Both the position numbers and the translations under genes were made by a program. From NCBI RefSeq assembly GCF_004124325.1, contig NZ_QBDT01000001.1:3348001-3412000 (forward strand): DNA of 64,000 nt, written 5' to 3'. The notes beneath the pieces are model-generated. The model had not been told where the DNA came from. It saw only the letters and a list, made by a program, of their open reading frames with translations, and did no database searches. This DNA comes from Streptomyces sp. L2. Its GTDB lineage: Bacteria; Actinomycetota; Actinomycetes; Streptomycetales; Streptomycetaceae. Shown here one piece after another: positions 1 through 64,000 of the stretch. Within the stretch, counting starts at the first letter, position 1; each line of letters opens with the position of its first letter.

Positions 1-759
1 TGCGTGGCGACCGACGGCGAGATGCGGCGGATGATCCAGTACAAGGAGAAGGCCGGGCGGGAGCGGGAGCGGGGTGGCAGCGTGCGGCTGTCGCTGCTGA
101 CGTATCCCGTCCTGATGGCGGCGGACATCCTCGCGTACGGAGCGGACGAGGTGCCGGTGGGCGACGACCAGACGCAGCACGTGGAGCTGGCGCGCGATCT
201 GGCGGTCCGGTTCAACCACCGGTACGGGCACACGTTCGTGGTGCCGAAGGCGACGCCTCCGCAGGTGGCCGCGCGGGTGATGAACCTCCAGGCCCCTGCG
301 TCGAAGATGGGGAAGTCGGAGGACGCGGGCCCGGGGATCGTCTATCTGCTGGACGAGCCGGAGGTGGTGCGGAGGAAGGTCATGCGGGCCGTGACCGACA
401 GCGGCAGCGAGGTGGAGTACGACAGGGAGGGGCGGCCCGGCGTCGCGAATCTACTGGAGATTCTCGCAGCGTGCACAGGCGGGAACCCTGAGTCACTGTC
501 GTCCGTTTACCACTCGTACGGCGCTTTGAAGAAGGACACCGCGGACGCGGTGGTGGAGGTTCTCCGGCCCGTGCAGGCCAGGCACAGGGAGCTGTGCGCG
601 GATCCGGCGTATGTGGAGGGGGTGCTGCGTGAGGGTGCGGAGAAGGCTCGGGCGATGGCCCGGCCGATCGTCGATACGGCGTACCGGGCGATCGGGTTGC
701 TCCCCGCTCATACGGACGCTCACCCGGAGAAGCCGGCCGTGCTGAACGCGGCCCGGTAG
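1..759 (+). CDS. trpS: Tryptophanyl-tRNA synthetase, C-terminal part (5' end outside window)
   Basis: This class I aminoacyl-tRNA synthetase charges tRNA-Trp with tryptophan in the cytosol. The visible 252 codons hold the second half of the Rossmann catalytic domain, including the DDQTQH segment, the KMSKS-type loop in the variant form SKMGKS, and the C-terminal helical domain ending in NAAR. The reading frame is open at base 1, so the start and the HIGH motif lie upstream of the window. The KMGKS variant and the position near proC and sigE suggest the auxiliary, indolmycin-resistant TrpS1 type that Streptomyces coelicolor carries in the same neighbourhood; that assignment is inference. The gene is followed directly by a TnpB element. 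Confidence 0.93.
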   Translation, partial: CVATDGEMRRMIQYKEKAGRERERGGSVRLSLLTYPVLMAADILAYGADEVPVGDDQTQHVELARDLAVRFNHRYGHTFVVPKATPPQVAARVMNLQAPASKMGKSEDAGPGIVYLLDEPEVVRRKVMRAVTDSGSEVEYDREGRPGVANLLEILAACTGGNPESLSSVYHSYGALKKDTADAVVEVLRPVQARHRELCADPAYVEGVLREGAEKARAMARPIVDTAYRAIGLLPAHTDAHPEKPAVLNAAR

Positions 760-801
760 GCGCGCGGGCTGGTGGCGAGGCGCGCGAAGTGCTGACGCAT
801 C

Positions 802-930
802 TTGACTGCTCCCCTGTGCAAGAAGATTTCTGGCTCAGGCTGCCTCCTGGAGCGGCGCTCCAGGAGGTCTTGCGCCCTCGACACCAGCCGGGGCCAGACC
901 AGCCCGGACGAGCATCACGCGGGCAGAGTT
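802..930 (-). ncRNA. Candidate omega RNA (TnpB guide RNA scaffold)
   Basis: In IS605-family elements the guide RNA is read from the tnpB 3' end through the right end into flanking DNA. Here the scaffold would cover the last part of tnpB and the 32 nt after its stop, ending at the TCAA at 802-805. The guide would then be the minus-strand copy of 782-801. The interval is placed by analogy; no RNA structure was computed and the 5' limit is arbitrary. Confidence 0.3.
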
Positions 931-2040
931 CTTGTCCCTTGGGGACACGGCTCCGCATGCGGTGCAGGTGTATGTGCGTTCTGACAGCGGCAGTGCGTGC
1001 TTGGCTCTCGCTCCGCACCGGGCGCAGTCCATTGTGGTGTGCGCGGGATGCACAAGGCGCACATCCCGTCCATGCTTACGACCCATCTCGATCAGGGCTG
1101 CCTTGGTGGCACCGATCGCAGCGTCCGCAGCCTTGCGGCCCATGCCGGTCCGGGCGAGGAACTTCGGGTGAAAGTCCTCCACTGCGATCGCATCATGGTC
1201 GCGCACGACTTTCTTGGCCCATTTACGGGCAGTGTCCTGCCGCTTCCTCGCGGCCTTCGCGTAAGTCTTGGCCCGCAGCCTCTTGGCCTCGCGGTAACCC
1301 TTCGACGCCGCCTTTCCCCTGGCGGGTTTACGGCGGGCCATCATCCTGTCGTACCGAGACACCTTCGTATGCGCCGTCTCCCCATGCCCGGCATAGGGAA
1401 GGTCGTGAGCATCACTGGTAGTGGTCGCGGTCTCGCGAACGCCCCAGTCCACGCCGATCACGGCACCCGTTTTCGGGAGCGGCTGAGCTTGGCCGCGAAC
1501 GACGAAGGACGCGTACCAGTGGCCGAGACTGTCTCGGTACACGCGCACGCTGGACGGCGTGGCGGGCAGATCCCGAGACCACACCACACACAGCACGATT
1601 CCACCCGCCAGGTGCAGCCGACCATGCTTGAAACGGAAGCCACGTCGCGTGTAGTTCAGCGTCGGGTCGGACTCGCGCTTCTTCTTGTGGCGCGGCATTC
1701 CAGCCCGGCGCTGCGCTGGCACTTGCTCCCTGGTGTCCTTCAGTGCCCTCGCGCGAGACGTGCCGAAGTCCCGGACAGTCTGCTGCTGCGGCACCGAGGA
1801 ACCTGCAGCGAGCCATGGCGTCGCGGCCCGGGCCGCGGTCAGCATCCTGTCCAGCGTCGCCGGACCGCACTTGTGTCCCTCGCGGAAAGCCTTCTTCGAC
1901 CGAGCAACGCATTCGTTCCAAACCCACCGGCAGCGATCCCACTCCGCTAGTAGCAGGCCGCGAGCGGTCGACGACACACGAAGCCGGAAGGTGTACCTGG
2001 CGCAACAGGCTCCACCCGCTTCCGCCACTGTGGTCGTCAT
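835..2040 (-). CDS. tnpB: RNA-guided endonuclease TnpB
   Basis: This 401-residue TnpB-type nuclease is predicted to cut DNA next to a short TAM motif under omega RNA guidance, helping the element persist. The RuvC triad looks intact: Asp198 in GVDWGV, Glu288 in AVEDF and Asp369 in PRDKNSA. The C4 zinc ribbon between the last two is also intact (Cys339/342 and Cys359/362). The N-terminal part has the usual basic helical domain. A TAGATT hexamer ends 6 nt before the ATG, so the message may be leaderless. There is no frameshift or internal stop, and length is normal for the family. Neighbours are trpS and proC, with which it has no functional link. Confidence 0.93.
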   Translation of the reverse strand: MTTTVAEAGGACCARYTFRLRVSSTARGLLLAEWDRCRWVWNECVARSKKAFREGHKCGPATLDRMLTAARAATPWLAAGSSVPQQQTVRDFGTSRARALKDTREQVPAQRRAGMPRHKKKRESDPTLNYTRRGFRFKHGRLHLAGGIVLCVVWSRDLPATPSSVRVYRDSLGHWYASFVVRGQAQPLPKTGAVIGVDWGVRETATTTSDAHDLPYAGHGETAHTKVSRYDRMMARRKPARGKAASKGYREAKRLRAKTYAKAARKRQDTARKWAKKVVRDHDAIAVEDFHPKFLARTGMGRKAADAAIGATKAALIEMGRKHGRDVRLVHPAHTTMDCARCGARAKHALPLSERTYTCTACGAVSPRDKNSARVMLVRAGLAPAGVEGARPPGAPLQEAA

Positions 2041-2184
2041 GCCATCAATCTAGGCACCGGTCTCGCTTCGCTCTTCGAATAGTGCGCCTGTCACCCGAAC
2101 GAGCGAACGAGACGATCGCCTCCGCGGTCGGGACGGGGGCAGACCAGGGGGATGAGGGCCATCGCCATCACCTCAACGTGCGGT

Positions 2185-2997
2185 TCAGTCCTTCTTGCCG
2201 GTGGCGAGTTCGCGGCTGCGGTCGCGGGCCGCTTCCAGGGCGGCGATGAGGGCGGCGCGGACGCCGTGGTTCTCGAGTTCGCGGATCGCGTTGATGGTCG
2301 TACCGGCCGGGGAGGTGACGTTCTCGCGGAGTTTGACGGGGTGTTCGCCACTGTCGCGGAGCATGACGGCTGCGCCGATGGCGGACTGGACGATGAGGTC
2401 GTGGGCCTTGTCGCGGGGCAGGCCGAGCAGGATGCCGGCGTCGGTCATGGCCTCGACCAAGTAGAAGAAGTAGGCGGGGCCGGAGCCGGAGAGGGCGGTG
2501 CAGGCGTCCTGCTGGGATTCGGGGACGCGGAGGGTCTTGCCGACGGCGCCGAAGATGTCCTCGGCGGTGGTGAGATGGTCGGCGGTGGCGTGGGTGCCGG
2601 CGGAGATGACGGACATGGCCTCGTCGACGAGGGCGGGCGTGTTCGTCATGACGCGGACGACCGGGGTGCCCTCGACCAGGCGCTCCTCGAAGAAGGAGGT
2701 GGGGATGCCGGCCGCGCCGCTGATGATCAGGCGGTCGGCGGGGATGTGCGGGGCGAGTTCGTCCAGGAGGGTGCCCATGTCCTGGGGCTTGACCGTGAGG
2801 ATCAGGGTGTCGGCGGTCTTGGCGGCCTCGGCGTTGGTGACCGGGGCGACTCCGTAGCGGGTGCGGAGTTCTTCGGCGCGTTCGGGGCGGCGGGCGGTGA
2901 CCAGGAGGTCCGCGGGGGCCCAGCCGGCCCGGATCATTCCGCTGAGCAGGGCTTCGCCGATCTTGCCGGTGCCGAGGACTGCGACTTTCTGGCTCAT
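2185..2997 (-). CDS. proC: Pyrroline-5-carboxylate reductase
   Basis: The enzyme reduces 1-pyrroline-5-carboxylate to L-proline with NAD(P)H, the last step of proline synthesis. The 270 residues begin with the Rossmann dinucleotide motif AVLGTGKIGEALLSG and contain the family signature region near the C terminus (LSGSGPAYFFYLVEAM and the following ENVTSPAGTT), which lines the substrate site. Length is normal. The start is the ATG at 2997; there is no clear Shine-Dalgarno, but CAGACT ends 7 nt upstream, consistent with a leaderless mRNA. It is a single gene, separated from the ABC transporter genes upstream by about 80 nt. Confidence 0.96.
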   Translation of the reverse strand: MSQKVAVLGTGKIGEALLSGMIRAGWAPADLLVTARRPERAEELRTRYGVAPVTNAEAAKTADTLILTVKPQDMGTLLDELAPHIPADRLIISGAAGIPTSFFEERLVEGTPVVRVMTNTPALVDEAMSVISAGTHATADHLTTAEDIFGAVGKTLRVPESQQDACTALSGSGPAYFFYLVEAMTDAGILLGLPRDKAHDLIVQSAIGAAVMLRDSGEHPVKLRENVTSPAGTTINAIRELENHGVRAALIAALEAARDRSRELATGKKD

Positions 2998-3076
2998 GGG
3001 GTTCAGTCTGGCACCGCGGCGAAGGGCTGTGAGCGGATTGTCCGGTGGGCGGACGCCGGGGGCGCCTGCGGTGGGC

Positions 3077-3871
3077 TCAGGCGGTTCGGCGTCGCAGGGT
3101 CGCGGCGCCCAGGCCGAGGACGAGCAGTGCGCAGCCGGCGACGATCAGGACGTCGCGCACGAAGGTGGCGGTCATGTCGGTGTGGCGCATGACCTCGTTC
3201 ATCCCGTCGACGGCGTACGACATCGGCAGGACGTCGGAGAGGGCCTCCAGGACGGGGTGCATCTGGTCGCGGGGTGTGAAGAGGCCGCAGAGGAGGAGCT
3301 GGGGGAAGATCACGGCCGGCATGAACTGGACCGCCTGGAACTCGGAGGCGGCGAAGGCGGAGACGAAGAGGCCGAGGGCGGTGCCGAGCAGGGCGTCGAG
3401 GAGGGCGACGAGCAGCAGGAGCCAGGGTGAGCCGGTGACGTCCAGGCCGAGGAACCAGACGGCGAGGCCGGTGGCGAGGGCGGACTGGATGATCGCGAGG
3501 GTGCCGAAGGCGAGGGCGTAGCCGGCGATGAGGTCGGCTTTGCCGAGCGGCATGGCGAGGAGGCGTTCGAGGGTGCCCGAGGTGCGTTCGCGCAGGGTGG
3601 CGATGGAGGTGACGAGGAACATCGTGATCAGCGGGAAGATGCCGAGCAGGGAGGCGCCGATGTTGTCGAAGGTGTGCGGGCTGGCGTCGAAGACGTAGCG
3701 GAGCAGGACGAGCATCACGCAGGGGACGAGGACCATCAGCGCGACGGTGCGCGGGTCGTGGCGGAGCTGGCGCAGGACGCGGGCGGCCGTGGCGGTGGTC
3801 CGGGAGGCGTTGAAGGCGCTGGGGGGTGCGGTGGGGCCGGTGGTCGCGGCGTGGGGCGCGCTGGTGGTCAT
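3077..3871 (-). CDS. ABC-2 type transporter permease
   Basis: This 264-residue integral membrane protein is the permease half of an ABC exporter. After a soluble N terminus of about 50 residues it has six hydrophobic segments typical of ABC-2 permeases, with the characteristic cytosolic loop RERTSGTLERLLAMPLGKADLIAGY between the second and third. The start is the ATG at 3871, which overlaps the stop of the ATPase gene by 4 nt (ATGA), so the two are translationally coupled. The close match to DrrB/YhhJ-like drug exporters suggests export of a toxic compound or lipid; the substrate cannot be told from sequence. Confidence 0.9.
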   Translation of the reverse strand: MTTSAPHAATTGPTAPPSAFNASRTTATAARVLRQLRHDPRTVALMVLVPCVMLVLLRYVFDASPHTFDNIGASLLGIFPLITMFLVTSIATLRERTSGTLERLLAMPLGKADLIAGYALAFGTLAIIQSALATGLAVWFLGLDVTGSPWLLLLVALLDALLGTALGLFVSAFAASEFQAVQFMPAVIFPQLLLCGLFTPRDQMHPVLEALSDVLPMSYAVDGMNEVMRHTDMTATFVRDVLIVAGCALLVLGLGAATLRRRTA

Positions 3872-4722
3872 CGGGTGCTCTCCTTGCTGCGGGCGCGGCT
3901 GTCGGCGGTGGCCTCGTCGACGAGGTGGAGGAAGGCGGCCTCGACCGTGTCGGTGCCGGTGCGGGTGCGCAGGGCGTCGGGGGTGCCGTCGGCGAGGATC
4001 TCGCCCTCGCGCATGAGGAGGAGGCGGTGGCAGCGCTCGGCCTCGTCCATGACGTGGGAGGAGACGAGGAGGGTGGCGCCCCGGTCGGCGGCGAGGTGGT
4101 GGAAGAGGCTCCACAGGTCGCGGCGGAGGACGGGGTCCAGGCCGACGGTGGGTTCGTCGAGGACGAGGAGTTCGGGGGCGCCGAGGAGGGCGACGGCGAG
4201 GGAGACGCGGCCGCGCTGGCCGCCGGAGAGGTGGCCGGCGAGGACGTCGGCGTGGCTGGTGAGGTCGACGTCGGCGATGGCGCGGGTGACGTGTTCGTGG
4301 CGGCGTTCGGCGGCCGCGCGGCCGGGGTCGAGGATCGCCGCGAAGTACTCCAGGTTCTGCCGGACGGTGAGGTCGCCGTAGACGGAGGGTGCCTGGGTGA
4401 CGTAGCCGAGGCGGCTGCGCAGGGCGGGGTGGCCGGCCGGGTGGCCGAGGACGTCGAGGGTGCCGGTGACCTTGGCCTGGGTGCCGACGATGGAGCGCAT
4501 GAGGGTCGACTTGCCGCAGCCGGAGGGGCCGAGCAGTCCGGTGATCTGTCCGCGGGGGACGGTGAAGCCGAGGTGGTGCAGGACGGTGCGGGGGCCTCGG
4601 GCGACGGTGAGGTCGTGGGCGCGGACGGCGTGGGGGGCGGACGACTCGGACGCGCGTGACTCGGGCGCGGGTGGCTCCGGGGCGGGTGGCTCGGTGGCCG
4701 GGCCCGTCGAGTAATTCATCAT
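3868..4722 (-). CDS. ABC transporter ATP-binding protein (drug-export type)
   Basis: This is the nucleotide-binding subunit paired with the permease just downstream. It has Walker A GPSGCGKST, the ABC signature LSGGQ, Walker B LLVLDEPTVGLDP and the switch His in VSSHVMDEAER. The N terminus carries a 25-residue Pro/Glu/Ser-rich stretch not found in most relatives, suggesting either a natural extension or a later start. The ATG at 4722 is supported by promoter geometry: TTGACG, an 18-nt spacer, CATTAT, then 7 nt to the ATG. This implies a leaderless transcript. An inverted repeat covers the start codon, so a repressor probably controls the operon. No regulator gene lies alongside. Confidence 0.92.
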   Translation of the reverse strand: MMNYSTGPATEPPAPEPPAPESRASESSAPHAVRAHDLTVARGPRTVLHHLGFTVPRGQITGLLGPSGCGKSTLMRSIVGTQAKVTGTLDVLGHPAGHPALRSRLGYVTQAPSVYGDLTVRQNLEYFAAILDPGRAAAERRHEHVTRAIADVDLTSHADVLAGHLSGGQRGRVSLAVALLGAPELLVLDEPTVGLDPVLRRDLWSLFHHLAADRGATLLVSSHVMDEAERCHRLLLMREGEILADGTPDALRTRTGTDTVEAAFLHLVDEATADSRARSKESTR

Positions 4723-4759
4723 GTGATGAATAATGTGTCTCGGGCCGCGGTCACGTCAA
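4714..4759 (-). promoter_or_regulatory. Leaderless promoter with overlapping operator for the ABC exporter
   Basis: On the minus strand, the -35 is TTGACG (4754-4759) and the -10 is CATTAT (4730-4735), 18 nt apart. Transcription should start at or next to the A of the ATG at 4722. An 8-bp inverted repeat with a 2-nt centre, ATTCATCA-N2-TGATGAAT (4714-4731), runs from inside the coding region across the start codon and into the -10. That placement fits a repressor blocking open-complex formation. The AT-rich repeat is striking against the GC-rich background. Confidence 0.7.
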
Positions 4760-4762
4760 GGG

Positions 4763-4797
4763 GCGCGGCGGCCGGCTGGGTGAGCCGGCCGCCGCGC
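4763..4797 (-). terminator. Strong hairpin terminator after the methyltransferase gene
   Basis: A perfect 15-bp GC stem (4763-4777 with 4783-4797) encloses a 5-nt loop. It lies just past the methyltransferase stop codon and immediately upstream of the exporter promoter, so it insulates the latter. There is no U-tract, as is usual in Streptomyces. Confidence 0.75.
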
Positions 4798-4824
4798 GGA
4801 CCCTTGATCTGGTGGGCGGTGGCG

Positions 4825-5592
4825 TCAGGGGGTGAGGGTGACGGCGACCAGGAGGAGGACGTCGTACGTCTCCTCGACGATGCCGTCGGGGAAGACGTTC
4901 AGCAGGTGGGCGCGCTCCTCGTCGAGAAAGGCGGTCCGGCGGTGCTCGGGCAGGACGAGGAACGCCGAGTGGCTGCCGATGTTGGCGAGGTGGGTGTCGA
5001 TGGGCACGCGACGGCTCCAGCGGACCTCGCGCCGGGTGAAGCGGAGGCGTCCGCTGGGGTCGGCGAGGTCGGTGTGCCGGGCCGCCTTCTGTTTCTCGGC
5101 GACGAGGTCGATGCCGAGGAAGCGGCCGGTGCGGCCGGCGGCCTCGGCGATCCACTCGACGTCGAGGGCCTCCGTGTTCCACCACAGCGCGAGCGCACCC
5201 CCGGGACGCAGCACGCGCAGCGCCTCCGGCACCGAGCGCGCCGGGTCGGTCCAGTGCCAGGCCTGGGCGTAGGTGAGGAAGTCGGCCCGTGCGTCGGCGA
5301 CGGGGAGCGCGTTGCCGTTGCCCCGGACGACCGGGATGCCGGGGTGCCTGCGGCGGAACTCGGCGGTCATGCCCGCCCCGGGTTCGACGGCGAGCACGTC
5401 GGCGCCCCGGGCGTGCAGCAGGGCGGTCGCGATACCGGTACCGGCGCCGACGTCCACGACGCGGGCGCCGGACAGGGGACGCCCGGCCAGTTCCTCGACT
5501 GCGTCGAGCAGGGCGGGCGGGTAGGAGGGGCGGTTCTCGGCGTACTGGGCGGCGGCCGCGTTGAAGGAGTGGGCCCGGGTGCTGGTCGTCAT
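4825..5592 (-). CDS. Class I SAM-dependent methyltransferase
   Basis: The 255-residue protein has the SAM-binding motif I VVDVGAGTGIATALL near residue 45, an acidic residue at the end of strand 2 (VEPG) and the LRPGGALALWW segment typical of Methyltransf_11 enzymes. The N-terminal FNAAAAQYAENRPSYP pattern and the AQAWHWTDP stretch place it in the family of small-molecule methyltransferases related to UbiE/TAM. The substrate is unknown. It is monocistronic, closed by a strong hairpin. A CACCAT hexamer 6 nt before the ATG at 5592 could indicate a leaderless start. Confidence 0.9.
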   Translation of the reverse strand: MTTSTRAHSFNAAAAQYAENRPSYPPALLDAVEELAGRPLSGARVVDVGAGTGIATALLHARGADVLAVEPGAGMTAEFRRRHPGIPVVRGNGNALPVADARADFLTYAQAWHWTDPARSVPEALRVLRPGGALALWWNTEALDVEWIAEAAGRTGRFLGIDLVAEKQKAARHTDLADPSGRLRFTRREVRWSRRVPIDTHLANIGSHSAFLVLPEHRRTAFLDEERAHLLNVFPDGIVEETYDVLLLVAVTLTP

Positions 5593-5678
5593 GGGGCCAT
5601 GGTGTCGAGCGGGGCGGGCGCGGCGACAGGGGGCGACCGGCGAGCCGGTACGGGCGGCGCGCCGACCTGGTGTGTCGG

Positions 5679-6194
5679 CTATTTGCGGCGTTTCTTCTTC
5701 GGGTTGCCGGTGCGGCGGGCGGTGCGGCGTTCGTGTTCGGCGCGGGCCGTGTCGTACTCCTCGCGGTACAGCCGTTCGCCGGGTGCCTCGGTGAGGGAGC
5801 GGAAGAAGTAGGCGAGCAGGGAGCCGACGAAGCCGATCGCGAGCAGGCCGCGCAGGGACGCCTGGCGGGCCGGGTCGTGCCGCTTGCCGAAGCCCTCCCA
5901 GGTGTTGCGGAAGGCGAGGGCGCTGCAGATCGCGAACATGGCGATGATGAGCACGGTCACGAAGGTGCCGGTGTCGGCGATCTGGATGCCCTGGTAGGCG
6001 AAGCGCAGGACCAGGCAGGAGACGGCCGCCGCGACGAGCGAGCCGACGGCGACTCCGGCGCGGCGGGCGCCGTAGCCCTGGTCGTGCTCGACCCAGGACG
6101 TGCCGAAGAAACGCAGGGGCTCGGGCCGCGGCCCGCCGGGGGCGGCGCCTGTCGAGCCCGCGGGGGTGTCCGGGGTGCCGGGTTCGTCGCTCAC
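5679..6194 (-). CDS. Small integral membrane protein, function unknown
   Basis: The chosen GTG start at 6194 gives 171 residues. CATAAT ends 6 nt before it, which supports both the start and a leaderless transcript; the frame continues open upstream only because it runs into a GC-rich repeat array. After a Pro/Gly-rich cytosolic N terminus there are three likely membrane helices (AGVAVGSLVAAAVSCLVLRF, FVTVLIIAMFAICSALAF, LRGLLAIGFVGSLLAYFF). The tail is strongly basic and ends in KKKRRK. I do not recognise a functional family. It looks like a conserved Streptomyces membrane protein. Confidence 0.8.
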   Translation of the reverse strand: MSDEPGTPDTPAGSTGAAPGGPRPEPLRFFGTSWVEHDQGYGARRAGVAVGSLVAAAVSCLVLRFAYQGIQIADTGTFVTVLIIAMFAICSALAFRNTWEGFGKRHDPARQASLRGLLAIGFVGSLLAYFFRSLTEAPGERLYREEYDTARAEHERRTARRTGNPKKKRRK

Positions 6195-6245
6195 GGGACG
6201 ATTATGGCGCCGCCGGGGCGCGGGCTCGGGGGCAGGGTCGCCCGC

Positions 6246-6572
6246 GACGGTCGGCCGCGCCGGTCGGCCCCCGCCAGTCGGCCCCCGCCGTCGGTCCACG
6301 CCGGTCGGCCCCCGCCGTCGGCCCCCGCCGTCGGCCCGCGCCGTCGGTTCGCGCCGTCGGCCCCCGCCGGTCGGCCCCCGCCGTCGGTCCACGCCGGTCG
6401 GCCCCCGCCGTCGGCCCGCGCCGTCGGTTCGCGCCGTCGGTCCACGCCGGTCGGCCCCCGCCGGTCGGCCCCCGCCGTCGGTCCACGCCGGTCGGCCCCC
6501 GCCGGTCGGCCCCCGCCGGTCGGCCCCCGCCGTCGGTCCAGGCCGGTCGGCCCCCGCCGTCGGTTCGCGCCG
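6246..6572. repeat. Array of 24 tandem 13/14-nt repeats
   Basis: Twenty-four head-to-tail units of consensus CCG(G)TCGGCCCCCG fill almost all of the gap between the membrane-protein promoter and the stop codon of the SH3 gene. Units differ mainly at the last six bases (CCCCCG, TCCACG, CCCGCG, TTCGCG) and by an optional third G, so the period alternates between 13 and 14. Higher-order blocks of several units recur, suggesting slippage or unequal crossover. The reading frames across it are low-complexity Gly/Arg/Ala and are not genes. The final unit merges with the 3' end of the SH3 gene. Confidence 0.9.
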
Positions 6573-6893
6573 TCAGCCGCAGCGGTCTGCCACGTAGCCG
6601 TCGCTGCCGGTGAGGATGTAGGCGTCCGAGACGTACTCGCCGCTGCCGATGTTGTCCCAGATGTTCGAGGTGCCGTACGGGCCGGTGACCGTCGTGCCCG
6701 GGGACTGGCAGTAGATGCGGATCTTGGCGCCCTCGGCGAGGACGCGGACGATGCCGTAGCCGGTGCCGGGGCCGCTGCGGACGTTGAGGCGGACGCCCGG
6801 GGCGACGGAGTAGGAGTGCACGGTGGCGGACCGCGCCGTCAGCGTGCGTTCCTCGTCGGTGCCTCCGGCCTCGGTGACCTGTTCGACTGCCAT
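6573..6893 (-). CDS. SH3 domain-containing protein
   Basis: The ATG at 6893 follows GGGGGAGGACGTC, a good ribosome-binding site, and gives 106 residues; the longer upstream frame is Arg/Ser-rich and unlikely to be translated. Residues 35-105 form a bacterial SH3 domain: APGVRLNVRSGPGTGYGIVRVL is the usual first half and the C-terminal YVSDAYILTG the last strand. Such domains bind cell-wall peptides or act in signalling. No signal peptide is visible with this start, so its location is unclear. The stop codon lies at the edge of the short tandem repeat array. Confidence 0.8.
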   Translation of the reverse strand: MAVEQVTEAGGTDEERTLTARSATVHSYSVAPGVRLNVRSGPGTGYGIVRVLAEGAKIRIYCQSPGTTVTGPYGTSNIWDNIGSGEYVSDAYILTGSDGYVADRCG

Positions 6894-7130
6894 GACGTCC
6901 TCCCCCGGTCCGGCCCCGTGTCCCTCACTGGGCCGCGCTGATCCGTTGATCCGTTCCGTTGCTTCGCGCATCCGTTGCTTCGCGGATCCGCTCGTTCGCG
7001 CCATAAGACACATGTGCGCGACTCGCACGCGAACGCTAGCAAGCCGCCTCTGTCTCGTACGAGTCATCGACTAGGCTCCGTGCGTCGCGCGCGCGGTCGA
7101 ACAGCACGGGGGTGGTCGGGGGTGGTCCCA

Positions 7131-9290
7131 GTGACGCCACAGCACGGGCCCGGGGCGGGCGCGGAAGCGGAACGTCCCGAATACGCCGGTCACTACCGGC
7201 TGGAGTCCTGTCTGGGTTCCGGCGGGATGGGTGTGGTGCACCTGGCGCGCAGTACGTCGGGACTGAAGCTCGCGGTGAAGGTCGTGCACGCCGAGTTCGC
7301 CAAGGACCCCGAGTTCAGGGGGCGTTTCCGGCAGGAGGTGGCGGCCGCCCGGCGGGTGAGCGGCGCCTTCACCGCGCCGGTGGTGGACGCCGATCCGGAG
7401 GGTGAACGGCCCTGGATGGCCACGTTGTTCATCCCCGGCCCGACCCTGTCGGAGCAGGTGAAGCGGAACGGACCCATGGAGCCGGGCCAGTTGCGCCGGC
7501 TGATGGCCGGGCTCGCGGAGGCGCTGCGGGACATCCACCGGGTCGGGGTCGTGCACCGGGATCTCAAGCCCAGCAACGTGCTGCTCGCCGAGGACGGACC
7601 GAAGGTCATCGACTTCGGCATCTCGCTCCCCAAGGACAGCGAACTGCGCACCGAGACCGGGAAGTTGATCGGCACGCCGCCCTTCATGGCGCCCGAGCAG
7701 TTCCGGCGGCCGCGGGAGGTGGGGCCCGCCGCGGACATCTTCGCGCTCGGTTCGGTGATGGTGCACGCGGCGACGGGGCGGGGGCCGTTCGACTCCGACA
7801 GCCCGTACATCGTCGCCTACCAGGTGGTGCACGACGAGCCCGATCTGACCGGTGTGCCGGAGAACCTGGCGCCGCTGGTGCTGCGTTGCCTGGCCAAGGA
7901 GCCGGAGGAGCGGCCGACCCCGGACGAGCTGATGCGGGACCTGCGGTCGGTGGCGGCGTCGTACGACACGCAGGCGTTCATACCGGCGCAGCGGAGCGGG
8001 GAGGTCGCGGACGCCGGGGAGGCCGGAGAGGCCGGGGCAGAGTGTGTGGCCGAGCCGGGGGCCGCGTCGGTGCCCGTACAGGTGCCGGGGTCGGTATCGG
8101 TGCCGGCGGTGGGGCGGGTGCGGCGGCGCCGGCGGCGGATGGCTCTGGTCGCGGGCGGCATCGGGCTGGCCGTGGCCGGGGCGGGTGTGTCGGCGTTGCT
8201 GCTCGGCGGTGGCGGGGCCGGGCCGAGGGAGGCCGCGCCCCGTACGGCGTCCACGGCGTTCGATGCCTGGCGGGCCAAGCCGGCCGGCGCGGGCGAGGGC
8301 ACGCCGCAGTGTGCGTACGGGGCGGGGAAGCTGGTGTGCGGCCGCTCCCGCGCGGTGTACGCGCTCGATCCGGCCGACGGCCGTCTGCTGTGGCGGCATG
8401 CCGTCACCGGGGCGCGGTGGAGCGGGCCGCCGGTCGTGTCGGGCGGGCTGGTGCAGGTCGTGAGCGGGAACGGACGGCACGTGGCCGGGCTCGATCCCGC
8501 GTCGGGCCGTACCCGCTGGGAGCGGGACCTGTCGGCGTACGCCGGTCTCGGCTACACCGCGCACATGCTGCTGCTCACGCACGCCGACGGCACGCTCACC
8601 GGGGTGGACAGCGCGTCCGGCGCCGCGAAGTGGCAGCGGCGGCTGCCCGGCTCCGGTGTGGCACGCGTCGACTCGTTCGCCGGGGACGGCCTGGTCTACG
8701 CGACGACGACGTCCGACGACGGTGGCAGCAGCCACGTCACGGCGGTGGACCCCGCCTCGGGGGCAGTGCGCTGGGAGGCACGGCTGCGAGGGAGCCTGCG
8801 GCCGGTCGGCGCCGACGGGGGTGCCGTGTTCTTCCTGGCCGCCGATCCGGTGTACGGCGACACGGACGCCGTTCTGCGGTACGAGCCGGGAAAGCGGGCG
8901 TCCCGGCGCGTGAAGCTTCCGGCGCCGCGTGCGGACGCGCGGGCGGTGGTGCGGGGCGGGGTGGTGTACGTGCTGGGTGCGGAGGGGGCGCTGGACGCGG
9001 TCGACGTGGGCGCCGGGCGGCGGGTGTGGCACCTGGAGACCGCGGTGAGCCGGGGTTCGGCGCCGGTGGTCGACGGGCGGTACGTGTATCTGGCGGCGGC
9101 GGACGGGCGGGTGATCGCGGTGGGCGTCCGTGAGGGGAGGTTCGCCGGCCAGACGCGGGCGCATGTCGGCGGGGCCTCGGACCGGGTGGCGGCGGCGTTG
9201 CCCTCACCGGTGGTCGCCGGTTCCCATGTGTTCGCCGGGGTGGCGGACGGGACGGTGTTCGGGGTGGACGCGGAGCCGTCGGACTGGTGA
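7131..9290 (+). CDS. Membrane Ser/Thr protein kinase with extracytoplasmic PQQ-type beta-propeller
   Basis: This Hanks-type kinase probably senses an outside signal and phosphorylates cytosolic proteins. Residues 20-280 are the kinase domain: glycine loop LGSGGMGVVH, the VKVV lysine, catalytic HRDLKPSN and DFGIS, then FMAPEQ. A juxtamembrane Ala/Gly-rich linker leads to one membrane helix near residues 340-360 after a run of arginines. The outer part (about 370-719) has repeated blades such as VYALDPADGRLLWRH and VTAVDPASGAVRWEAR, typical of PQQ-like repeats. The GTG at 7131 was chosen for its G-rich upstream; a GTG three codons earlier is also possible. A TAGGCT hexamer near 7072 may be its promoter. 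Confidence 0.93.
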   Translation: MTPQHGPGAGAEAERPEYAGHYRLESCLGSGGMGVVHLARSTSGLKLAVKVVHAEFAKDPEFRGRFRQEVAAARRVSGAFTAPVVDADPEGERPWMATLFIPGPTLSEQVKRNGPMEPGQLRRLMAGLAEALRDIHRVGVVHRDLKPSNVLLAEDGPKVIDFGISLPKDSELRTETGKLIGTPPFMAPEQFRRPREVGPAADIFALGSVMVHAATGRGPFDSDSPYIVAYQVVHDEPDLTGVPENLAPLVLRCLAKEPEERPTPDELMRDLRSVAASYDTQAFIPAQRSGEVADAGEAGEAGAECVAEPGAASVPVQVPGSVSVPAVGRVRRRRRRMALVAGGIGLAVAGAGVSALLLGGGGAGPREAAPRTASTAFDAWRAKPAGAGEGTPQCAYGAGKLVCGRSRAVYALDPADGRLLWRHAVTGARWSGPPVVSGGLVQVVSGNGRHVAGLDPASGRTRWERDLSAYAGLGYTAHMLLLTHADGTLTGVDSASGAAKWQRRLPGSGVARVDSFAGDGLVYATTTSDDGGSSHVTAVDPASGAVRWEARLRGSLRPVGADGGAVFFLAADPVYGDTDAVLRYEPGKRASRRVKLPAPRADARAVVRGGVVYVLGAEGALDAVDVGAGRRVWHLETAVSRGSAPVVDGRYVYLAAADGRVIAVGVREGRFAGQTRAHVGGASDRVAAALPSPVVAGSHVFAGVADGTVFGVDAEPSDW

Positions 9291-9330
9291 GGGGGCCTGC
9301 CGGCCGGGGGCGCGTTTTCCACTGACGGCG

Positions 9331-9490
9331 CGTTGTGGCTTGTCGCGCCCGCGCGGCGGAGCCGCATATCGAACAGTGTCCCGCGCCCCTTTGGGGCGCG
9401 TTGCCGCACTGTCGGCGTCGAGGCGCCCGTGCGGTAGCTGGTCGCGCCCACGTGGCGGAGCCGTACAGCCGCGTCGGCCTTTGGGGCGCG
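9331..9490. repeat. Two copies of a recurring intergenic repeat
   Basis: Copy one (9331-9400) and a degenerate copy two (about 9432-9490) share the modules GTGGCTTGTCGCGCCC, GCGGCGGAGCCG and a GGGGCGCG hairpin. The same modules recur near 13.1, 22.3, 22.4, 31.7, 46.6 and 61.3 kb in this window. They lie between the kinase stop and the ilvD terminator and contain no gene. Confidence 0.7.
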
Positions 9491-9510
9491 TGTGTCTGGG
9501 CCTAGGTCAA

Positions 9511-9538
9511 AGGGCCGCCCCGGTGTCGGGGCGGCCCT
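9511..9538 (-). terminator. Terminator downstream of ilvD
   Basis: A perfect 12-bp stem (AGGGCCGCCCCG and its complement) with a GTGT loop lies 14 nt beyond the ilvD stop codon. It may also serve the converging kinase gene. Confidence 0.75.
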
Positions 9539-9552
9539 GGAAGCGGGGGTGG

Positions 9553-11406
9553 TCAGCCCAGCCTGGTGACGTCTCGGACTGCGCCCTTGTCGGCGCTGGT
9601 TGCCATGGCGGCGTAGGCGCGGAGGGCCGCGGAGACCTTGCGGGTGCGGTTCTTGGGGGCGTAGGTGCCGTTGAGGGACTGTTCGCGACGGGCCAGTTCG
9701 GCGTCGTCGACGAGGAGTTCGATGGTGCGGTTGGGGATGTCGATGCGGATGCGGTCGCCGTCCTGGACGAGGGCGATCGTGCCGCCGGAGGCCGCCTCGG
9801 GGGAGGCGTGGCCGATGGAGAGGCCGGAGGTGCCGCCGGAGAAGCGGCCGTCGGTGATCAGGGCGCAGGTCTTGCCCAGGCCGCGGCCCTTCAGGTACGA
9901 GGTCGGGTAGAGCATCTCCTGCATGCCGGGGCCGCCCTTGGGGCCCTCGTAGCGGATGACGACGACGTCGCCGTCCGTGACCTCCTGAGTGAGGATCCGC
10001 TGGACGGCCTCCTCCTGCGACTCGCAGACCACGGCCGGGCCCTCGAAGGTCCAGATGGACTCGTCGACACCGGCGGTCTTCACCACGCAGCCGTCGACGG
10101 CGAGGTTGCCCTTGAGGACGGCCAGGCCGCCGTCCTTGGAGTAGGCGTGCTCGGCGGAGCGGATGCAGCCGCCCTCGGCGTCGTCGTCCAGGGCCTCCCA
10201 GCGCTCGGACTGGGAGAACGCCTCGGCGGAGCGGACGCAGCCGGGGGCCGCGTGCCAGAGTTCGACCGCCTCGGGGGACGGGGAGCCGCCGCGGACGTCC
10301 CAGGTCTTCAGCCAGTCGGCGAGGGACGGGCTGTGCACGGCGTGCACGTCCTCGTTGAGCAGGCCCGCACGGTGCAGTTCGCCGAGGAGGGCGGGGATGC
10401 CGCCGGCGCGGTGCACGTCCTCCATGTAGTACGTGCGGTTCTTCGCGACGTTGGGCGCGACCTTCGCCAGGCAGGGGACGCGGCGGGAGACCGCGTCGAT
10501 CTGCTCCAGGCCGAAGGGGACGCCCCCCTCCTGCGCGGCGGCCAGCAGGTGCAGGATCGTGTTGGTGGAGCCGCCCATCGCGATGTCCAGGGCCATGGCG
10601 TTCTCGAAGGCCTGGAAGGTGGCGACGTTCAGGGGGAGGACGGACTCGTCGTCCTGCTCGTAGTAGCGGCGGGTGATGTCCATGACCGTGCGGGCGGCGT
10701 CGACGTAGAGCTGCTTGCGCGCGGTGTGGGTGGCGAGGACCGAGCCGTTGCCGGGCAGGGAGAGGCCGATGGCCTCGGTGAGGCAGTTCATCGAGTTGGC
10801 GGTGAACATGCCGGAACAGCTGCCGCAGGTCGGGCAGGCGTTCTCCTCGATACGGAGGATGTCCTCGTCGGAGATCTTGTCGTTGACGGCGTCGGAGATC
10901 GCGTCGACCAGGTCGAGCGTGCGGACCGTGCCGTCGACGAGGGTGGCGCGGCCGGACTCCATCGGGCCGCCGGAGACGAACACCGTGGGGATGTTGAGGC
11001 GGAGCGCCGCCAGCAGCATGCCCGGGGTGATCTTGTCGCAGTTGGAGATGCAGACCAGGGCGTCTGCGCAGTGGGCCTCCACCATGTACTCAACCGAGTC
11101 CGCGATCAGGTCGCGGGAGGGCAGGCTGTACAGCATGCCGCCGTGGCCCATCGCGATGCCGTCGTCCACGGCGATCGTGTTGAACTCGCGCGGGATGCCG
11201 CCGGCCTCGGTGATCGCCTCGCTGACGATCCGGCCGACGGGCTGCAGGTGGGTGTGGCCCGGCACGAACTCGGTGAAGGAGTTGGCGACCGCGATGATCG
11301 GCTTCCGGCCGATGTCCGCACCGGGTACACCGGAGGCGCGCATAAGGGCGCGGGCGCCCGCCATGTTGCGGCCGTGGGTGACTGTGCGGGACCTCAGCTC
11401 GGGCAT
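9553..11406 (-). CDS. ilvD: Dihydroxy-acid dehydratase
   Basis: The enzyme dehydrates 2,3-dihydroxy-isovalerate and 2,3-dihydroxy-3-methylvalerate to the keto acids that precede valine, leucine and isoleucine. The 617 residues match the full family length. The iron-sulphur ligands are visible in [11 protein letters not shown] and [15 protein letters not shown], and the conserved [20 protein letters not shown] lies near the C terminus. The ATG at 11406 was preferred because AAGGAG lies 9 nt upstream; a start 7 codons earlier overlaps that site. It stands apart from ilvBNC and is closed by a clear hairpin. Confidence 0.97.
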
Positions 11407-11540
11407 CGTCGCTCGCTCCTTCACTGTCCTTCTGGGAGTTCTGACTCCCTACGAGACTACGCCGCCGCTCCAACTGCTGGACACGCTTGTCCGGAATGCG
11501 GGACGCGTGTTCCACGGCCCGGCCCCGGGACCCCTCCGGC

Positions 11541-12173
11541 TCAGGTGGCCGTCAGGTGGTGCTGTACGACGGGTGCCACCCTGGCGATGATCTGCTCCGG
11601 GTCGGCCGAGGCCAGCGGCTCCAGCTTGATCACGTACCGCATCATCGCCACGCCCACCAGCTGCGCCGCCGCCAGCTCGGCGCGCAGCTCCGGGTCGGGC
11701 AGGTTCACCTGGGCGGCGACGCGGCGCAGCACCTGGCCGGCGATCAGGCGGCGGAAGACGGCGGCGGCGGTGTCGTTGTTGACGGCCGAGCGCACGATCG
11801 CGAGGAGCGGGGTGCGGGTCGTGGGGTTCTCCCAGATGCCGAAGATGAAGCGGGTCATCCGCTCCCCCACGCCGTCCAGGGGTCCTTCGGTCAGCGCGTT
11901 CGGCTCGGCCAGGGCGGGGGCGAAGGCGACGGCGATGGCCGCCTCGAAGACCTGCTCCTTGGTGCCGAAGTAGTGGTGGACGAGCGCGGAGTCGACGCCG
12001 GCGGCCTTGGCGATGCCGCGTACGGACGTCTTCTCGTAGCCGCGTTCGGAGAACTCCTCGCGGGCGGCGCCGAGGATGCGGTCGCGGGTGCCGGCGGACT
12101 CGGTGCGCGGCGGCCGGCCCCGGCGGCGCCCGGAGGCCCCGCCGTCCCTGCCGCGCGCGGACGTCTCGCTCAT
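11541..12173 (-). CDS. TetR family transcriptional regulator
   Basis: The 210-residue protein has an N-terminal basic tail ([10 protein letters not shown]) followed by the TetR helix-turn-helix: [48 protein letters not shown]. The C-terminal helices resemble the TetR_C_33 type ligand domain. The ATG overlaps the stop of the upstream sugar isomerase gene by 4 nt (ATGA), so the two are translationally coupled and probably act together, the regulator sensing a metabolite linked to the isomerase. The DNA target is unknown. Confidence 0.92.
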
Positions 12174-13015
12174 CGTCGGGGTACCTTCGCGCCGGCGGCC
12201 AGGTGGGCGCGGGTGAAGGCCAGGGCCTCGGCGAGGTCGGCCTCGCGTTCGGCGCCGGACATCGCGCGCCGCGTGTTGACCTCGATGACGACGTGGCCGT
12301 CGAAGCCGCTCGTGGCGAGGCCGTGCAGCAGTTCGGCGCAGGGCTGGGTGCCGCGTCCGGGGACGAGGTGCTCGTCCTTGGCGGAGCCGCGGCCGTCGGC
12401 GAGGTGGACGTGGCCGAGGCGGTCGCCCATGCGGGCGGCCATGCCCAGCGCGTCGGTGCGGGCGGTGGCGGCGTGGCTGAGGTCGATCGTGAAGTGCCGG
12501 TAGTCGTCCTTGGTGACGTCCCAGTCGGGGGCGTAGGCCAGCATCTCGCGGTCGCGGTAGCGCCAGGGGTACATGTTCTCGACGGCGAACCGCACGTCCG
12601 TCTCGTTCGCCATCCGCCAGATCCCGTTCACGAAGTCCCGGGCGTACTGCCGCTGCCAGCGGAACGGGGGGTGTACGACGACGGTGGACGCGCCGAGCTT
12701 CTCGGCTGCCGTCCGGGCCCGCTGAAGTTTGGTCCAGGGGTCGGTGGACCAGACCCGCTGGGTGATGAGCAGGCAGGGGGCGTGGACGGCGAGGATGGGG
12801 ATGCCGTGGTGGTCGGAGAGGCGGCGCAGGGCCTCGATGTCCTGGCTGACCGGGTCGGTCCACACCATGACCTCGACGCCGTCGTAGCCGAGTCGGGCCG
12901 CGATCTCGAAGGCGGTCGCGGTGGACTCCGGGTACACGGAGGCTGTCGACAGTGCGATGTTCACGTCCGTTGGGTCAGCCACGGGGACGTCCCTTGGTTC
13001 AGCCACGTCCGTCAC
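12170..13015 (-). CDS. Sugar phosphate isomerase/epimerase (xylose isomerase-like TIM barrel)
   Basis: The 281 residues form an AP_endonuc_2 type TIM barrel. Metal-ligand positions are visible in the strands [42 protein letters not shown] and VVIEVNT, which together supply the Glu, Asp and His set of the family. It probably isomerises or epimerises a sugar or inositol derivative; the substrate is not identifiable. It is the first gene of a two-gene unit with the overlapping TetR regulator. GTG at 13015 is the start taken; an internal GTG (VADPTDVN) is a possible alternative. Confidence 0.88.
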
Positions 13016-13090
13016 CTTACGAGGTTGGGTGGCTCGGGTGTCGGGTGCCTCTTCGCCGTTGTGAGCAATGCCATTTGCGCGGGTGCGGGT

Positions 13091-13134
13091 GCGTTGTGGC
13101 TTGTCGCTCAGTTCCCCGCGCCCCTTACGGGGCG
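13091..13134. repeat. Recurring intergenic repeat copy
   Basis: This copy has the modules GCGTTGTGGCTTGTCGC and GTTCCCCGCGCCCCTTACGGGGCG. The second half forms a hairpin 4 nt past the stop of the Ppx/GppA gene on the minus strand and may act as its terminator. Confidence 0.65.
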
Positions 13135-13138
13135 CCCC

Positions 13139-14074
13139 CTACTTGTCGGAGTCCATGTGGTCGAGGCGGCGGAGGATCACGCCCTCTCTCAGGGCCCACG
13201 GGCAGATTTCCAGGCTCTCCACGCCGAACAAGTCCATCGCGCCCTCGGCGACCAGGGCGCCGGCGAGGAGCTGGCCGGCTCGGCCTTCTGAGACGCCGGG
13301 GAGTTCGGCGCGCTGGTCGGTGGTCATGCCGGCGAGGCGGGGGACCCAGGCTTCCAGGGATTCGCGTTTGAGTTCGCGCTGGACGTAGAGGCCGTCGGCG
13401 CTGCGGGCGGCGCCGGCTATGCGGGCCAGCTGCTTGAAGGTCTTGGAGGTGGCGACGACGTGGTCGGGGGCGCCGAAGCGGCTGAATTCGCCGACGTTGC
13501 GGGCGATCTCGGCGCGGACGTCGCGGCGCAGGGCGCGGACGTCGTCGGGGTGCGGGGGGTCGTCGGGGAGGCGGGCGGCGGTGAGGCGCCCGGCGCCGAG
13601 GGGGAGGGAGACGGCGGCGTCGGGTTCCTCGTCCAGGCCGAAGGCGATCTCCAGGGAGCCGCCGCCGATGTCCAGGACCAGGAGTTTTCCGGCGGACCAG
13701 CCGAACCAGCGGCGTACGGCGAGGAAGGTGAGCCGGGCCTCCTCGGCGCCGCTGAGGACCTGGAGTCGTACGCCGGTCTCGTTCTCCACGCGCGTGAGGA
13801 CGTCGTCGGCGTTGGTGGCCTCGCGGACGGCGGAGGTCGCGAAGGGGAGCAGGTCCTCGACGCCCTTGTCCTCGGCCGCCTGGAGGGCGTCCTTGACGAC
13901 GGCGATCAGCTGGTCGACGCCGTGGTCGCCGATGGCGCCGTCGTCGTCGAGGAGCTGGGCGAGCCGCAGGTCGGCCTTATGCGAGTGCGCGGGCAGGGGG
14001 CGGGCGCCGGGGTGGGCGTCCACCACCAGCAGATGCACCGTGTTCGAACCCACGTCGAGGACACCGAGTCTCAT
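13139..14074 (-). CDS. Ppx/GppA family exopolyphosphatase
   Basis: The protein is expected to hydrolyse terminal phosphates of inorganic polyphosphate, or pppGpp, linking it to the stringent response. The 311 residues have the ASKHA-fold motifs: [14 protein letters not shown] at the N terminus, [15 protein letters not shown], and [12 protein letters not shown] around residue 145. Only the Ppx core is present, without the C-terminal HD-like domain, giving the short actinobacterial form. The ATG at 14074 is preferred over longer frames because TAGCGT ends 7 nt upstream (leaderless geometry) and homology begins with [12 protein letters not shown]. It diverges from the next gene across 71 nt. Confidence 0.93.
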
Positions 14075-14145
14075 GTACGGCACGCTACTGCCACATCGCT
14101 CCTCCACGGTCCTCCGAGTGGTCGCGGGCGACTTACCCTGGACGC

Positions 14146-14982
14146 GTGCCAAAGACGAAGAAGGCGAAGTCCGGCAAGAGCGACAAGACCGGCAGGGCCG
14201 CCGCGTCCTCCCCGGTGAGTGACGAGCAGGGGCTGGACTTCCCGCGCGCGTGGGTGGAGTTTCCTGATCCGGCGGACGACGAGCAGGTCTTCCGCTGCGA
14301 TCTGACATGGCTGACCTCTCGCTGGAACTGCATCTTCGGGAGCGGCTGCCAGGGCATCGAGGCGGGCCGCGCGGACGACGGGTGCTGCACGCTGGGAGCG
14401 CACTTCTCCGACGAGGACGACGAGAAGCGGGTCGCCGGGTTCGTGGCGAGGCTCACGCCGGAGATCTGGCAGCACCACGACGAGGGCACGCGGCACGGCT
14501 GGGTCTCGGAGGACGACGAGGGCTCCCGGCAGACGCGCCCCTTCCAGGGCTCGTGCATCTTCCAGAACCGGCCCGGGTTCGCGGGCGGCGCCGGCTGCTC
14601 GCTGCACATCCTGGCCCTGAAGGAGGGCCGGGAGCCGCTGGAGACCAAGCCGGACGTGTGCTGGCAGCTGCCGGTCCGGCGGACGTACGACTGGATCGAC
14701 CGTCCCGACGACACGCGCGTGCTCCAGGTGTCCATCGGCGAGTACGACCGGCGGGGCTGGGGCCCGGGCGGCCACGACCTGCACTGGTGGTGCACGTCGG
14801 CGACCTCGGCGCACGGCGCGGGCGAGCCGGTCTACGTCTCCTACCGCGCCGAACTGACCGAGCTGATGGGCAAGGCCGGCTACGACCGCCTGGTCGAACT
14901 GTGCGAACAGCGACTGGCGTCCCAGCTGCCCTTGGTGGCCCCGCATCCGGCGGACCCAGGACCGGCTTCCCAGGACGCCTGA
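14146..14982 (+). CDS. Cysteine-rich protein, probable YkgJ-like metal-chelating family
   Basis: The 278-residue cytosolic protein starts with a Lys/Ser-rich tail. It then shows conserved-looking cysteines: [39 protein letters not shown] and DVCWQLP. The spacing and the GxCxF...GCxxHxxAL...CxxxP pattern resemble the Zn/Fe-chelating CxxxC protein family (YkgJ, DUF3109); this is recognition by eye. The GTG start at 14146 is supported by TACCCT ending 6 nt upstream, again a leaderless arrangement. It is transcribed divergently from the polyphosphatase gene. The biochemical role is unknown. Confidence 0.75.
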
Positions 14983-15105
14983 GGGACTTTCGTTTGGATC
15001 GGCCCGGATCAGGGGGCGGGATCTGGTGCCGTGCATCGCGGTGAGAGGTGCTGGCCCCGCCCGTCCGCCACAGGGGAACAGGGGAGCGGGGCAGTTCGGA
15101 AGGGA

Positions 15106-15699
15106 TCAGGTCGTGTACTCCAACTCTGTGACGGCGGCCCTGCGCAGCGCCGGGGTGAGGCTGTCGAGATCGATCTCGTCGAGGTAGGACACGAGAGTCT
15201 GGCGGGTTTCCCGTAGGTGGTCGGTCAGGGCAGTGCCGTGGATGTCGCCGGGCAGGATGACGCGGCGGAACGAGGGATCGGTGATGGCTCCTTCGATGAG
15301 CTTCTCCGCGAGCCAGATCGGCGTTCGCTCGCGGATCGCGAACGTCAGGTGCACGCTGTGTTCGGTGGTGTCGGTGACATGCGGGTTGTGGACCCAGCCG
15401 CGCGGAAGAAGCAGTGACTGGCCGGTGTGAAGGTCGATCTCCAGGTCGGGGCCGGCTGCTTCCCAGTCGGGGATGTAGCTGTCTTGCCAGACACGCCAGG
15501 ACTCGTTGTACTCGCGCATGGGCGCCTCGACGGGCGGGGCCCACAGCTGCCAGCGTTTGACGCCGGCCGTCTGCACGATGATGGCCATCTGCTGGTCCCA
15601 GTGGTGACGCAGGCCCTGACTGCCGGGGTCCGCGGTCTCCCGCATCGTCGCGATGTCCGTCAGCTCAGCGCCGCCGGTGCAGTCCGTGACAGCGCTCAC
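15106..15699 (-). CDS. Compact JmjC/cupin-type 2-oxoglutarate oxygenase, N terminus short
   Basis: The product resembles the bacterial JmjC (cupin_4, NO66/RoxA-like) hydroxylases, which modify amino-acid side chains using Fe(II) and 2-oxoglutarate. The facial triad is visible: His33 and Asp35 in RHHWDQQ, and His104 in LPRGWVHNPH. The KRWQLW strand follows the first motif as usual. The GTG start at 15699 overlaps the stop of the small upstream gene by 4 nt (GTGA), so translation is coupled. At 197 residues it lacks roughly the first 100 residues of typical relatives, so it may be a naturally compact form or a truncated gene. Its substrate might be encoded next door, which is speculation. Confidence 0.75.
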   Translation of the reverse strand: MSAVTDCTGGAELTDIATMRETADPGSQGLRHHWDQQMAIIVQTAGVKRWQLWAPPVEAPMREYNESWRVWQDSYIPDWEAAGPDLEIDLHTGQSLLLPRGWVHNPHVTDTTEHSVHLTFAIRERTPIWLAEKLIEGAITDPSFRRVILPGDIHGTALTDHLRETRQTLVSYLDEIDLDSLTPALRRAAVTELEYTT

Positions 15700-15893
15700 C
15701 GGCTCACCGTCTTCCCGGCACGGCAGCGCGGGCACCGGCACGGCGGGAACGCCGTCGACAGCGGCAGCGGCCGGTCGTGGGGCAGGACACCGACCGGGCC
15801 GCGGTTCTGGGTGACGACTCCGGCGCGGTTCACCGTGTAGACCCGAATGGTCATCGTGGCCGCGGGCATGAACGGGGTTGTACCGTTCGGCAT
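15696..15893 (-). CDS. Small Cys-rich protein upstream of the JmjC gene
   Basis: The 65-residue product has the ATG at 15893 preceded by TAGGAG, a good ribosome-binding site. The N-terminal half reads IRVYTVNRAGVVTQNRG, apparently two beta strands. The C-terminal third ends in FPPCRCPRCRAGK, with a Cys-x-Cys-x2-Cys cluster that could bind a metal. I do not know a function; short proteins with a similar PPCxCPRC ending are familiar from Streptomyces accessory regions, often near XRE regulators, but I cannot verify that here. It overlaps the oxygenase gene by 4 nt, so both are made from one message. Confidence 0.7.
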   Translation of the reverse strand: MPNGTTPFMPAATMTIRVYTVNRAGVVTQNRGPVGVLPHDRPLPLSTAFPPCRCPRCRAGKTVSR

Positions 15894-16013
15894 GTTGGCG
15901 CTCCTAGACAGCGTTGGCCATGCCCCCGGACCGTTAGCGCGGTCGCGGGGGTCCTTGGCTATGACCGTAGAAGCGCCTGCGAGGGATCGCCGACCGTAAT
16001 CCGGTCGCTACGC

Positions 16014-17267
16014 TCAGGCAGCGAGCAGCCCGATCTTCGCTGCCAGGTCAGCGGCCCGGCGGCGACGGGCCGCCTGGGTCGACTCGATCTCCTCAAGCAG
16101 GATCGTCTTGGCGTAGCCGTTGTAGCGGATCGTCTCTGGTGCCGCCTCGAACGCTTTCTCAAGAGAGGCGACAGCGGTGTCGCGCTGGTTGTCCAACTGG
16201 TAACCGCGGGCCTCTTCGATCCGGTGCCGCGCCCGTCGCGGGCGGGACTTGATGACGCTCTGATCCGCCATCGCCGCCTGCCGTACCGACTCGCCACCCT
16301 GATGCAGCTCGACCGCCACGGTGACGGCGTGCGCGCCCATGATGGCCTGCGAGAACGAGGTGACGGCGTGGTAGTAGCCGCTGGGCAGCCGAGACGCCAT
16401 GGTGTTCGCTTTGTCCCAGTGCCGCCATGCGGCACCGGTTTCCCGGCGGCGGGCGGCGGTGTAACCCAGCTCGAATTGCAGGGCCCCGGCGATGGCGAGG
16501 ACGTCTTCGGTGGCGTCGGGCAGCAGGGGTTCGAGGAAGCGGACGGCCTCCGCGTTGACGGCGTCGGCAGCGTCGAAGTGGCGTGCGCCGCTGTCCCGGT
16601 GTGCCTGGGCCAACAGCCACGCGGCCACGCCGATCGTGTGGGGGTCCTCGCTTTCCTGGGCGGCGACCATCCCTCGCTCGGCGACCCGCCAGAGCAGGGA
16701 AGCGTCGGGCTGATAGGCGACGAAGAACTGGCTCAGGCTGTAGGTCTGCGAGAGCAGGGCCTGTGCGCTGCGGCGGTCGGCAGAACTGTCGGCATGGCGA
16801 ACGAGCACCTGGGCGTCCCTGATCAAGTCCGGCAGGAGCTTCCCGATTGCCTCCCGGTGGTTCTCCGCTGCGTGCCGCGCCTTCCAGGCCGCATGCAACC
16901 GCGCTTCCAGATGTCTCACGGACGGAGGCTCGACGTCGGCCATGAGGGGGAAGCTGTCGATGGCCGCCCGCACAGCCGCCAAGCGGGGATGCCCTGGTCC
17001 GGCGAACAGGTCGACATGAGCCTCAGGGCGACCGGTGAGGTCGGCCAGGTCCCGGACCCTCAGAGCCTCCGCGATCCTCAGGACCATCTCCAGGCCGGGA
17101 GCCTTCTGCTGCCCGTTCTCGATCTTCCGAAGGGTGTGCGGTGAAATGCCGATGAGACCGGCGAGCTGTGTCTGCGTCATACCGCGACGCTCGCGGATGA
17201 TCTGAACTCTCTGGCCGAACTTCAACGGGTCGGCGTACGGGTCCGGCGTAGCATCTGCGGACATCAC
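16014..17267 (-). CDS. XRE family regulator with TPR-like C-terminal region
   Basis: Residues 17-70 form an XRE helix-turn-helix (FGQRVQIIRERRGMTQTQLAG, then ISPHTLRKIENGQQ). The remaining 340 residues are helical repeats of tetratricopeptide type, with pieces such as AAWLLAQAHRDSGARHFDAADAVNAEA and the C-terminal RDTAVASLEKAFEAAPE. Such proteins in Streptomyces control small neighbouring genes and sense peptides or partner proteins. The start is GTG at 17267 or the next codon ATG at 17264, both overlapping the stop of the HAD remnant; GGGAGGGG upstream is the ribosome-binding site. The GC content looks slightly lower than that of the flanking genes, suggesting an accessory origin. Confidence 0.88.
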   Translation of the reverse strand: MMSADATPDPYADPLKFGQRVQIIRERRGMTQTQLAGLIGISPHTLRKIENGQQKAPGLEMVLRIAEALRVRDLADLTGRPEAHVDLFAGPGHPRLAAVRAAIDSFPLMADVEPPSVRHLEARLHAAWKARHAAENHREAIGKLLPDLIRDAQVLVRHADSSADRRSAQALLSQTYSLSQFFVAYQPDASLLWRVAERGMVAAQESEDPHTIGVAAWLLAQAHRDSGARHFDAADAVNAEAVRFLEPLLPDATEDVLAIAGALQFELGYTAARRRETGAAWRHWDKANTMASRLPSGYYHAVTSFSQAIMGAHAVTVAVELHQGGESVRQAAMADQSVIKSRPRRARHRIEEARGYQLDNQRDTAVASLEKAFEAAPETIRYNGYAKTILLEEIESTQAARRRRAADLAAKIGLLAA

Positions 17268-17488
17268 GGCCTTGCCCCTCCCAGCAGCTTCGTCACTGTC
17301 AGGGTAGGGGTAAGGCCGGGCCCGTGTGAGCCTTCCGGGGCGCCGCGAGGCGTAGTTTGCGCATGGCGTCTCAGCCGGGCCGCCACTTCGGCCCGGGGCA
17401 TGGGTCGCATGCAGTCGGCCCAGCGAGCCCAGTAGCGGTCGTCTCGTGTGATCGTCTCGCCGACGTCGAACACGATGGTCTCCAGCAC
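17264..17488 (-). pseudogene. N-terminal remnant of a HAD-family hydrolase
   Basis: The frame begins LETIVFDVGETITRDDRYWARWADCMR, which matches the first strand and motif I region of HAD-like hydrolases in Streptomyces (family members have about 220 residues). After about 30 residues the similarity to a HAD cap stops and a 45-residue unrelated tail follows, ending at 17264. Motifs II, III and IV are absent, so no activity is expected. A TAGGCT hexamer ends 7 nt before the GTG at 17488, so the remnant may persist because its promoter and leaderless start now drive the XRE gene, which it overlaps. It could alternatively be a small functional leader ORF. Confidence 0.6.
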
Positions 17489-17498
17489 ACCGGGAAGC

Positions 17499-19208
17499 CT
17501 AGGGGGTTTGGCCCGAGGGGCTGGGGGTGCCGTCGGCCCGTCCTGAGGCGGAGTCGGACGGGGACGGCGTCGGGCTCCCCGGATCGGTCGGCGGGTCGCT
17601 GGGTGGTGTGGACGGCGGGTCGGTCGGGGTCGGGGGCTCGCTGGAGGGGGGCGGGGTCGTCGGCGCGGAACTGGTCGGCGTCGGGTCAGGGCTGGTCGTG
17701 TCGGGTGGGGTGGGGCCGGTGCGGGGGGCGGGGCCGTAGCCGTCGATGGTGACGACCGAGCCGGCGGGGGCGATCGCCAGCTGGGCCTGCCAGTGGCCGT
17801 GGGGTTCGGTCAGCTGGTCGACGTTCACCTTGATCGTCAACGTCTCGCCGGGGTCCAGGATTCCCGAGGACTGGCTGAGGTAGAGCCAGGGCGCCGTGGT
17901 GGACGCGGACCAGTGGACGGGGCCGGAGCCGGTGGCGGTGAGGGTGATGAGGGTGGTGTCGCCGTCGGTGCCGGCGCTGACCGCGAGGTGTCCGGAGCCC
18001 GTCTTGTCGGCTCCGGCGACGCTGACGACCTCCACGGAGACGTCCGCCTCGCCGTCCTTGGCGGAGGGGTGGGCGCTGGGCTTCACGCGCGCGTTGCCGG
18101 CGTTCTCGTAGCCGCCGGCGGTGTCGCTGCCGAGGGCGTCGGGGCCCTGCGCCTCGCGCGCGGTGGCGGAGCGGGCCTCCGCCTCGGCGGTCGGGGTGCC
18201 CCGGTAGGCGGCCCACAGGGCGAGCACGGGCGCGGCGACGACGGTGGCGACGACGGTCGTGGTGACGGCCCGCGCGCGGATGCGGTCGCGGCGGGCCGCG
18301 CGGTCCTTGGGGTCCATCGGGAAGCCGCGCCGGTCGAAGCGCGGGACGGCCGCTCCCCGCGCGCGCGTGGGGTGCGCGAGGGCGGTGTGCAGGGCCGCGC
18401 GCGGGGCCGGGAGCACGGGCAGCTCGGCGGGGGTGACCGTGGCGCCGGGCCAGTGGCCGGGCGCGGCGCGCTCGGCGGTACGACGGCAGCGCGGGCAGTC
18501 GTCGACGTGCCGGACCAGTTCGCGGCGCAGGGCGGTGCTGAGGACCAGCCGGCTGTCGCCGGTGAGGTGGGCGACGCTCGGGCAGCCGCCGGCGCGGACG
18601 ACAGCGAGGGCCGCGCGGGTCCGCTCGACCTCGCAGGCGGCGGAGGCGAGCAGTTCGCGTGCGGTGGCGGGCTCCATGCCGAGGACGGCGGCGACCTCGT
18701 GGTGGGCGAGGTGGTGGCGGACGGCGAGCTCCAGCGCCTCGCGCTGCTCGGGGCTGGTGCCGGCCGCCTCGGGCCAGGCCAGCAGGGCGAGTTCGCGGCG
18801 CCGCTGCTCCTCGACCTCGGGCTCGACGGCCGGCTCGGGGGCGGGCCCGCCGGCCCGGGGGCGGCCCGCCGCGTGCGTGGACTGACGTTTCTGCTTGGCC
18901 TCGGCCAGCCCGCGCAGGCACGCCCAGCGGGCCAGCGCGTACAGCCAGGCCCTGCGGTCGGCGGCGGTCTGCGGGACGCGCTGTCCGCGCCGCTCGGCGA
19001 GGGCGAGGACGTCCCCGAGGGCGGTGGTGGCCGCGTCGTGGTCGCACAGGACCGACAGGCAGTAGGTGAACAGGCCGTCCAGGTACGGTTCGTAGCGCTC
19101 CGGCGGCCGCTGCGCGAGGGTGCGCGCGGCGGCTCGGTCACGCGCCTCCCGGTGCGCCCGGTGCGCGCCGGTGGTGCGGGTCGTGGTCTCCGGACTGCTG
19201 CTCATCAC
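17499..19208 (-). CDS. Sigma-factor-like / zinc-finger / BACON-domain membrane protein
   Basis: The 569-residue protein combines parts rarely seen together. Residues 35-220 resemble an ECF sigma factor, with a region 2-like helix (YLDGLFTYCLSVLCDHDAATTALGDVLALAE) and a region 4-like helix-turn-helix (HHEVAAVLGMEPATARELL). Next comes an anti-sigma-type zinc motif, HVDDCPRC near residue 237, then one membrane helix around 318-340. Outside lies a BACON-like beta domain (TLTATGSGPVHWSASTTAPWLYL...GETLTIKVNVDQL) and a Pro/Thr/Ser-rich tail of about 80 residues. The start may be GTG 19208 or the adjacent ATG 19205. It may be an envelope-anchored signalling protein; no activity is proven by sequence. 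Confidence 0.8.
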   Translation of the reverse strand: MMSSSPETTTRTTGAHRAHREARDRAAARTLAQRPPERYEPYLDGLFTYCLSVLCDHDAATTALGDVLALAERRGQRVPQTAADRRAWLYALARWACLRGLAEAKQKRQSTHAAGRPRAGGPAPEPAVEPEVEEQRRRELALLAWPEAAGTSPEQREALELAVRHHLAHHEVAAVLGMEPATARELLASAACEVERTRAALAVVRAGGCPSVAHLTGDSRLVLSTALRRELVRHVDDCPRCRRTAERAAPGHWPGATVTPAELPVLPAPRAALHTALAHPTRARGAAVPRFDRRGFPMDPKDRAARRDRIRARAVTTTVVATVVAAPVLALWAAYRGTPTAEAEARSATAREAQGPDALGSDTAGGYENAGNARVKPSAHPSAKDGEADVSVEVVSVAGADKTGSGHLAVSAGTDGDTTLITLTATGSGPVHWSASTTAPWLYLSQSSGILDPGETLTIKVNVDQLTEPHGHWQAQLAIAPAGSVVTIDGYGPAPRTGPTPPDTTSPDPTPTSSAPTTPPPSSEPPTPTDPPSTPPSDPPTDPGSPTPSPSDSASGRADGTPSPSGQTP

Positions 19209-19404
19209 CCGTGCGACCGTAGGCGGCGGGAGTGTGCCCCTTCCTGCGGCTTGAGCACTTTTAATTCGTACGGGTGAAACGATCCCTCAATAGGGGACAG
19301 GAACCTCGGATTCCGTGGCTCGAACCCGACCCGCCGTGGCCGGGACCCGACCACCCACAGGTGGCCCCCGGGGCGTTGTCAGTGCCGCGGGCTACGGTTT
19401 GCGC

Positions 19405-20793
19405 ATGGCTGCCCGTACGAAGACCACCAAGGACCGGCCGTCCTACCGCTGCACGGAGTGCGGCTGGCAGACGGCCAAGTGGCTCGGCCGCTGCCCCGAG
19501 TGCCAGGCCTGGGGCACGGTCGAGGAGTACGGCGCGCCCGCGGTCCGTACGACGGCACCGGGCCGCGTGACGACGTCCGCGGTGCCCATCGGCCAGGTCG
19601 ACGGCCGTCAGGCCACCGCCCGCTCCACCGGCGTGGCCGAGCTGGACCGGGTGCTCGGCGGCGGGCTGGTGCCGGGCGCGGTCGTACTGCTCGCCGGCGA
19701 GCCGGGCGTCGGCAAGTCCACGCTGCTGCTGGACGTGGCGGCCAAGGCGGCGAGCTCCGAGCACCGCACCCTCTATGTCACCGGTGAGGAGTCGGCGAGC
19801 CAGGTGCGGCTGCGCGCCGACCGCATCGGCGCCCTGCACGACGACCTGTATCTGGCCGCCGAGACCGATCTGGCGGCCGTCCTCGGCCACTTGGACGCGG
19901 TCAAGCCGTCCCTGCTGATCATGGACTCGGTGCAGACGGTCGCCTCCCCGGAGATCGACGGCGCGCCCGGCGGCATGGCCCAGGTCCGGGAGGTCGCGGG
20001 GGCGCTGATCCGGGCGTCCAAGGAGCGCGGCATGTCCACGCTGCTGGTGGGGCACGTCACGAAGGACGGGGCGATCGCCGGCCCCCGCCTGCTGGAGCAC
20101 CTGGTCGACGTCGTCCTGCACTTCGAGGGCGACCGGCACGCGCGGCTGCGCCTGGTGCGGGGCGTGAAGAACCGGTACGGGGCAACGGACGAGGTGGGCT
20201 GCTTCGAGCTGCACGACGAGGGCATCACGGGGCTGGCCGACCCGAGCGGGCTGTTCCTGACCCGGCGTGACGAGCCGGTGCCGGGGACCTGCCTGACGGT
20301 CACCCTGGAGGGCCGCCGTCCGCTGGTCGCCGAGGTGCAGGCGCTGACCGTGGACTCCCAGATCCCCTCCCCCCGGCGGACCACGTCCGGGCTGGAGACG
20401 TCCCGGGTGTCGATGATGCTGGCCGTGCTGGAGCAGCGCGGCCGGATCAGCGCGCTCGGCAAGCGGGACATCTACTCCGCGACGGTCGGCGGGGTGAAGC
20501 TGTCGGAGCCGGCCGCCGACCTGGCGATCGCGCTCGCCCTGGCCTCCGCCGCGAGCGACACCCCGCTGCCGAAGAATCTCGTCGCGATCGGCGAGGTGGG
20601 CCTCGCGGGCGAGGTCAGACGGGTCACGGGCGTCCAGCGCAGGCTCGCCGAGGCGCACCGGCTGGGCTTCACGCACGCGCTCGTACCGGGTGATCCGGGC
20701 AAGGTGCCGCCCGGGATGAAGGTGCTGGAAGTGGCCGACATGGGGGACGCGCTGCGGGTGCTGCCGCGGTCCCGTCGCCCAGGGCCTGTCTGA
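19405..20793 (+). CDS. radA: DNA repair protein RadA
   Basis: RadA is a hexameric RecA-like helicase that drives branch migration in recombination. The 462 residues start with a C4 zinc finger (CTEC...CPEC), followed by Walker [10 protein letters not shown], Walker B LLIMDS, the RadA-specific motif [11 protein letters not shown], and a Lon-like C-terminal domain. The ATG at 19405 is fixed by the zinc finger and by TACGGT ending 6 nt upstream, so the mRNA is probably leaderless. The last codons and the stop (GGG CCT GTC TGA) lie inside the left terminal repeat of a MITE-like element, meaning the natural C terminus was altered by insertion. Confidence 0.96.
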
Positions 20794-21010
20794 CAATTCG
20801 CGTCGTTCGCCCGGAGGGCGGGCCGCGCGGCGTCAGGTGCGTGCTCTGGGGGTCCCCCCGGCCGGAGGCTGGGGGAGTGCCGGCCCCAGACCCTCGTACT
20901 GGACGTACTCGGGTCTGGGGCCGGTGCGGCGAGTGGGGGCACCTCCCGGCCGGAGGCTGGGGGAGCGTGCATGGCGTCGCGCGGCAGACGCGAATTGTCA
21001 GACAGGTCCT
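20781..21010. mobile_element. MITE-like element between radA and disA
   Basis: The 230-bp segment is bounded by inverted repeats that match at 23 of 24 positions (20781-20804 and 20987-21010); each carries the core CCTGTCTGACAATTCGCGTC. The inside holds two direct copies of CGGCCGGAGGCTGGGGGAG and an internal palindrome around CCGGCCCCAGACCC, but no open frame of substance. This is the structure of a non-autonomous miniature transposable element moved by a transposase in trans. No clear target duplication was recognised. It covers the radA stop codon and ends about 115 nt before disA. Confidence 0.8.
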
Positions 21011-21124
21011 GGAGGCCCCCCAGGAGCGGGAGGAGCGCCGGTAGACTTTGCCCAGGTCTCGCCCGTCCGTACGAACCGAGTGCGGGTCGGCGGCGCCCCG
21101 AGAACCTGCGACCGGAGGAGTGCA

Positions 21125-22249
21125 GTGGCAGCCAACGACCGGGCAGCGGCTCCCGGAAAGTCCGGCGGGAGCGCCGGCTCCGATGGCCTGATGCGCGCCT
21201 CGCTGAGCGCCGTGGCTCCGGGTACGGCGCTGCGTGACGGCTTGGAGCGGGTGCTGCGCGGCAACACCGGCGGGCTGATCGTCCTCGGCTCGGACAAGAC
21301 GGTCGAGGCGATGTGCACGGGCGGGTTCGTCCTGGACGTCGAGTTCGCCGCGACCCGCCTGCGGGAGCTGTGCAAGCTGGACGGCGGCATCGTGCTGTCC
21401 TCGGACCTGTCGAAGATCCTGCGGGCCGGCGTGCAGCTGGTCCCGGACCCGACGATCCCGACGGAGGAGACCGGCACCCGGCACCGCACGGCGGACCGGG
21501 TGAGCAAGCAGGTCGGCTTCCCCGTGGTGTCGGTCTCCCAGTCCATGCGCCTGATCGCCCTGTACGTGGACGGCCAGCGGCGGGTGCTGGAGGACTCGGC
21601 GGCGATCCTCTCCCGCGCGAACCAGGCGCTGGCCACGCTGGAGCGGTACAAGCTCCGGCTGGACGAGGTCGCGGGCACGCTGTCGGCGCTGGAGATCGAG
21701 GACCTGGTGACGGTGCGGGACGTCTCCGCGGTCGCGCAGCGACTGGAGATGGTGCGGCGCATCGCCACCGAAATCGCTGAATACGTGGTCGAACTGGGCA
21801 CGGACGGGCGTCTTCTCGCGCTCCAGCTGGAGGAGTTGATCGCGGGGGTCGAACCGGACCGTGAGCTGGTCGTCCGGGACTACGTTCCGGAGCCGACGGC
21901 CAAGCGGTCCCGGACGGTGGACGAGGCGTTGTCGGAGCTGGACGCGCTGACCCATGCGGAGCTGCTCGAACTCGGTACGGTGGCGCGGGCGCTGGGCTAC
22001 ACCGGGTCTCCGGAGACGCTGGACTCCGCGGTGTCGCCTCGGGGCTTCCGGTTGCTGGCGAAGGTTCCTCGGCTGCCGGGGGCGATCATCGACCGGCTGG
22101 TCGAGCACTTCGGTGGCTTGCAGAAGTTGCTGGCGGCGAGTGTGGACGACTTGCAGACGGTGGACGGGGTGGGCGAGGCGCGGGCCCGCAGCGTGCGGGA
22201 AGGGCTGTCCCGGCTGGCCGAGTCTTCCATTCTGGAGCGGTACGTCTGA
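21125..22249 (+). CDS. disA: DNA integrity scanning diadenylate cyclase
   Basis: DisA condenses two ATP to cyclic di-AMP and scans DNA for branched structures. The 374 residues comprise an N-terminal DAC domain with Asp86 in [11 protein letters not shown] and the ATP-binding [10 protein letters not shown] motif, a helical spine, and C-terminal helix-hairpin-helix motifs ([33 protein letters not shown]). The usual DGA triplet reads DGG here. GTG at 21125 follows GGAGGAG, a strong ribosome-binding site. It lies downstream of radA, a common partner whose product interacts with DisA in other bacteria, but the MITE now separates them. c-di-AMP in Streptomyces controls osmotic balance and cell-wall hydrolases. 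Confidence 0.96.
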
Positions 22250-22300
22250 GTCTGCGTCGGTTCCGGGGTCGTCCTCGGGTGCGCTTTCGAGTGCGGGCCG

Positions 22301-22440
22301 GTGGTGCTTCTCGCGCCCACGCGGCGGAGCCGCACAATCGGCACAGCCCCGCGCCCCTCACGGGGCGCTGCCCCGTCCGCGCCGCTTTCACCCGCGGGCC
22401 CGTCGTGGTTGCTCGCGCAGTTCCCCGCGCCCCTGGGGAG
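22301..22440. repeat. Two recurring intergenic repeat copies in the 363-nt gap after disA
   Basis: The gap 22250-22612 has no gene. It contains one full copy (22301-22368) with GCGGCGGAGCCGCAC and a GCGCCCC..GGGGCGC hairpin, a short copy (22401-22440) with TCGTGGTTGCTCGCGCAG and CCCCGCGCCCC, and further GC-rich inverted sequence near 22490-22540. They probably end transcription from both sides. Confidence 0.65.
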
Positions 22441-22612
22441 TTGCGATGCCGTCGGCCGCAGAGGCACCGGACCCACCCAGCTGCGGGCATGCGTGCCGCT
22501 CGGGGCGGCACGGGTGGGCGCAGCGGCACCCCGCCGACGCGGGCAAGTGAAACCGCCCCCGGGCAACCGCAGTGGGCGGCACCCCGGTAGCGCCGGTGAG
22601 TGAGAGTTCCCT

Positions 22613-23395
22613 CTAGTCCGCTGACAGGACGAAGGAAGTCTGTGTCTTGGGGTAGCCCGGGGTCTGGGCTTCGAGGAGGTAGGTGCCCGGGTGGGCGGTG
22701 CCCGGTTTCGGGGTGGCGCAGTGGGGCTCGCTCGGGTGGCGGTCCCACGTGACCGTGTAGGTGATGCTCTGGCCGGCCGGCACACGGAAGACGAGGTTCG
22801 CCGCGGACTTGGGGCAGTCCGACGAGGTCCAGTACGCGTCGTCCGCGTCGGACGGGGTGATCGTCAGCACCGCATGCTTGGGCCCGAGGTCGATCTTGCA
22901 GTCGGCCGACCCGTTGTTCTTCGCGGTGAGCTGGAAGGACGGCGTCTGGTCCGGGGAGAAGGAGTTGTGCAGGCTGCGCACGCTCAGCGTGAGGGACGCG
23001 GCCGTGCAGTCCGGCAGCGTCGTCGACGCCGGGAGGGTGTCGCCCGTACCGACCGTGCCGCCACCAGAGGTGGATCCACCGTTGCCGGTGCCTCCTCCGT
23101 CCGAACCCGAACCCGAGCCGGAGCCCGACCCCGACCCCCCGCTGCCCGACTCGTCGCGGCCGCCCGGGTGTTGGCTGATGGCCGGGCCGGAGGAGGACGG
23201 GCCCGGGGTGATGGTGGTCACGGGGGGATTCTTGCCGTCGGACCCGTCGGCGTTCTTCTTGCCGCCCCCGCCGCCGGACGTGACGATCCAGGTGATCAGC
23301 AGTGCCAGGACGGCGACCACGGACACCATGACGACCCTCCGTCGCCAGTAGATGGAGGAGGGAAGCGGCCCGACCGGATTGCGCAGAGATCCCAC
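22613..23395 (-). CDS. Membrane-anchored secreted protein with Ser/Gly linker, unknown function
   Basis: The GTG at 23395 gives 260 residues; TACAGT ends 7 nt upstream, which suggests a leaderless start. One membrane helix (residues 20-40, VVMVSVVAVLALLITWIVTS) follows basic residues and leaves the rest outside. A linker of about 80 residues is rich in Gly, Ser and Pro. The C-terminal 130 residues form a compact beta-rich domain with four cysteines (DCTAAS, DCKIDLG, DCPKSA, PHCATP) likely to make two disulphides. The domain resembles DUF4232-like secreted Streptomyces domains in style, but I cannot assign a family. It lies between disA and mutY and converges with disA. Confidence 0.78.
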   Translation of the reverse strand: MGSLRNPVGPLPSSIYWRRRVVMVSVVAVLALLITWIVTSGGGGGKKNADGSDGKNPPVTTITPGPSSSGPAISQHPGGRDESGSGGSGSGSGSGSGSDGGGTGNGGSTSGGGTVGTGDTLPASTTLPDCTAASLTLSVRSLHNSFSPDQTPSFQLTAKNNGSADCKIDLGPKHAVLTITPSDADDAYWTSSDCPKSAANLVFRVPAGQSITYTVTWDRHPSEPHCATPKPGTAHPGTYLLEAQTPGYPKTQTSFVLSAD

Positions 23396-23598
23396 GGCGC
23401 AAACTGTACGAGAGATCACCGGACTTGCTCGCCCCACCCGCCGCCGTAACCACAACTTTTCCGGATCATCATTCCGGCGGTACGGCCGTAACTCGCGGCA
23501 CGGGCACGCCCCTTCACGCCCCGGGCTCATCTCAACACGCTCCGTGTCGGTGCCGTCGCCGCCGATGGCCGCCGAGGCGTGGCAGGATCGGGAGGGCC

Positions 23599-24474
23599 AT
23601 GACTGAGAAGCTCCACGCTCCCGTGATCGCCTGGTTCGACGCCCACGCCCGCGACCTCCCCTGGCGCCGCCAGGAGGCGGGGCCGTGGGGTGTGATGGTC
23701 AGCGAGTTCATGCTCCAGCAGACCCCCGTCAACCGGGTGCAGCCCGTGTACGAGCAGTGGCTGGCCCGCTGGCCGCGCCCCGCCGACCTCGCCGCGGAGG
23801 CGCCCGGCGAGGCCGTCCGCGCCTGGGGCCGGCTCGGCTATCCGCGCCGCGCGCTGCGGCTGCACGGGGCGGCGGTCGCCATAACGGAGCGGCACGGCGG
23901 CGACGTACCGACGGATCACGCGCAACTGCTGGCGCTGCCCGGGATCGGTGAGTACACGGCCGCGGCGGTGGCCTCGTTCGCGTACGGGCAGCGGCATCCG
24001 GTGCTGGACACCAATGTGCGCCGGGTGTTCGCACGGGCGGTGACGGGTGTGCAGTACCCGCCGAACGCGACGACCGCGGCCGAGCGCCGCCTCGCGCGCG
24101 AACTGCTGCCCCGGGACGAGACGACGGCCGCGCGCTGGGCGGCCGCGTCGATGGAGCTGGGCGCGCTGGTGTGTACGGCGAAGAACGAGGGCTGTCAGCG
24201 CTGCCCGATCGCCGCGCAGTGCGCGTGGCGGCTCGCGGGCAAGCCGGAGCACGAGGGGCCGCCGCGGCGCGGTCAGACGTACGCCGGTACGGACCGGCAG
24301 GTGCGCGGCAAGCTGCTGGCGGTGTTGCGGGAGGCGCACGCGCCGGTGCGGCAGGCGGCGCTGGACCGGGTGTGGCACGAGCCGGTGCAGCGCGCGCGGG
24401 CGCTCGACGGGCTCGTCACGGACGGTCTGGTGGAGCCGCTGCCGGGCGGTCTGTATCGGCTGCCGCTGACCTGA
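23599..24474 (+). CDS. mutY: A/G-specific adenine glycosylase
   Basis: MutY removes adenine mispaired with 8-oxoguanine. The 291 residues include the helix-hairpin-helix LLALPGIGEYTAAAVASFA, catalytic Glu in SEFMLQQTP and Asp in LDTNVRR, and the four cysteines of the iron-sulphur cluster in C-x6-C-x2-C-x5-C spacing (VCTAKNEGCQRCPIAAQC). The C-terminal NUDIX-like domain of E. coli MutY is absent, as in many actinobacterial forms. The ATG at 23599 is preceded by GGGAGGG close to the start. It is a single gene, upstream of the sigE operon. Confidence 0.95.
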   Translation: MTEKLHAPVIAWFDAHARDLPWRRQEAGPWGVMVSEFMLQQTPVNRVQPVYEQWLARWPRPADLAAEAPGEAVRAWGRLGYPRRALRLHGAAVAITERHGGDVPTDHAQLLALPGIGEYTAAAVASFAYGQRHPVLDTNVRRVFARAVTGVQYPPNATTAAERRLARELLPRDETTAARWAAASMELGALVCTAKNEGCQRCPIAAQCAWRLAGKPEHEGPPRRGQTYAGTDRQVRGKLLAVLREAHAPVRQAALDRVWHEPVQRARALDGLVTDGLVEPLPGGLYRLPLT

Positions 24475-24745
24475 CGCACAGCCAAGTCACAGTGCGGAAG
24501 CCCCTGTTACGACACCCCATACGCGACAAAGCCGTATAAATACAGACATTGACGTCGGCTGCCTTACCCCGTTCCTACTTCCGTTACACAACCGACGGAC
24601 AGCCGATTGCTGGCCGCAGGCTGCTCCGCACAGCCCCGTGACAACCGCTCCGTAACTTCTCTTCCGTGCCCCGCGGACCACGGGGACGCAAGAGAACGGT
24701 GCTTCGGGCACGAGACGGAAAAACGGGGAACGGAGGCGGTCGATC

Positions 24746-25285
24746 ATGGCGCAGGGCGAGGTGCTTGAGTTCGAGGAGTACGTCCGCACGCGGCAGGACG
24801 CGCTGCTGCGCAGTGCGCGCCGGCTGGTGCCGGACCCCGTCGACGCCCAGGACCTGCTGCAGACGGCGCTCGTGCGGACGTACGGCCGCTGGGAGGGCAT
24901 CGCCGACAAGCGGCTCGCGGACGCCTATCTGCGCCGGGTCATGATCAACACGCGGACCGAGTGGTGGCGGGCGCGCAAGCTGGAGGAAGTGCCCACCGAG
25001 CAGCTGCCGGACGCCTCCGTGGAGGACTCCACCGAGCAGCACGCCGACCGGGCCCTGCTGATGGACATCATGAAGGTGCTCGCTCCGAAGCAGCGCAGTG
25101 TCGTGGTGCTGCGACACTGGGAGCAGATGTCCACTGAGGAAACGGCCGCGGCCCTCGGCATGTCGGCCGGTACGGTCAAGAGCACGCTGCACCGGGCGCT
25201 CGCCCGGCTCCGTGAGGAGCTGGAGGCCCGCGATCTGGACGCACGCGCGCTGGAGCGTGAGGAGCGGGAGCGTTGCGCGGCCTGA
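24746..25285 (+). CDS. sigE: ECF sigma factor SigE (cell-envelope stress)
   Basis: This sigma factor directs transcription of cell-envelope genes after damage by wall-acting antibiotics or lysozyme. The 179 residues contain region 2 (QDALLRSARRLVPDPVDAQDLLQTALVRTYGRW) and region 4 (LAPKQRSVVVLRHWEQMSTEETAAALGMSAGTVKSTLHRAL). No anti-sigma gene is present; the next genes are cseA, cseB and cseC, the order known from S. coelicolor, where the CseBC two-component system activates sigE. The ATG at 24746 has CGGAGGCG about 9 nt upstream. The C terminus is encoded across the start of cseA. The 271 nt upstream should carry the CseB-dependent promoter, which I could not place. Confidence 0.96.
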   Translation: MAQGEVLEFEEYVRTRQDALLRSARRLVPDPVDAQDLLQTALVRTYGRWEGIADKRLADAYLRRVMINTRTEWWRARKLEEVPTEQLPDASVEDSTEQHADRALLMDIMKVLAPKQRSVVVLRHWEQMSTEETAAALGMSAGTVKSTLHRALARLREELEARDLDARALEREERERCAA

Positions 25286-25929
25286 CCGGGGCCGGGCCCG
25301 GCCGGGCCCGTGGCAGTTCACAGGCGGTGATCACGGTGGGGGCCGTGCTCGCCGCCGTCGCGCCGTTCGCCGCCGCGTGCGGCACGGGCGGCACCGGCGC
25401 CCGGGACGAGGGCCCGGCGCACGCCTCGGCGGTGGCGGGCGCGGTCGCCTCGCCGTCGCCCAGCCCCTCGGACACCTACCGGCGTGTGGACGCGGTCACG
25501 CTGATCAAGAAGGACCCCGAGGTGTCCACGGCGGTCAAACGGGAGCTGAAGCCGTGCAGCGGCGACGACTATCCGGTCGACGTCGCCTACGGCGACCTGA
25601 CCGGCGGCGCCCTGGACGATGTCGTCGTCAACGTGCTGACCTGTGGTGACGCGGTCGGCATCGGCTCGTACGTGTACCGGGACGTCCGGGGCTCGTACAA
25701 GAATGTCTTCAAGGCGGAGGAGTCCCCGGTCTACGCCGAGATCGACAAGGGCGACCTGAGCGTGACGAAGCAGGTGTACGAGAAGGGCGACCCGGTGTCG
25801 AGCCCGTCCGGTGAGAACGTGATCACCTACAGCTGGAGCGCGGGCCGGTTCGTCCAGGAACACTTCCACCACAACGAGTACGGCAACGCCACCGGCGGGC
25901 AGCCGACGCCCGCACCGGACGACAACTGA
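25273..25929 (+). CDS. cseA: Lipoprotein CseA, negative modulator of sigE
   Basis: CseA is an outward-facing lipoprotein that dampens sigE expression in S. coelicolor. The 218-residue product has a signal peptide with hydrophobic core VITVGAVLAAVAPFAAA followed by Cys in the lipobox-like AAC-GTGG. A Ser/Pro linker leads to a beta-rich domain (VAYGDLTGGALDDVVVNVLTCGD...). It starts at a rare TTG codon, 25273, inside the last codons of sigE (13-nt overlap), preceded by GGGAG. This weak start plus the palindrome just inside the gene should keep its expression well below that of sigE. Confidence 0.9.
   Translation: MRGLTGAGPGRARGSSQAVITVGAVLAAVAPFAAACGTGGTGARDEGPAHASAVAGAVASPSPSPSDTYRRVDAVTLIKKDPEVSTAVKRELKPCSGDDYPVDVAYGDLTGGALDDVVVNVLTCGDAVGIGSYVYRDVRGSYKNVFKAEESPVYAEIDKGDLSVTKQVYEKGDPVSSPSGENVITYSWSAGRFVQEHFHHNEYGNATGGQPTPAPDDN
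25293..25310 (+). terminator. Palindrome at the sigE-cseA junction, candidate attenuator
   Basis: CGGGCCCGGCCGGGCCCG is a perfect 18-nt palindrome just after the sigE stop and within the first codons of cseA. In S. coelicolor most sigE transcripts end at a site just beyond sigE; this sequence is in the matching place. Whether it terminates transcription here is inference. Confidence 0.55.
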
Positions 25930-26017
25930 ACGCAGAAGCACGCCGAAGAACGCCGTACGCAGAAGAACGCGGTACAACGCGGTACAACGCTGAAGAACGA
26001 GGACTGAGAGCACCGGG

Positions 26018-26722
26018 ATGGCAGACCAGACCCACGTCCTGTTCGTCGAGGACGACGACGTCATCCGCGAGGCCACCCAGCTCGCCCTGGAGCGGGACGG
26101 CTTCGCGGTCACCGCCATGCCCGACGGGCTGTCCGGTCTGGAGGCGTTCCGGGCGAACCGCCCCGACATCGCCCTGCTGGACGTGATGGTGCCCGGCCTG
26201 GACGGCGTCAGCCTGTGCCGCCGGATCCGGGACGAGTCGACCGTACCGGTGATCATGCTGTCCGCGCGCGCGGACTCCATCGACGTCGTGCTCGGCCTGG
26301 AGGCGGGCGCCGACGACTACGTGACCAAACCCTTCGACGGCGCCGTCCTGGTCGCCCGGATCCGCGCGGTGCTGCGCCGCTTCGGGCACGCGGGCGGAGC
26401 CGCGCAGACCGAGGAGTCCGACGCGGCGGTCACCGGCGGCACGCTGACCTTCGGCGACCTGGAGGTCGACACCGAGGGCATGGAGGTGCGCCGGGCGGGC
26501 CGGCCGGTGGCGCTCACGCCGACCGAGATGCGGCTGCTGCTGGAGTTCTCCTCGGCGCCGGGCACGGTGCTCTCCCGCGACAAGCTGCTGGAACGCGTGT
26601 GGGACTACGGCTGGGGCGGGGATACCCGGGTCGTCGACGTGCACGTGCAGCGGCTGCGGCAGAAGATCGGCCAGGACCGGATCGAGACGGTCCGCGGTTT
26701 CGGCTACAAGTTGAAGGCCTGA
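26018..26722 (+). CDS. cseB: Response regulator CseB
   Basis: CseB is an OmpR-family regulator that turns on the sigE promoter when phosphorylated by CseC. Residues 6-120 are the receiver domain: acidic pocket EDDD at 11-14, phosphoacceptor Asp55 in LLDVMVPG, and Lys in VTKPF. Residues 140-233 form the winged helix (LTPTEMRLLLEFSSAPGTVLSRDKLLERVW, DVHVQRLRQKIG, VRGFGYKL). The start at 26018 follows a 90-nt gap after cseA that is rich in short repeats such as GCGGTACAAC. It is followed by cseC with a 11-nt gap. Confidence 0.95.
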   Translation: MADQTHVLFVEDDDVIREATQLALERDGFAVTAMPDGLSGLEAFRANRPDIALLDVMVPGLDGVSLCRRIRDESTVPVIMLSARADSIDVVLGLEAGADDYVTKPFDGAVLVARIRAVLRRFGHAGGAAQTEESDAAVTGGTLTFGDLEVDTEGMEVRRAGRPVALTPTEMRLLLEFSSAPGTVLSRDKLLERVWDYGWGGDTRVVDVHVQRLRQKIGQDRIETVRGFGYKLKA

Positions 26723-26733
26723 GCGGGGCGGGG

Positions 26734-28083
26734 ATGCGGGGTCTCATTCGGCGCCCCGTGCGGCGCATGGAGCAGGCGGGTCTGCGCACCGGGCTCCGGT
26801 GGAAGCTCAGCGCGGCGATCGCGCTCGTCGCCGGGCTGGTGGCGATAGCGCTCAGCCTGGTGGTGCACAACGCCGCCCGGGTCTCCATGCTGGACAACGC
26901 GCGCGACCTCGCCGACCAGCGGGTGCAGATCGCGCAGCGCAACTACGAGCTGTCCGGGCGGCCCAACTTCCCCGCCATCAAGATCGACGACCCGGACCTG
27001 CCGGATCCGCTGCGCGCCAAGGCGCTGGAGGGCCGCCGGGCCAGCTTCGTCTCCGACCACCGCGGGGTCCCGGACATCTGGGCGGCCGTACCGGTCAAGG
27101 ACGGGCACGTGCTGTCCCTGCACAGCCACTTCCCCGACCGCAGCACCGACGTCATGAAGGACCTCGACCAGGCGCTGGTCATCGGCTCCATCGCGGTCGT
27201 GCTCGGCGGCAGCGCGCTGGGCGTGCTGATAGGAGGTCAGCTGTCGCGGCGGCTGCGCAAGGCGGCGGCCGCGGCGAACCAGGTCGCCAAGGGCGAGACC
27301 GACGTGCGCGTGCGGGAGGCCATCGGCGGGGTCGTACGGGACGAGACCGACGATCTCGCGCGCGCGGTGGACGCCATGGCGGACGCGCTGCGGCAGCGGC
27401 TGGACGCCGAGCGGCGGGTCACCGCCGACATCGCGCACGAGCTGCGCACCCCGGTGACCGGTCTGCTGACGGCGGCCGAGCTGCTGCCGCCCGGCCGGCC
27501 CACCGAGCTGGTCCTGGACCGCGCCCAGGCGATGCGCACCCTCGTGGAGGACGTGCTGGAGGTCGCCCGGCTCGACGGCGCGTCCGAGCGGGCCGAGCTG
27601 CAGGACATCGTGCTCGGCGAGTTCGTCACGCGGCGCGTGGCGGCCAAGGACCCGGCCGTCGCCGTACGGGTGGTGCACGAGTCGGAGGTGACGACCGACC
27701 CGCGCCGGCTGGAGCGCGTGCTGTTCAACCTGCTCGCCAACGCCGCCCGGCACGGCAGGCCGCCGATCGAGGTGACCGTCGAGGGCCGGGTCATCCGGGT
27801 CCGCGACCACGGCCCCGGCTTCCCCGAGGAACTCCTCGCCGACGGCCCGAGCCGCTTCCGCACGGGCAGCGCGGACCGCGCGGGCCAGGGCCACGGCTTG
27901 GGCCTGACCATCGCCGCTGGTCAGGCCCGTGTGCTGGGCGCCCGGCTGACCTTCCGCAACGTACGCCCCGCGGGCGCACCGGCGCACATCCCCGCCGAGG
28001 GCGCGGTGGCGGTCCTGTGGCTCCCGGAACACGCCCCCACCAGCACGGGGAGCTATCCGCTCCTGCCGGAACAGACGGTCTGA
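26734..28083 (+). CDS. cseC: Sensor histidine kinase CseC
   Basis: CseC senses envelope damage and phosphorylates CseB. The 449 residues have a first membrane helix near 25-47, an extracytoplasmic sensor of about 100 residues, a second helix near 150-170, a HAMP linker, the His phosphorylation box DIAHELRTPVTGLL with His235, and the ATPase domain with the N box (LFNLLANAARHGRPP), DHGPGFP and GQGHGLGLTIA. The ATG at 26734 is preceded by GGGGCGGGG. It closes the operon, and a run of GC hairpins follows the stop. Confidence 0.94.
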   Translation: MRGLIRRPVRRMEQAGLRTGLRWKLSAAIALVAGLVAIALSLVVHNAARVSMLDNARDLADQRVQIAQRNYELSGRPNFPAIKIDDPDLPDPLRAKALEGRRASFVSDHRGVPDIWAAVPVKDGHVLSLHSHFPDRSTDVMKDLDQALVIGSIAVVLGGSALGVLIGGQLSRRLRKAAAAANQVAKGETDVRVREAIGGVVRDETDDLARAVDAMADALRQRLDAERRVTADIAHELRTPVTGLLTAAELLPPGRPTELVLDRAQAMRTLVEDVLEVARLDGASERAELQDIVLGEFVTRRVAAKDPAVAVRVVHESEVTTDPRRLERVLFNLLANAARHGRPPIEVTVEGRVIRVRDHGPGFPEELLADGPSRFRTGSADRAGQGHGLGLTIAAGQARVLGARLTFRNVRPAGAPAHIPAEGAVAVLWLPEHAPTSTGSYPLLPEQTV

Positions 28084-28086
28084 ACG

Positions 28087-28183
28087 GCCCGGTCGCCGGG
28101 CTGGGCCGCCGGGTGGGGCCCCCGGGCCCGGTCGCCGGGCGGGGTCGCCGCGGCCGACCGGTCGCCGGGCCCGGTCGCCCGGC
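28087..28183. terminator. Cluster of short GC hairpins between cseC and the VOC gene
   Basis: The unit GCCCGG-TCG-CCGGGC occurs intact at 28087-28101 and 28126-28140, with variants near 28155-28183. Each makes a 6-bp stem with a 3-nt loop. The cluster lies between two converging genes, so it probably terminates transcription in both directions. Confidence 0.5.
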
Positions 28184-28187
28184 TCGG

Positions 28188-28631
28188 TCAGGACCAGGTC
28201 TTGTCCAGGTCCAGGTCGCCCTCGCGGCGCTGGGTGAAGGAGAACCAGTTGCCGGAGTCGTCGCGGAAGAGGGCCTCGGTGCCGTACGGGCGCTCCTGGG
28301 GCTCCTGGAGGAACTCCACCCCGCGGTCCTTGAGCTTCTTGTAGTCGCCGTGGATGTCGTCGGTGGCCAGCACACCGGCGCCGAGCGCGCCCTTGGCGAC
28401 GAGCTTCCGCATCATCTCGGCGGACTCCGCGTCCATCGCGGGCGGACCGGGCACCATGAGGGTCAGCTCGACGTCGGGCTGGCCGGGCGCGCCGACGGTG
28501 AGCCAGCGCATGCCGCCCTCCCCCATGGTCATGTCGGTCCGGACCTCCAGGCCGAGCTTCTCGGTGTAGAACTCCTTGGCCCGGTCCTGGTCGAGGACCC
28601 ATACGGTGGTGATGGCGAGCCCCTTGATCAT
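28188..28631 (-). CDS. VOC (glyoxalase/bleomycin-resistance) family protein
   Basis: The 147-residue protein has the paired beta-alpha-beta-beta-beta folds of the vicinal oxygen chelate superfamily: LAITTVWVLDQDRAKEFYTEKLGLEV in the first half and the second half ending in EALFRDDSGNWFSFTQR. Members are metal enzymes or antibiotic-binding proteins; no substrate can be named. The ATG overlaps the stop of the AraC-like regulator by 4 nt (28628-28631), so the pair is co-translated, and the regulator may control it. Confidence 0.9.
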   Translation of the reverse strand: MIKGLAITTVWVLDQDRAKEFYTEKLGLEVRTDMTMGEGGMRWLTVGAPGQPDVELTLMVPGPPAMDAESAEMMRKLVAKGALGAGVLATDDIHGDYKKLKDRGVEFLQEPQERPYGTEALFRDDSGNWFSFTQRREGDLDLDKTWS

Positions 28632-29158
28632 GGTTCTGTACCCCTGTCGGCGGTGTTCTTCGGTGACGTGGATTCCCGTTCCTCACCGTAGGCACGGCCG
28701 GTGCCGGGGCGCTTCTCGGATGTTGCGGTGCTGGAACTCTGCGGGGTCCGGAAGCCGCCGGCCCAGAGCATCGCGTAGCAGCCGGGTATGAGCGCGGCGC
28801 CGCGGCCCACATGCCGGGCTCGGTACTCGCTCGGGGTCATACCGGTGCGGTCCTTGAAGCGGGCGGAGAAGGTGCCGAGGCTGCTGAAGCCGACCAGCGC
28901 GCAGATCTCGGTCACGGTGAGGTCGGCGCAGCGCAGCATCTCCTGGGCGCGCTCGATCCGGCGGTGGGTCAGGTACTGGCCGGGGGTCTCGCCGTACACC
29001 TCCTTGAAGGCGCGCAGGAAGTGGTAGCGCGAGTACCCGGCGTGCGCGGCCACCGCGTCCAGGTCGAGCCCGGGATCGGCCCAATCCCGGTCCATGGCGT
29101 CCTTCGCCATCCGCAACTGCCGCAACTTGCCCATACGGCCGATGGTGACACGCACCAC
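28628..29158 (-). CDS. AraC family transcriptional regulator (DNA-binding domain only)
   Basis: The 176 residues hold two helix-turn-helix motifs of the AraC type: LDAVAAHAGYSRYHFLRAFKEVYGETPGQYLTHRRIERAQ and LTVTEICALVGFSSLGTFSARFKDRTGMTPSEYR. There is no separate ligand-binding domain, only a short tail of about 60 residues, so it resembles the SoxS/MarA style. Start is GTG at 29158; an ATG eight codons inside (MGKLRQLR) is an alternative. It forms a two-gene unit with the VOC gene. Confidence 0.9.
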   Translation of the reverse strand: MVRVTIGRMGKLRQLRMAKDAMDRDWADPGLDLDAVAAHAGYSRYHFLRAFKEVYGETPGQYLTHRRIERAQEMLRCADLTVTEICALVGFSSLGTFSARFKDRTGMTPSEYRARHVGRGAALIPGCYAMLWAGGFRTPQSSSTATSEKRPGTGRAYGEERESTSPKNTADRGTEP

Positions 29159-29214
29159 TGACAGCGGCCCGGCACGGCGAAGCCCCGGGGGCGCTGCCGG
29201 GTAGCGGGCACGGC

Positions 29215-29250
29215 GAAGCCCCCCGGGGCGGACACCTGCCGGGGGGCTTC
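29215..29250 (-). terminator. Hairpin terminator after the MFS exporter gene
   Basis: A perfect 12-bp stem, GAAGCCCCCCGG with its complement, encloses 12 nt. Just upstream on the plus strand the phrase CACGGCGAAGCCCC occurs once more (29173-29186), a partial duplication of the left arm. Confidence 0.75.
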
Positions 29251-29287
29251 GGTTCAGCGATACCGGCCGGAAGGGCCGGGACCCGTC

Positions 29288-30901
29288 TCAGACCGCGTCG
29301 ATGACGGGCGCCGGGGCCACCGCTTCCGCGCCGTCGGCGCCGTCGGCACCGTCATTCGAAGGCTTCTGCGGGCCGCTGCGCAGCGGCACCTCCTTGACGA
29401 AGAACGCGGCGATCAGGACCGGCACCGCGACCGCGGCGCCGAGCACGAACGCCGAGTGCGTGCCGGCGGAGACCGCGTGCTGGTAGGCGTCCCGCAGCAG
29501 CGGCGGCAGCTTGGCCAGGCTCTTGGCGTCCAGCGCGGCGGACTTCTCCGTCATGTGCTTGCCCATCTCACCGCCGCGCTCGGCCATGACGTGCTGCACG
29601 CGGTTGTTGAAGAGGGCGCCCATGATGGCGACGCCGAAGGAGGAGCCGAGCGTACGGAGCAGGGTGGTGGAGGAGGACGCCACACCCATGTCCTTCAGCT
29701 CCACGCTGTTCTGCGCCACCAGCATGGTGATCTGCATCAGGCAGCCCATGCCGAGGCCCAGGACGGCCATGTAGATGCCCGAGGTCAGCCGGGTGGTGCC
29801 GGTGTCCATGAGCGAGAGCAGGTACAGGCCGGCGATCATCAGGGCACCGCCGACGATCGGGAAGACCTTGTAGCGGCCGCTGTTGGTGGTGACCCGGCCG
29901 GCGATCATCGACGTCACAAGCATCGCGCCGAGCATCGGCAGGAGCAGCAGGCCGGAGTTGGTCGCGGAGGCGCCCTGCACGGACTGCTGGTAGAGCGGCA
30001 GGTAGAGGGTCGCGCCGAACATCACGAAGCCGGTGATGAAGCCGATGACCGACATCAGGGTGAAGTTGCGGCTGCGGAACATGTGCAGCGGGACCACCGG
30101 CTCGGCGGCCCTGGTCTGCCAGAACACGAACCCGACCAGCGTGGCGACGCCGATGCCGATCAGCTCCATGATGCGGGCGGACGTCCAGGCGTACTGCGTG
30201 CCGCCCCAGGTGGTGACCAGCACGATCGAGGTGATGCCGACGGTCAGCAGGGCGACGCCCAGGTAGTCGATGCGGGCCTTGGCGCGCTTCCTGGGCAGGT
30301 GCAGCACGGCGGTGACCAGCGCCAGGGCGACGACGCCCAGCGGCAGGTTGATGTAGAAGGACCAGCGCCAGCCCCAGTTGTCGGTGATGGTGCCGCCGAC
30401 GAGCGGGCCGCCGATCATCGCGAGCGCCATGACGCCGGCCATCATGCCGGTGTACTTGCCGCGCTCCCGCGGGGGTATCAGGTCGCCGATGATGGCCATG
30501 ACGCCGACCATCAGGCCGCCCGCGCCCAGACCCTGGATCGCGCGGAAGCCGATCAGCTGACCCATGTCCTGGGCCATGCCGCTCAGCGCCGATCCGATCA
30601 GGAAGATCACGATCGAGGTGAGGAACGCGCCCTTGCGGCCGTACATGTCGCCGACCTTGCCCCAGATCGGGGTGGAGGCCGCGGTGGCCAGGGTGTACCC
30701 GGTGACCACCCAGGACAGGTGTTCCAGGCCGCCCAGCTCACCGACGATCGTCGGCATCGCCGTACCCACGATCATGTTGTCCAGCATCGCGAGCATCATC
30801 GCGATCATGAGTGCGAGCAGGACCACCCGCACGCTCTTCGGCTGCTTCTCCGGCCGCTCCGGCGTGGCCGCCTCGGCCGGTGCCGTCTGTGTGTCCGCCA
30901 T
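29288..30901 (-). CDS. MFS drug exporter, DHA2 family (14 membrane segments)
   Basis: This 537-residue proton-coupled exporter resembles EmrB/QacA proteins. It has about 14 hydrophobic helices, the DHA2 motif LDNMIVGTAMPTIVGEL in the first helix, motif A GKVGDMYGRKGAF and the motif C region GPLVGGTITDNWGWRWSFYINLP. The C-terminal tail is Asp/Gly/Ala-rich. It is transcribed divergently from a TetR gene, and the shared control region carries a large inverted repeat over its promoter, so expression is probably induced by the exported drug. The ribosome-binding site is GGGAAG before the ATG at 30901. Confidence 0.95.
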   Translation of the reverse strand: MADTQTAPAEAATPERPEKQPKSVRVVLLALMIAMMLAMLDNMIVGTAMPTIVGELGGLEHLSWVVTGYTLATAASTPIWGKVGDMYGRKGAFLTSIVIFLIGSALSGMAQDMGQLIGFRAIQGLGAGGLMVGVMAIIGDLIPPRERGKYTGMMAGVMALAMIGGPLVGGTITDNWGWRWSFYINLPLGVVALALVTAVLHLPRKRAKARIDYLGVALLTVGITSIVLVTTWGGTQYAWTSARIMELIGIGVATLVGFVFWQTRAAEPVVPLHMFRSRNFTLMSVIGFITGFVMFGATLYLPLYQQSVQGASATNSGLLLLPMLGAMLVTSMIAGRVTTNSGRYKVFPIVGGALMIAGLYLLSLMDTGTTRLTSGIYMAVLGLGMGCLMQITMLVAQNSVELKDMGVASSSTTLLRTLGSSFGVAIMGALFNNRVQHVMAERGGEMGKHMTEKSAALDAKSLAKLPPLLRDAYQHAVSAGTHSAFVLGAAVAVPVLIAAFFVKEVPLRSGPQKPSNDGADGADGAEAVAPAPVIDAV

Positions 30902-30930
30902 CGTCTTCCCATTCCCCCTGGCGACCGGTA

Positions 30931-30998
30931 CTTACTTGCCGCCCGGCTAGTTCACTACACTGGAAGGTAGCCTTGCCACTAGCCGGGCGTCAAGTAAG
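30931..30998. promoter_or_regulatory. Divergent promoter/operator with long inverted repeat (MFS and TetR genes)
   Basis: Two 21-nt arms (30931-30951 and 30978-30998) match as an inverted repeat at 20 of 21 positions; the core is CGCCCGGCTAGT. They are 26 nt apart. On the minus strand TTGACG (30988-30993) and TACCTT (30964-30969), 18 nt apart, form a good promoter for the MFS gene; its -35 sits in the right arm. On the plus strand TTACTT with TACACT, 18 nt apart, could drive the TetR gene. The TetR protein probably binds both arms and shuts off both promoters. Confidence 0.75.
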
Positions 30999-31026
30999 TT
31001 TTTGCGGGAGCGCGAGGAGTACGAGG

Positions 31027-31626
31027 ATGGGCGTCACCATGGACGGCACCAAGCAGCAGCGCCGCGGCAACACCCGCCAGCGCATCCAGGACGTCGCGCT
31101 CGAACTCTTCGCCGAGCAGGGCTACGAGAAGACCTCACTGCGCGAGATCGCCGAGCGGCTCGACGTGACGAAGGCGGCCCTGTACTACCACTTCAAGACC
31201 AAGGAAGAGATCATCGTCAGCCTCTTCGAGGACCTGACGCAGCCGATCGAGGAACTGATCGAGTGGGGCCGCCGGCAGCCGCACACGCTGGAGACCAAGC
31301 AGGAGATCGTACGGCGCTACAGCCGGGCGCTCGCGGGCGCGGAACCCCTGTTCCGGTTCATGCAGGAGAACCAGGCGACGGTACGGGAACTGCGCATCGG
31401 CGACACCTTCAAGGACCGCATGCGCGGCCTGCGGGACATCATCATCGACCCGGAGGCGGAACTCACCGACCAGGTCCGCTGCATCAGCGCGCTGTTCACG
31501 CTGCACGCCGGCATGTTCGTGATGCAGGACCTGGAGGGCGACACGGAGAAGAAGCGGGCCGCGGTGCTCGAAGTCGCCGTGGACATGGTCACCCAGGCCC
31601 ACGAGGGCACCCGCAGGGCGGGGTGA
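31027..31626 (+). CDS. TetR family repressor of the adjacent MFS exporter
   Basis: The 199-residue protein has a TetR DNA-binding domain, NTRQRIQDVALELFAEQGYEKTSLREIAERLDVTKAALYYHFKTKEEI, and a helical ligand domain. The ATG at 31027 follows GAGGAG by 8 nt; an ATG four codons later is less well placed. Divergent orientation to the exporter and the inverted repeat between them fit the classic drug-sensing repressor arrangement. The ligand is unknown. Confidence 0.93.
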   Translation: MGVTMDGTKQQRRGNTRQRIQDVALELFAEQGYEKTSLREIAERLDVTKAALYYHFKTKEEIIVSLFEDLTQPIEELIEWGRRQPHTLETKQEIVRRYSRALAGAEPLFRFMQENQATVRELRIGDTFKDRMRGLRDIIIDPEAELTDQVRCISALFTLHAGMFVMQDLEGDTEKKRAAVLEVAVDMVTQAHEGTRRAG

Positions 31627-31660
31627 AATCGCCCTGAACGGGCCGCCGTTCATCTGACGG

Positions 31661-31708
31661 CCCGTCGTGGGTGGTCGCGCAGTTCCCCGTGCCCCTTCGG
31701 GGCACGAG
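31661..31708. repeat. Recurring intergenic repeat copy
   Basis: It has the modules CCCGTCGTGGGTGGTCGCGCAG and CCCCGTGCCCCTTCGGGGCACG in abbreviated form: GTGGTCGCGCAGTTCCCCG then a GTGCCCC-TTC-GGGGCAC hairpin (31690-31706). It ends 6 nt before the M23 stop codon region, between converging genes, and probably works as a bidirectional terminator. Confidence 0.65.
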
Positions 31709-31714
31709 TGCCCC

Positions 31715-32263
31715 TCAGACCTTGACGCCGTGCGCCTTCAGGAACACCACCGGGTTCACGGCGGAGCCGTAGTTCGGCGTCGTACGGATCTCGAAGTGCA
31801 GGTGCGGACCCGTCGTGTTGCCCGTGTTGCCGGACCGGGCTATGTGCTGGCCGGTCTTGACGACCTGGCCGACCTTGACGTCGATCCGGGACAGGTGGGC
31901 GTACTGCGAGTACAGGTGACCGCCGTGCTTGATGACGATCGCGTTGCCGTAGGCCGGGCCGTCGCCGCCGCCGTTGGGGCCGGCCTTGACGACGGTGCCA
32001 CCGTGCGCGGCGACGACGTTCGTGCCGATCGGCACAGCGAAGTCCTGGCCGCTGTGCTTGTGCATCCAGTGGCTGCCGCCCTGGTTGAAGGTGGCGGTCA
32101 GGGTGTAGTGCTGCACCGGGTCCACCCAGGACGCGGCGGACGGAGCGGCGCTCGCGACACCGGTCCCCAGCACGGCCGTGGCGCCGACTCCGGCGGCCAG
32201 GACGGCCACGCGGTTGCGGAGCGAGGACGTACGGGTGGAACGGGACGTGACGCGCTTGAACAT
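31715..32263 (-). CDS. Secreted M23 family metallopeptidase
   Basis: This is a zinc endopeptidase of the lysostaphin/LytM type that cuts peptide cross-links in peptidoglycan. The 182-residue precursor has a signal peptide (basic start, core VAVLAAGVGATAVLGTGVASA, cleavage after ASA). The zinc-site motifs are HSGQDF near residue 69 and HLHFEIR near the C terminus; a GAGGTC precedes the ATG at 32263. There is no extra wall-binding domain, so it is the short single-domain form. In Streptomyces such wall hydrolases are sometimes controlled by c-di-AMP riboswitches; I found no convincing one in the 5' region. Confidence 0.92.
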   Translation of the reverse strand: MFKRVTSRSTRTSSLRNRVAVLAAGVGATAVLGTGVASAAPSAASWVDPVQHYTLTATFNQGGSHWMHKHSGQDFAVPIGTNVVAAHGGTVVKAGPNGGGDGPAYGNAIVIKHGGHLYSQYAHLSRIDVKVGQVVKTGQHIARSGNTGNTTGPHLHFEIRTTPNYGSAVNPVVFLKAHGVKV

Positions 32264-32657
32264 GGAGACCTCATGGGCTCGGGGACGGGGATCCGCCCGG
32301 CGCGTCGGATGAGCGCCGCAGCGGCCCGTCTTTGGTAACCCGCCGCCCCGCATCGCCTCAAACAGCCGTTCTACGGCATCACGTAGTAGATGAGTGCAAA
32401 ACAACCCACTTCTTGACAGGTGCCCCGCACGCCCGCCAGCAGGGACGATGACGTCGACTTTCCGTTCGAGAGCCTTGAAACATACATACCAATTTGTCCG
32501 AGTTAAGGACGGATTCGTCGGCCACTATTCCGCCTAGTACGAGAGATATGTCCTGTGCGGCATGTCACCGGGACCCAAGATCCACGGACCCCGGAATGTG
32601 ACCGGCGCTACGCTGACCTGCGGTCATGCGGTCACGCGGCACGGGGGTGGACGGGAC
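32264..32657. other. 394-nt divergent intergenic region between the M23 and NACHT genes
   Basis: No gene is seen. The region should hold the promoters of both divergent genes. Around 32473-32512 there is an unusually AT-rich patch (CCTTGAAACATACATACC, then AATTTGTCCGAGTTAAGG), and a second near 32380-32415. TTGACA occurs at 32413-32418 on the plus strand without a matching -10. Such AT-rich patches are favoured targets of Lsr2, whose gene lies 13 kb away. Confidence 0.5.
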
Positions 32658-35600
32658 ATGGAACCGGCGGTGCTCGGCAAGCTGGCGTCGGGTCTGATCG
32701 GGCCGGCGGTGCGCAAGCTGTTCGTGGCGGAGGGACCCGGCGCGGCCCTGGTCGACCGGCCGGTCCGGGTATCCGGGCTGGTGTCCTTCCGGGGCGAGAA
32801 GCGCACCCTCACCCACCGCGACCTGGTCCGGCTCACCACCACGCTGGTGGACCGCGCCACGGGCGCGCCGGGCGAGGCCGCCCTGCCGCCGGACGAGCGG
32901 GACGCCGTCGTGCACGCCCTGGCCGACAGCCTGCACGCCCTCGGCGACCTGACCATGACCGACGTACAGGCCGTCGAGCTGGGACACGACGCCCTCGCCG
33001 CCGCACTGCGCGGCGCAGCCGGCGACCCGGCACGCGACCTGTCCCGGGACGCGGCCCTCTGCTACGGCCGCCTGCTGGCCACGGCCTGCCTGCACATCGT
33101 CAACTTCTTCAGCCAGCGCTCCTCCTTCGTGGCCCGCACCCTGGTCGAGCAGACCCGCAGGCAGCGCGAGCTGATCGCGAAGACGGACGAACTGATCGCC
33201 CGCACGCCCCGGCCCGGCGACGCCGACACCGCCTTCGAGCAGCGCCTCCTCCCCCACCTCGCCACCCGGCACGGCAAGCTCACCATCTACGGCATCGACC
33301 TCGCCGACTCCCCCGACCGCTGGCCCCTGGACGCGGCCTACCTCAGCCTCCAGGCCGTCGGCCCGGCCGGTGCGGACGACGGCCCCGCCCCCTGGCTCGG
33401 CGTCGTCCCCACCGCCCGGCCCGCCGAGCAGGCCCTCGCCGAGCACGACCGGGTGCTGCTGCGCGGGGTCGCCGGCTCCGGCAAGACCACGCTCGTGCAG
33501 TGGCTCGCGGTGACCGCGTCCCGGGGCGAGCGCGGCGATCTGATCCCGTTCGTCCTGCCGCTGCGCACCCTGGTCCGCCGCCCCGACGGGCTGCCCGCGC
33601 CGGACGCCTTCCTGGCCGCCGCCCGCGTCCCCTTCCACGCCAGCCAGCCCGCCGGCTGGGCCGACCGCGTGCTGACCGCCCGGCGCGCGATGCTCCTGGT
33701 GGACGGCCTGGACGAGATCCCCGAACGCGACCGCGAGCGCACCCGGCACTGGCTGCGCGAGCTGCTGGAGGCCTATCCCGGCAACCAGTGGCTGGTCACC
33801 TCCCGCCCGTCCGCCGTACGCGAGAACTGGCTGGCCACCGAGGGCTTCACCGAGCTGGCCCTCACCCCCATGGACCCGGACGAGGTGGCCGCCTTCGTCA
33901 CCCGCTGGCACACCGCCGCCCGCGCCGGGGCACCGGCCACCGAGCACGAGCGCCTCGACGGCTACGAGCGCACCCTCGCCGACGCCGTGCGCGCCAAACC
34001 GGACCTGGCCCGGCTCGCCACCAACCCGCTGATGTGCGGGCTGATCTGCGCCCTGCACCGGGACCGGCGCGGCTATCTCCCGCACGCCCGCCAGGAGTTG
34101 TACGACGCCGCGCTGGCGATGCTGCTGGTGCGCCGCGACGTCGAACGGGACATGTTCGCGGGCCGCGACGGCACGGACGGCGCCCCGCTCGGCGCGCTGC
34201 CACAGATCCAGCTGCTCCAGCGCCTCGCGTACTGGCTGATCCGCAACAACCAGGCGGAGCTGGACCGCGACCGCGCCGAACGCATCATCGCGGACCTGCT
34301 GCCCGCCCTGCCGGCGGCCGCCGCGTACGGCGGTGCCGGGGACGTCCTGGACCATCTGCTGCTGCGCAGCGGCCTGCTGCGCGAACCGGCTCCCGGCACC
34401 GTCGAGTTCGTCCACCGCACCTTCCAGGACTACCTGGGCGCCAAGGCGGCCGTAGAGGACGGCGACTTCGGACTGCTGGTGCGCGGGGCCGCCGACGAGC
34501 AGTGGGCGGACGTGATCCGGATGGCGGTCGCGCACGCCCGGCCCCGCGAACGCGCTGAACTTCTGGGCGAGTTGACCGAGTCGGCGGACCGGCTCACGGG
34601 CGCGGCAAGCACCCGCGTACGGCTGCTGGCGCTGGCCTGCCTGGAGCACGCCACCGAGCTGGACCCGGCCGTGCGGGCCGCCGTGGAGCGCGGCGCGGCC
34701 GCCCTGATCCCGCCGCGCACGACGGAGGAGGCGCGGGCGCTGGCAGCCGCCGGGCCGCTCACGCTGGAGCTGCTGCCCGGCCCGGAGGGGCTGAGCGAGG
34801 AGGAGGCCCGAGCGGTCGTCGTCACGGCGTCGCTGATCGGCACGCAGGCGGCGGTGCCGGTGCTGGCCCGGTTCCGGGACCATCCGGCGGTGCCCGTGCG
34901 GGCACAGCTCACCTGGACCTGGCACCGGTTCCCGACGGTGTCGTACGGCCATGAGGTCATCGCCCGGCTGCGGGAGGACGGCCTCTTCTTCAGCGCCCAG
35001 TCCGGCGAACAGGCCCGTTTTCTGCGCGACTTGGGCGGACGTGCGGCGCAGCAGTTCGTCGGCGACCTCGATCCGGGGGAGCTGGCGGCGAGCCTCGTGC
35101 CGGAGCGGGTGAGCGAGATCTACCTCCGCGACAACGAGCTGCTGCGGGACCTGACCGGCCTCGCCGCGCTGCCCCGGCTGGCCCATGTGGCGCTGGCCAA
35201 CTGCCCGTCGGTGACGGAGCTGGACCCGCTGGCCGGGCTCCCGGTGACCCATCTGTCCCTGAACTCGATGCCGGGCCTGGAGCGGCTTGGCGTGTTCGCC
35301 CCGCTGTCCGGCTCGGCGGACCTGACCAGTCTCGACGTGGGCATGCTGCTGCGGGGCGGCGGCCTGGACGAGGCCCTGCCCCGGGATGTGCCGCTGCGCT
35401 TCCTGCGCTTCACGAAGAACGCGCTGTGGTACACCGGGCTGCGCGGTCTTCACCGCTTCGGGACGCTGAGCCGGCTGAGCCTGGCCAACCTGATCTCGAC
35501 GCTGTCCCCCGAGGACTACGAGGAGATCGCCCGGCTGCCCCACCTGGAGGAGCTGCGGGTGATCTGGGACGTCGTCGGGTGGGCGGGGCCGCCGCTGCCC

Positions 35601-35786
35601 ACCATCAGCAGCCTGCGGCTGTACATGTTCATGGGCGACGAGGACCTCTCGCAGATCGGCCGGCTCTTCCCGGGCCTGACCCGGATCGAGATCTCGCTGG
35701 CCCCGGAGTCGGCGGGCGTACGGCCGGACGTGCGGGCCCGGTTGCCGCTGGAGCCGGTCATCACCCGGGCGACCCGCGTGGTGTGA
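32658..35786 (+). CDS. NACHT domain STAND NTPase with C-terminal leucine-rich repeats (bacterial NLR-like)
   Basis: The 1042-residue protein resembles eukaryotic NLR immune receptors in design. Residues 1-240 form a helical N-terminal effector or adaptor domain; residues 262-560 the NACHT NTPase, with Walker A GVAGSGKTT (Lys276), Walker B MLLVDGLDEIP (Asp349, Asp352, Glu353) and sensor region LVTSRPSAVRE; then helical repeats; and from about residue 815 leucine-rich repeats (LRDLTGLAALPRLAHVALANC, LAGLPVTHLSLNSMPGLERL). The ATG at 32658 is preceded by GGGGGTGG; the longer frame adds 32 residues. Bacterial NACHT proteins (bNACHT) defend against phages, which makes defence the likely role, but a developmental signalling role is also possible. 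Confidence 0.9.
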   Translation: MEPAVLGKLASGLIGPAVRKLFVAEGPGAALVDRPVRVSGLVSFRGEKRTLTHRDLVRLTTTLVDRATGAPGEAALPPDERDAVVHALADSLHALGDLTMTDVQAVELGHDALAAALRGAAGDPARDLSRDAALCYGRLLATACLHIVNFFSQRSSFVARTLVEQTRRQRELIAKTDELIARTPRPGDADTAFEQRLLPHLATRHGKLTIYGIDLADSPDRWPLDAAYLSLQAVGPAGADDGPAPWLGVVPTARPAEQALAEHDRVLLRGVAGSGKTTLVQWLAVTASRGERGDLIPFVLPLRTLVRRPDGLPAPDAFLAAARVPFHASQPAGWADRVLTARRAMLLVDGLDEIPERDRERTRHWLRELLEAYPGNQWLVTSRPSAVRENWLATEGFTELALTPMDPDEVAAFVTRWHTAARAGAPATEHERLDGYERTLADAVRAKPDLARLATNPLMCGLICALHRDRRGYLPHARQELYDAALAMLLVRRDVERDMFAGRDGTDGAPLGALPQIQLLQRLAYWLIRNNQAELDRDRAERIIADLLPALPAAAAYGGAGDVLDHLLLRSGLLREPAPGTVEFVHRTFQDYLGAKAAVEDGDFGLLVRGAADEQWADVIRMAVAHARPRERAELLGELTESADRLTGAASTRVRLLALACLEHATELDPAVRAAVERGAAALIPPRTTEEARALAAAGPLTLELLPGPEGLSEEEARAVVVTASLIGTQAAVPVLARFRDHPAVPVRAQLTWTWHRFPTVSYGHEVIARLREDGLFFSAQSGEQARFLRDLGGRAAQQFVGDLDPGELAASLVPERVSEIYLRDNELLRDLTGLAALPRLAHVALANCPSVTELDPLAGLPVTHLSLNSMPGLERLGVFAPLSGSADLTSLDVGMLLRGGGLDEALPRDVPLRFLRFTKNALWYTGLRGLHRFGTLSRLSLANLISTLSPEDYEEIARLPHLEELRVIWDVVGWAGPPLPTISSLRLYMFMGDEDLSQIGRLFPGLTRIEISLAPESAGVRPDVRARLPLEPVITRATRVV

Positions 35787-35940
35787 CGCACATCTCTGTA
35801 CCACCACCACTCTGTACGACTACCCCCCAGTAACCCTACGGTTCCTTTCGCGCCACCCTCACCACTGATCATGCCCCTGACAGCACAACCGTCAGGAAAA
35901 TCCCGGCAGTTCAGCACCCGGACGTGAGAGGACCCCCACG

Positions 35941-36600
35941 ATGAGCAGACGCCCCTGGGCGCACCGGATCTCCGTCACCGCCGTCTCCGCCGCCGTTTCC
36001 ACGGCAGCGCTGGCCACGCTCACCGTCCCCGCCCACGCGGCGGACACGGCCGACACGACGGCCCCGGCGAACGGCACCACCGCCACGGCCTCGGCCACCG
36101 CCGCCAAGGTCGACTACGGCGCCTGGCAGAGGGACTGCCAGACCGTCATGGACCAGGCGCTGCCCTACCTCAAGGCCCGGATCGCCGACGCCCGGCCGGG
36201 CGAGAAGCAGGCCATCGTCTTCGACATCGACAACACCACGCTCCAGACCGACCTCGGCTTCAGCATCCCGCAGGCCGCCAACAAGCCCGTGCTGAACGTC
36301 GCCCAGTACGCCCAGGCGCACGGCGTCTCCCTGTTCTTCGTCACCGCCCGCCCGGGCATCATCGAGGAACCCACCGAGTGGAACCTGGAGTACGACGGCT
36401 ACCAGGTGTCCGGCCTCTACGTCCGCGGCTTCCTCGACCTCTTCAAGGACGTCGCCGCCTACAAGACCGCCCAGCGCGCCGACATCGAGAGCCACGGCTA
36501 CACGATCATCGCGAACATCGGCAACAGCGCCACCGACCTCAGCGGCGGCCACGCCGAGAAGACGTTCAAACTCCCGGACTACGACGGCCAGTTGTCCTGA
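35941..36600 (+). CDS. Secreted HAD-superfamily acid phosphatase
   Basis: The 219-residue precursor has a signal peptide (basic start, Ala-rich core, cleavage near AHA-ADT). The mature part has HAD motif I, IVFDIDNTTLQ, motif II in FFVTARPG, and motif IV-like DLSGGHA, matching class IIIB acid phosphatases, which free phosphate from organic esters outside the cell. The ATG at 35941 follows GAGAGGAC. It follows the NACHT gene by 154 nt on the same strand but probably has its own promoter, and a strong hairpin ends it. Confidence 0.9.
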   Translation: MSRRPWAHRISVTAVSAAVSTAALATLTVPAHAADTADTTAPANGTTATASATAAKVDYGAWQRDCQTVMDQALPYLKARIADARPGEKQAIVFDIDNTTLQTDLGFSIPQAANKPVLNVAQYAQAHGVSLFFVTARPGIIEEPTEWNLEYDGYQVSGLYVRGFLDLFKDVAAYKTAQRADIESHGYTIIANIGNSATDLSGGHAEKTFKLPDYDGQLS

Positions 36601-36615
36601 TCCGGTTGCGATGAC

Positions 36616-36649
36616 CCGCCTCACCCCCAGCCGGCCGGGGGTGAGGCGG
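36616..36649. terminator. Bidirectional hairpin terminator
   Basis: A perfect 13-bp stem, CCGCCTCACCCCC with its complement, has an 8-nt loop. It lies between the converging acid phosphatase and ABC ATPase genes and can serve both. Confidence 0.8.
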
Positions 36650-36656
36650 ACGCGGT

Positions 36657-37343
36657 TCACACCTGCGCGGTGTCCGCCGTGCTCAGCCGCCCGTCGCGCA
36701 CCTCGGCGATCCGGTCGACCGCCGTGAGGTGGGTGCTGTCGTGCGTGACCAGGACGGTCGCGGTGGCCCGCTGCCGGGTCAGGCGGGTGAGGAGGCCGAC
36801 GACGGCGGCGCCGCGCTCGTGGTCGAGGGCGCTGGTGGGCTCGTCGACCAGCAGCACCGTCGGGTCGTTCATCAGGGCGCGGGCGATGTTGACGCGCTGG
36901 CGCTGACCGCCGGAGAGCTGGTGCGGCCGCCGCCCGGCCTGCCCGGCCAGGCCCACGGCGTCGAGCAGTTCCATGGCCCGCTCCCGCGCCGCGCGCGCCT
37001 TGCGCCCGTCGATCCGCGCCATGACCTGGAGCTGCTCCAGCGCGGTCAGGGACGGCAGCAGGTTGGGCTGCTGGAAGACGATCCCGATGCGGTGGCGGCG
37101 CAGGCCGGCGAGTTCCGCGCGGCTCAGCCCGGCGGTGGACGTCCCGTCGACGACCACCGTGCCCCGGTCGGGGGTGATCAGCGTCGCGGCCACCGCGAGC
37201 AGGCTGGACTTGCCCGAGCCGGACGGCCCGACGACCGCGGTGACACTCCCCTTGGGCACCTCCAGGGTGACCCGGTCCAGGGCGGTCAGGCGGGAGTCGC
37301 CGTCGGGGTAGGTCAGCGTGACGTCGGACAGGTGCAGGCTCAT
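36657..37343 (-). CDS. ABC transporter ATP-binding protein (MacB/LolD type)
   Basis: This nucleotide-binding subunit of 228 residues has Walker A GPSGSGKSS, the Q-loop FQQPNLLPSLTA, signature LSGGQRQR, Walker B VLLVDEPTSALD and the H-loop VTHDST. It belongs to the MacB/LolD/FtsE branch that works by mechanotransmission rather than classic import. Its ATG overlaps the stop of the permease gene by 4 nt, so the two form an operon. A divergent two-component system, probably controlling it, starts 240 nt beyond the operon start. Confidence 0.93.
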   Translation of the reverse strand: MSLHLSDVTLTYPDGDSRLTALDRVTLEVPKGSVTAVVGPSGSGKSSLLAVAATLITPDRGTVVVDGTSTAGLSRAELAGLRRHRIGIVFQQPNLLPSLTALEQLQVMARIDGRKARAARERAMELLDAVGLAGQAGRRPHQLSGGQRQRVNIARALMNDPTVLLVDEPTSALDHERGAAVVGLLTRLTRQRATATVLVTHDSTHLTAVDRIAEVRDGRLSTADTAQV

Positions 37344-38452
37344 CGGGCGCTCCCCAGGGCGGTCAGCGGGTCGACGGAGGTGATCCGGCGGACGGACAGC
37401 CCGGCGCCGAGCGCGCCGAGCGCGATCATCACGGCGGCCGGGACCAGGACGGTCGCCGGGGTGAGCAGGAACGGCACGGCCGACCCGGAGAGCAGGGCGC
37501 CCACGCCGGCGGCGATGCCGGTGCCGATCAGCGTGCCGCCGGTCAGCAGGACGACGGCCTGGCCGAGCGCGTCCTTCAGGAGGCTCGCGGTGGAGGCGCC
37601 CAGCGCCTTGAGGACGGCGATGTCACCGCCGCGCTGGATGGTCCACACAGTGAAGAAGGCGCCGATGACGAGCGCCGAGATCGCGAACAGGAAGCCGCGC
37701 ATGAGCTGCAGGGAGCCGTTCTCGGAGGTGTAGGAGCCGATCGCGGACAGCGAGTCGTCCTTCGGCACCGTCTTCGTGCCGGCCACCTCGTCCAGGGCCC
37801 GCACATCGGCGCCCGGGGCGGTGTCCAGCGCGATGACGGTGGCCGTCGGCCCGTCGTCGGCGCGGCCGCTCGGCGGTGCCGTCCGCCGCCAGGTGTCGAG
37901 GCTGACCCAGATCACCGGGGTGTGGCTGAAGGAGGCGTCACCGCGTACGGCTGCGACCGTCAGCCGCTGCCCGGCGAGGGTGAAGCTGTCGCCCGCCGAG
38001 ACGCCGAGGTCGTCGGCGGCGGGCGTCGACAGCACCGCCGTACGGGCGTCGAGCCGGCCGCTGTCCGGGGCCAGCGGGGAGCCGGGGCGGACCCCGAAGG
38101 CGGAGACCCCGCTGCTGCGGTGACCCGCGGTGGCCTTCGTGGTGGCGATGCCCAGCGGCTCCGCGCCGCGCACGCCCGGCGCGTCCGCCCACCGCCGCCA
38201 CTGCTTCTCGGTGACGGTGGAGTCCGCGTACGACAGCTTCTCCCCCGCGCCCGGCGCGCCGAACGCGATCCGGTCCACGGGCAGGGACGTGATCGCGGAC
38301 ACGTTCTGCCGGCCGAGACCGGCGGTCAGCCCGGACAGCAGCCCCACCAGCAGCGTGATCAGCACGATGACGGCGCCCATCAGGGCGAAGCGCCCCTTGG
38401 CGAACTTCAGGTCTCTCCAGGCGACGAACACGGCCTCGGCCTGCCCTCTCAT
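37340..38452 (-). CDS. ABC transporter permease, FtsX/MacB type
   Basis: The 370-residue permease has the MacB/FtsX topology: one membrane helix near residues 25-45, a large extracytoplasmic domain (about 50-250), then three helices (LVIGAFFTVWTIQRGGDIAVLKALG, TGGTLIGTGIAAGVGALLSG, and the last near 335-355). It partners with the ATPase encoded downstream. These exporters handle antimicrobial peptides or cell-wall compounds, and are often regulated by a neighbouring two-component system, as the divergent kinase/regulator pair suggests. ATG at 38452 gives MRGQAEAVFVAWRDLKFAKGRF, the usual family beginning. Confidence 0.92.
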   Translation of the reverse strand: MRGQAEAVFVAWRDLKFAKGRFALMGAVIVLITLLVGLLSGLTAGLGRQNVSAITSLPVDRIAFGAPGAGEKLSYADSTVTEKQWRRWADAPGVRGAEPLGIATTKATAGHRSSGVSAFGVRPGSPLAPDSGRLDARTAVLSTPAADDLGVSAGDSFTLAGQRLTVAAVRGDASFSHTPVIWVSLDTWRRTAPPSGRADDGPTATVIALDTAPGADVRALDEVAGTKTVPKDDSLSAIGSYTSENGSLQLMRGFLFAISALVIGAFFTVWTIQRGGDIAVLKALGASTASLLKDALGQAVVLLTGGTLIGTGIAAGVGALLSGSAVPFLLTPATVLVPAAVMIALGALGAGLSVRRITSVDPLTALGSAR

Positions 38453-38581
38453 GGCGGGGAAAGCGGTATGCCGACAGCCTCGCCGGGGACCCCCCGCCCG
38501 GACATCTGGCCCAGGGGAGCACTTCACTTGTAACTTTCGATGGAGGCCCCGGGGCGGGTCTCTCCTTAGGCTGGGAGGACC

Positions 38582-40066
38582 GTGAACACCACCGCCCCCA
38601 CTCCCGCCCTCACCCCCACCAGCCGGGCCCTCACCTGGTGCCTGCACCTGCTGGTCGCCGGGCTGCTCGCCCTCGCGGCCGGCCGGGCCGTGGCCGACGG
38701 CCACGCGCACGCCGGGGCGGTCGTCGCCGTCGCCGCCGCGTGCGGCCTGGTCTACGCGGCCGGTCCCGCCCTGCCCCGCGTACGGCGCTCACGCCGGGCC
38801 GCCGCGCTGTGGCTGGCCGCCGTGAGCGCCGTATGGCTGGTGCTGCTGGCCCTGTCCGCGGACGGGGTGTGGGTGGCGTTCCCGCTGTACTTCCTCCAGC
38901 TCCACCTGCTGCCGCGCCGGGCCGGCCTGGCCGCCGTCGCGGCCACCGCGGCGGCGGCGATCGCCGCGTTCGCCGCGCACCAGGGCTCGTTCAGCGCGGC
39001 CATGGTGATCGGCCCGGCCCTCGGCGCCGCCGTGGCCGTCGCCGTGGTGTGGGGGTACGAGACCCTGTACCGGGAGAGCGAGCGGCGCCGGCGGCTGATC
39101 GAGGAACTCACCGCCACCCGCGCCGACCTGGCCGCCGCCCAGCACACCGCCGGTGTCCTCGCCGAGCGGGAACGGCTGGCCCGCGAGATCCACGACACCC
39201 TCGCCCAGGGCCTGTCCAGCATCCAGCTGCTGCTGCGCGCCGCCGAACGCGCCCTGCCCGGCACACCGGAGCACGCGACCGCCTCCCGCTACGTCGACCA
39301 GGCCCGCCAGGCCGCCGTCGACAACCTCGCCGAGGCCCGCCGCTTCGTCGCCGCCCTCGCCCCGCCCGCACTGGAGGGCACGACCCTGGCCGACGCGCTG
39401 GCACGGCTGTGCGCCACCACCAGCACCCGCCACCCGGTCACCGCCCGCTTCCACCGCACCGGCGAGCCCGTGCCGCTGCCGACCGCGCACGAGGTCGCCC
39501 TGCTGCGCATCGTGCAGTCCGCGCTCGCCAACACCGTCCGGCACGCCGGGGCCACCACCGTCGACGTCACCCTCGCCCATCCGGCCGGGCACGTCGTCGT
39601 GGAGATCGCCGACGACGGCACCGGTTTCGACCCCGCCGGGCTGCCCACCCCCGACCCGGAGGCCGGCGGCTTCGGCCTGACCGCGATGCGCGCCCGCGCC
39701 CAGGCCCTGGGCGGCACGCTCACGATCCACTCCACCCCCGGCCACGGCACGACCCTCACCGCCCGCCTCCCGCTCACCGACCCGGACCCCACCCGGGTAT
39801 CCGAGGCCACACCGGAGCCCCCAGCGGCACGGGGACCCGCGACCGCCCACCACACCACCGCGCCCTCCGGATGCCACCTCACCCCGCCCACCGACCCCGC
39901 CCCCGGCCCCATGCCCGGCCCGGCGCCCGAGGCCGCGCAGGGGCCCGAAGCCGCGTACGAGTCCGCAGCCCGCCACGGCACGTCGTCGGCTCCTCCCGCG
40001 GCCGACGGGGTCGCCGATGACCTGCCCGGTTCCCCGTCCACGTCCGAAGCCGAGGCCCGTCCGTGA
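38582..40066 (+). CDS. NarL/LuxR-type sensor histidine kinase
   Basis: The 494-residue kinase has about five membrane helices in residues 15-160, a coiled linker, the HisKA_3 box REIHDTLAQGLSSIQLLL with His204, and an ATPase domain (LANTVRHAGATTVDV, EIADDGTGFDP, GGFGLTAMRARAQALGGTL). The last 90 residues are a Pro/Ala-rich tail with no known domain, which is unusual. GTG at 38582 follows GGGAGGA by 5 nt. Its stop overlaps the regulator start by 4 nt (GTGA). It is divergent from the MacB-like exporter and probably senses its substrate. Confidence 0.93.
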   Translation: MNTTAPTPALTPTSRALTWCLHLLVAGLLALAAGRAVADGHAHAGAVVAVAAACGLVYAAGPALPRVRRSRRAAALWLAAVSAVWLVLLALSADGVWVAFPLYFLQLHLLPRRAGLAAVAATAAAAIAAFAAHQGSFSAAMVIGPALGAAVAVAVVWGYETLYRESERRRRLIEELTATRADLAAAQHTAGVLAERERLAREIHDTLAQGLSSIQLLLRAAERALPGTPEHATASRYVDQARQAAVDNLAEARRFVAALAPPALEGTTLADALARLCATTSTRHPVTARFHRTGEPVPLPTAHEVALLRIVQSALANTVRHAGATTVDVTLAHPAGHVVVEIADDGTGFDPAGLPTPDPEAGGFGLTAMRARAQALGGTLTIHSTPGHGTTLTARLPLTDPDPTRVSEATPEPPAARGPATAHHTTAPSGCHLTPPTDPAPGPMPGPAPEAAQGPEAAYESAARHGTSSAPPAADGVADDLPGSPSTSEAEARP

Positions 40067-40698
40067 CCGAGAACCCCGTCCGTCTGCTGCTCGCCGATGA
40101 CCACCCCGTCGTGCGGGCCGGGTTGCGTGCCGTGCTGGAGACCGAGCCCGGGATCGAGGTGGTGGCGGAGGCCGCCACCGCCGAGGAGGCCGTCGTCCGG
40201 GCCGGGGAGGGGGACATCGACGTCGTCCTCATGGACCTGCAGTTCGGCAGGGGCATGAACGGCGCCGAGGCGACCGCCGCGATCACCGCCCGGCCGTCGG
40301 CGCCGCGCGTGCTGATCGTCACCACGTACGACACCGACGCCGACATGCTGCCCGCCATCGAGGCCGGCGCGACGGGCTACCTCCTCAAGGACGCCCCGCC
40401 CGAGGACCTGGCCGCCGCCGTCCGCACCGCCGCGGCCGGCCGGACCACGCTGGCGCCCACCGTCGCCAACCGGCTGATGAACCGGCTGCGCACCCCCGGC
40501 ACCGCCCTGACCCGGCGCGAGACGGAGGTGCTGGCGCTGGTCGCCGGGGGCCTGTCCAACCAGGCCATCGGCGGCCGGCTCCACCTCACCGAGGGCACCG
40601 TCAAATCCCACCTGGCCCGCATCTACGCCAAGCTCGACGTCGACTCGCGCACCGCCGCGGTCGCCACCGCCACGGAACTGGGCCTCATCCGCCGCTGA
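40063..40698 (+). CDS. LuxR-family response regulator
   Basis: The 211-residue regulator has a receiver domain with DD at 12-13, phosphoacceptor Asp58 in VLMDLQFGRG and Lys in LLKDAPPE, and a C-terminal LuxR helix-turn-helix (LTRRETEVLALVAGGLSNQAIGGRLHLTEGTVKSHLARIYAKLDV). It is co-translated with the kinase just upstream through the GTGA overlap. Its likely target is the divergent ABC exporter operon. The last 14 bases overlap the 3' end of the converging ACT-domain gene. Confidence 0.94.
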   Translation: MTENPVRLLLADDHPVVRAGLRAVLETEPGIEVVAEAATAEEAVVRAGEGDIDVVLMDLQFGRGMNGAEATAAITARPSAPRVLIVTTYDTDADMLPAIEAGATGYLLKDAPPEDLAAAVRTAAAGRTTLAPTVANRLMNRLRTPGTALTRRETEVLALVAGGLSNQAIGGRLHLTEGTVKSHLARIYAKLDVDSRTAAVATATELGLIRR

Positions 40699-40975
40699 CG
40701 CCCGGCCCGTCGGGACGCTCGGAGACGGCCAGGGCGTCCACCATGCGGTTCAGCCGGGCGCGGGCCCGCGCGGCGTACGCGCGCGGCACCCGGATCTCCG
40801 CCGTCGCCCACCGGGCGTCCGCCACCGCGTACGACAGCGCCAGCACCGGCATGCTGCTCAGCAAGGCGGCGATCCGGCCCAGCGCGCCACGGCTGTCCCG
40901 CAGCGTCACGGAGAACGTGCACACCCCGCCGGTCGGGGTGGTGGTGTCCGGGAGGGAAAAGACGTCGTGTGTCAT
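40685..40975 (-). CDS. ACT-domain protein, behind a putative attenuator
   Basis: The 96 residues form one ACT-like domain, TFSVTLRDSRGALGRIAALLSSMPVLALSYAVADARWATAEIRV, resembling the N-terminal part of the acetolactate synthase small subunit. ACT domains bind amino acids; with no catalytic partner encoded nearby, this is probably a regulatory protein. The ATG at 40975 has AGGAAA upstream. Its 5' region contains a possible 15-codon leader ORF and an intrinsic terminator, as in genes controlled by attenuation. The gene converges on and overlaps the response regulator by 14 nt. Confidence 0.82.
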   Translation of the reverse strand: MTHDVFSLPDTTTPTGGVCTFSVTLRDSRGALGRIAALLSSMPVLALSYAVADARWATAEIRVPRAYAARARARLNRMVDALAVSERPDGPGVSGG

Positions 40976-41005
40976 GCCGGTTGTTTCCTGTCCAGGGGTG
41001 CCGTC

Positions 41006-41045
41006 GAAGAAAACAAAAAGACCCCTCGCGGAATGCGAGAGGTCT
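41006..41045 (-). terminator. Intrinsic terminator in the 5' region of the ACT gene (candidate attenuator)
   Basis: On the minus strand an 11-bp stem (41019-41029 with 41035-41045, one G-U pair) with a 5-nt loop is followed by TTTTTGTTTTC. Real U-tracts are rare in Streptomyces terminators. It sits about 30-70 nt before the ACT start codon, so readthrough must occur for that gene to be expressed. Confidence 0.75.
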
Positions 41046-41086
41046 GCGTGCGGGCGGTGGGCCGCCGGGAGGGATCGCCCCCGGAG

Positions 41087-41134
41087 TCAGCTCGGTGCCG
41101 GCACGCGGCCGCCGGTAATGAGCGAACGCTGCAT
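41087..41134 (-). CDS. Putative 15-residue leader peptide
   Basis: The frame reads MQRSLITGGRVPAPS and stops about 40 nt before the terminator stem. GAGAAT ends 7 nt before the ATG, so a leaderless transcript could start right at it. There is no run of one amino acid, so the controlling codon is unclear. It is too short for statistics; support comes only from its place between a promoter-like site and a terminator. Confidence 0.45.
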   Translation of the reverse strand: MQRSLITGGRVPAPS

Positions 41135-41177
41135 GGGCGGGATTCTCACACGAGGCGGCCCCCGCGGAAATGCCGTC

Positions 41178-41211
41178 TCACTCTCCGGACAGCGTCACTC
41201 CCCGGACAGCG
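41178..41211. repeat. Tandem 17-bp direct repeat upstream of the leader ORF
   Basis: TCACTCTCCGGACAGCG and TCACTCCCCGGACAGCG lie back to back and differ at one base. They are about 45-75 nt upstream of the leader ORF start, the position of an activator or operator site. The binding protein is unknown. Confidence 0.6.
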
Positions 41212-41222
41212 AGCGGGCACGA

Positions 41223-41254
41223 AAAGGGCCGGTGCCTGCCGGCACCGGCCCTTT
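41223..41254 (-). terminator. Terminator downstream of clpC
   Basis: A perfect 14-bp stem, AAAGGGCCGGTGCC with its complement, has a 4-nt loop and lies 26 nt past the clpC stop codon. It should stop clpC transcripts before the ACT leader region. Confidence 0.85.
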
Positions 41255-41280
41255 CCCCGTTCAGGCGAAACCCCGGACGG

Positions 41281-43806
<2,526 letters not shown>

Positions 43807-44017
43807 CGTTAATCGCTCCTCAGAGCGGTCAGGCAGTGGGGGGAACTTCCCCTCCCTGTCCTTCCGCAGCTTAGTCCCGCAAGCGGGGACCGCTCATTCC
43901 AACTGCCGACACCGGACCGAGAACCAACTCTGCCTCCTGACCCCGTAAGCCGACATCTGCTCCAACTTGATGGTGCGAGACGATGTTCCCGCAGGCCAGG
44001 CAGTTACCCCAGTCGCC

Positions 44018-44035
44018 AGTACGCCGATGGCGAAC
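44018..44035. promoter_or_regulatory. ClgR-type operator upstream of clpC
   Basis: AGTACGCCGATGGCGAAC contains the inverted repeat GTnCGCC-GAT-GGCGnAC and fits the ClgR consensus that I recall from actinobacteria (CGCY-N-A-N-RGCG core). ClgR activates clpP1P2, clpC and lon in Streptomyces. The site is 212 nt from the clpC start, within the 424-nt gap 43807-44230, which otherwise shows no gene. The rest of that gap has T- and C-rich stretches on the plus strand but no repeat I could define. Confidence 0.65.
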
Positions 44036-44230
44036 GTGAGACGGCCCGGGACGCGTGTCGCCCCCTCCCACTAGGCATGTCTTACCCGCGGGGACTGACA
44101 CTCCATGCCGCGTGCGCCGGTTCCCTCCGCTATGGGCGAACAACCTTGCGCCTCCCCGCACCCCCAACGCGCCCCCGTTCACGGCACGCTGCGCAATCAA
44201 TGGCACACCCAGCGTAACTCGGGGGCCCCG

Positions 44231-44968
44231 GTGACGGTTGCACCTGGCATGGCTGGTTCGGTCCCCGCGACCTCCACGGTCCCCCTGCTCCCCCTCCCCC
44301 GCCGCCCCCTCGACCCGCAGGCCCCGGACACCTCAGCGGTCCGGCGCTGGTACGAGAACGAGCTGGGCTGGCCGACCGCGCCCGGGGACCCGCTGTGCCT
44401 GCGCACCGGCGTCCGGTTCGACGTCCTGGACGTCCCGGCCGAGGCGGGCGCGGCCGCTCTGCGGCATCTGGGGCCGGACTCCCCGGTGGCCCTGCACGGG
44501 GACCGGCTACGGCTACTGGTGGCCGCGGGCAGCGCGGAGGAGCTGCCGGGGCTGCTGGAGTGGCTGGAGTGGGGCGCCCTGCGACTGGACCTGCGGACCC
44601 TGGGCGCGGGCGGCCTGATAGCGGCACCGGGACTGCCTGGGCTGCCTGGGCTGCCTGGGCTGCCTGGGGCCGGCGTTCCCGGGGCTTCGGTCCAAGGGGC
44701 CGGTGCTGCTGGGGCTTCGGCCCGAGGGGCCGGTGCTGCCGGGGCTTCGGTCCAGGGGGCCGCCATGTGGGTGCGGCCCCCTGGGCCGGGAGGTGAGGTC
44801 GAGGCCTCGCTGCCGACACTGGCGTCGGCAATGGGGGGCCCGGGGGGCGCCCCTGATCTCGTGCGACTGGTGGACACGGTGGCAGCGGGGTGCCACCGGA
44901 TCCGGCTGCGGCGCGCGTGCGCCCGGCCGTCCGCCGGTCTGCGGATTCAGCCGTTGGCCTTCTCGTAG
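44231..44968 (+). CDS. SCO3374-family protein with a collagen-like repeat insertion
   Basis: The GTG at 44231 has GGGGG about 6 nt upstream and gives 245 residues. The family is found between clpC and lsr2 in Streptomyces; I recall the name SCO3374 family, with partial similarity to primase/polymerase-like proteins, but no activity is known. Conserved-looking parts are RRWYENELGWPTAPGDPLCLRTGVRFDVLDVPAEAG and the C-terminal DLVRLVDTVAAGCHRIRLRRACA. Between them lie GLPGLPGLPGLPG and several GAGAAGAS-type repeats, about 45 residues of low complexity, probably a strain-specific expansion. Its end overlaps the converging lsr2 gene by 22 nt. Confidence 0.75.
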   Translation: MTVAPGMAGSVPATSTVPLLPLPRRPLDPQAPDTSAVRRWYENELGWPTAPGDPLCLRTGVRFDVLDVPAEAGAAALRHLGPDSPVALHGDRLRLLVAAGSAEELPGLLEWLEWGALRLDLRTLGAGGLIAAPGLPGLPGLPGLPGAGVPGASVQGAGAAGASARGAGAAGASVQGAAMWVRPPGPGGEVEASLPTLASAMGGPGGAPDLVRLVDTVAAGCHRIRLRRACARPSAGLRIQPLAFS

Positions 44969-45282
44969 GCCTCGCGAATGGTGGCGGGGACACGGCCGCG
45001 GTCGTTGACCTCCATGCCGTTCTCCTTCGCCCACGCGCGGATCGCCGCGGTGTCCTGGTTGCCACTGGTAGCGGCGCGCGTCTTTCCGCGTCCGCCCGCG
45101 GCACGGCCACCGGTACGGCGCCCGCCCTTCACATAAGGCTCGAGAAGGCCGCGCAGCTTGTCCGCATTGGTGGTCTTGAGATCGATCTCGTACGTCTTGC
45201 CGTCCAGCGCGAACGTCACGGTCTCGTCGGCCTCGCCACCGTCGAGGTCGTCGACAAGAAGGACCTGAACCTTCTGTGCCAC
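44947..45282 (-). CDS. lsr2: Nucleoid-associated silencer Lsr2
   Basis: Lsr2 is the actinobacterial H-NS-like protein that binds AT-rich DNA and silences foreign and antibiotic genes. The 111 residues have an N-terminal dimerisation domain (AQKVQVLLVDDLDGGEADETVTFALDGKTYEIDL) and a C-terminal DNA-binding domain with the RGR hook in VNDRGRVPATI. A basic Gly/Arg linker joins them. GTG at 45282 follows AAAGGAAA, a better-placed ribosome site than the one for a start 5 codons upstream. The gene has its own AT-rich promoter region with palindromes. Confidence 0.97.
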   Translation of the reverse strand: MAQKVQVLLVDDLDGGEADETVTFALDGKTYEIDLKTTNADKLRGLLEPYVKGGRRTGGRAAGGRGKTRAATSGNQDTAAIRAWAKENGMEVNDRGRVPATIREAYEKANG

Positions 45283-45350
45283 CGGATTTCCTTTCATCGA
45301 TAACGTGAGGGCCCAGGGAGTGTGGGGTCTGCCGTTTCACCGCTCCCTGA

Positions 45351-45372
45351 TATATGCAGTACTGCAGTACGT
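45351..45372 (-). promoter_or_regulatory. AT-rich promoter region with overlapping palindromes upstream of lsr2
   Basis: TATATGCAGTACTGCAGTAC (45351-45370) contains two overlapping 12-bp perfect palindromes, TGCAGTACTGCA and GTACTGCAGTAC. On the minus strand CATATA or TATATC could be the -10, with CTTTCC 17 nt upstream of CATATA as a weak -35. The palindromes would overlap the -10/-35 spacer, fitting a dimeric repressor, perhaps Lsr2 autoregulation. Confidence 0.45.
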
Positions 45373-45395
45373 CGGAAAGCAAACCGCTTTTGCCG

Positions 45396-45429
45396 GAAAA
45401 ACACAAACCCCTGGGATGGAACCAGGGGT
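45396..45429 (-). terminator. Terminator after the GNAT gene
   Basis: An 8-bp stem, ACCCCTGG with CCAGGGGT (45407-45414, 45422-45429), is followed on the minus strand by TTGTGTTTTTCC. The T-rich tail is unusual for Streptomyces. It separates the GNAT gene from the lsr2 promoter. Confidence 0.65.
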
Positions 45430-45485
45430 GGCCCCGCGCCCGGAAACATACGCGTTTCGGACATAGGGCACCGGGGCAATGACGA

Positions 45486-46019
45486 TCACAGATGCAGAAG
45501 CATCCGGCTGTTGCCCAGGGTGTTCGGTTTCACTCGTTCGAGACCGAGGAACTCCGCGACACCCTCGTCATAGGAACGCATCAGCTCCGCGTAGACATCC
45601 GTGTCCACCGGTGTCTCGCCGATCTCGACGAACCCGTGCTTCCCGAAGAAGTCGACTTCGAAGGTGAGACAGAAAACGCGGCGAACACCGAGCCAGCGCG
45701 CGGTCTCCAGCAACTTCTCCAGCACCCGGTGGCCGACACCGGCGCCCTTCAGGCCGGGCTTCACCGCGAGAGTGCGGACTTCCGCCAGGTCTTCCCACAT
45801 GACGTGCAGGGCGCCGCAGCCGACGACCTCGGCGTTGTCGTCGCGTTCGGCGACCCAGAACTCCTGGATGTCCTCGTAAAGCGTGACCGTGGCTTTGTCG
45901 AGCAGGATGCGGTCGCGGACGTAGGCGTCAAGGAGGTCGCGCACGACCGGGACATCGCTGGTCCTCGCCCGCCGGACGGTGATGGCTTTTGCGCTGGCTT
46001 CGGGACGCGTCGCTGACAT
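45486..46019 (-). CDS. GNAT family N-acetyltransferase, ArgA-like
   Basis: The 177 residues match short amino-acid N-acetyltransferases of the N-acetylglutamate synthase type: the acetyl-CoA site in VRTLAVKPGLKGAGVGHRVLEKLLE and the ArgA-type end FEVDFFGKHGFVEIGETPV. Actinobacteria use such stand-alone GNAT enzymes as the first step of arginine synthesis, so this is a candidate argA; the substrate is not proven. TAGCGT ends 6 nt before the ATG at 46019, a leaderless-type start. It is the only gene of its unit. Confidence 0.88.
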   Translation of the reverse strand: MSATRPEASAKAITVRRARTSDVPVVRDLLDAYVRDRILLDKATVTLYEDIQEFWVAERDDNAEVVGCGALHVMWEDLAEVRTLAVKPGLKGAGVGHRVLEKLLETARWLGVRRVFCLTFEVDFFGKHGFVEIGETPVDTDVYAELMRSYDEGVAEFLGLERVKPNTLGNSRMLLHL

Positions 46020-46028
46020 GAGCGGACG

Positions 46029-46460
46029 CTATCGCCCGGCGGTGTCCCCCGCCGCGCCGGGGTTCTCCGCCGGCGGCGCCTCGGGGGGTTCTGGGGTTTC
46101 CGGTCCCTGGACGATGCGTACGGCGTCCCGGAGCGCGTGACGCTGTTCCTCGCTCATCATCCCGAAGAACGCGACGAGAGCGGCGGCCGGGTTGTCGCTC
46201 TGCGACCAGGCGTCGTTCATCAGTGCGGCCGCGTAGGCGGCACGCGTCGAGACGGCCTCATATCGATAGGCCCGCCCTTCCGCCTCACGGCGGACCCAGC
46301 CCTTCTGGTGGAGATTGTCCAGAACGGTCATCACGGTGGTGTACGCGATGGACCGTTCCTGCTGGAGGTCTTCGAGGACTTCCCGAACAGTCACCGGCCG
46401 GTTCCACTTCCACACCCGCGTCATGACCGCGTCTTCGAGTTCTCCCAATGGGCGAGGCAC
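46029..46460 (-). CDS. BlaI/MecI family transcriptional regulator
   Basis: The 143-residue winged-helix protein has the BlaI pattern LGELEDAVMTRVWKWNRPVTVREVLEDLQQERSIAYTTVMTVLDNLHQKGWVRREAEGRAYRYEA. BlaI-type repressors control beta-lactamase or wall-stress genes and are inactivated by a BlaR1-like protease; no blaR is nearby, so an orphan regulator is likely. GTG at 46460 matches the usual family N terminus; a GTG three codons earlier is near a CACTAT hexamer. The C-terminal 35 residues are Pro/Glu-rich. Confidence 0.9.
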   Translation of the reverse strand: MPRPLGELEDAVMTRVWKWNRPVTVREVLEDLQQERSIAYTTVMTVLDNLHQKGWVRREAEGRAYRYEAVSTRAAYAAALMNDAWSQSDNPAAALVAFFGMMSEEQRHALRDAVRIVQGPETPEPPEAPPAENPGAAGDTAGR

Positions 46461-46608
46461 GCTCAGCACAATAGTGGGAGAACCGCACATTGGCGTGTCA
46501 GACCTGCGCATAGCCGACAGAACCAAACAAAAAGGGCACTGTCGGGAGAGCGGCGAGTCTTTGCGCACGAGGGGGGCGTCCTCGCAGCCAACGGCACCCC
46601 AACCAACC

Positions 46609-46672
46609 CAGGGGCGCGGGGCTCTGCCGATATGCGGCTCCGCCGCGCGGGCGCGACAAGCCACGACGCACC
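46609..46672. repeat. Recurring intergenic repeat copy, opposite orientation
   Basis: It has GGGGCGCGGGGCTCTGCCG, ATGCGGCTCCGCCGCGCGGG and GACAAGCCACGACGC, the reverse complement of the 9.3-kb copy. It fills part of the 269-nt gap between the small membrane-protein gene and the BlaI gene. Confidence 0.7.
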
Positions 46673-46729
46673 GTCACCCGGCGACGCACCGAACCCCGAC
46701 GGCGGCCCCATCCCGCAGCTCAGCCCAGC

Positions 46730-46909
46730 TCAGACATCCCGGGCCGGGGAACCCTGCCGAGCCCCCTCAGCGCGAGCGATCGCAGCGTCGACCGCCGCGT
46801 CTTCCTTGTCCTTCGCCGCCCCGCCCTGTGTCTTCACGATCACCCGGACCACACCGATGAAGAACACGGCCATGACGATGGGGGGCACGAGCGCGGAGAC
46901 GTAGTCCAT
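46730..46909 (-). CDS. Small single-pass membrane protein
   Basis: This 59-residue frame reads MDYVSALVPPIVMAVFFIGVV then RVIVKTQGGAAKDKEDAAVDAAIARAEGARQ and ends at 46730. One membrane helix spans residues 6-24, and the remainder is a charged cytosolic helix. TACTCT ends 6 nt before the ATG at 46909, so it is probably leaderless. Codon third positions are strongly G/C. Similar proteins are common in Streptomyces; the function is unknown. Confidence 0.75.
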   Translation of the reverse strand: MDYVSALVPPIVMAVFFIGVVRVIVKTQGGAAKDKEDAAVDAAIARAEGARQGSPARDV

Positions 46910-47026
46910 GCCTCAAGAGTAGTCACGCCGGGCCGGGCGAAAGGGACGGGGTGGCCCAACCCGCCGACATCCGACACCGACGGGCGCCCGGCCTGCGGCG
47001 ATGCCCCGGGCGCCCGCGCGGGCGCT

Positions 47027-47719
47027 TCAGCCCACGGCCAGTTGCCGCGACTCCGTCGGCTCCGTCGGCTCCGTCCGCTCCGCCGGGGGCGTGGGCGGCT
47101 TGCGGCGCGGGAAGACCTCGCCAGGGGTCGGCACGGGGCGCTTGGGGGGTGCGGGGGGCTGCTCGGCGGGCGGGGTCTGGCCGGGCTTGGGGGCCGGCTT
47201 CGGCGCGGGCCTGGGCGGGTTGTCCTGGCCGTTGGCCGAGGGCGTGGCCGCGCCGCCCCTGAGGGCCTGCAGGCGGGTCCGGGACGCGGGGATCATGGGC
47301 GCCGGGACCTTCCGCGCGCCCTGCGCGAAGCGAGCCCGCACGTCCCGCTCGGCCAGTTCCCGGCAGCGGTCCAGCAGGGCGGCCGCCGCCGGGTTCCCGC
47401 GCAGCGCCCGCAGCGCCGCGAGGTCGTCCGGGGTCGGCCGGTGGCCGGCGCCCAGCGCCTCCTCCAGAAGCGCGAGGTAGCCGGTCAGGGCGCCCGGCAG
47501 GGCCGCCCGGTACCGGTCCAGGTCGGCCCGCAGGAAGGCGCGCAGCCGGGCTCCCTCGCACATCGCCTCGTCGAGCGACTCGGCGAGCCGGGAGCAGTCC
47601 TTGACCTCCTCGGCGGAGGCCTGGCCGGGGTGGAGGGCGAGGGCGAGAGCGCGGCGGAGCACACGCAGCTCCTCCGCGCCGAACGCCATGCCGCCGCGGG
47701 ATCCGTATGGCGTGGGCAT
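47027..47719 (-). CDS. Conserved helical protein with proline-rich tail, unknown function
   Basis: The 230-residue protein has an N-terminal helical region (residues 10-130, including EELRVLRRALALALHPGQASAEEVKDCSRLAESLDEAM and YLALLEEALGAGHRPTPDDLAALRAL) and a C-terminal 70-residue Pro/Lys/Arg tail. No membrane helix or known motif is seen. TAGCGT ends 6 nt before the ATG at 47719, the same hexamer and spacing as at the GNAT gene. I do not recognise the family; it looks like a conserved Streptomyces hypothetical. Confidence 0.75.
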   Translation of the reverse strand: MPTPYGSRGGMAFGAEELRVLRRALALALHPGQASAEEVKDCSRLAESLDEAMCEGARLRAFLRADLDRYRAALPGALTGYLALLEEALGAGHRPTPDDLAALRALRGNPAAAALLDRCRELAERDVRARFAQGARKVPAPMIPASRTRLQALRGGAATPSANGQDNPPRPAPKPAPKPGQTPPAEQPPAPPKRPVPTPGEVFPRRKPPTPPAERTEPTEPTESRQLAVG

Positions 47720-47876
47720 GCGGCGACGCTATCGCTAATCGGACAAAAGTGACGGATCGGGGTGATTTATGGGCGCGTGTCGCCCCCTCCGTTACCCCGA
47801 CCGGCGTCTTCCCGACGCCGCTTCACGCGCGGCCGTGACGCCCACTCGGCCGCGGCCGTGACGGAGGCCGCTCACG

Positions 47877-48121
47877 ACCGCGACACCGGCCGCTCACGAC
47901 CGCGACGCCACCCGCCTCACAACCGCGACACCGGCCGCTCACGACCGCGACGCCACCCGCCTCACAACCGCGACACCGGCCGCTCACGACCGCGACGCCA
48001 CCCGCCTCACAACCACGACGCCGGTCGCTCACAACCGCGACGCCACCCGCCTCACAACCACGACGCCGGTCGCTCACAACCGCGACGCCACCCGCCTCAC
48101 GGTCACGACACCGGCCGGTCA
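47877..48121. repeat. 45-bp tandem repeat, five copies plus a partial one
   Basis: Five head-to-tail 45-bp units start at 47877, 47922, 47967, 48012 and 48057; a truncated sixth runs into the coaX stop codon. Units 1-3 are nearly identical and units 4-5 form a second subtype (ACGACGCCGGTCGCTCACAAC). A period divisible by 3 keeps frames open, but the predicted 15-residue repeats lie antisense or downstream of genes and are not taken as coding. The remaining part of the 399-nt gap (47720-47876) shows no gene. Confidence 0.9.
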
Positions 48122-48916
48122 CAGGCGGGAGACGTTCCGCTCGTAGACCATCCGCAGGCCGATCAGGGTCAGCCAGGGCTGGTGTTCGTCGATCACCGAG
48201 GACTCGCCCAGGACCATCGGCGCGAGGCCGCCCGTCGCGATCACCGTGACGTCGTCCGGGTCGTCCGCGAGTTCGCGGGCCATGCGGCCCACCACGCCGT
48301 CGACCTGCCCGGCGAAGCCGAAGACGATGCCCGACTGCATGGCCTCGACGGTGTTCTTGCCGATGACGTTCCGCGGCCGGGCCACCTCGATCTTCCGCAG
48401 CTGCGCGCCCTTGATGCCGAGCGCGTCGACGGAGATCTCGATGCCGGGGGCGATGACCCCGCCCACGTACTCCCCGCGCGCGGAGACGGCGTCGAACGTG
48501 GTCGCCGTACCGAAGTCGACGACGATCGCCGGGCCGCCGTACATCTCGACGGCCGCGACCGCGTTGATGATCCGGTCGGCGCCGACCTCCTTGGGGTTGT
48601 CGGTGAGGATCGGCACGCCGGTCTTCACGCCGGGCTCGACGAGGACGGCCGGGACGTCGCCGTAGTAGCGGCGGGTGACCTCGCGCAGCTCGTGCAGCAC
48701 CGACGGCACGGTCGCGCAGATGGCGATGCCGTCGATGCCGTCGCCCAGCTCGTCGCCGAGCAGCGGGTGCATGCCCATCAGGCCCTGGAGGAGCACCGCG
48801 AGTTCGTCCGCCGTGCGGCGGGCGTCCGTGGAGATGCGCCAGTGCTCGACGATGTCGTCCCCGTCGAAGAGGCCGAGGACCGTGTGCGTGTTGCCGACGT
48901 CGATCGTGAGCAGCAT
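48119..48916 (-). CDS. coaX: Type III pantothenate kinase
   Basis: CoaX phosphorylates pantothenate, the first step of CoA synthesis. The 265 residues have the ASKHA-type motifs LLTIDVGNTHTVLGLFDGD at the N terminus, GADRIINAVAAVEMYGG with the catalytic Asp, VVDFGTATTFDAV and GGVIAPGIEIS. It is the last gene of the pantothenate/NAD operon, 5 nt after nadC. Its stop lies at the edge of the 45-bp repeat array. Confidence 0.96.
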   Translation of the reverse strand: MLLTIDVGNTHTVLGLFDGDDIVEHWRISTDARRTADELAVLLQGLMGMHPLLGDELGDGIDGIAICATVPSVLHELREVTRRYYGDVPAVLVEPGVKTGVPILTDNPKEVGADRIINAVAAVEMYGGPAIVVDFGTATTFDAVSARGEYVGGVIAPGIEISVDALGIKGAQLRKIEVARPRNVIGKNTVEAMQSGIVFGFAGQVDGVVGRMARELADDPDDVTVIATGGLAPMVLGESSVIDEHQPWLTLIGLRMVYERNVSRL

Positions 48917-48921
48917 GGCCG

Positions 48922-49899
48922 TTACTCCGCCTCGCGCAGGTCCAGGCCGATGTCCAGGATCGGCGAGGAGTGGGTCAGCGCGCCGACCGCCAGGAAGTCC
49001 ACGCCGGTGCCGGCGTACGCGGCCGCGTTGTCCAGGGTGAGCCGGCCGGAGGCCTCCAGCAGGGCGCGCCCGCCGACGATCGCGACGGCCTCCGAGCACT
49101 CCCCGGGCGTGAAGTTGTCCAGCAGGATGAGGTCGGCGCCCGCGTCGACGACCTCGCGGAGCTGGTGCAGGGTGTCGACCTCGACCTCGATCGGCACTTC
49201 GGGGAAGGCCTCCCGTACGGCCTTGAAGGCCTGGGCGACACCGCCGGCGGCGACCACGTGGTTGTCCTTCACCAGGGCCGCGTCGGACAGCGACATGCGG
49301 TGGTTGACGCCGCCGCCGCAGCGCACCGCGAACTTCTCCAGCGACCTGAGGCCCGGGGTGGTCTTGCGGGTGTCGCGCACACGCGTGCGCGTGCCTTCCA
49401 GGGCGTCCGCCCACGCGCGCGTGGCGGTCGCGATGCCCGACAGGCGGCACAGGACGTTCAGCGCGCTGCGCTCGGCCGTGAGCAGGTCGCGGGTGCGCGT
49501 GGTGACCGACAGCAGCTGCTGTCCGGCCGCCACCCGCTCGCCGTCCTCGGCGTGCCGCTCGACCTCGAACTCGTCGGTGCACACCACGGACAGGATCGCC
49601 TCGGCGACCCGGAGGCCGGCGACGACGCCCGCCTCGCGCGCGGCGAAGTCGGCGGTGGCGACCGCGTCCTCGGGGATGGTGGCGACGGTCGTCACGTCCA
49701 CGCCGCCGTCCAGGTCCTCCTGGATGGCCACGTTGGCGATGTCCTCGACCTCGACGGGGTCGAGGCCGGCCTCGGCCAGCAGGGCGGCGAGCGCGGGGTC
49801 GAGGCCGCACTCCAAGTACTCCTCGTCGCCTGCGCCGCCACAGGCGCAGCCGTCGCCGCAGCCGCCGGTCGGGGCGAGGGGAAGATCGTCGGTGCTCAC
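48922..49899 (-). CDS. nadC: Nicotinate-nucleotide pyrophosphorylase (quinolinate phosphoribosyltransferase)
   Basis: NadC converts quinolinate and PRPP to nicotinate mononucleotide in de novo NAD synthesis. The 325 residues have EDLDGGVDVTT in the N-terminal domain, RDTRKTTPGLRSLEKFAVRCGGGVNHRMSLSDAALVKDNHV as the active-site block, and DLILLDNFTPGEC near the C-terminal barrel. An extra Cys-rich N terminus (GGCGDGCACGGAGDEEYLECG) precedes the usual start. The GTG at 49899 is taken, with CAGGAG 11 nt away; an upstream GTG overlapping the nadB stop is an alternative. It follows nadB in the operon. Confidence 0.95.
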   Translation of the reverse strand: MSTDDLPLAPTGGCGDGCACGGAGDEEYLECGLDPALAALLAEAGLDPVEVEDIANVAIQEDLDGGVDVTTVATIPEDAVATADFAAREAGVVAGLRVAEAILSVVCTDEFEVERHAEDGERVAAGQQLLSVTTRTRDLLTAERSALNVLCRLSGIATATRAWADALEGTRTRVRDTRKTTPGLRSLEKFAVRCGGGVNHRMSLSDAALVKDNHVVAAGGVAQAFKAVREAFPEVPIEVEVDTLHQLREVVDAGADLILLDNFTPGECSEAVAIVGGRALLEASGRLTLDNAAAYAGTGVDFLAVGALTHSSPILDIGLDLREAE

Positions 49900-49904
49900 G
49901 TGTG

Positions 49905-51650
49905 TCACTGCTCCTGGGGACGCTGGGCTCGGCGGATCGGGGGGAAGTCTGCGGTGTCCGTGGTGCGGGCGGCCAGGGACCGGTCCGGATTGACCGTGAC
50001 GACGATGTGGCGGCGCCAGTGCGCGTCGTCGCGGTCGGCGTGGTCCTCGCGCCAGTGGCAGCCGCGGGTCTCCTCGCGCATCAGGGCGGCGGCGACCAAG
50101 GCGCGGGCCACGCACAGCAGGTTGGTGGCCTCCCAGGTGTCGACGCCGGGCTCGGCGGTCTTGCCGTTCTCCTGGAGGGCCTCGCGGGCCTCGGTGTGCA
50201 GCCGCCGCAACTGATCGGCGGCCCGCTGGAGGGACTCCGCGGAACGCAGCACGCCGGCGCCGTCGCTCATGATCCGCTGGACCGCGAACCGGGTCTCGGG
50301 GGCGAGCAGCGGGTGGGCGGGCGTCTCGGGCTGCGCGACGGGGGCGGGCACGCGCGCGTGGAGGGCGTCCTGGGCATGGGCGGCGGCGATGTCGGCGGCG
50401 ATCCGCTCGGCGTAGACGAGGCCTTCGAGGAGGGAGTTGGAGGCGAGCCGGTTGGCGCCGTGCACACCGGTGCAGGCGACCTCGCCGCACGCGTACAGGC
50501 CGGGGACGGTCGTACGGCCCCGGGCGTCGGTGCGTACGCCCCCGGAGGCGTGGTGGGCGGCCGGGGCGATCGGGATGGGCTCGGTGACCGGGTCGATGCC
50601 GTGGGCGCGGCAGGCGGCCAGGATGGTCGGGAAGCGGTTCTCCCACATCTCGGCGCCAAAGTGCCGGGCGTCGAGGAACATGTGCTCGGCGTCCTGCTCC
50701 AGCATGCGCCGCAGGATGCCCTTGGCGACGATGTCCCGGGGCGCCAGCTCGGCCAGTTCGTGCTGCCCGACCATGAAGCGCACGCCGTCGGCGTCGACCA
50801 GGTGGGCGCCCTCGCCGCGTACCGCCTCGGAGACGAGCGGCTGCTGGCCCTCGGCGTCGGCGCCGAGGAACAGCACGGTCGGGTGGAACTGCACGAATTC
50901 CAGGTCGGAGACCTCGGCACCGGCCCGCATGGCGAGCGCCACGCCGTCACCGGTCGACACGGACGGGTTGGTGGTCGCCGAGAAGACCTGGCCCATGCCG
51001 CCGGTCGCGAGGACCACGGCGGGCGCGTGCACGGCGCCGACGCCGTCGTGCTGGCCCTCGCCCATCACGTGCAGGGTGACACCGGCCGTGCGGCCCTCGG
51101 CGTCGGTCAGCAGGTCCAGCACGAGCGCGTTCTCGATGGTGCGCAGCCCGCGCGCGCGGACGGCGTCCACGAGCGTCCGGGAGACCTCCGCGCCGGTCGC
51201 GTCGCCGCCCGCGTGGGCGATGCGGCGCCGGTGGTGGCCCCCCTCGCGGGTGAGCTGGATGTCGCCTCCGGCGTCGGTGTCGAAGTGCGCGCCGGTGGAG
51301 ATCAGCCGCCGTACGGCGCCCGGGCCCTCGGTGACGAGGAGGCGTACGGCCTCCTCGTCGCACAGGCCGGCGCCCGCCACCAGGGTGTCGTCCAGGTGCT
51401 GTTCGGGGGTGTCGCCCTCGCCGAGGGCGGCGGCGATGCCGCCCTGGGCCCAGCGGGTGGAGCCGTCGTCGAGGCGGGCCTTGGTGACGACGACCGTGGT
51501 CAGTCCTGCGGCCTCGCAGTCCAGGGCCGCGGTGAGGCCGGCCACGCCGGAACCGACGACGACCACGTCGGCGGAGATGCTCCAGCCGGGGGCGGGGGCG
51601 TGCAGCCGTATGCCGGTGCTGGTGCCTTTGCTGGTGCCTGTGCTGGTCAC
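49905..51650 (-). CDS. nadB: L-aspartate oxidase
   Basis: NadB oxidises aspartate to iminoaspartate with FAD, feeding quinolinate synthesis. The 581 residues contain the FAD-binding [21 protein letters not shown], the flavin loop [26 protein letters not shown], the active-site [25 protein letters not shown] and the conserved [15 protein letters not shown]. The GTG start overlaps the panC stop by 4 nt (GTGA, 51647-51650). No nadA is in the window. Confidence 0.97.
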
Positions 51651-52648
51651 GAGGCGGCTCCGAAGGATCCGAAGGTGAGCGGGATGTTGTCGATCAGCCG
51701 GGTCGTGCCGACCCGGGCGGCGACGGCGAGGACGGCCTCACCGGTGAAGCCGTCCTCGATCTCGGTGAAGTCGGCGGGGTCGACCAGGGCCAGGTAGTCG
51801 AGGTGGAGCGGCGGCTCCATGCGGGCGGCCTCGTCCAGCGCCTGCCGGGCGGCGGCGCGGACGGCGGCCGGGCCGCCGGGCGTGGCCGTGGCCACGGCGT
51901 GCGCGTCGGCCGCCGCGCGGGACTCGCCTATGGCGCTGAGCGCCTCGGCACGCGCGTGCGTGGAGGGCACTTCGCGGGCCCGCGCGCGCAGCGCCTCCTG
52001 GGCGGCGTGCCGGTCGCGGCCTGCGAACAGGGCCCGGGACAGGGCGAGGGCGGTGCGGCGCTCGCGGTCCGAGAGGTAGCGGTTGCGGCTGGACAGGGCG
52101 AGCCCGTCCTCCTCGCGTACGGTGGGTACGGCGGCGATCTCGACGCCGAAGTTCAGGTCGCGCACCATGCGGCGGATCAGGGCCAGCTGCTGGGCGTCCT
52201 TCTGGCCGTACAGGGCGACGTCGGGGCGGGTGAGGTGGAGCAGCTTGGCGACGACGGTGAGCATGCCGTCGAAGTGGCCGGGGCGTGCGGCGCCCTCCAG
52301 GCGTTCGCCCATGGGGCCGGCCGTGATGCGCACCTGGGGTTCGCCGCCGGGGTAGACCTCGTCCACGGCGGGCGCGAACACGGCGTCGGCCCCGGCGCGT
52401 TCGGCGATCGAGAGGTCGGCGTCGAGGGTGCGCGGGTAGCGGTCCAGGTCCTCGCCGGCGCCGAATTGCAGCGGGTTGACGAAGACGGTGACGATGACTT
52501 CGCCGGCCGGGCCGGCGATCTTCCGCGCGGTGCGGATCAGCGTGGCGTGGCCCTCGTGCAGGGCGCCCATGGTCATGACGACCGCGCGGCGGCCGTGGCG
52601 CACGCGCGCGTGCAGCTCGCCGGCGGTGCTCAGCAGGGCGGTGGTCAT
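51647..52648 (-). CDS. panC: Pantothenate synthetase
   Basis: PanC joins pantoate and beta-alanine using ATP to make pantothenate. The 333 residues from the ATG at 52648 contain the family motifs [75 protein letters not shown] and SSRNRYL. Two more in-frame ATGs lie 13 and 26 codons upstream (52687, 52726), each part of a 39-bp repeat that also carries GAGGGGACC as a ribosome site; the most upstream one overlaps the stop of the preceding gene. The real start or starts therefore remain open. The stop overlaps nadB. Confidence 0.95.
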
Positions 52649-52761
52649 CGGGCGGGTCCCCTCGGTGCCGTTCGGGCCGGTGGTCATCGGGCGGGTCCCC
52701 TCGGTGCCGTTCGGGCCGGTCGTCATCGGGTGGTCCCCTCGGTGCCGTTCGGGCCGGTGGT
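52646..52761 (-). repeat. 39-bp direct repeats at the DUF2520-panC junction
   Basis: Two identical 39-bp units (52649-52687 and 52688-52726) and a third that is 1 nt shorter (52727-52761) lie at the gene junction. Each encodes [10 protein letters not shown] in the same phase. In the third copy the missing base shifts the end to a TGA that overlaps an ATG. Each unit thus supplies a ribosome-binding sequence and an ATG to panC. Confidence 0.85.
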
Positions 52762-53679
52762 GCCGGTGCCGCGGTCGCTCGCGTCGGCGAGCACGCCGAG
52801 CAGGTCCTCGGCGAGTTCGGCCTTCAGCAGGCCGTGGGCGAGGGCGCGGTCGGCGGTCGCGCGGGCCATCGCCAGATAGCCGGCGACGGTCTGCGGGGCG
52901 TGCTTGCGCAGCTCGGTGACGTGCGCGGCGACCGTGCCGGCGTCCCCGCGCGCGACCGGGCCGGTCAGCGCGGCGTCCCCGGAGCGCAGGGCGTTGTCCA
53001 GGGCGGCGCCGAGGAGCGGGCCGAGCATCCGGTCGGGCGCCTCGACGCCGGCCGAGCGCAGCAGCTCCATGGACTGGGCGACCAGGGTGACCAGGTGGTT
53101 GGCGCCGAGGGCGAGGGCCGCGTGGTAGAGCGGGCGGTTGGCCTCGCTGATCCACTCCGGTTCGCCGCCCATCTCGATGACGAGGGCCTCGGCGGCCAGC
53201 CGCAGCTCCTCGGGCGCGGTGACGCCGAAGGAGCAGCCGGCCAGGCGCTGCACGTCGACGGGGGTGCCGGTGAACGTCATCGCCGGGTGCAGGGCCAGCG
53301 GCAGCGCGCCCGCGCGCAGGGCGGGGTCCAGGACCCGGGTGCCGTAGCGGCCGGAGGTGTGCACGAGGAGCTGGCCGGGGCGGACGGCGCCGGTCTCGGC
53401 GAGTCCGGCGACCAGGCCGGGCAGGGCGTCGTCGGGGACGGTGAGCAGGACCAGGTCGGCGCGCTGGAGGACGTCGGCGGGCGGTACCAGGGGCACTCCG
53501 GGGAGCATCGCCTCGGCACGCCGGCGGGAGGTGTCGGAGACGCCGGAGACGGCCACCGGGCGGTGGCCGGCGAGCTGGAGGGACGCGGCGAGCGCGGGGC
53601 CCACCCGGCCGGCGCCGACAACGCCTACCGTGAGCCGCGCGGGGCGGTCCTCGATGTCTGACTGGTGGACTGTACTCAC
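52723..53679 (-). CDS. Rossmann-fold DUF2520 protein, candidate ketopantoate reductase
   Basis: The 318-residue protein has an N-terminal NAD(P)-binding fold ([33 protein letters not shown]) and a C-terminal helical DUF2520 domain ([33 protein letters not shown]). It is the first gene of the pantothenate/NAD operon and is coupled to panC by an ATGA overlap. Because panC needs pantoate and no panE is seen here, a ketopantoate reductase role is a reasonable inference, but is not shown by sequence. The C-terminal tail [12 protein letters not shown] is repeated in front of panC. Start is GTG at 53679 with GGAAGG upstream. Confidence 0.88.
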
Positions 53680-53862
53680 GCGACGGCGGCCTTCCCGTTC
53701 CAGTCCGCTCTGGGTACCGGACGATTTCTCGTCATGTTAACGCTATCTCGTTCCGGGGGCGGTTGGTTGTCCACAGGCTGTGCGTTTCGCCACGCCCCCG
53801 GCCCGCGGGCCCCACCGGAAATCCCGGTGCTTCCCGGGGGCCGGGACGGCATGATCTGCGGC

Positions 53863-55023
53863 ATGAGTGACACGGCAGCGAAGGACGGGACCCCCTCGGT
53901 GCGAGAGCGCCGGACAGCCGCCAACCGGGAGGCCCGGCTCGCCCTGTCGCGCGCCCCCGTCCGCGCCACCCTCCGCGATCGGCTGACGTGGCTGACGGAG
54001 GCGGCGGCCGAGGTCCACGACCTGGACGAGCCGGCGGACGTCTACGGCGACGGGGTGGTGTCCGCCCTGGAGGACCGGGTGGCCGCCCTGCTGGGCACGG
54101 AGGCCGCCGCGTTCTTCCCGACCGGCACCATGGCCCAGCAGGTCGCCCTGCGCTGCTGGGCGGGCCGCACGGGCGGCCGCACGGTCGCCCTGCACCCGCT
54201 CGCCCACCCCGAAGTGCACGAACGGCACGCGTTCAGCCAGGTCAGCGGCCTGCGGCCGGTCCACCTGAGCGCCGAGCCCCGGCTGCCCACGGCCGCGGAG
54301 ATACGGGACTTCGCCGAGCCGTTCGGCGCGCTGATGCTGGAACTTCCCTTGCGGGACGCCGGGTTCGTGCTGCCCACCTGGGAGGAGCTCACGGCGACCG
54401 TCGAGGCGGCGCGGGAGCGGGACGCGGTGGTGCACTTCGACGGCGCCCGGCTGTGGGAGACCACCGTGCACTTCGGCCGCCCGCTGGCGGAGATCGCGGG
54501 CCTCGCCGACAGCGTCTACGTGTCGTTCTACAAGTCGCTCGGCGGCTTCGGCGGCGCCGCGCTCGCGGGCCCGAGGACGCTGGTCGAGGAGGCGAAGTGC
54601 TGGCGGCACCGCTACGGCGGCATGGTCTTCCAGCAGTTCCCGACCGTCCTGTCGGCGCTCGTCGGGCTCGACCGGGAGCTGCCCCGGCTGCCGGAGTACG
54701 TCCGGCACGCGCGCGTGGTGGCCGCGGCGCTGCGCGAGGGCTTCGCGGCGGCCGGGGCGTCAGGGGCGCGCGTCCACCCCGCGGAGCCGCACACCCACCA
54801 GTTCCAGGTCTGGCTGCCGTACGACGCGGACGCGGTCGCCGAGGCCGCCGTCCGGCAGGCGGAGGAGACCTCCGTGCTGCTGTTCGCCGGCCCCTGGCAG
54901 GCGGGCGGGCCGCCCGGTCTCGCGTCGACGGAGGTCACAGTCGACGCGGCCGGCCTGGAGTGGACGGCGGGGGACGTACGCGCGGCCGTGGACGACTTCG
55001 TCTTCCGCCTGTCCAAGCCCTGA
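53863..55023 (+). CDS. Threonine aldolase-like PLP enzyme (beta-eliminating lyase family)
   Basis: The 386-residue fold type I PLP enzyme resembles low-specificity L-threonine aldolases, which split threonine into glycine and acetaldehyde. Visible features are [37 protein letters not shown], the DGARLWE aspartate region and the PLP lysine in [14 protein letters not shown]. The ATG at 53863 is taken; an ATG four codons upstream (53851) has a closer G-rich stretch and may be the real start. It is divergent from the pantothenate operon across 183 nt. Confidence 0.9.
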
Positions 55024-55078
55024 CCGGGCTGCCCGGCCTGTCCGGCGGCGATTGACCGGTCTGTCCGGCGGCCGGCCG

Positions 55079-55750
55079 TCAGCCGTGGCCGCCCGCGCGG
55101 ACCAGCCCCGTCTCATACGCCAGGACGACCACCTGGACCCGGTCCCTGAGGCCGAGCTTGGTCAGGATGCGGCCCACGTGGGTCTTCACGGTCGCCTCGG
55201 AGAGGACCAGGCGGGCCGCGATCTCGCCGTTGGAGAGGCCCTGGGCGACCAGGATCATGACCTCGCGCTCGCGGTCGGTGAGCCGCTGGAGCTCCTTGTG
55301 CTGGGGCTCCTGGGCGGCCGACGGCAGCATCGGTGCGAAGCGGTCCAGCAGGCGCCGGGTGGTGGAGGGCGCCACGACCGCGTCGCCGCTGTGCACGGAG
55401 CGGATGGCGGCCAGCAGCTCGCCCGGCGGCACGTCCTTGAGCATGAAGCCGGAAGCGCCCGCCTTCAGCCCGGAGAACGCGTATTCGTCCAGGTCGAAGG
55501 TGGTGAGGATCAGCACCTTCGGCGCGTCGGGCTCCGAGCAGATCCGCCGGGTGGTCTCCACCCCGTCCAGCTTGGGCATGCGCACGTCCATCAGGACGAC
55601 GTCAACGGCGGTGGCGCGCAGCACCTGGAGGGCCTCGACGCCGTCGCCCGCCTCGGCGACGACCTCCATGTCCGGCTGGGCGGCGAGCACCATCCGGAAC
55701 CCGGTGCGCAGCAGCACCTGGTCGTCGACGAGCATCACGCGGATCGTCAT
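55079..55750 (-). CDS. NarL/LuxR family response regulator
   Basis: The 223-residue protein has a receiver domain with DD at 9-10, phosphoacceptor Asp55 in VVLMDVRMPKLDG and the Lys in FMLKDVPPGE, then a LuxR-type helix-turn-helix (LTDREREVMILVAQGLSNGEIAARLVLSEATVKTHVGRILTKLGLRDR). ATG at 55750 follows GGAAGAGG. It lies 53 nt after its partner kinase gene in the same operon. Target genes are not identifiable. Confidence 0.95.
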   Translation of the reverse strand: MTIRVMLVDDQVLLRTGFRMVLAAQPDMEVVAEAGDGVEALQVLRATAVDVVLMDVRMPKLDGVETTRRICSEPDAPKVLILTTFDLDEYAFSGLKAGASGFMLKDVPPGELLAAIRSVHSGDAVVAPSTTRRLLDRFAPMLPSAAQEPQHKELQRLTDREREVMILVAQGLSNGEIAARLVLSEATVKTHVGRILTKLGLRDRVQVVVLAYETGLVRAGGHG

Positions 55751-55803
55751 CAAGGCCTCTTCCGTGGGTTGGTGTGCCGGGGGGCGGGGGGCGTACGGCT
55801 GCG

Positions 55804-57009
55804 TCAGTGCGCCGGTTTGAGGGGCAGCAGCACGCTGATGCGGAATCCTCCGCCCTGACGGGGGCCCGCGTCGAGCGTGCCGCCGACCATGCCGACCCGC
55901 TCGCGCATGCCGATCAGGCCGTGCCCCTGCCCGTCGGCGCCGCCCTCCTCGTACAGCTCGTGCGGGGCGCCCTTGCCGTCGTCCTCGACGAGCAGGCCGA
56001 GCCCGTCGTCGAAGTAGACCAGCCGGACGCTCGCGCCCGCGTTCGGCCCGCCGTGCTTGCGGGTGTTGGTGAGCGCCTCCTGCACGATCCGGTACGCGGT
56101 CAGCTCCACGCCGCTGGGCAGCGGACGCGGGGTGCCCTCGATCTTGAAGTCGACGGGCAGCCCGGAGCTGCGGCACTGCTCGACCAGGTCGTCGATCTGG
56201 TCGACGTCGGGCTGCGGGACGTACTCGCCGACCTCCTGGTGTTCCCCGGTGCGCAGGACGCCCAGCAGGCGGCGCATCTCGGCGAGGGCCTGGCGGCCGG
56301 TGGAGGAGATCGTCTCCAGGGCCTTCTTCGCCTGGTCGGGCGCCGCGTCGAGGACGTAGGCGGCGCCGTCCGCCTGCACCACCATCACGGACACGTTGTG
56401 CGCGACGACGTCGTGCAGTTCGCGCGCGATGCGGGCGCGCTCGGCGGCGACGGCCACCTTGGACTGCGCCTCGCGCTCCTTCTCCAGGCGGGCGGCCCGC
56501 TCCTCCAGCTGCGCGAAGTAGGCGCGGCGGGTGCGCATGGAGTCGCCGAGCACCCAGGCGAGGGCGAACGGCACGGTCTGGAACACCGCGAGCGCGATCT
56601 GCCCGAGGCCGCTGGTGTGCTCGGTCGGCCAGCGCACCTGCGCCAGCGAGGCCGCGAACAGGCTGGTGGCGAGCGCCAGCCGGGAGGCCCAGCGGGCGCC
56701 GACCGCGGCGACCGTGTATGTGATCACCAGCATCGCGAAGTCGGCGACGACGGGTTCGACGTCCAGGGCCAGCTGGCCGAGTCCGGCCATGAGCGCCAGC
56801 AGCAGCATCGGCTCCGGGAAACGGCGGCGCAGGGCGACGACCACGCACAGGACCAGCGAGACGGTCCAGGCCGCGGCGTACGAGCCATGGTGGTGCGGGG
56901 TGCCGTCCAGGTTCACGATGCTCACCCCGGAGAGCCCGACCAGGACGACGGCCCAGAAGCCGTCGACCCACGTCGGGTGTCTGCGGAGGAAGTCATAGAG
57001 GCGCTGCAC
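55804..57009 (-). CDS. Sensor histidine kinase, NarL-type partner
   Basis: The 401 residues have four or five membrane helices in the first 155 residues, a coiled linker (YFAQLEERAARLEKEREAQSK), the HisKA_3 box RIARELHDVVAHNVSVMVV with His199, and an ATPase domain (VQEALTNTRKHGGPNA, VEDDGKGAP, GHGLIGMRERVGMVGGTL). TACTCT ends 7 nt before the GTG at 57009, giving a leaderless-type start. The signal is unknown. It leads the two-gene operon with the LuxR-type regulator. Confidence 0.95.
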   Translation of the reverse strand: MQRLYDFLRRHPTWVDGFWAVVLVGLSGVSIVNLDGTPHHHGSYAAAWTVSLVLCVVVALRRRFPEPMLLLALMAGLGQLALDVEPVVADFAMLVITYTVAAVGARWASRLALATSLFAASLAQVRWPTEHTSGLGQIALAVFQTVPFALAWVLGDSMRTRRAYFAQLEERAARLEKEREAQSKVAVAAERARIARELHDVVAHNVSVMVVQADGAAYVLDAAPDQAKKALETISSTGRQALAEMRRLLGVLRTGEHQEVGEYVPQPDVDQIDDLVEQCRSSGLPVDFKIEGTPRPLPSGVELTAYRIVQEALTNTRKHGGPNAGASVRLVYFDDGLGLLVEDDGKGAPHELYEEGGADGQGHGLIGMRERVGMVGGTLDAGPRQGGGFRISVLLPLKPAH

Positions 57010-57127
57010 GTAACCCAGAGTAGGGAAACGGGATAGGTGCAGGGGTCAACCGGAGGGCCGATCCGGGTCCGGCGCGCGTACTCCCCAAGGTGGAGGAGGT
57101 GATCATCTGTGCGCCTAGTCTGGTGCG

Positions 57128-58213
57128 GTGACGGATGAGACGGCGCGGGAAGCGGAACGCGCGCCCGCGCGTGGGCGCGCGCGGCCGGGCGGGGACGAGG
57201 GCCGCGGGCGGCGCGGGTGGCTCGCGGCGACCGGGGCGGCGCTGTACGGCCCCGGTGGCTTCTACCGGCGGCCCGAGGGACCGGCCGGTCACTTCCGTAC
57301 ATCCGTGCACGCGTCCGCGCTGTTCGCGTCCGCCGTGGCCGGGCTGCTGTGCCGGGTCGACGAGGCGCTGGGCCGGCCCCGGGAGCTGGACTTCGTCGAC
57401 ATGGGGGCCGGCCGCGGCGAACTGGTCACCGGTGTGCTCGCCGCCCTCCCGGCCGAGGTGGCCGCCCGCGCGCGCGGGTACGCCGTCGAGCTCGCCGACC
57501 GCCCGGCCGGCCTGGACGAGCGGATCACCTGGCTGCACGAGCCCCCGGCCGGCGTCACGGGGCTGCTGTTCGCGAACGAGTGGCTCGACAACGTGCCCGT
57601 GGACGTCGCCGAGGTGGACGCGGCCGGCGTCCCCCGGCTGGTGCTCGTCGCGCCGGACGGCTCCGAGACCCTCGGGGAGCCGGTGACCGGCGCCGGGGCG
57701 GAATGGCTGGCCCGCTGGTGGCCGCTGCCGGCCGAGGAGGGGCTGCGCGCGGAGATCGGCCTCCCCCGGGACCTCGCCTGGGCGGACGCCGTACGACGGG
57801 TGTCCCGCGGCCTCGCGGTCGCCGTGGACTACGCCCACACCGCCACCGCGCGCCCCCCGTACGGCACCCTCACCGGATTCCGCCAGGGCCGGGAGACCAC
57901 TCCTGTTCCGGACGGCACCTGCGACATCACGGCCCACGTCGCCCTGGACGCGTGCGCGGCCGCCTGCGGGGACGCTCGCGGCGGCGCGGCGCGGCTCCTC
58001 ACCCAGCGCGAGGCGCTGCGCCTGCTGGGAGTCTCCGGCGGGCGGCCCCCGCTCGCGCTGGCCTCCACGGACCCCGCGGCCTACGTGCGGGCGCTCGCGC
58101 GCGCGGGCGAGGCCGCGGAACTCACCGCGCCGGGCGGTCTCGGGGACTTCGCCTGGCTCGTGCGGTCGGTTGGAATTCCGAACCCACTCGGAGAGGAGCC
58201 GGGCGGCCCCTGA
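57128..58213 (+). CDS. SAM-dependent methyltransferase, MidA/NDUFAF7-like
   Basis: The 361 residues have the MidA-family pattern: [19 protein letters not shown] near residue 58, motif [22 protein letters not shown], the [16 protein letters not shown] segment and AVDYAH. In mitochondria NDUFAF7 methylates an arginine on NDUFS2, the counterpart of bacterial NuoD. The facing gene here is a nuoD, so modification of that subunit is an attractive role, though unproven. TAGTCT ends 6 nt before the GTG at 57128, so it is probably leaderless. Only 43 nt separate the two converging genes. Confidence 0.88.
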
Positions 58214-58256
58214 GGCACGCCGGAGGGGGCACGGGGGCGGCTGCCTGGTGGGGGGC

Positions 58257-59408
58257 CTACTTGTCGATGTCCCCCACGACGAAAAACATCGACCCGAGGA
58301 TCGCCACCATGTCCGCCACCAGCGTCCCCGGCAGCAGTTCGGTCAGTGCCTGGATGTTGTTGTACGACGCCGAGCGCAGCTTCAGCCGGTACGGCGTCTT
58401 CTCGCCCTTGCTGACCAGGTAGTAGCCGTTGATGCCGAGCGGGTTCTCGGTCCACGCGTACGTGTGCCCCTCGGGTGCCTTCAGCACCTTCGGCAGCCGC
58501 TGGTTGATCGGTCCGGGCGGCAGTTGCGCCACCCGGTCCAGGCAGGCGTCGGCCAGGTCCAGCGCGTTGTGCGTCTGGGCGAGCAGGCACTCGAAGCGGG
58601 CCAGGCAGTCGCCCTCGTCCCGGGTGACCACGTCCAGGGTGTCCTGGAGCTCGCCGTAGGCGAGGTACGGCTCGTCACGGCGCAGGTCGAAGTCGACGCC
58701 CGAGGCACGCGCGATGGGCCCGCTGACCCCGTAGGCGTGCACGGCCTCCGGGGCGAGGACGCCGACGCCCCGCGTGCGTCCCCGGAAGATCTCGTTGCCG
58801 AGCACCAGGTCGTCGTAGACGTCCATCCGGGAGCGCACGGCGGCGACGGCGGCACGCGCGCGTGCGGTCCAGCCGGCCGGCAGGTCCTCCTTGAGGCCGC
58901 CGACGCGGTTGAACATGTAGTGCATACGGCCGCCGGAGACCTCCTCCATCACGTTCTGGAGGACCTCGCGCTCCCGGAACGCGTAGAACACCGGCGTGAT
59001 CCCGCCCAGCTCCAGGGGGTAGGAGCCGAGGAACATCAGGTGGTTGAGCACCCGGTTCAGCTCGGCGAGCAGCGTGCGCGTCCACACCGCCCGCTCGGGG
59101 ACCTCCATGCCGAGCATCCGCTCCACGGCGAGGACCACACCCAGCTCGTTGGAGAACGCCGACAGCCAGTCGTGACGGTTGGCCAGCATGATGATCTGCC
59201 GGTAGTCCCGCGCCTCGAACAGCTTCTCCGCACCCCGGTGCATGTAGCCGATCACCGGTTCCGCGCGCTGGATGCGCTCCCCGTCCAGCACGAGCTTCAG
59301 CCGCAGCACACCGTGCGTGGACGGGTGCTGGGGGCCGATGTTGAGCACCATGTCGGTGCTCTCCGCGGCACCGCCGATCCCGACCATGGTCTCCGTCGTA
59401 GGAGTCAT
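58257..59408 (-). CDS. nuoD: Stand-alone NADH-quinone oxidoreductase subunit D
   Basis: NuoD forms part of the quinone pocket of respiratory complex I. The 383 residues begin with the hallmark [15 protein letters not shown] and contain [34 protein letters not shown], the quinone-site His and Tyr region, and end VGDIDK. No other nuo gene is nearby, so it is a second copy outside the main nuo operon, somewhat shorter than the usual 400-440 residues. ATG at 59408 follows GGGGAGACTGGG. It faces a MidA-like methyltransferase gene. Whether it enters complex I or has another role is unknown. Confidence 0.93.
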
Positions 59409-59439
59409 GGACCCAGTCTCCCCTACGTACGCTGGGCCC

Positions 59440-59943
59440 ATGGAGACGGGGATCCCGGAAGGCACCGGGTCGCTGGAGGAGCAGCCGGTGTGGCGGGGGC
59501 TGCCGCCGGGCCTGCTGCGGATGCGCAGGCTGCTGCTGGCGGTGTGGACGGCCGTGGCCGCACTGGCCGCGGGGCTGCTGCCCGGCCTGCTCGCCGGGCC
59601 GCCCTGGGCGGTCTGGGCGCTGCTGCCCGTGGCCGTCGCCGGCTGGGGCTGGGTGCTGCTGGGACGCAACTGGCGGTCCTGGCGGTACGCCGAGCGCGCC
59701 GACGACCTGCTGATCAGCCGGGGTGTGCTGTGGCGGGAGGAGACGGTGGTGCCGTACGGGCGGATGCAGCTGGTAGAGGTCACCTCCGGTCCGGTCGAGC
59801 GGTACTTCGGGCTGGCCGGTGTCCAGCTGCACACCGCGGCCGCCGCGACCGACGCGAAGATCCCCGGTCTGGAACCGGCCGAGGCGGAGCGGCTGCGGGA
59901 CCGGCTCACCGAGCTGGGCGAGGCCCGGTCGGCGGGCCTGTGA
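59440..59943 (+). CDS. Membrane protein with bacterial PH domain (YdbS-like)
   Basis: The 167 residues contain two membrane helices ([23 protein letters not shown] and [19 protein letters not shown]) and one bPH_2 domain with [47 protein letters not shown]. It resembles the small partner of YdbS/YdbT pairs. TACGCT ends 6 nt before the ATG at 59440, another leaderless-type start. The stop overlaps the start of the next gene by 4 nt (GTGA). The function is not known, perhaps membrane stress tolerance. Confidence 0.9.
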
Positions 59944-61280
59944 CGGCGCCGGGCCCCGGCGGCGACACGGCCGACGACACCGCGGACCAGGAGGCGGTGG
60001 CCGAGCGGCGGCTGCACCCGGTCACGCCGTTCCGGCGGGCGTGGGCGCCGGTCGCCGTCCTCGTCGGATGGGCGGCGCACGACCCGAACGGGGCGCAGGC
60101 GCAGCTGACCCGGCTGACCACCACCATGCTGCTGACCGGGCTGGCCGTCCTGGTCCCGACCGCCGCCCTCTACGGCTTCCTGTCCTGGTGGTTCACGCAC
60201 TTCTCGGTCACCGGCACCGAACTGCGCATACGGACCGGGCTGCTGTTCCGGCGCACGGCGCACATCCGGCTGGAGCGGATCCAGGCCGTCGACGTCACGC
60301 GTCCCCTCCTCGCGCGCGTGGCGGGCGTCGCCAAGCTGCGGATAGACGTCGTGGGAGCCGACAAGAAGGACGAACTCGCCTTCCTCGGCGAGCGGGAGGC
60401 GCGCGCCCTGCGGGCGGAGCTGCTGGCCCGCGCGGCGGGCTTCGCGCCCGACGCGGCGCGGGAGGTCGGCGAGGCGCCGGCCCGTGAACTGCTGCGCGTG
60501 CCCCCGCGCGCGCTGGCGCTGTCCGTGCTGCTGACCGGGGCGCCGTGGGCCACGCTGCTGGCCGCGCTCGTCGTGCCGTCGCTGCTGTGGCTCGCCACCC
60601 ACAACCTGTGGACGGTCCTCGCCACCGGCCTGCCGCTGCTCAGCGCGGCGGGCGCGACCAGCGCGGGACGGTTCGTCGCCGAGTACGACTGGACGGTGGG
60701 CGACTCCCCGGACGGGCTGCGCATCGACCACGGGCTGCTGGACCGTACGCACGAGACGGTGCCGCCGGGGCGCGTGCAGACCGTGCGCGTCGTGGAGCCG
60801 CTGCTGTGGCGGCGGCTCGGCTGGGTGCGGGTGCAGCTCGACGTGGCCGGGTCCGCGAACTCCGTGCTGGTGCCGGTCGCCCCGCGCGCGGTCGCCGAGT
60901 CGGTCGTCGCGCGCGTACTGCCCGGGGTGACCGTACCGGCGTCGCTGTCGCGGCCGCCGCGGCGGGCGGCGGGCTGCCTGCCGGTGTGGTGGCGCGGCCA
61001 CGGGCTCGCGGTCACCGACACCGTGTTCGCCGCGCGGCACGGACTGCTGCGCCGCCGCCTCTCCCTGGTCCCGCACGCCAAGGTGCAGAGCGTACGGCTC
61101 ACCCAGGGGCCCTGGAAGCGGCTGTGGCGACTTGCCGACGTTCACGTGGACACGGGGGCCGGCAGGACCGTGACAGCCCGTCTGCGTCCCGCCGGCCGGG
61201 CCGCCGCGCTCCTCCTGTCCCAGGCGGATCGCTCCCGCACGGGCCGTAGGACGAGCCGCCCGGACCGCTGGATGACGTGA
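59940..61280 (+). CDS. Membrane protein with tandem PH domains (YdbT-like)
   Basis: The 446-residue partner of the preceding protein has about four membrane helices and at least two bPH_2 repeats ([46 protein letters not shown] and [44 protein letters not shown]), plus a third, [28 protein letters not shown]. It is translationally coupled to the smaller PH protein. Such pairs in Bacillus protect against other Bacillus toxins; the role here is unknown. Confidence 0.9.
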
Positions 61281-61322
61281 CGGCCGCCGGCCGCGGTGGC
61301 TGAGCGGCCTTGTCTTCTGCGG

Positions 61323-61364
61323 GCGCGTGGTGCCTTTTCGCGCAGTTCCCCACGCCCCTGGGAA
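61323..61364. repeat. Recurring intergenic repeat copy
   Basis: It has the modules GCGTGGTGCCTTTTCGCGCAG and TTCCCCACGCCCCTGGGA in short form. It lies between the converging PH-domain and coiled-coil genes and may contribute to termination. Confidence 0.55.
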
Positions 61365-61394
61365 AGTGGCTGGCTGGGCGGCGTCGTTGTCGGG

Positions 61395-62672
61395 TCAGGA
61401 GGCTGCGGAGCGTAGGTCCTTGATGTTGATTTGTTCTGTTTCGTCGTGTGCCGTCAGGTCGATGACCTGGCCGATGCCGGGGGCGTCCGTGTCGGCGGGC
61501 TTGAACTGCGCCTCGGTCTCCGCCTTGTGCAGCGCGAGGGCCTCTTCACCGACGACGTCCGCCAGGTCCTCGTTCTGCACGGAGTCCAGCGCGGCGGACG
61601 CGGTCTCCTTCTGGGTGCCGAAGAAGTCGAACCCGCCCTGGACGGCCGGGCGCCGAGCCGGTGCGGCCGGTACGACGGCGACGGCGGTCGGCACCGTGTA
61701 GTGCCCGGCGGGCTGCCGGCCCGCTGGTGCGGGCGACTGCGCCGGAACCGTCGGGACGGCGGCCGCGCGCGCGTGCCCGTCGGCCCGCTCGGACGACGCC
61801 TCCGCCTCGCTCTCGCGCCCGGGCTGACGCTCGGCGCCGGCCGGGTCCGTCTCCGTCCCCGTCTCCGTCCCCGTCTCCGGCGCGGAATCCGTCACGGCGT
61901 CCACGGTGTCCGGGGCATCGCCGGCTTCCACGGCCTCACCCCGGGCGGCGGGGCCGGCCTCGTCCGGCTCGGCCTCCGCCTCCGGTTCGTCCTCCGCCTT
62001 CGCCTCGGACTTCGGTTCCGGCTCCGGCTCGGGGTCCGGCGCGGGCTCCCGCTCGAAGCGGGCCAGCGCCAGCAGTGCCCGCCGGAACAGCTCCGCCCCC
62101 TCGGGGGAAAACACCCCCGGCGCCGACGGCGCCCCCTCGGCACCCTGTTCCGGTGCCTCGGTCGCCTCCGGTTCCGCGCTGCGGGCCGGCGGCAGCGCGA
62201 GCGCGCCCGACGGCTCGCCCGCCTCGATCTCCAGCAGCCGGCGTCCCTCCAGGGCGCTGGCGCGCTCGGTCTCCGCCGTGGCGTACCGGCGCAGCAGGGA
62301 CGCGTGCTCGTTGCGCAGCCCGGCCAGTTCGGCCCGCTTCGCGCGCAGCCGCTGCTCCAGCTTCACGCGCAGCTCGCGCGACTCCTCCAGGTCGGTCTCC
62401 AGTTCGGCGACCCGTTCCTCGAAGCGCCACTCGTCGCTGGCACGCGCGCGCGTGAGGTCCGCGACCTGCTTGCCCGCGTGGGTGTCCCAGCGGCGCATGA
62501 CGACCGCGCCGAGGACGGTCGTCGCCGCGGCGGCGGCGGCCAGCGCACGCAGCGCCGTGGCCTGCGAGAAGACCCACGGGCCCAGCGCGCAGACGACGGC
62601 GACACCGGCGATCGCCGAGGGAGGCAACAGCCGGTGAAGAGGCGGGGAATGGCGGTGGCGTCCACGTGGCAT
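61395..62672 (-). CDS. Membrane-anchored coiled-coil protein with acidic repeats, unknown function
   Basis: The 425 residues have two N-terminal membrane helices (residues 19-36 and 42-58), a coiled coil (about 72-145, FEERVAELETDLEESRELRVKLEQRLRAKRAELAGLRNEH) and a long acidic region with repeats such as EPEPEPE and ETGTETGTE. The C terminus (GFDFFGTQKETASAALDSVQ and the last 60 residues) looks conserved. TAAGTT ends 7 nt before the ATG at 62672, a leaderless-type start. No enzymatic motif is seen; it may be a scaffold or cell-wall-linked structural protein. Confidence 0.82.
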   Translation of the reverse strand: MPRGRHRHSPPLHRLLPPSAIAGVAVVCALGPWVFSQATALRALAAAAAATTVLGAVVMRRWDTHAGKQVADLTRARASDEWRFEERVAELETDLEESRELRVKLEQRLRAKRAELAGLRNEHASLLRRYATAETERASALEGRRLLEIEAGEPSGALALPPARSAEPEATEAPEQGAEGAPSAPGVFSPEGAELFRRALLALARFEREPAPDPEPEPEPKSEAKAEDEPEAEAEPDEAGPAARGEAVEAGDAPDTVDAVTDSAPETGTETGTETDPAGAERQPGRESEAEASSERADGHARAAAVPTVPAQSPAPAGRQPAGHYTVPTAVAVVPAAPARRPAVQGGFDFFGTQKETASAALDSVQNEDLADVVGEEALALHKAETEAQFKPADTDAPGIGQVIDLTAHDETEQINIKDLRSAAS

Positions 62673-62735
62673 GGCCAGAAACTTACCGCGCGTAGGCGTT
62701 TCGCGGACCCCCGCCCCGCAAAAACTCCCCGCGGC

Positions 62736-63863
62736 TCAGCGGTCGCTCAGCCGCCCGCTGATCCACTGCAGCGTCGCCGGGAGCTCGCGCCGCCAGGTGT
62801 TGAAGTTGTGGCCGCCGCTGTCGAGGATGATCGACGAGATCCGGGTCAGGTGCGTGTCCTGCACGGCCTTGATGAACTTCAGCGTGTCCTTGTAGTTGTG
62901 CTCGCCGACCTTGCTGCTGGTGACGAGCAGTGAGGTGTCCGGCGCGGGCTCGTGCTTGAGGAGCCACCACAGGCTGGCGCGGTTCTTCAGCAGCGCGTTC
63001 CCCTGGAACAGGTCACCCGTGGTCGGGTCGATCGGCGCGTGGTAGTACGGCGACAGGCCAGCCCCGGCGACGTACACCTTGGGGTGGTGCATGGCGAACT
63101 TCAGCGCGCAGTAGCCGCCCGTGGAGTCACCGATGATGCCCCAGCTCCCCGACTGCTTGCCGACCCGGTAGTGGGACTGCACCGCAGTTGGCAGGTCCTT
63201 GGCAAAAAACGTTTCCGTTTGCGGGCCGCCCGGGATGTCCACGCACTCGGTGTCCCTCGGCGGCGCGACGGTCGGCCGCAGCATCACCAGGATCATCGGC
63301 TGCATGCGCCCGTGCTTCGCCTCCTCCTGCGCCACGCGCGGGTACTGCAGCTTGGTCACCAGCGCCTTGGCCGTACCGGGGTAGCCCGTGAGGACGACCG
63401 CCGCGGGGAACGTGCGCTTGCGGTACTGCGGCTGGAAGTACTCCGGGGGGAGGTAGACGTACGCCTGCGAGTTGATGTGGCTCGTGGGGCCGGCGATCTC
63501 GACCTTCTGTATCTGGCCGACCGCCTGCGGCAGCGAGCCCTTCACTCCCGTCACCCGGGACGTGGAGTACACCTGGAGGGGGCCGCCGGTACCGCCGTTC
63601 GCCAGATGGTCGACCACGATGCCCTGGTCGGTCTCCTGACCGAACAGGTCGGCCCAGCTGGCGTAGAACCCGAAGCTCTGGTTGGCGAAGATGCCGAGCG
63701 AGGCGATCAACGCGAACTGCGTGGCCAGCAGCAGCCCGACGCGTCCGCTGACGTTCCGCCAGTTGCGGCGGGCCAGCCGTGGCCACAGCCACACCGTGGC
63801 GACGAACAGCAGCGCCGCGAACAAGATCGCCAGCACCAGCACTTTTTTGCTCGTGAGACCCAT
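62736..63863 (-). CDS. Membrane-anchored esterase / antigen 85-type alpha/beta hydrolase
   Basis: The 375-residue protein has two N-terminal membrane helices (VLVLAILFAALLFVATVWLWP and VGLLLATQFALIASLGIFA) and an extracytoplasmic alpha/beta hydrolase domain related to Esterase D and mycobacterial antigen 85. The nucleophile Ser is in GIIGDSTGGYCALKFA, with the later conserved Asp and His in DSGGHNFNTWRRELP. It may act on cell-envelope esters. ATG at 63863 follows AGGAACC, a suitable ribosome site. The upstream 137 nt up to the window end hold its promoter. Confidence 0.9.
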   Translation of the reverse strand: MGLTSKKVLVLAILFAALLFVATVWLWPRLARRNWRNVSGRVGLLLATQFALIASLGIFANQSFGFYASWADLFGQETDQGIVVDHLANGGTGGPLQVYSTSRVTGVKGSLPQAVGQIQKVEIAGPTSHINSQAYVYLPPEYFQPQYRKRTFPAAVVLTGYPGTAKALVTKLQYPRVAQEEAKHGRMQPMILVMLRPTVAPPRDTECVDIPGGPQTETFFAKDLPTAVQSHYRVGKQSGSWGIIGDSTGGYCALKFAMHHPKVYVAGAGLSPYYHAPIDPTTGDLFQGNALLKNRASLWWLLKHEPAPDTSLLVTSSKVGEHNYKDTLKFIKAVQDTHLTRISSIILDSGGHNFNTWRRELPATLQWISGRLSDR

Positions 63864-64000
63864 GGGGGGTTCCTGCCTGCGCTTTCCGACCGTGGCGCGC
63901 CCACACATCTTTGGCTGAGCTTGCCCGGTGCTTTCCTTGGCCTTTGACCCGACTTTCCGGCGGGGAGTGAACCTCTCTCCCCGAGACACCGTCCTAGAGG

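Follow-up and report, generated by a model that had tools for sequence, protein, structure and literature searches.

The window, i.e. the whole analysed stretch of 64,000 nucleotides of Streptomyces sp. L2 DNA, contains an intact open reading frame for a protein of 1042 aa, from the ATG at 32658 to the stop at 35786 on the forward strand. Its coding score, 280.2, is the highest between 26 and 41 kb. A longer in-frame start at 32562 is present, but it lies within DNA common to the empty sites described below, and the start equivalent to 32658 is used in many homologues. The gene (Table 1) has a divergent gene of an M23 peptidase on one side and the genes of a HAD phosphatase, an ABC pair, a two-component pair and ClpC on the other, with lsr2 near; the M23, HAD, ClpC and Lsr2 identities were confirmed by Pfam. 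The initial annotation placed it between unrelated housekeeping genes, which describes the immediate neighbours, the peptidase and the acid phosphatase, but misses the fact that the position is a recurrent address of NACHT genes.

Table 1. Features of the NLR locus, in window coordinates
Feature	Coordinates	Strand	Evidence
M23 peptidase gene, left anchor of the slot	31715..32263	-	PF01551, 110.4 bits
Intergenic element, conserved, bordering the slot on the left, core TAGTA-N13-CTGTGCGNCNTGTCACCG	32523..32571		Motif score in 121 stretches
Stretch missing from M23-HAD empty sites, approximate limits	32603..35816		blastn of both flanks, 14 empty-site loci
NNH1-NACHT-LRR gene, bacterial NLR, 1042 aa	32658..35786	+	ORF, coding score, Pfam, AlphaFold2, NOD2/NLRC4/NLRP3 fold matches
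NNH1 domain, helical, aa 8-181	32679..33200	+	PF22733, 195.6 bits; models
NACHT NTPase domain, aa 265-420, Walker A and B intact	33450..33917	+	PF05729, 100.1 bits; invariant columns
Helical/winged-helix part, aa 421-640, conserved HRTFQDYL segment	33918..34577	+	Alignment; NLRP3 crystal structure match
Leucine-rich repeats, aa about 797-1037, fastest evolving part	35046..35768	+	Model strands; pairwise identity; dN/dS
HAD IIIB acid-phosphatase gene, frequent slot neighbour	35941..36600	+	PF03767, 123.8 bits
ClpC-type AAA+ gene, right anchor	41281..43806	-	Clp_N, AAA_2, AAA_lid_9, ClpB_D2-small

The NNH1 match covers profile positions 3–177 of 177, and the Pfam scores of NNH1 and NACHT compare with cut-offs of 27 and 26.7 bits, respectively. 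Walker A reads GVAGSGKTT and Walker B LLVDGLDE; G270, G273, G275, K276 and T277 of the former and D349, G350, D352 and E353 of the latter are invariant in the 76-row alignment. The Pfam match to LRR_4 at aa 820–859 scores 22.2 bits, under the cut-off of 27, and thus the assignment of the LRR rests mainly on the AlphaFold2 model, which has eleven short strands at aa 797–1037 in a block with pLDDT mostly above 90, and on PDB matches. A NACHT domain with both Walker motifs and C-terminal LRRs are the marks of a bacterial NLR, and the protein has both. At aa 1–181 NNH1 is the sole Pfam family at E≤1; the scan found no PD-(D/E)XK nuclease of the clade 6 bNACHT type in these residues and, as stated initially, no known nuclease or protease domain in the protein.

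The full-length AlphaFold2 model has a pLDDT of 85.8 and a pTM of 0.71. Compared with the PDB, its residues from about 188 to 1039 match the full NLR body of NOD2, which is the best match, NLRC4 and NLRP3; the NLRP3 NACHT crystal structure 7alv aligns over residues 191–708 (411 residues, rmsd 4.0). The predicted fold shares with these proteins the order of NACHT, helical/winged-helix part and LRR, while the sequence identity to animal NLRs is 12–20%. The NLR plan proposed in the initial annotation is thus confirmed by Pfam for NNH1 and for NACHT with its Walker motifs, and by the model and the PDB for the LRR.

Unlike the rest of the body, the N-terminal domain has no counterpart above noise in the comparison with PDB structures. 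Modelled alone with the linker (205 aa), it is helical, with a pLDDT of 78.2 and a pTM of 0.69. Its first helix, aa 3–19, precedes and enters NNH1 and is conserved (consensus MEPxxxGxRLASxxxxPLVKKLFV). In 23 of 28 NNH1 rows (every second row was taken; in the remaining five, L085, L104, L127, L157 and L166, another start was called) this helix is, by amphipathic moment and hydrophobicity taken jointly, in the top 0.1–0.7% of windows of the same protein; residues 1–9 are poorly modelled (pLDDT below 50). The helix may be likened to the MADA motif, the N-terminal helix of plant CC-NLRs, and suggests, as far as a predicted helix can, an action at the membrane; a relation of NNH1 to CC domains may or may not exist, the fold comparison giving only noise. 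Pfam finds no CARD in the protein; since CARDs of bacteria can be missed by Pfam and the structural comparison is noise in this respect as well, one may still be present. The initial annotation held that kinship of this domain with a signalling protein of development, together with an unaltered response to phage, would speak against defence; no such kinship was seen in Pfam, NCBIfam or the PDB.

When 61 genomes were searched with the gene and its two neighbours, NACHT matches repeatedly adjoined the M23 ortholog, and therefore 120 stretches around M23 were collected. These are the best-ranked M23 matches and a few lower-ranked ones, biased toward genomes near that of the window; together with the window, 121 stretches were analysed. 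Of 199 Streptomyces genomes, 187 have a match to the M23 peptidase at E≤1e-45, and clpC was reached in 115 of the 121 stretches. The interval between M23 and clpC, hereafter the slot, contains a NACHT ORF in 51 of these 115, full-length (>800 aa) in 49, and the HAD gene without NACHT in 36. All 60 slot NACHT ORFs have the same orientation, towards clpC, and at 17 loci no gene other than NACHT was called between the two anchors. The gene starts were set with a simple caller based on GC frame, and some look wrong (L085, the first gene of L089, L146, L166).

Of the 150 NNH1 matches listed, 97 belong to genomes among the 148 for which the place of M23 was listed too; 58 of these 97 are situated at most 9 kb upstream of M23, all 58 divergently; 20 of the remaining 39 lie farther from M23, and 19 are on another contig. 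Since these 39 lie elsewhere, NNH1 genes prefer the slot without being confined to it. Other scanned cargo of the slot (an S13 peptidase, a PQQ-repeat protein, an MFS protein) is not defence-like, and hence the slot is not a general defence island. The gene had been called stand-alone; it is indeed single and intact, but it sits in a variable slot at a recurrent NACHT address. No description of this slot and its turnover was found among the papers listed in searches of the open-licence PMC literature.

The left edge of the slot carries a conserved intergenic element whatever follows: in 119 of the 121 stretches, five of these 119 being the sources of the motif itself, it beats the best of 60 shuffled controls. 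The failures are L110, where the stretch is cut short, and L148, where other genes are found and ClpC is missing. In the window's genome there is one forward site at up to three mismatches. Since the control pattern read backwards also matches once, a single match can arise by chance; the real site, however, is mismatch-free. The element matches no Rfam family. As the block persists where no gene follows, the element probably serves the M23 gene. The AT-rich patch upstream of the gene, pointed out initially, is real: positions 32470–32560 have 50.5% AT, against 27.6% in the window as a whole, and 0.05% of 91-bp windows attain such a content. The AT fraction of the intergenic block is 0.40 in 65 loci without NACHT and 0.39 in 52 loci with it; as the NACHT-less genomes share this block, the patch does not indicate foreign DNA.

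On a ClpC DNA tree of 113 loci, obtained by a quick search on single-gene data, a full-length slot NACHT is present in 47 loci and absent in 66. This distribution requires 25 changes, of which well-supported branches force 16. With shuffled labels about 36 are required, and none of 500 shuffles was as low as 25; hence the slot gene is inherited, yet with much gain or loss. The HAD neighbour, present in 55 of the 113 loci, requires seven changes. Two or three NACHT genes stand in tandem in L088, L089, L094, L102, L118, L130, L145 and L157. Remnants in L066, L076 and L138 and a broken copy in L121 demonstrate that slot copies decay, and L051, without NACHT, retains the final bases of an ORF that is intact in its near relative L054.

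The window differs from the NACHT-less M23–HAD loci by a stretch of about 3.2 kb. In blastn comparisons with 14 such empty sites, the left-flank homology stops at 32571–32611 in nine and at 32311–32432 in five, and the right-flank homology restarts at 35817–35830 in ten and at 35912–35920 in four. In the supported clade of the window 10 of 12 rows have no slot NACHT, a pattern that either a gain in the window lineage or losses in its relatives could produce. The correlation of NACHT with ClpC distances is weak in two groups, namely the window's own, with an r of 0.34 (n = 8) that 274 of 5000 permutations equalled or exceeded, and group B, with an r of 0.41 (n = 13; 289 of 5000); in group C and in the trypsin group the Mantel r is 0.80 each (n = 13 each; 0 of 5000 permutations).

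The trypsin group comprises 13 of the 62 slot ORFs longer than 800 aa, the other 49 being of the NNH1 type. The type was set by alignment and tree for the 62 ORFs and by Pfam for six besides the window; the counts leave out 23 tree rows labelled 'else', several of which are slot genes seen again, e.g. L031 and L034–L038. The homology of the trypsin-type proteins with the window protein begins near residue 190 and extends into the LRR, at 31–34% identity (10 of the 13 were put into the alignment). Pfam, applied to two of them, gave Trypsin_2 and NACHT in both. GLSG occurs in all 13 and TxAH in 12, the exception being L146, the start of which is probably miscalled. Of 15 small upstream genes, 14 are alike and precede trypsin-type NACHTs, while the one in L157 differs; the one of these 14 that was scanned by Pfam is Trypco2, an adaptor in systems with trypsin-like effectors according to PMC10907252. 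In L121 the small upstream gene precedes the broken NACHT copy.

Thus, in the same slot and on a homologous body, these genes combine a trypsin-like N-terminus with a separate Trypco2 gene, where the window NLR has NNH1. By Pfam, the window gene has no trypsin-like N-terminal domain, and Trypco2 is absent from it and from ten scanned neighbours. Since the related slot genes carry a protease there, NNH1 occupies the effector or signalling position. L120, with an NNH1 NLR, and L133, with a trypsin NLR, are near-sisters on the ClpC tree, and in L133 a scar from the beginning of an NNH1 gene persists, identical at 133 of 151 bp. L118 holds both types, and hence differential loss explains this pair as well as a swap does.

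The LRR is the least conserved part. In the 28 rows of the orthologue clade the mean pairwise identity is 0.72 for NNH1, 0.86 for NACHT and 0.53 for the LRR (aa 791–1042); in the 38 other NNH1 rows the respective values are 0.58, 0.68 and 0.27. The dN/dS ratio of the LRR is 0.40–1.30 in 16 of 19 slot-gene pairs, where alignments between diverged genes may inflate dN, and 0.11–0.14 in the other three, whose proteins are of the 860-aa type and stop short of most of the LRR. In all 19 pairs it is 0.06–0.45 for NACHT with the helical part (NACHT+HD), and it is 0.03–0.51 for the N-terminal domain; the NACHT+HD values for the window gene, 0.27 against L154 and 0.21 against L122, mean purifying selection. 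In some pairs the dS of the LRR is raised (L125/L126, 0.93 versus 0.26; L068/L069, 0.81 versus 0.30), which suggests block replacement or misalignment as part of the cause. Polar residues on or beside the LRR strands are nominally more variable than the remaining polar residues of the LRR, with 1.68 versus 1.50 bits in the clade, 3.02 versus 2.37 in the other NNH1 rows and 2.16 versus 1.76 in the trypsin-NACHT rows. The pattern is that expected of a diversifying sensor; relaxed constraint, misalignment and recombination could give a high dN/dS too.

Of the 199 Streptomyces genomes sampled, 122 have NNH1 matches above the cut-off, from one to four per genome. The window's genome has a single NNH1 match, the gene itself, and two NACHT matches above the cut-off and one below. 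A protein search gave 2969 homologues at E≤0.001 among 7987 candidates scored. The 120 listed among these are 64–72% identical; the organism-named ones are all Streptomyces, and many are annotated 'NACHT domain-containing protein'. Relatives are found on 77 plasmid records (20 from Nostoc, 18 from Streptomyces), all below 60% identity, and there are no matches in 50,697 phage records. No PADLOC model, those of Avs included, matches the protein (best E 0.023, three weak matches around the P-loop), and Pfam showed no defence domain in ten neighbouring genes. The gene is a direct member of the Pfam NNH1 NACHT proteins of Streptomyces, with no architectural difference seen. The protein type is thus already known, an ordinary NNH1 bacterial NLR; it is the address that is unusual and informative.

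In PMC12169576 bacterial NACHT-LRR proteins are termed 'bona fide bacterial NLRs', clade 6 bNACHTs are said to carry nucleases, and clade 14 members to protect without readily discernible effector domains. The antiphage bNACHTs have, like the window NLR, a central NACHT in a single large protein, and LRR-bearing and effector-less clade 14 members are reported there; the window NLR has NNH1 in place of the PD-(D/E)XK nuclease of clade 6. Hence the novelty originally seen in a single-gene system with an undefined effector is not supported, NNH1 being moreover a named and widespread Pfam family. NACHT and other STAND NTPases occur in conflict systems of multicellular bacteria (PMC7159879, PMC8195603). 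A STAND/NLR-like protein also acts in the cell-lysis or defence pathway of the CARD-NLR systems of Lysobacter and Caulobacter (LypABC), multi-protein according to PMC13236601; unlike those operons, the window NLR is a single gene with no adjoining trypsin-like protease or effector gene. Streptomyces defence genes are treated in PMC10482375, whose main text does not contain the word 'NACHT'.

A role in defence or conflict, as proposed initially, is the most likely one, in view of the fast-evolving LRR, the trypsin-NACHT and Trypco2 genes in the same slot, and the turnover. The gene probably encodes a resident NLR immune receptor that senses an invader and acts via NNH1. The LRR would recognise a phage or another invader, or a change in the host caused by it. 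NACHT would then oligomerise in an ATP-dependent manner and gather the NNH1 domains, and these, once clustered, would halt growth or kill the infected compartment or hypha, sparing the mycelium. NNH1 might act directly, e.g. by inserting its conserved amphipathic helix into the membrane, or recruit an effector encoded elsewhere. In the strict form of the latter, NNH1 is only an adaptor, and the protease, nuclease or pore former is a separate protein enlisted by the activated NLR. This variant, which differs from the preferred explanation only in the last step, has a real, if smaller, chance of being correct: NNH1 has no known effector domain, EAD-type adaptors have been proposed to recruit separate effectors (PMC10907252, PMC8195603), and the CARD-NLR systems provide a multi-protein precedent (PMC13236601). 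However, a homotypic NNH1 partner is disfavoured, since the gene itself is the only NNH1 match of its genome, and a co-inherited neighbour beyond M23 and clpC is not required, since NACHT stands alone in 17 slots.

The vicinity of clpC and lsr2 and the vertical signal in two slot NACHT groups (group C and the trypsin group) would suit a STAND regulator of development or cell-wall physiology whose LRR reads an internal signal, but the absence of a full-length NACHT from 66 of 113 loci, the 25 changes, the fast evolution of the LRR and the alternation with protease-bearing NLRs make this unlikely. NOD2, the top fold match, senses peptidoglycan fragments or wall damage in animals, and the divergent placement next to M23 of 58 of the 97 listed NNH1 genes might be taken for a functional coupling, the NLR sensing such fragments or damage together with the M23 peptidase; we regard this as very unlikely. 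Finally, the remnants and broken copies in four loci are what would be expected if the gene were a neutral or decaying passenger in a gap prone to recombination, but the window ORF is intact and its NACHT+HD part is under purifying selection, and we give this explanation hardly any credence.

A bolder version of the immune-receptor reading is that Streptomyces keep an NLR cluster at one address, like a plant resistance-gene cluster, and that the NNH1 head is a new pore-forming executioner. Taken as a whole it is doubtful. The cluster half is largely shown: copies stand in tandem, are lost or decay, the shared body takes either an NNH1 or a trypsin head, and the LRRs diversify fastest. The pore half, in which the helix would insert into the membrane on assembly of the NACHT ring, is a conjecture. 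If the reading is right, the slot offers an easily found address, common across the sampled genus, for following the evolution of bacterial NLRs, and near-sister species that differ in the NLR kept would be part of its value. As protease-headed and NNH1-headed receptors share a body, the role of NNH1 would become approachable for a family present in well over half of the sampled Streptomyces.

The composition of the slot between the M23 peptidase gene and clpC varies among loci. At four of them (L088, L089, L094, L157) it holds tandem NNH1-NACHT genes, whose products, about 830–865 aa long, stop short of most of the LRR; the C-terminal part of these genes evolves slowly, with dN/dS of 0.11–0.14 in the three pairs computed. 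At four others (L129, L141, L156, L160) the slot is occupied by a long secreted-looking protein, and at L099 and L147 such a protein follows the NACHT gene. The L129 protein is an S13 D-Ala-D-Ala carboxypeptidase according to Pfam, and the remaining five resemble it in a comparison of the N-termini alone.

The ABC transporter listed in the Table consists of an ATPase and an FtsX/MacB-type permease (Pfam). By gene pattern, no set of extra genes comparable to this transporter, the two-component pair and the small ORF is seen in any other of the 115 ClpC-reaching stretches.

The intergenic element at the left edge of the slot is still present at empty-slot loci. It has a single forward site genome-wide, and an Rfam search with it matched no family.

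Table. Features within and around the slot
Feature	Position	Location	Source
ABC transporter, LuxR-type two-component pair and small ORF	36657-40975	between HAD gene and clpC	Pfam
Conserved intergenic element, TAGTA-N13-CTGTGCGNCNTGTCACCG	32523-32571	upstream of M23 gene	
Lsr2 gene	44947-45282	past clpC	Pfam

The 32658-35786 gene is the sole NNH1 match in its genome, and that genome has a second NACHT match above the cut-off at G000:C1:5314036-5314491 (locus L032). A gene for Lsr2, a xenogeneic silencer, lies near the NLR slot.
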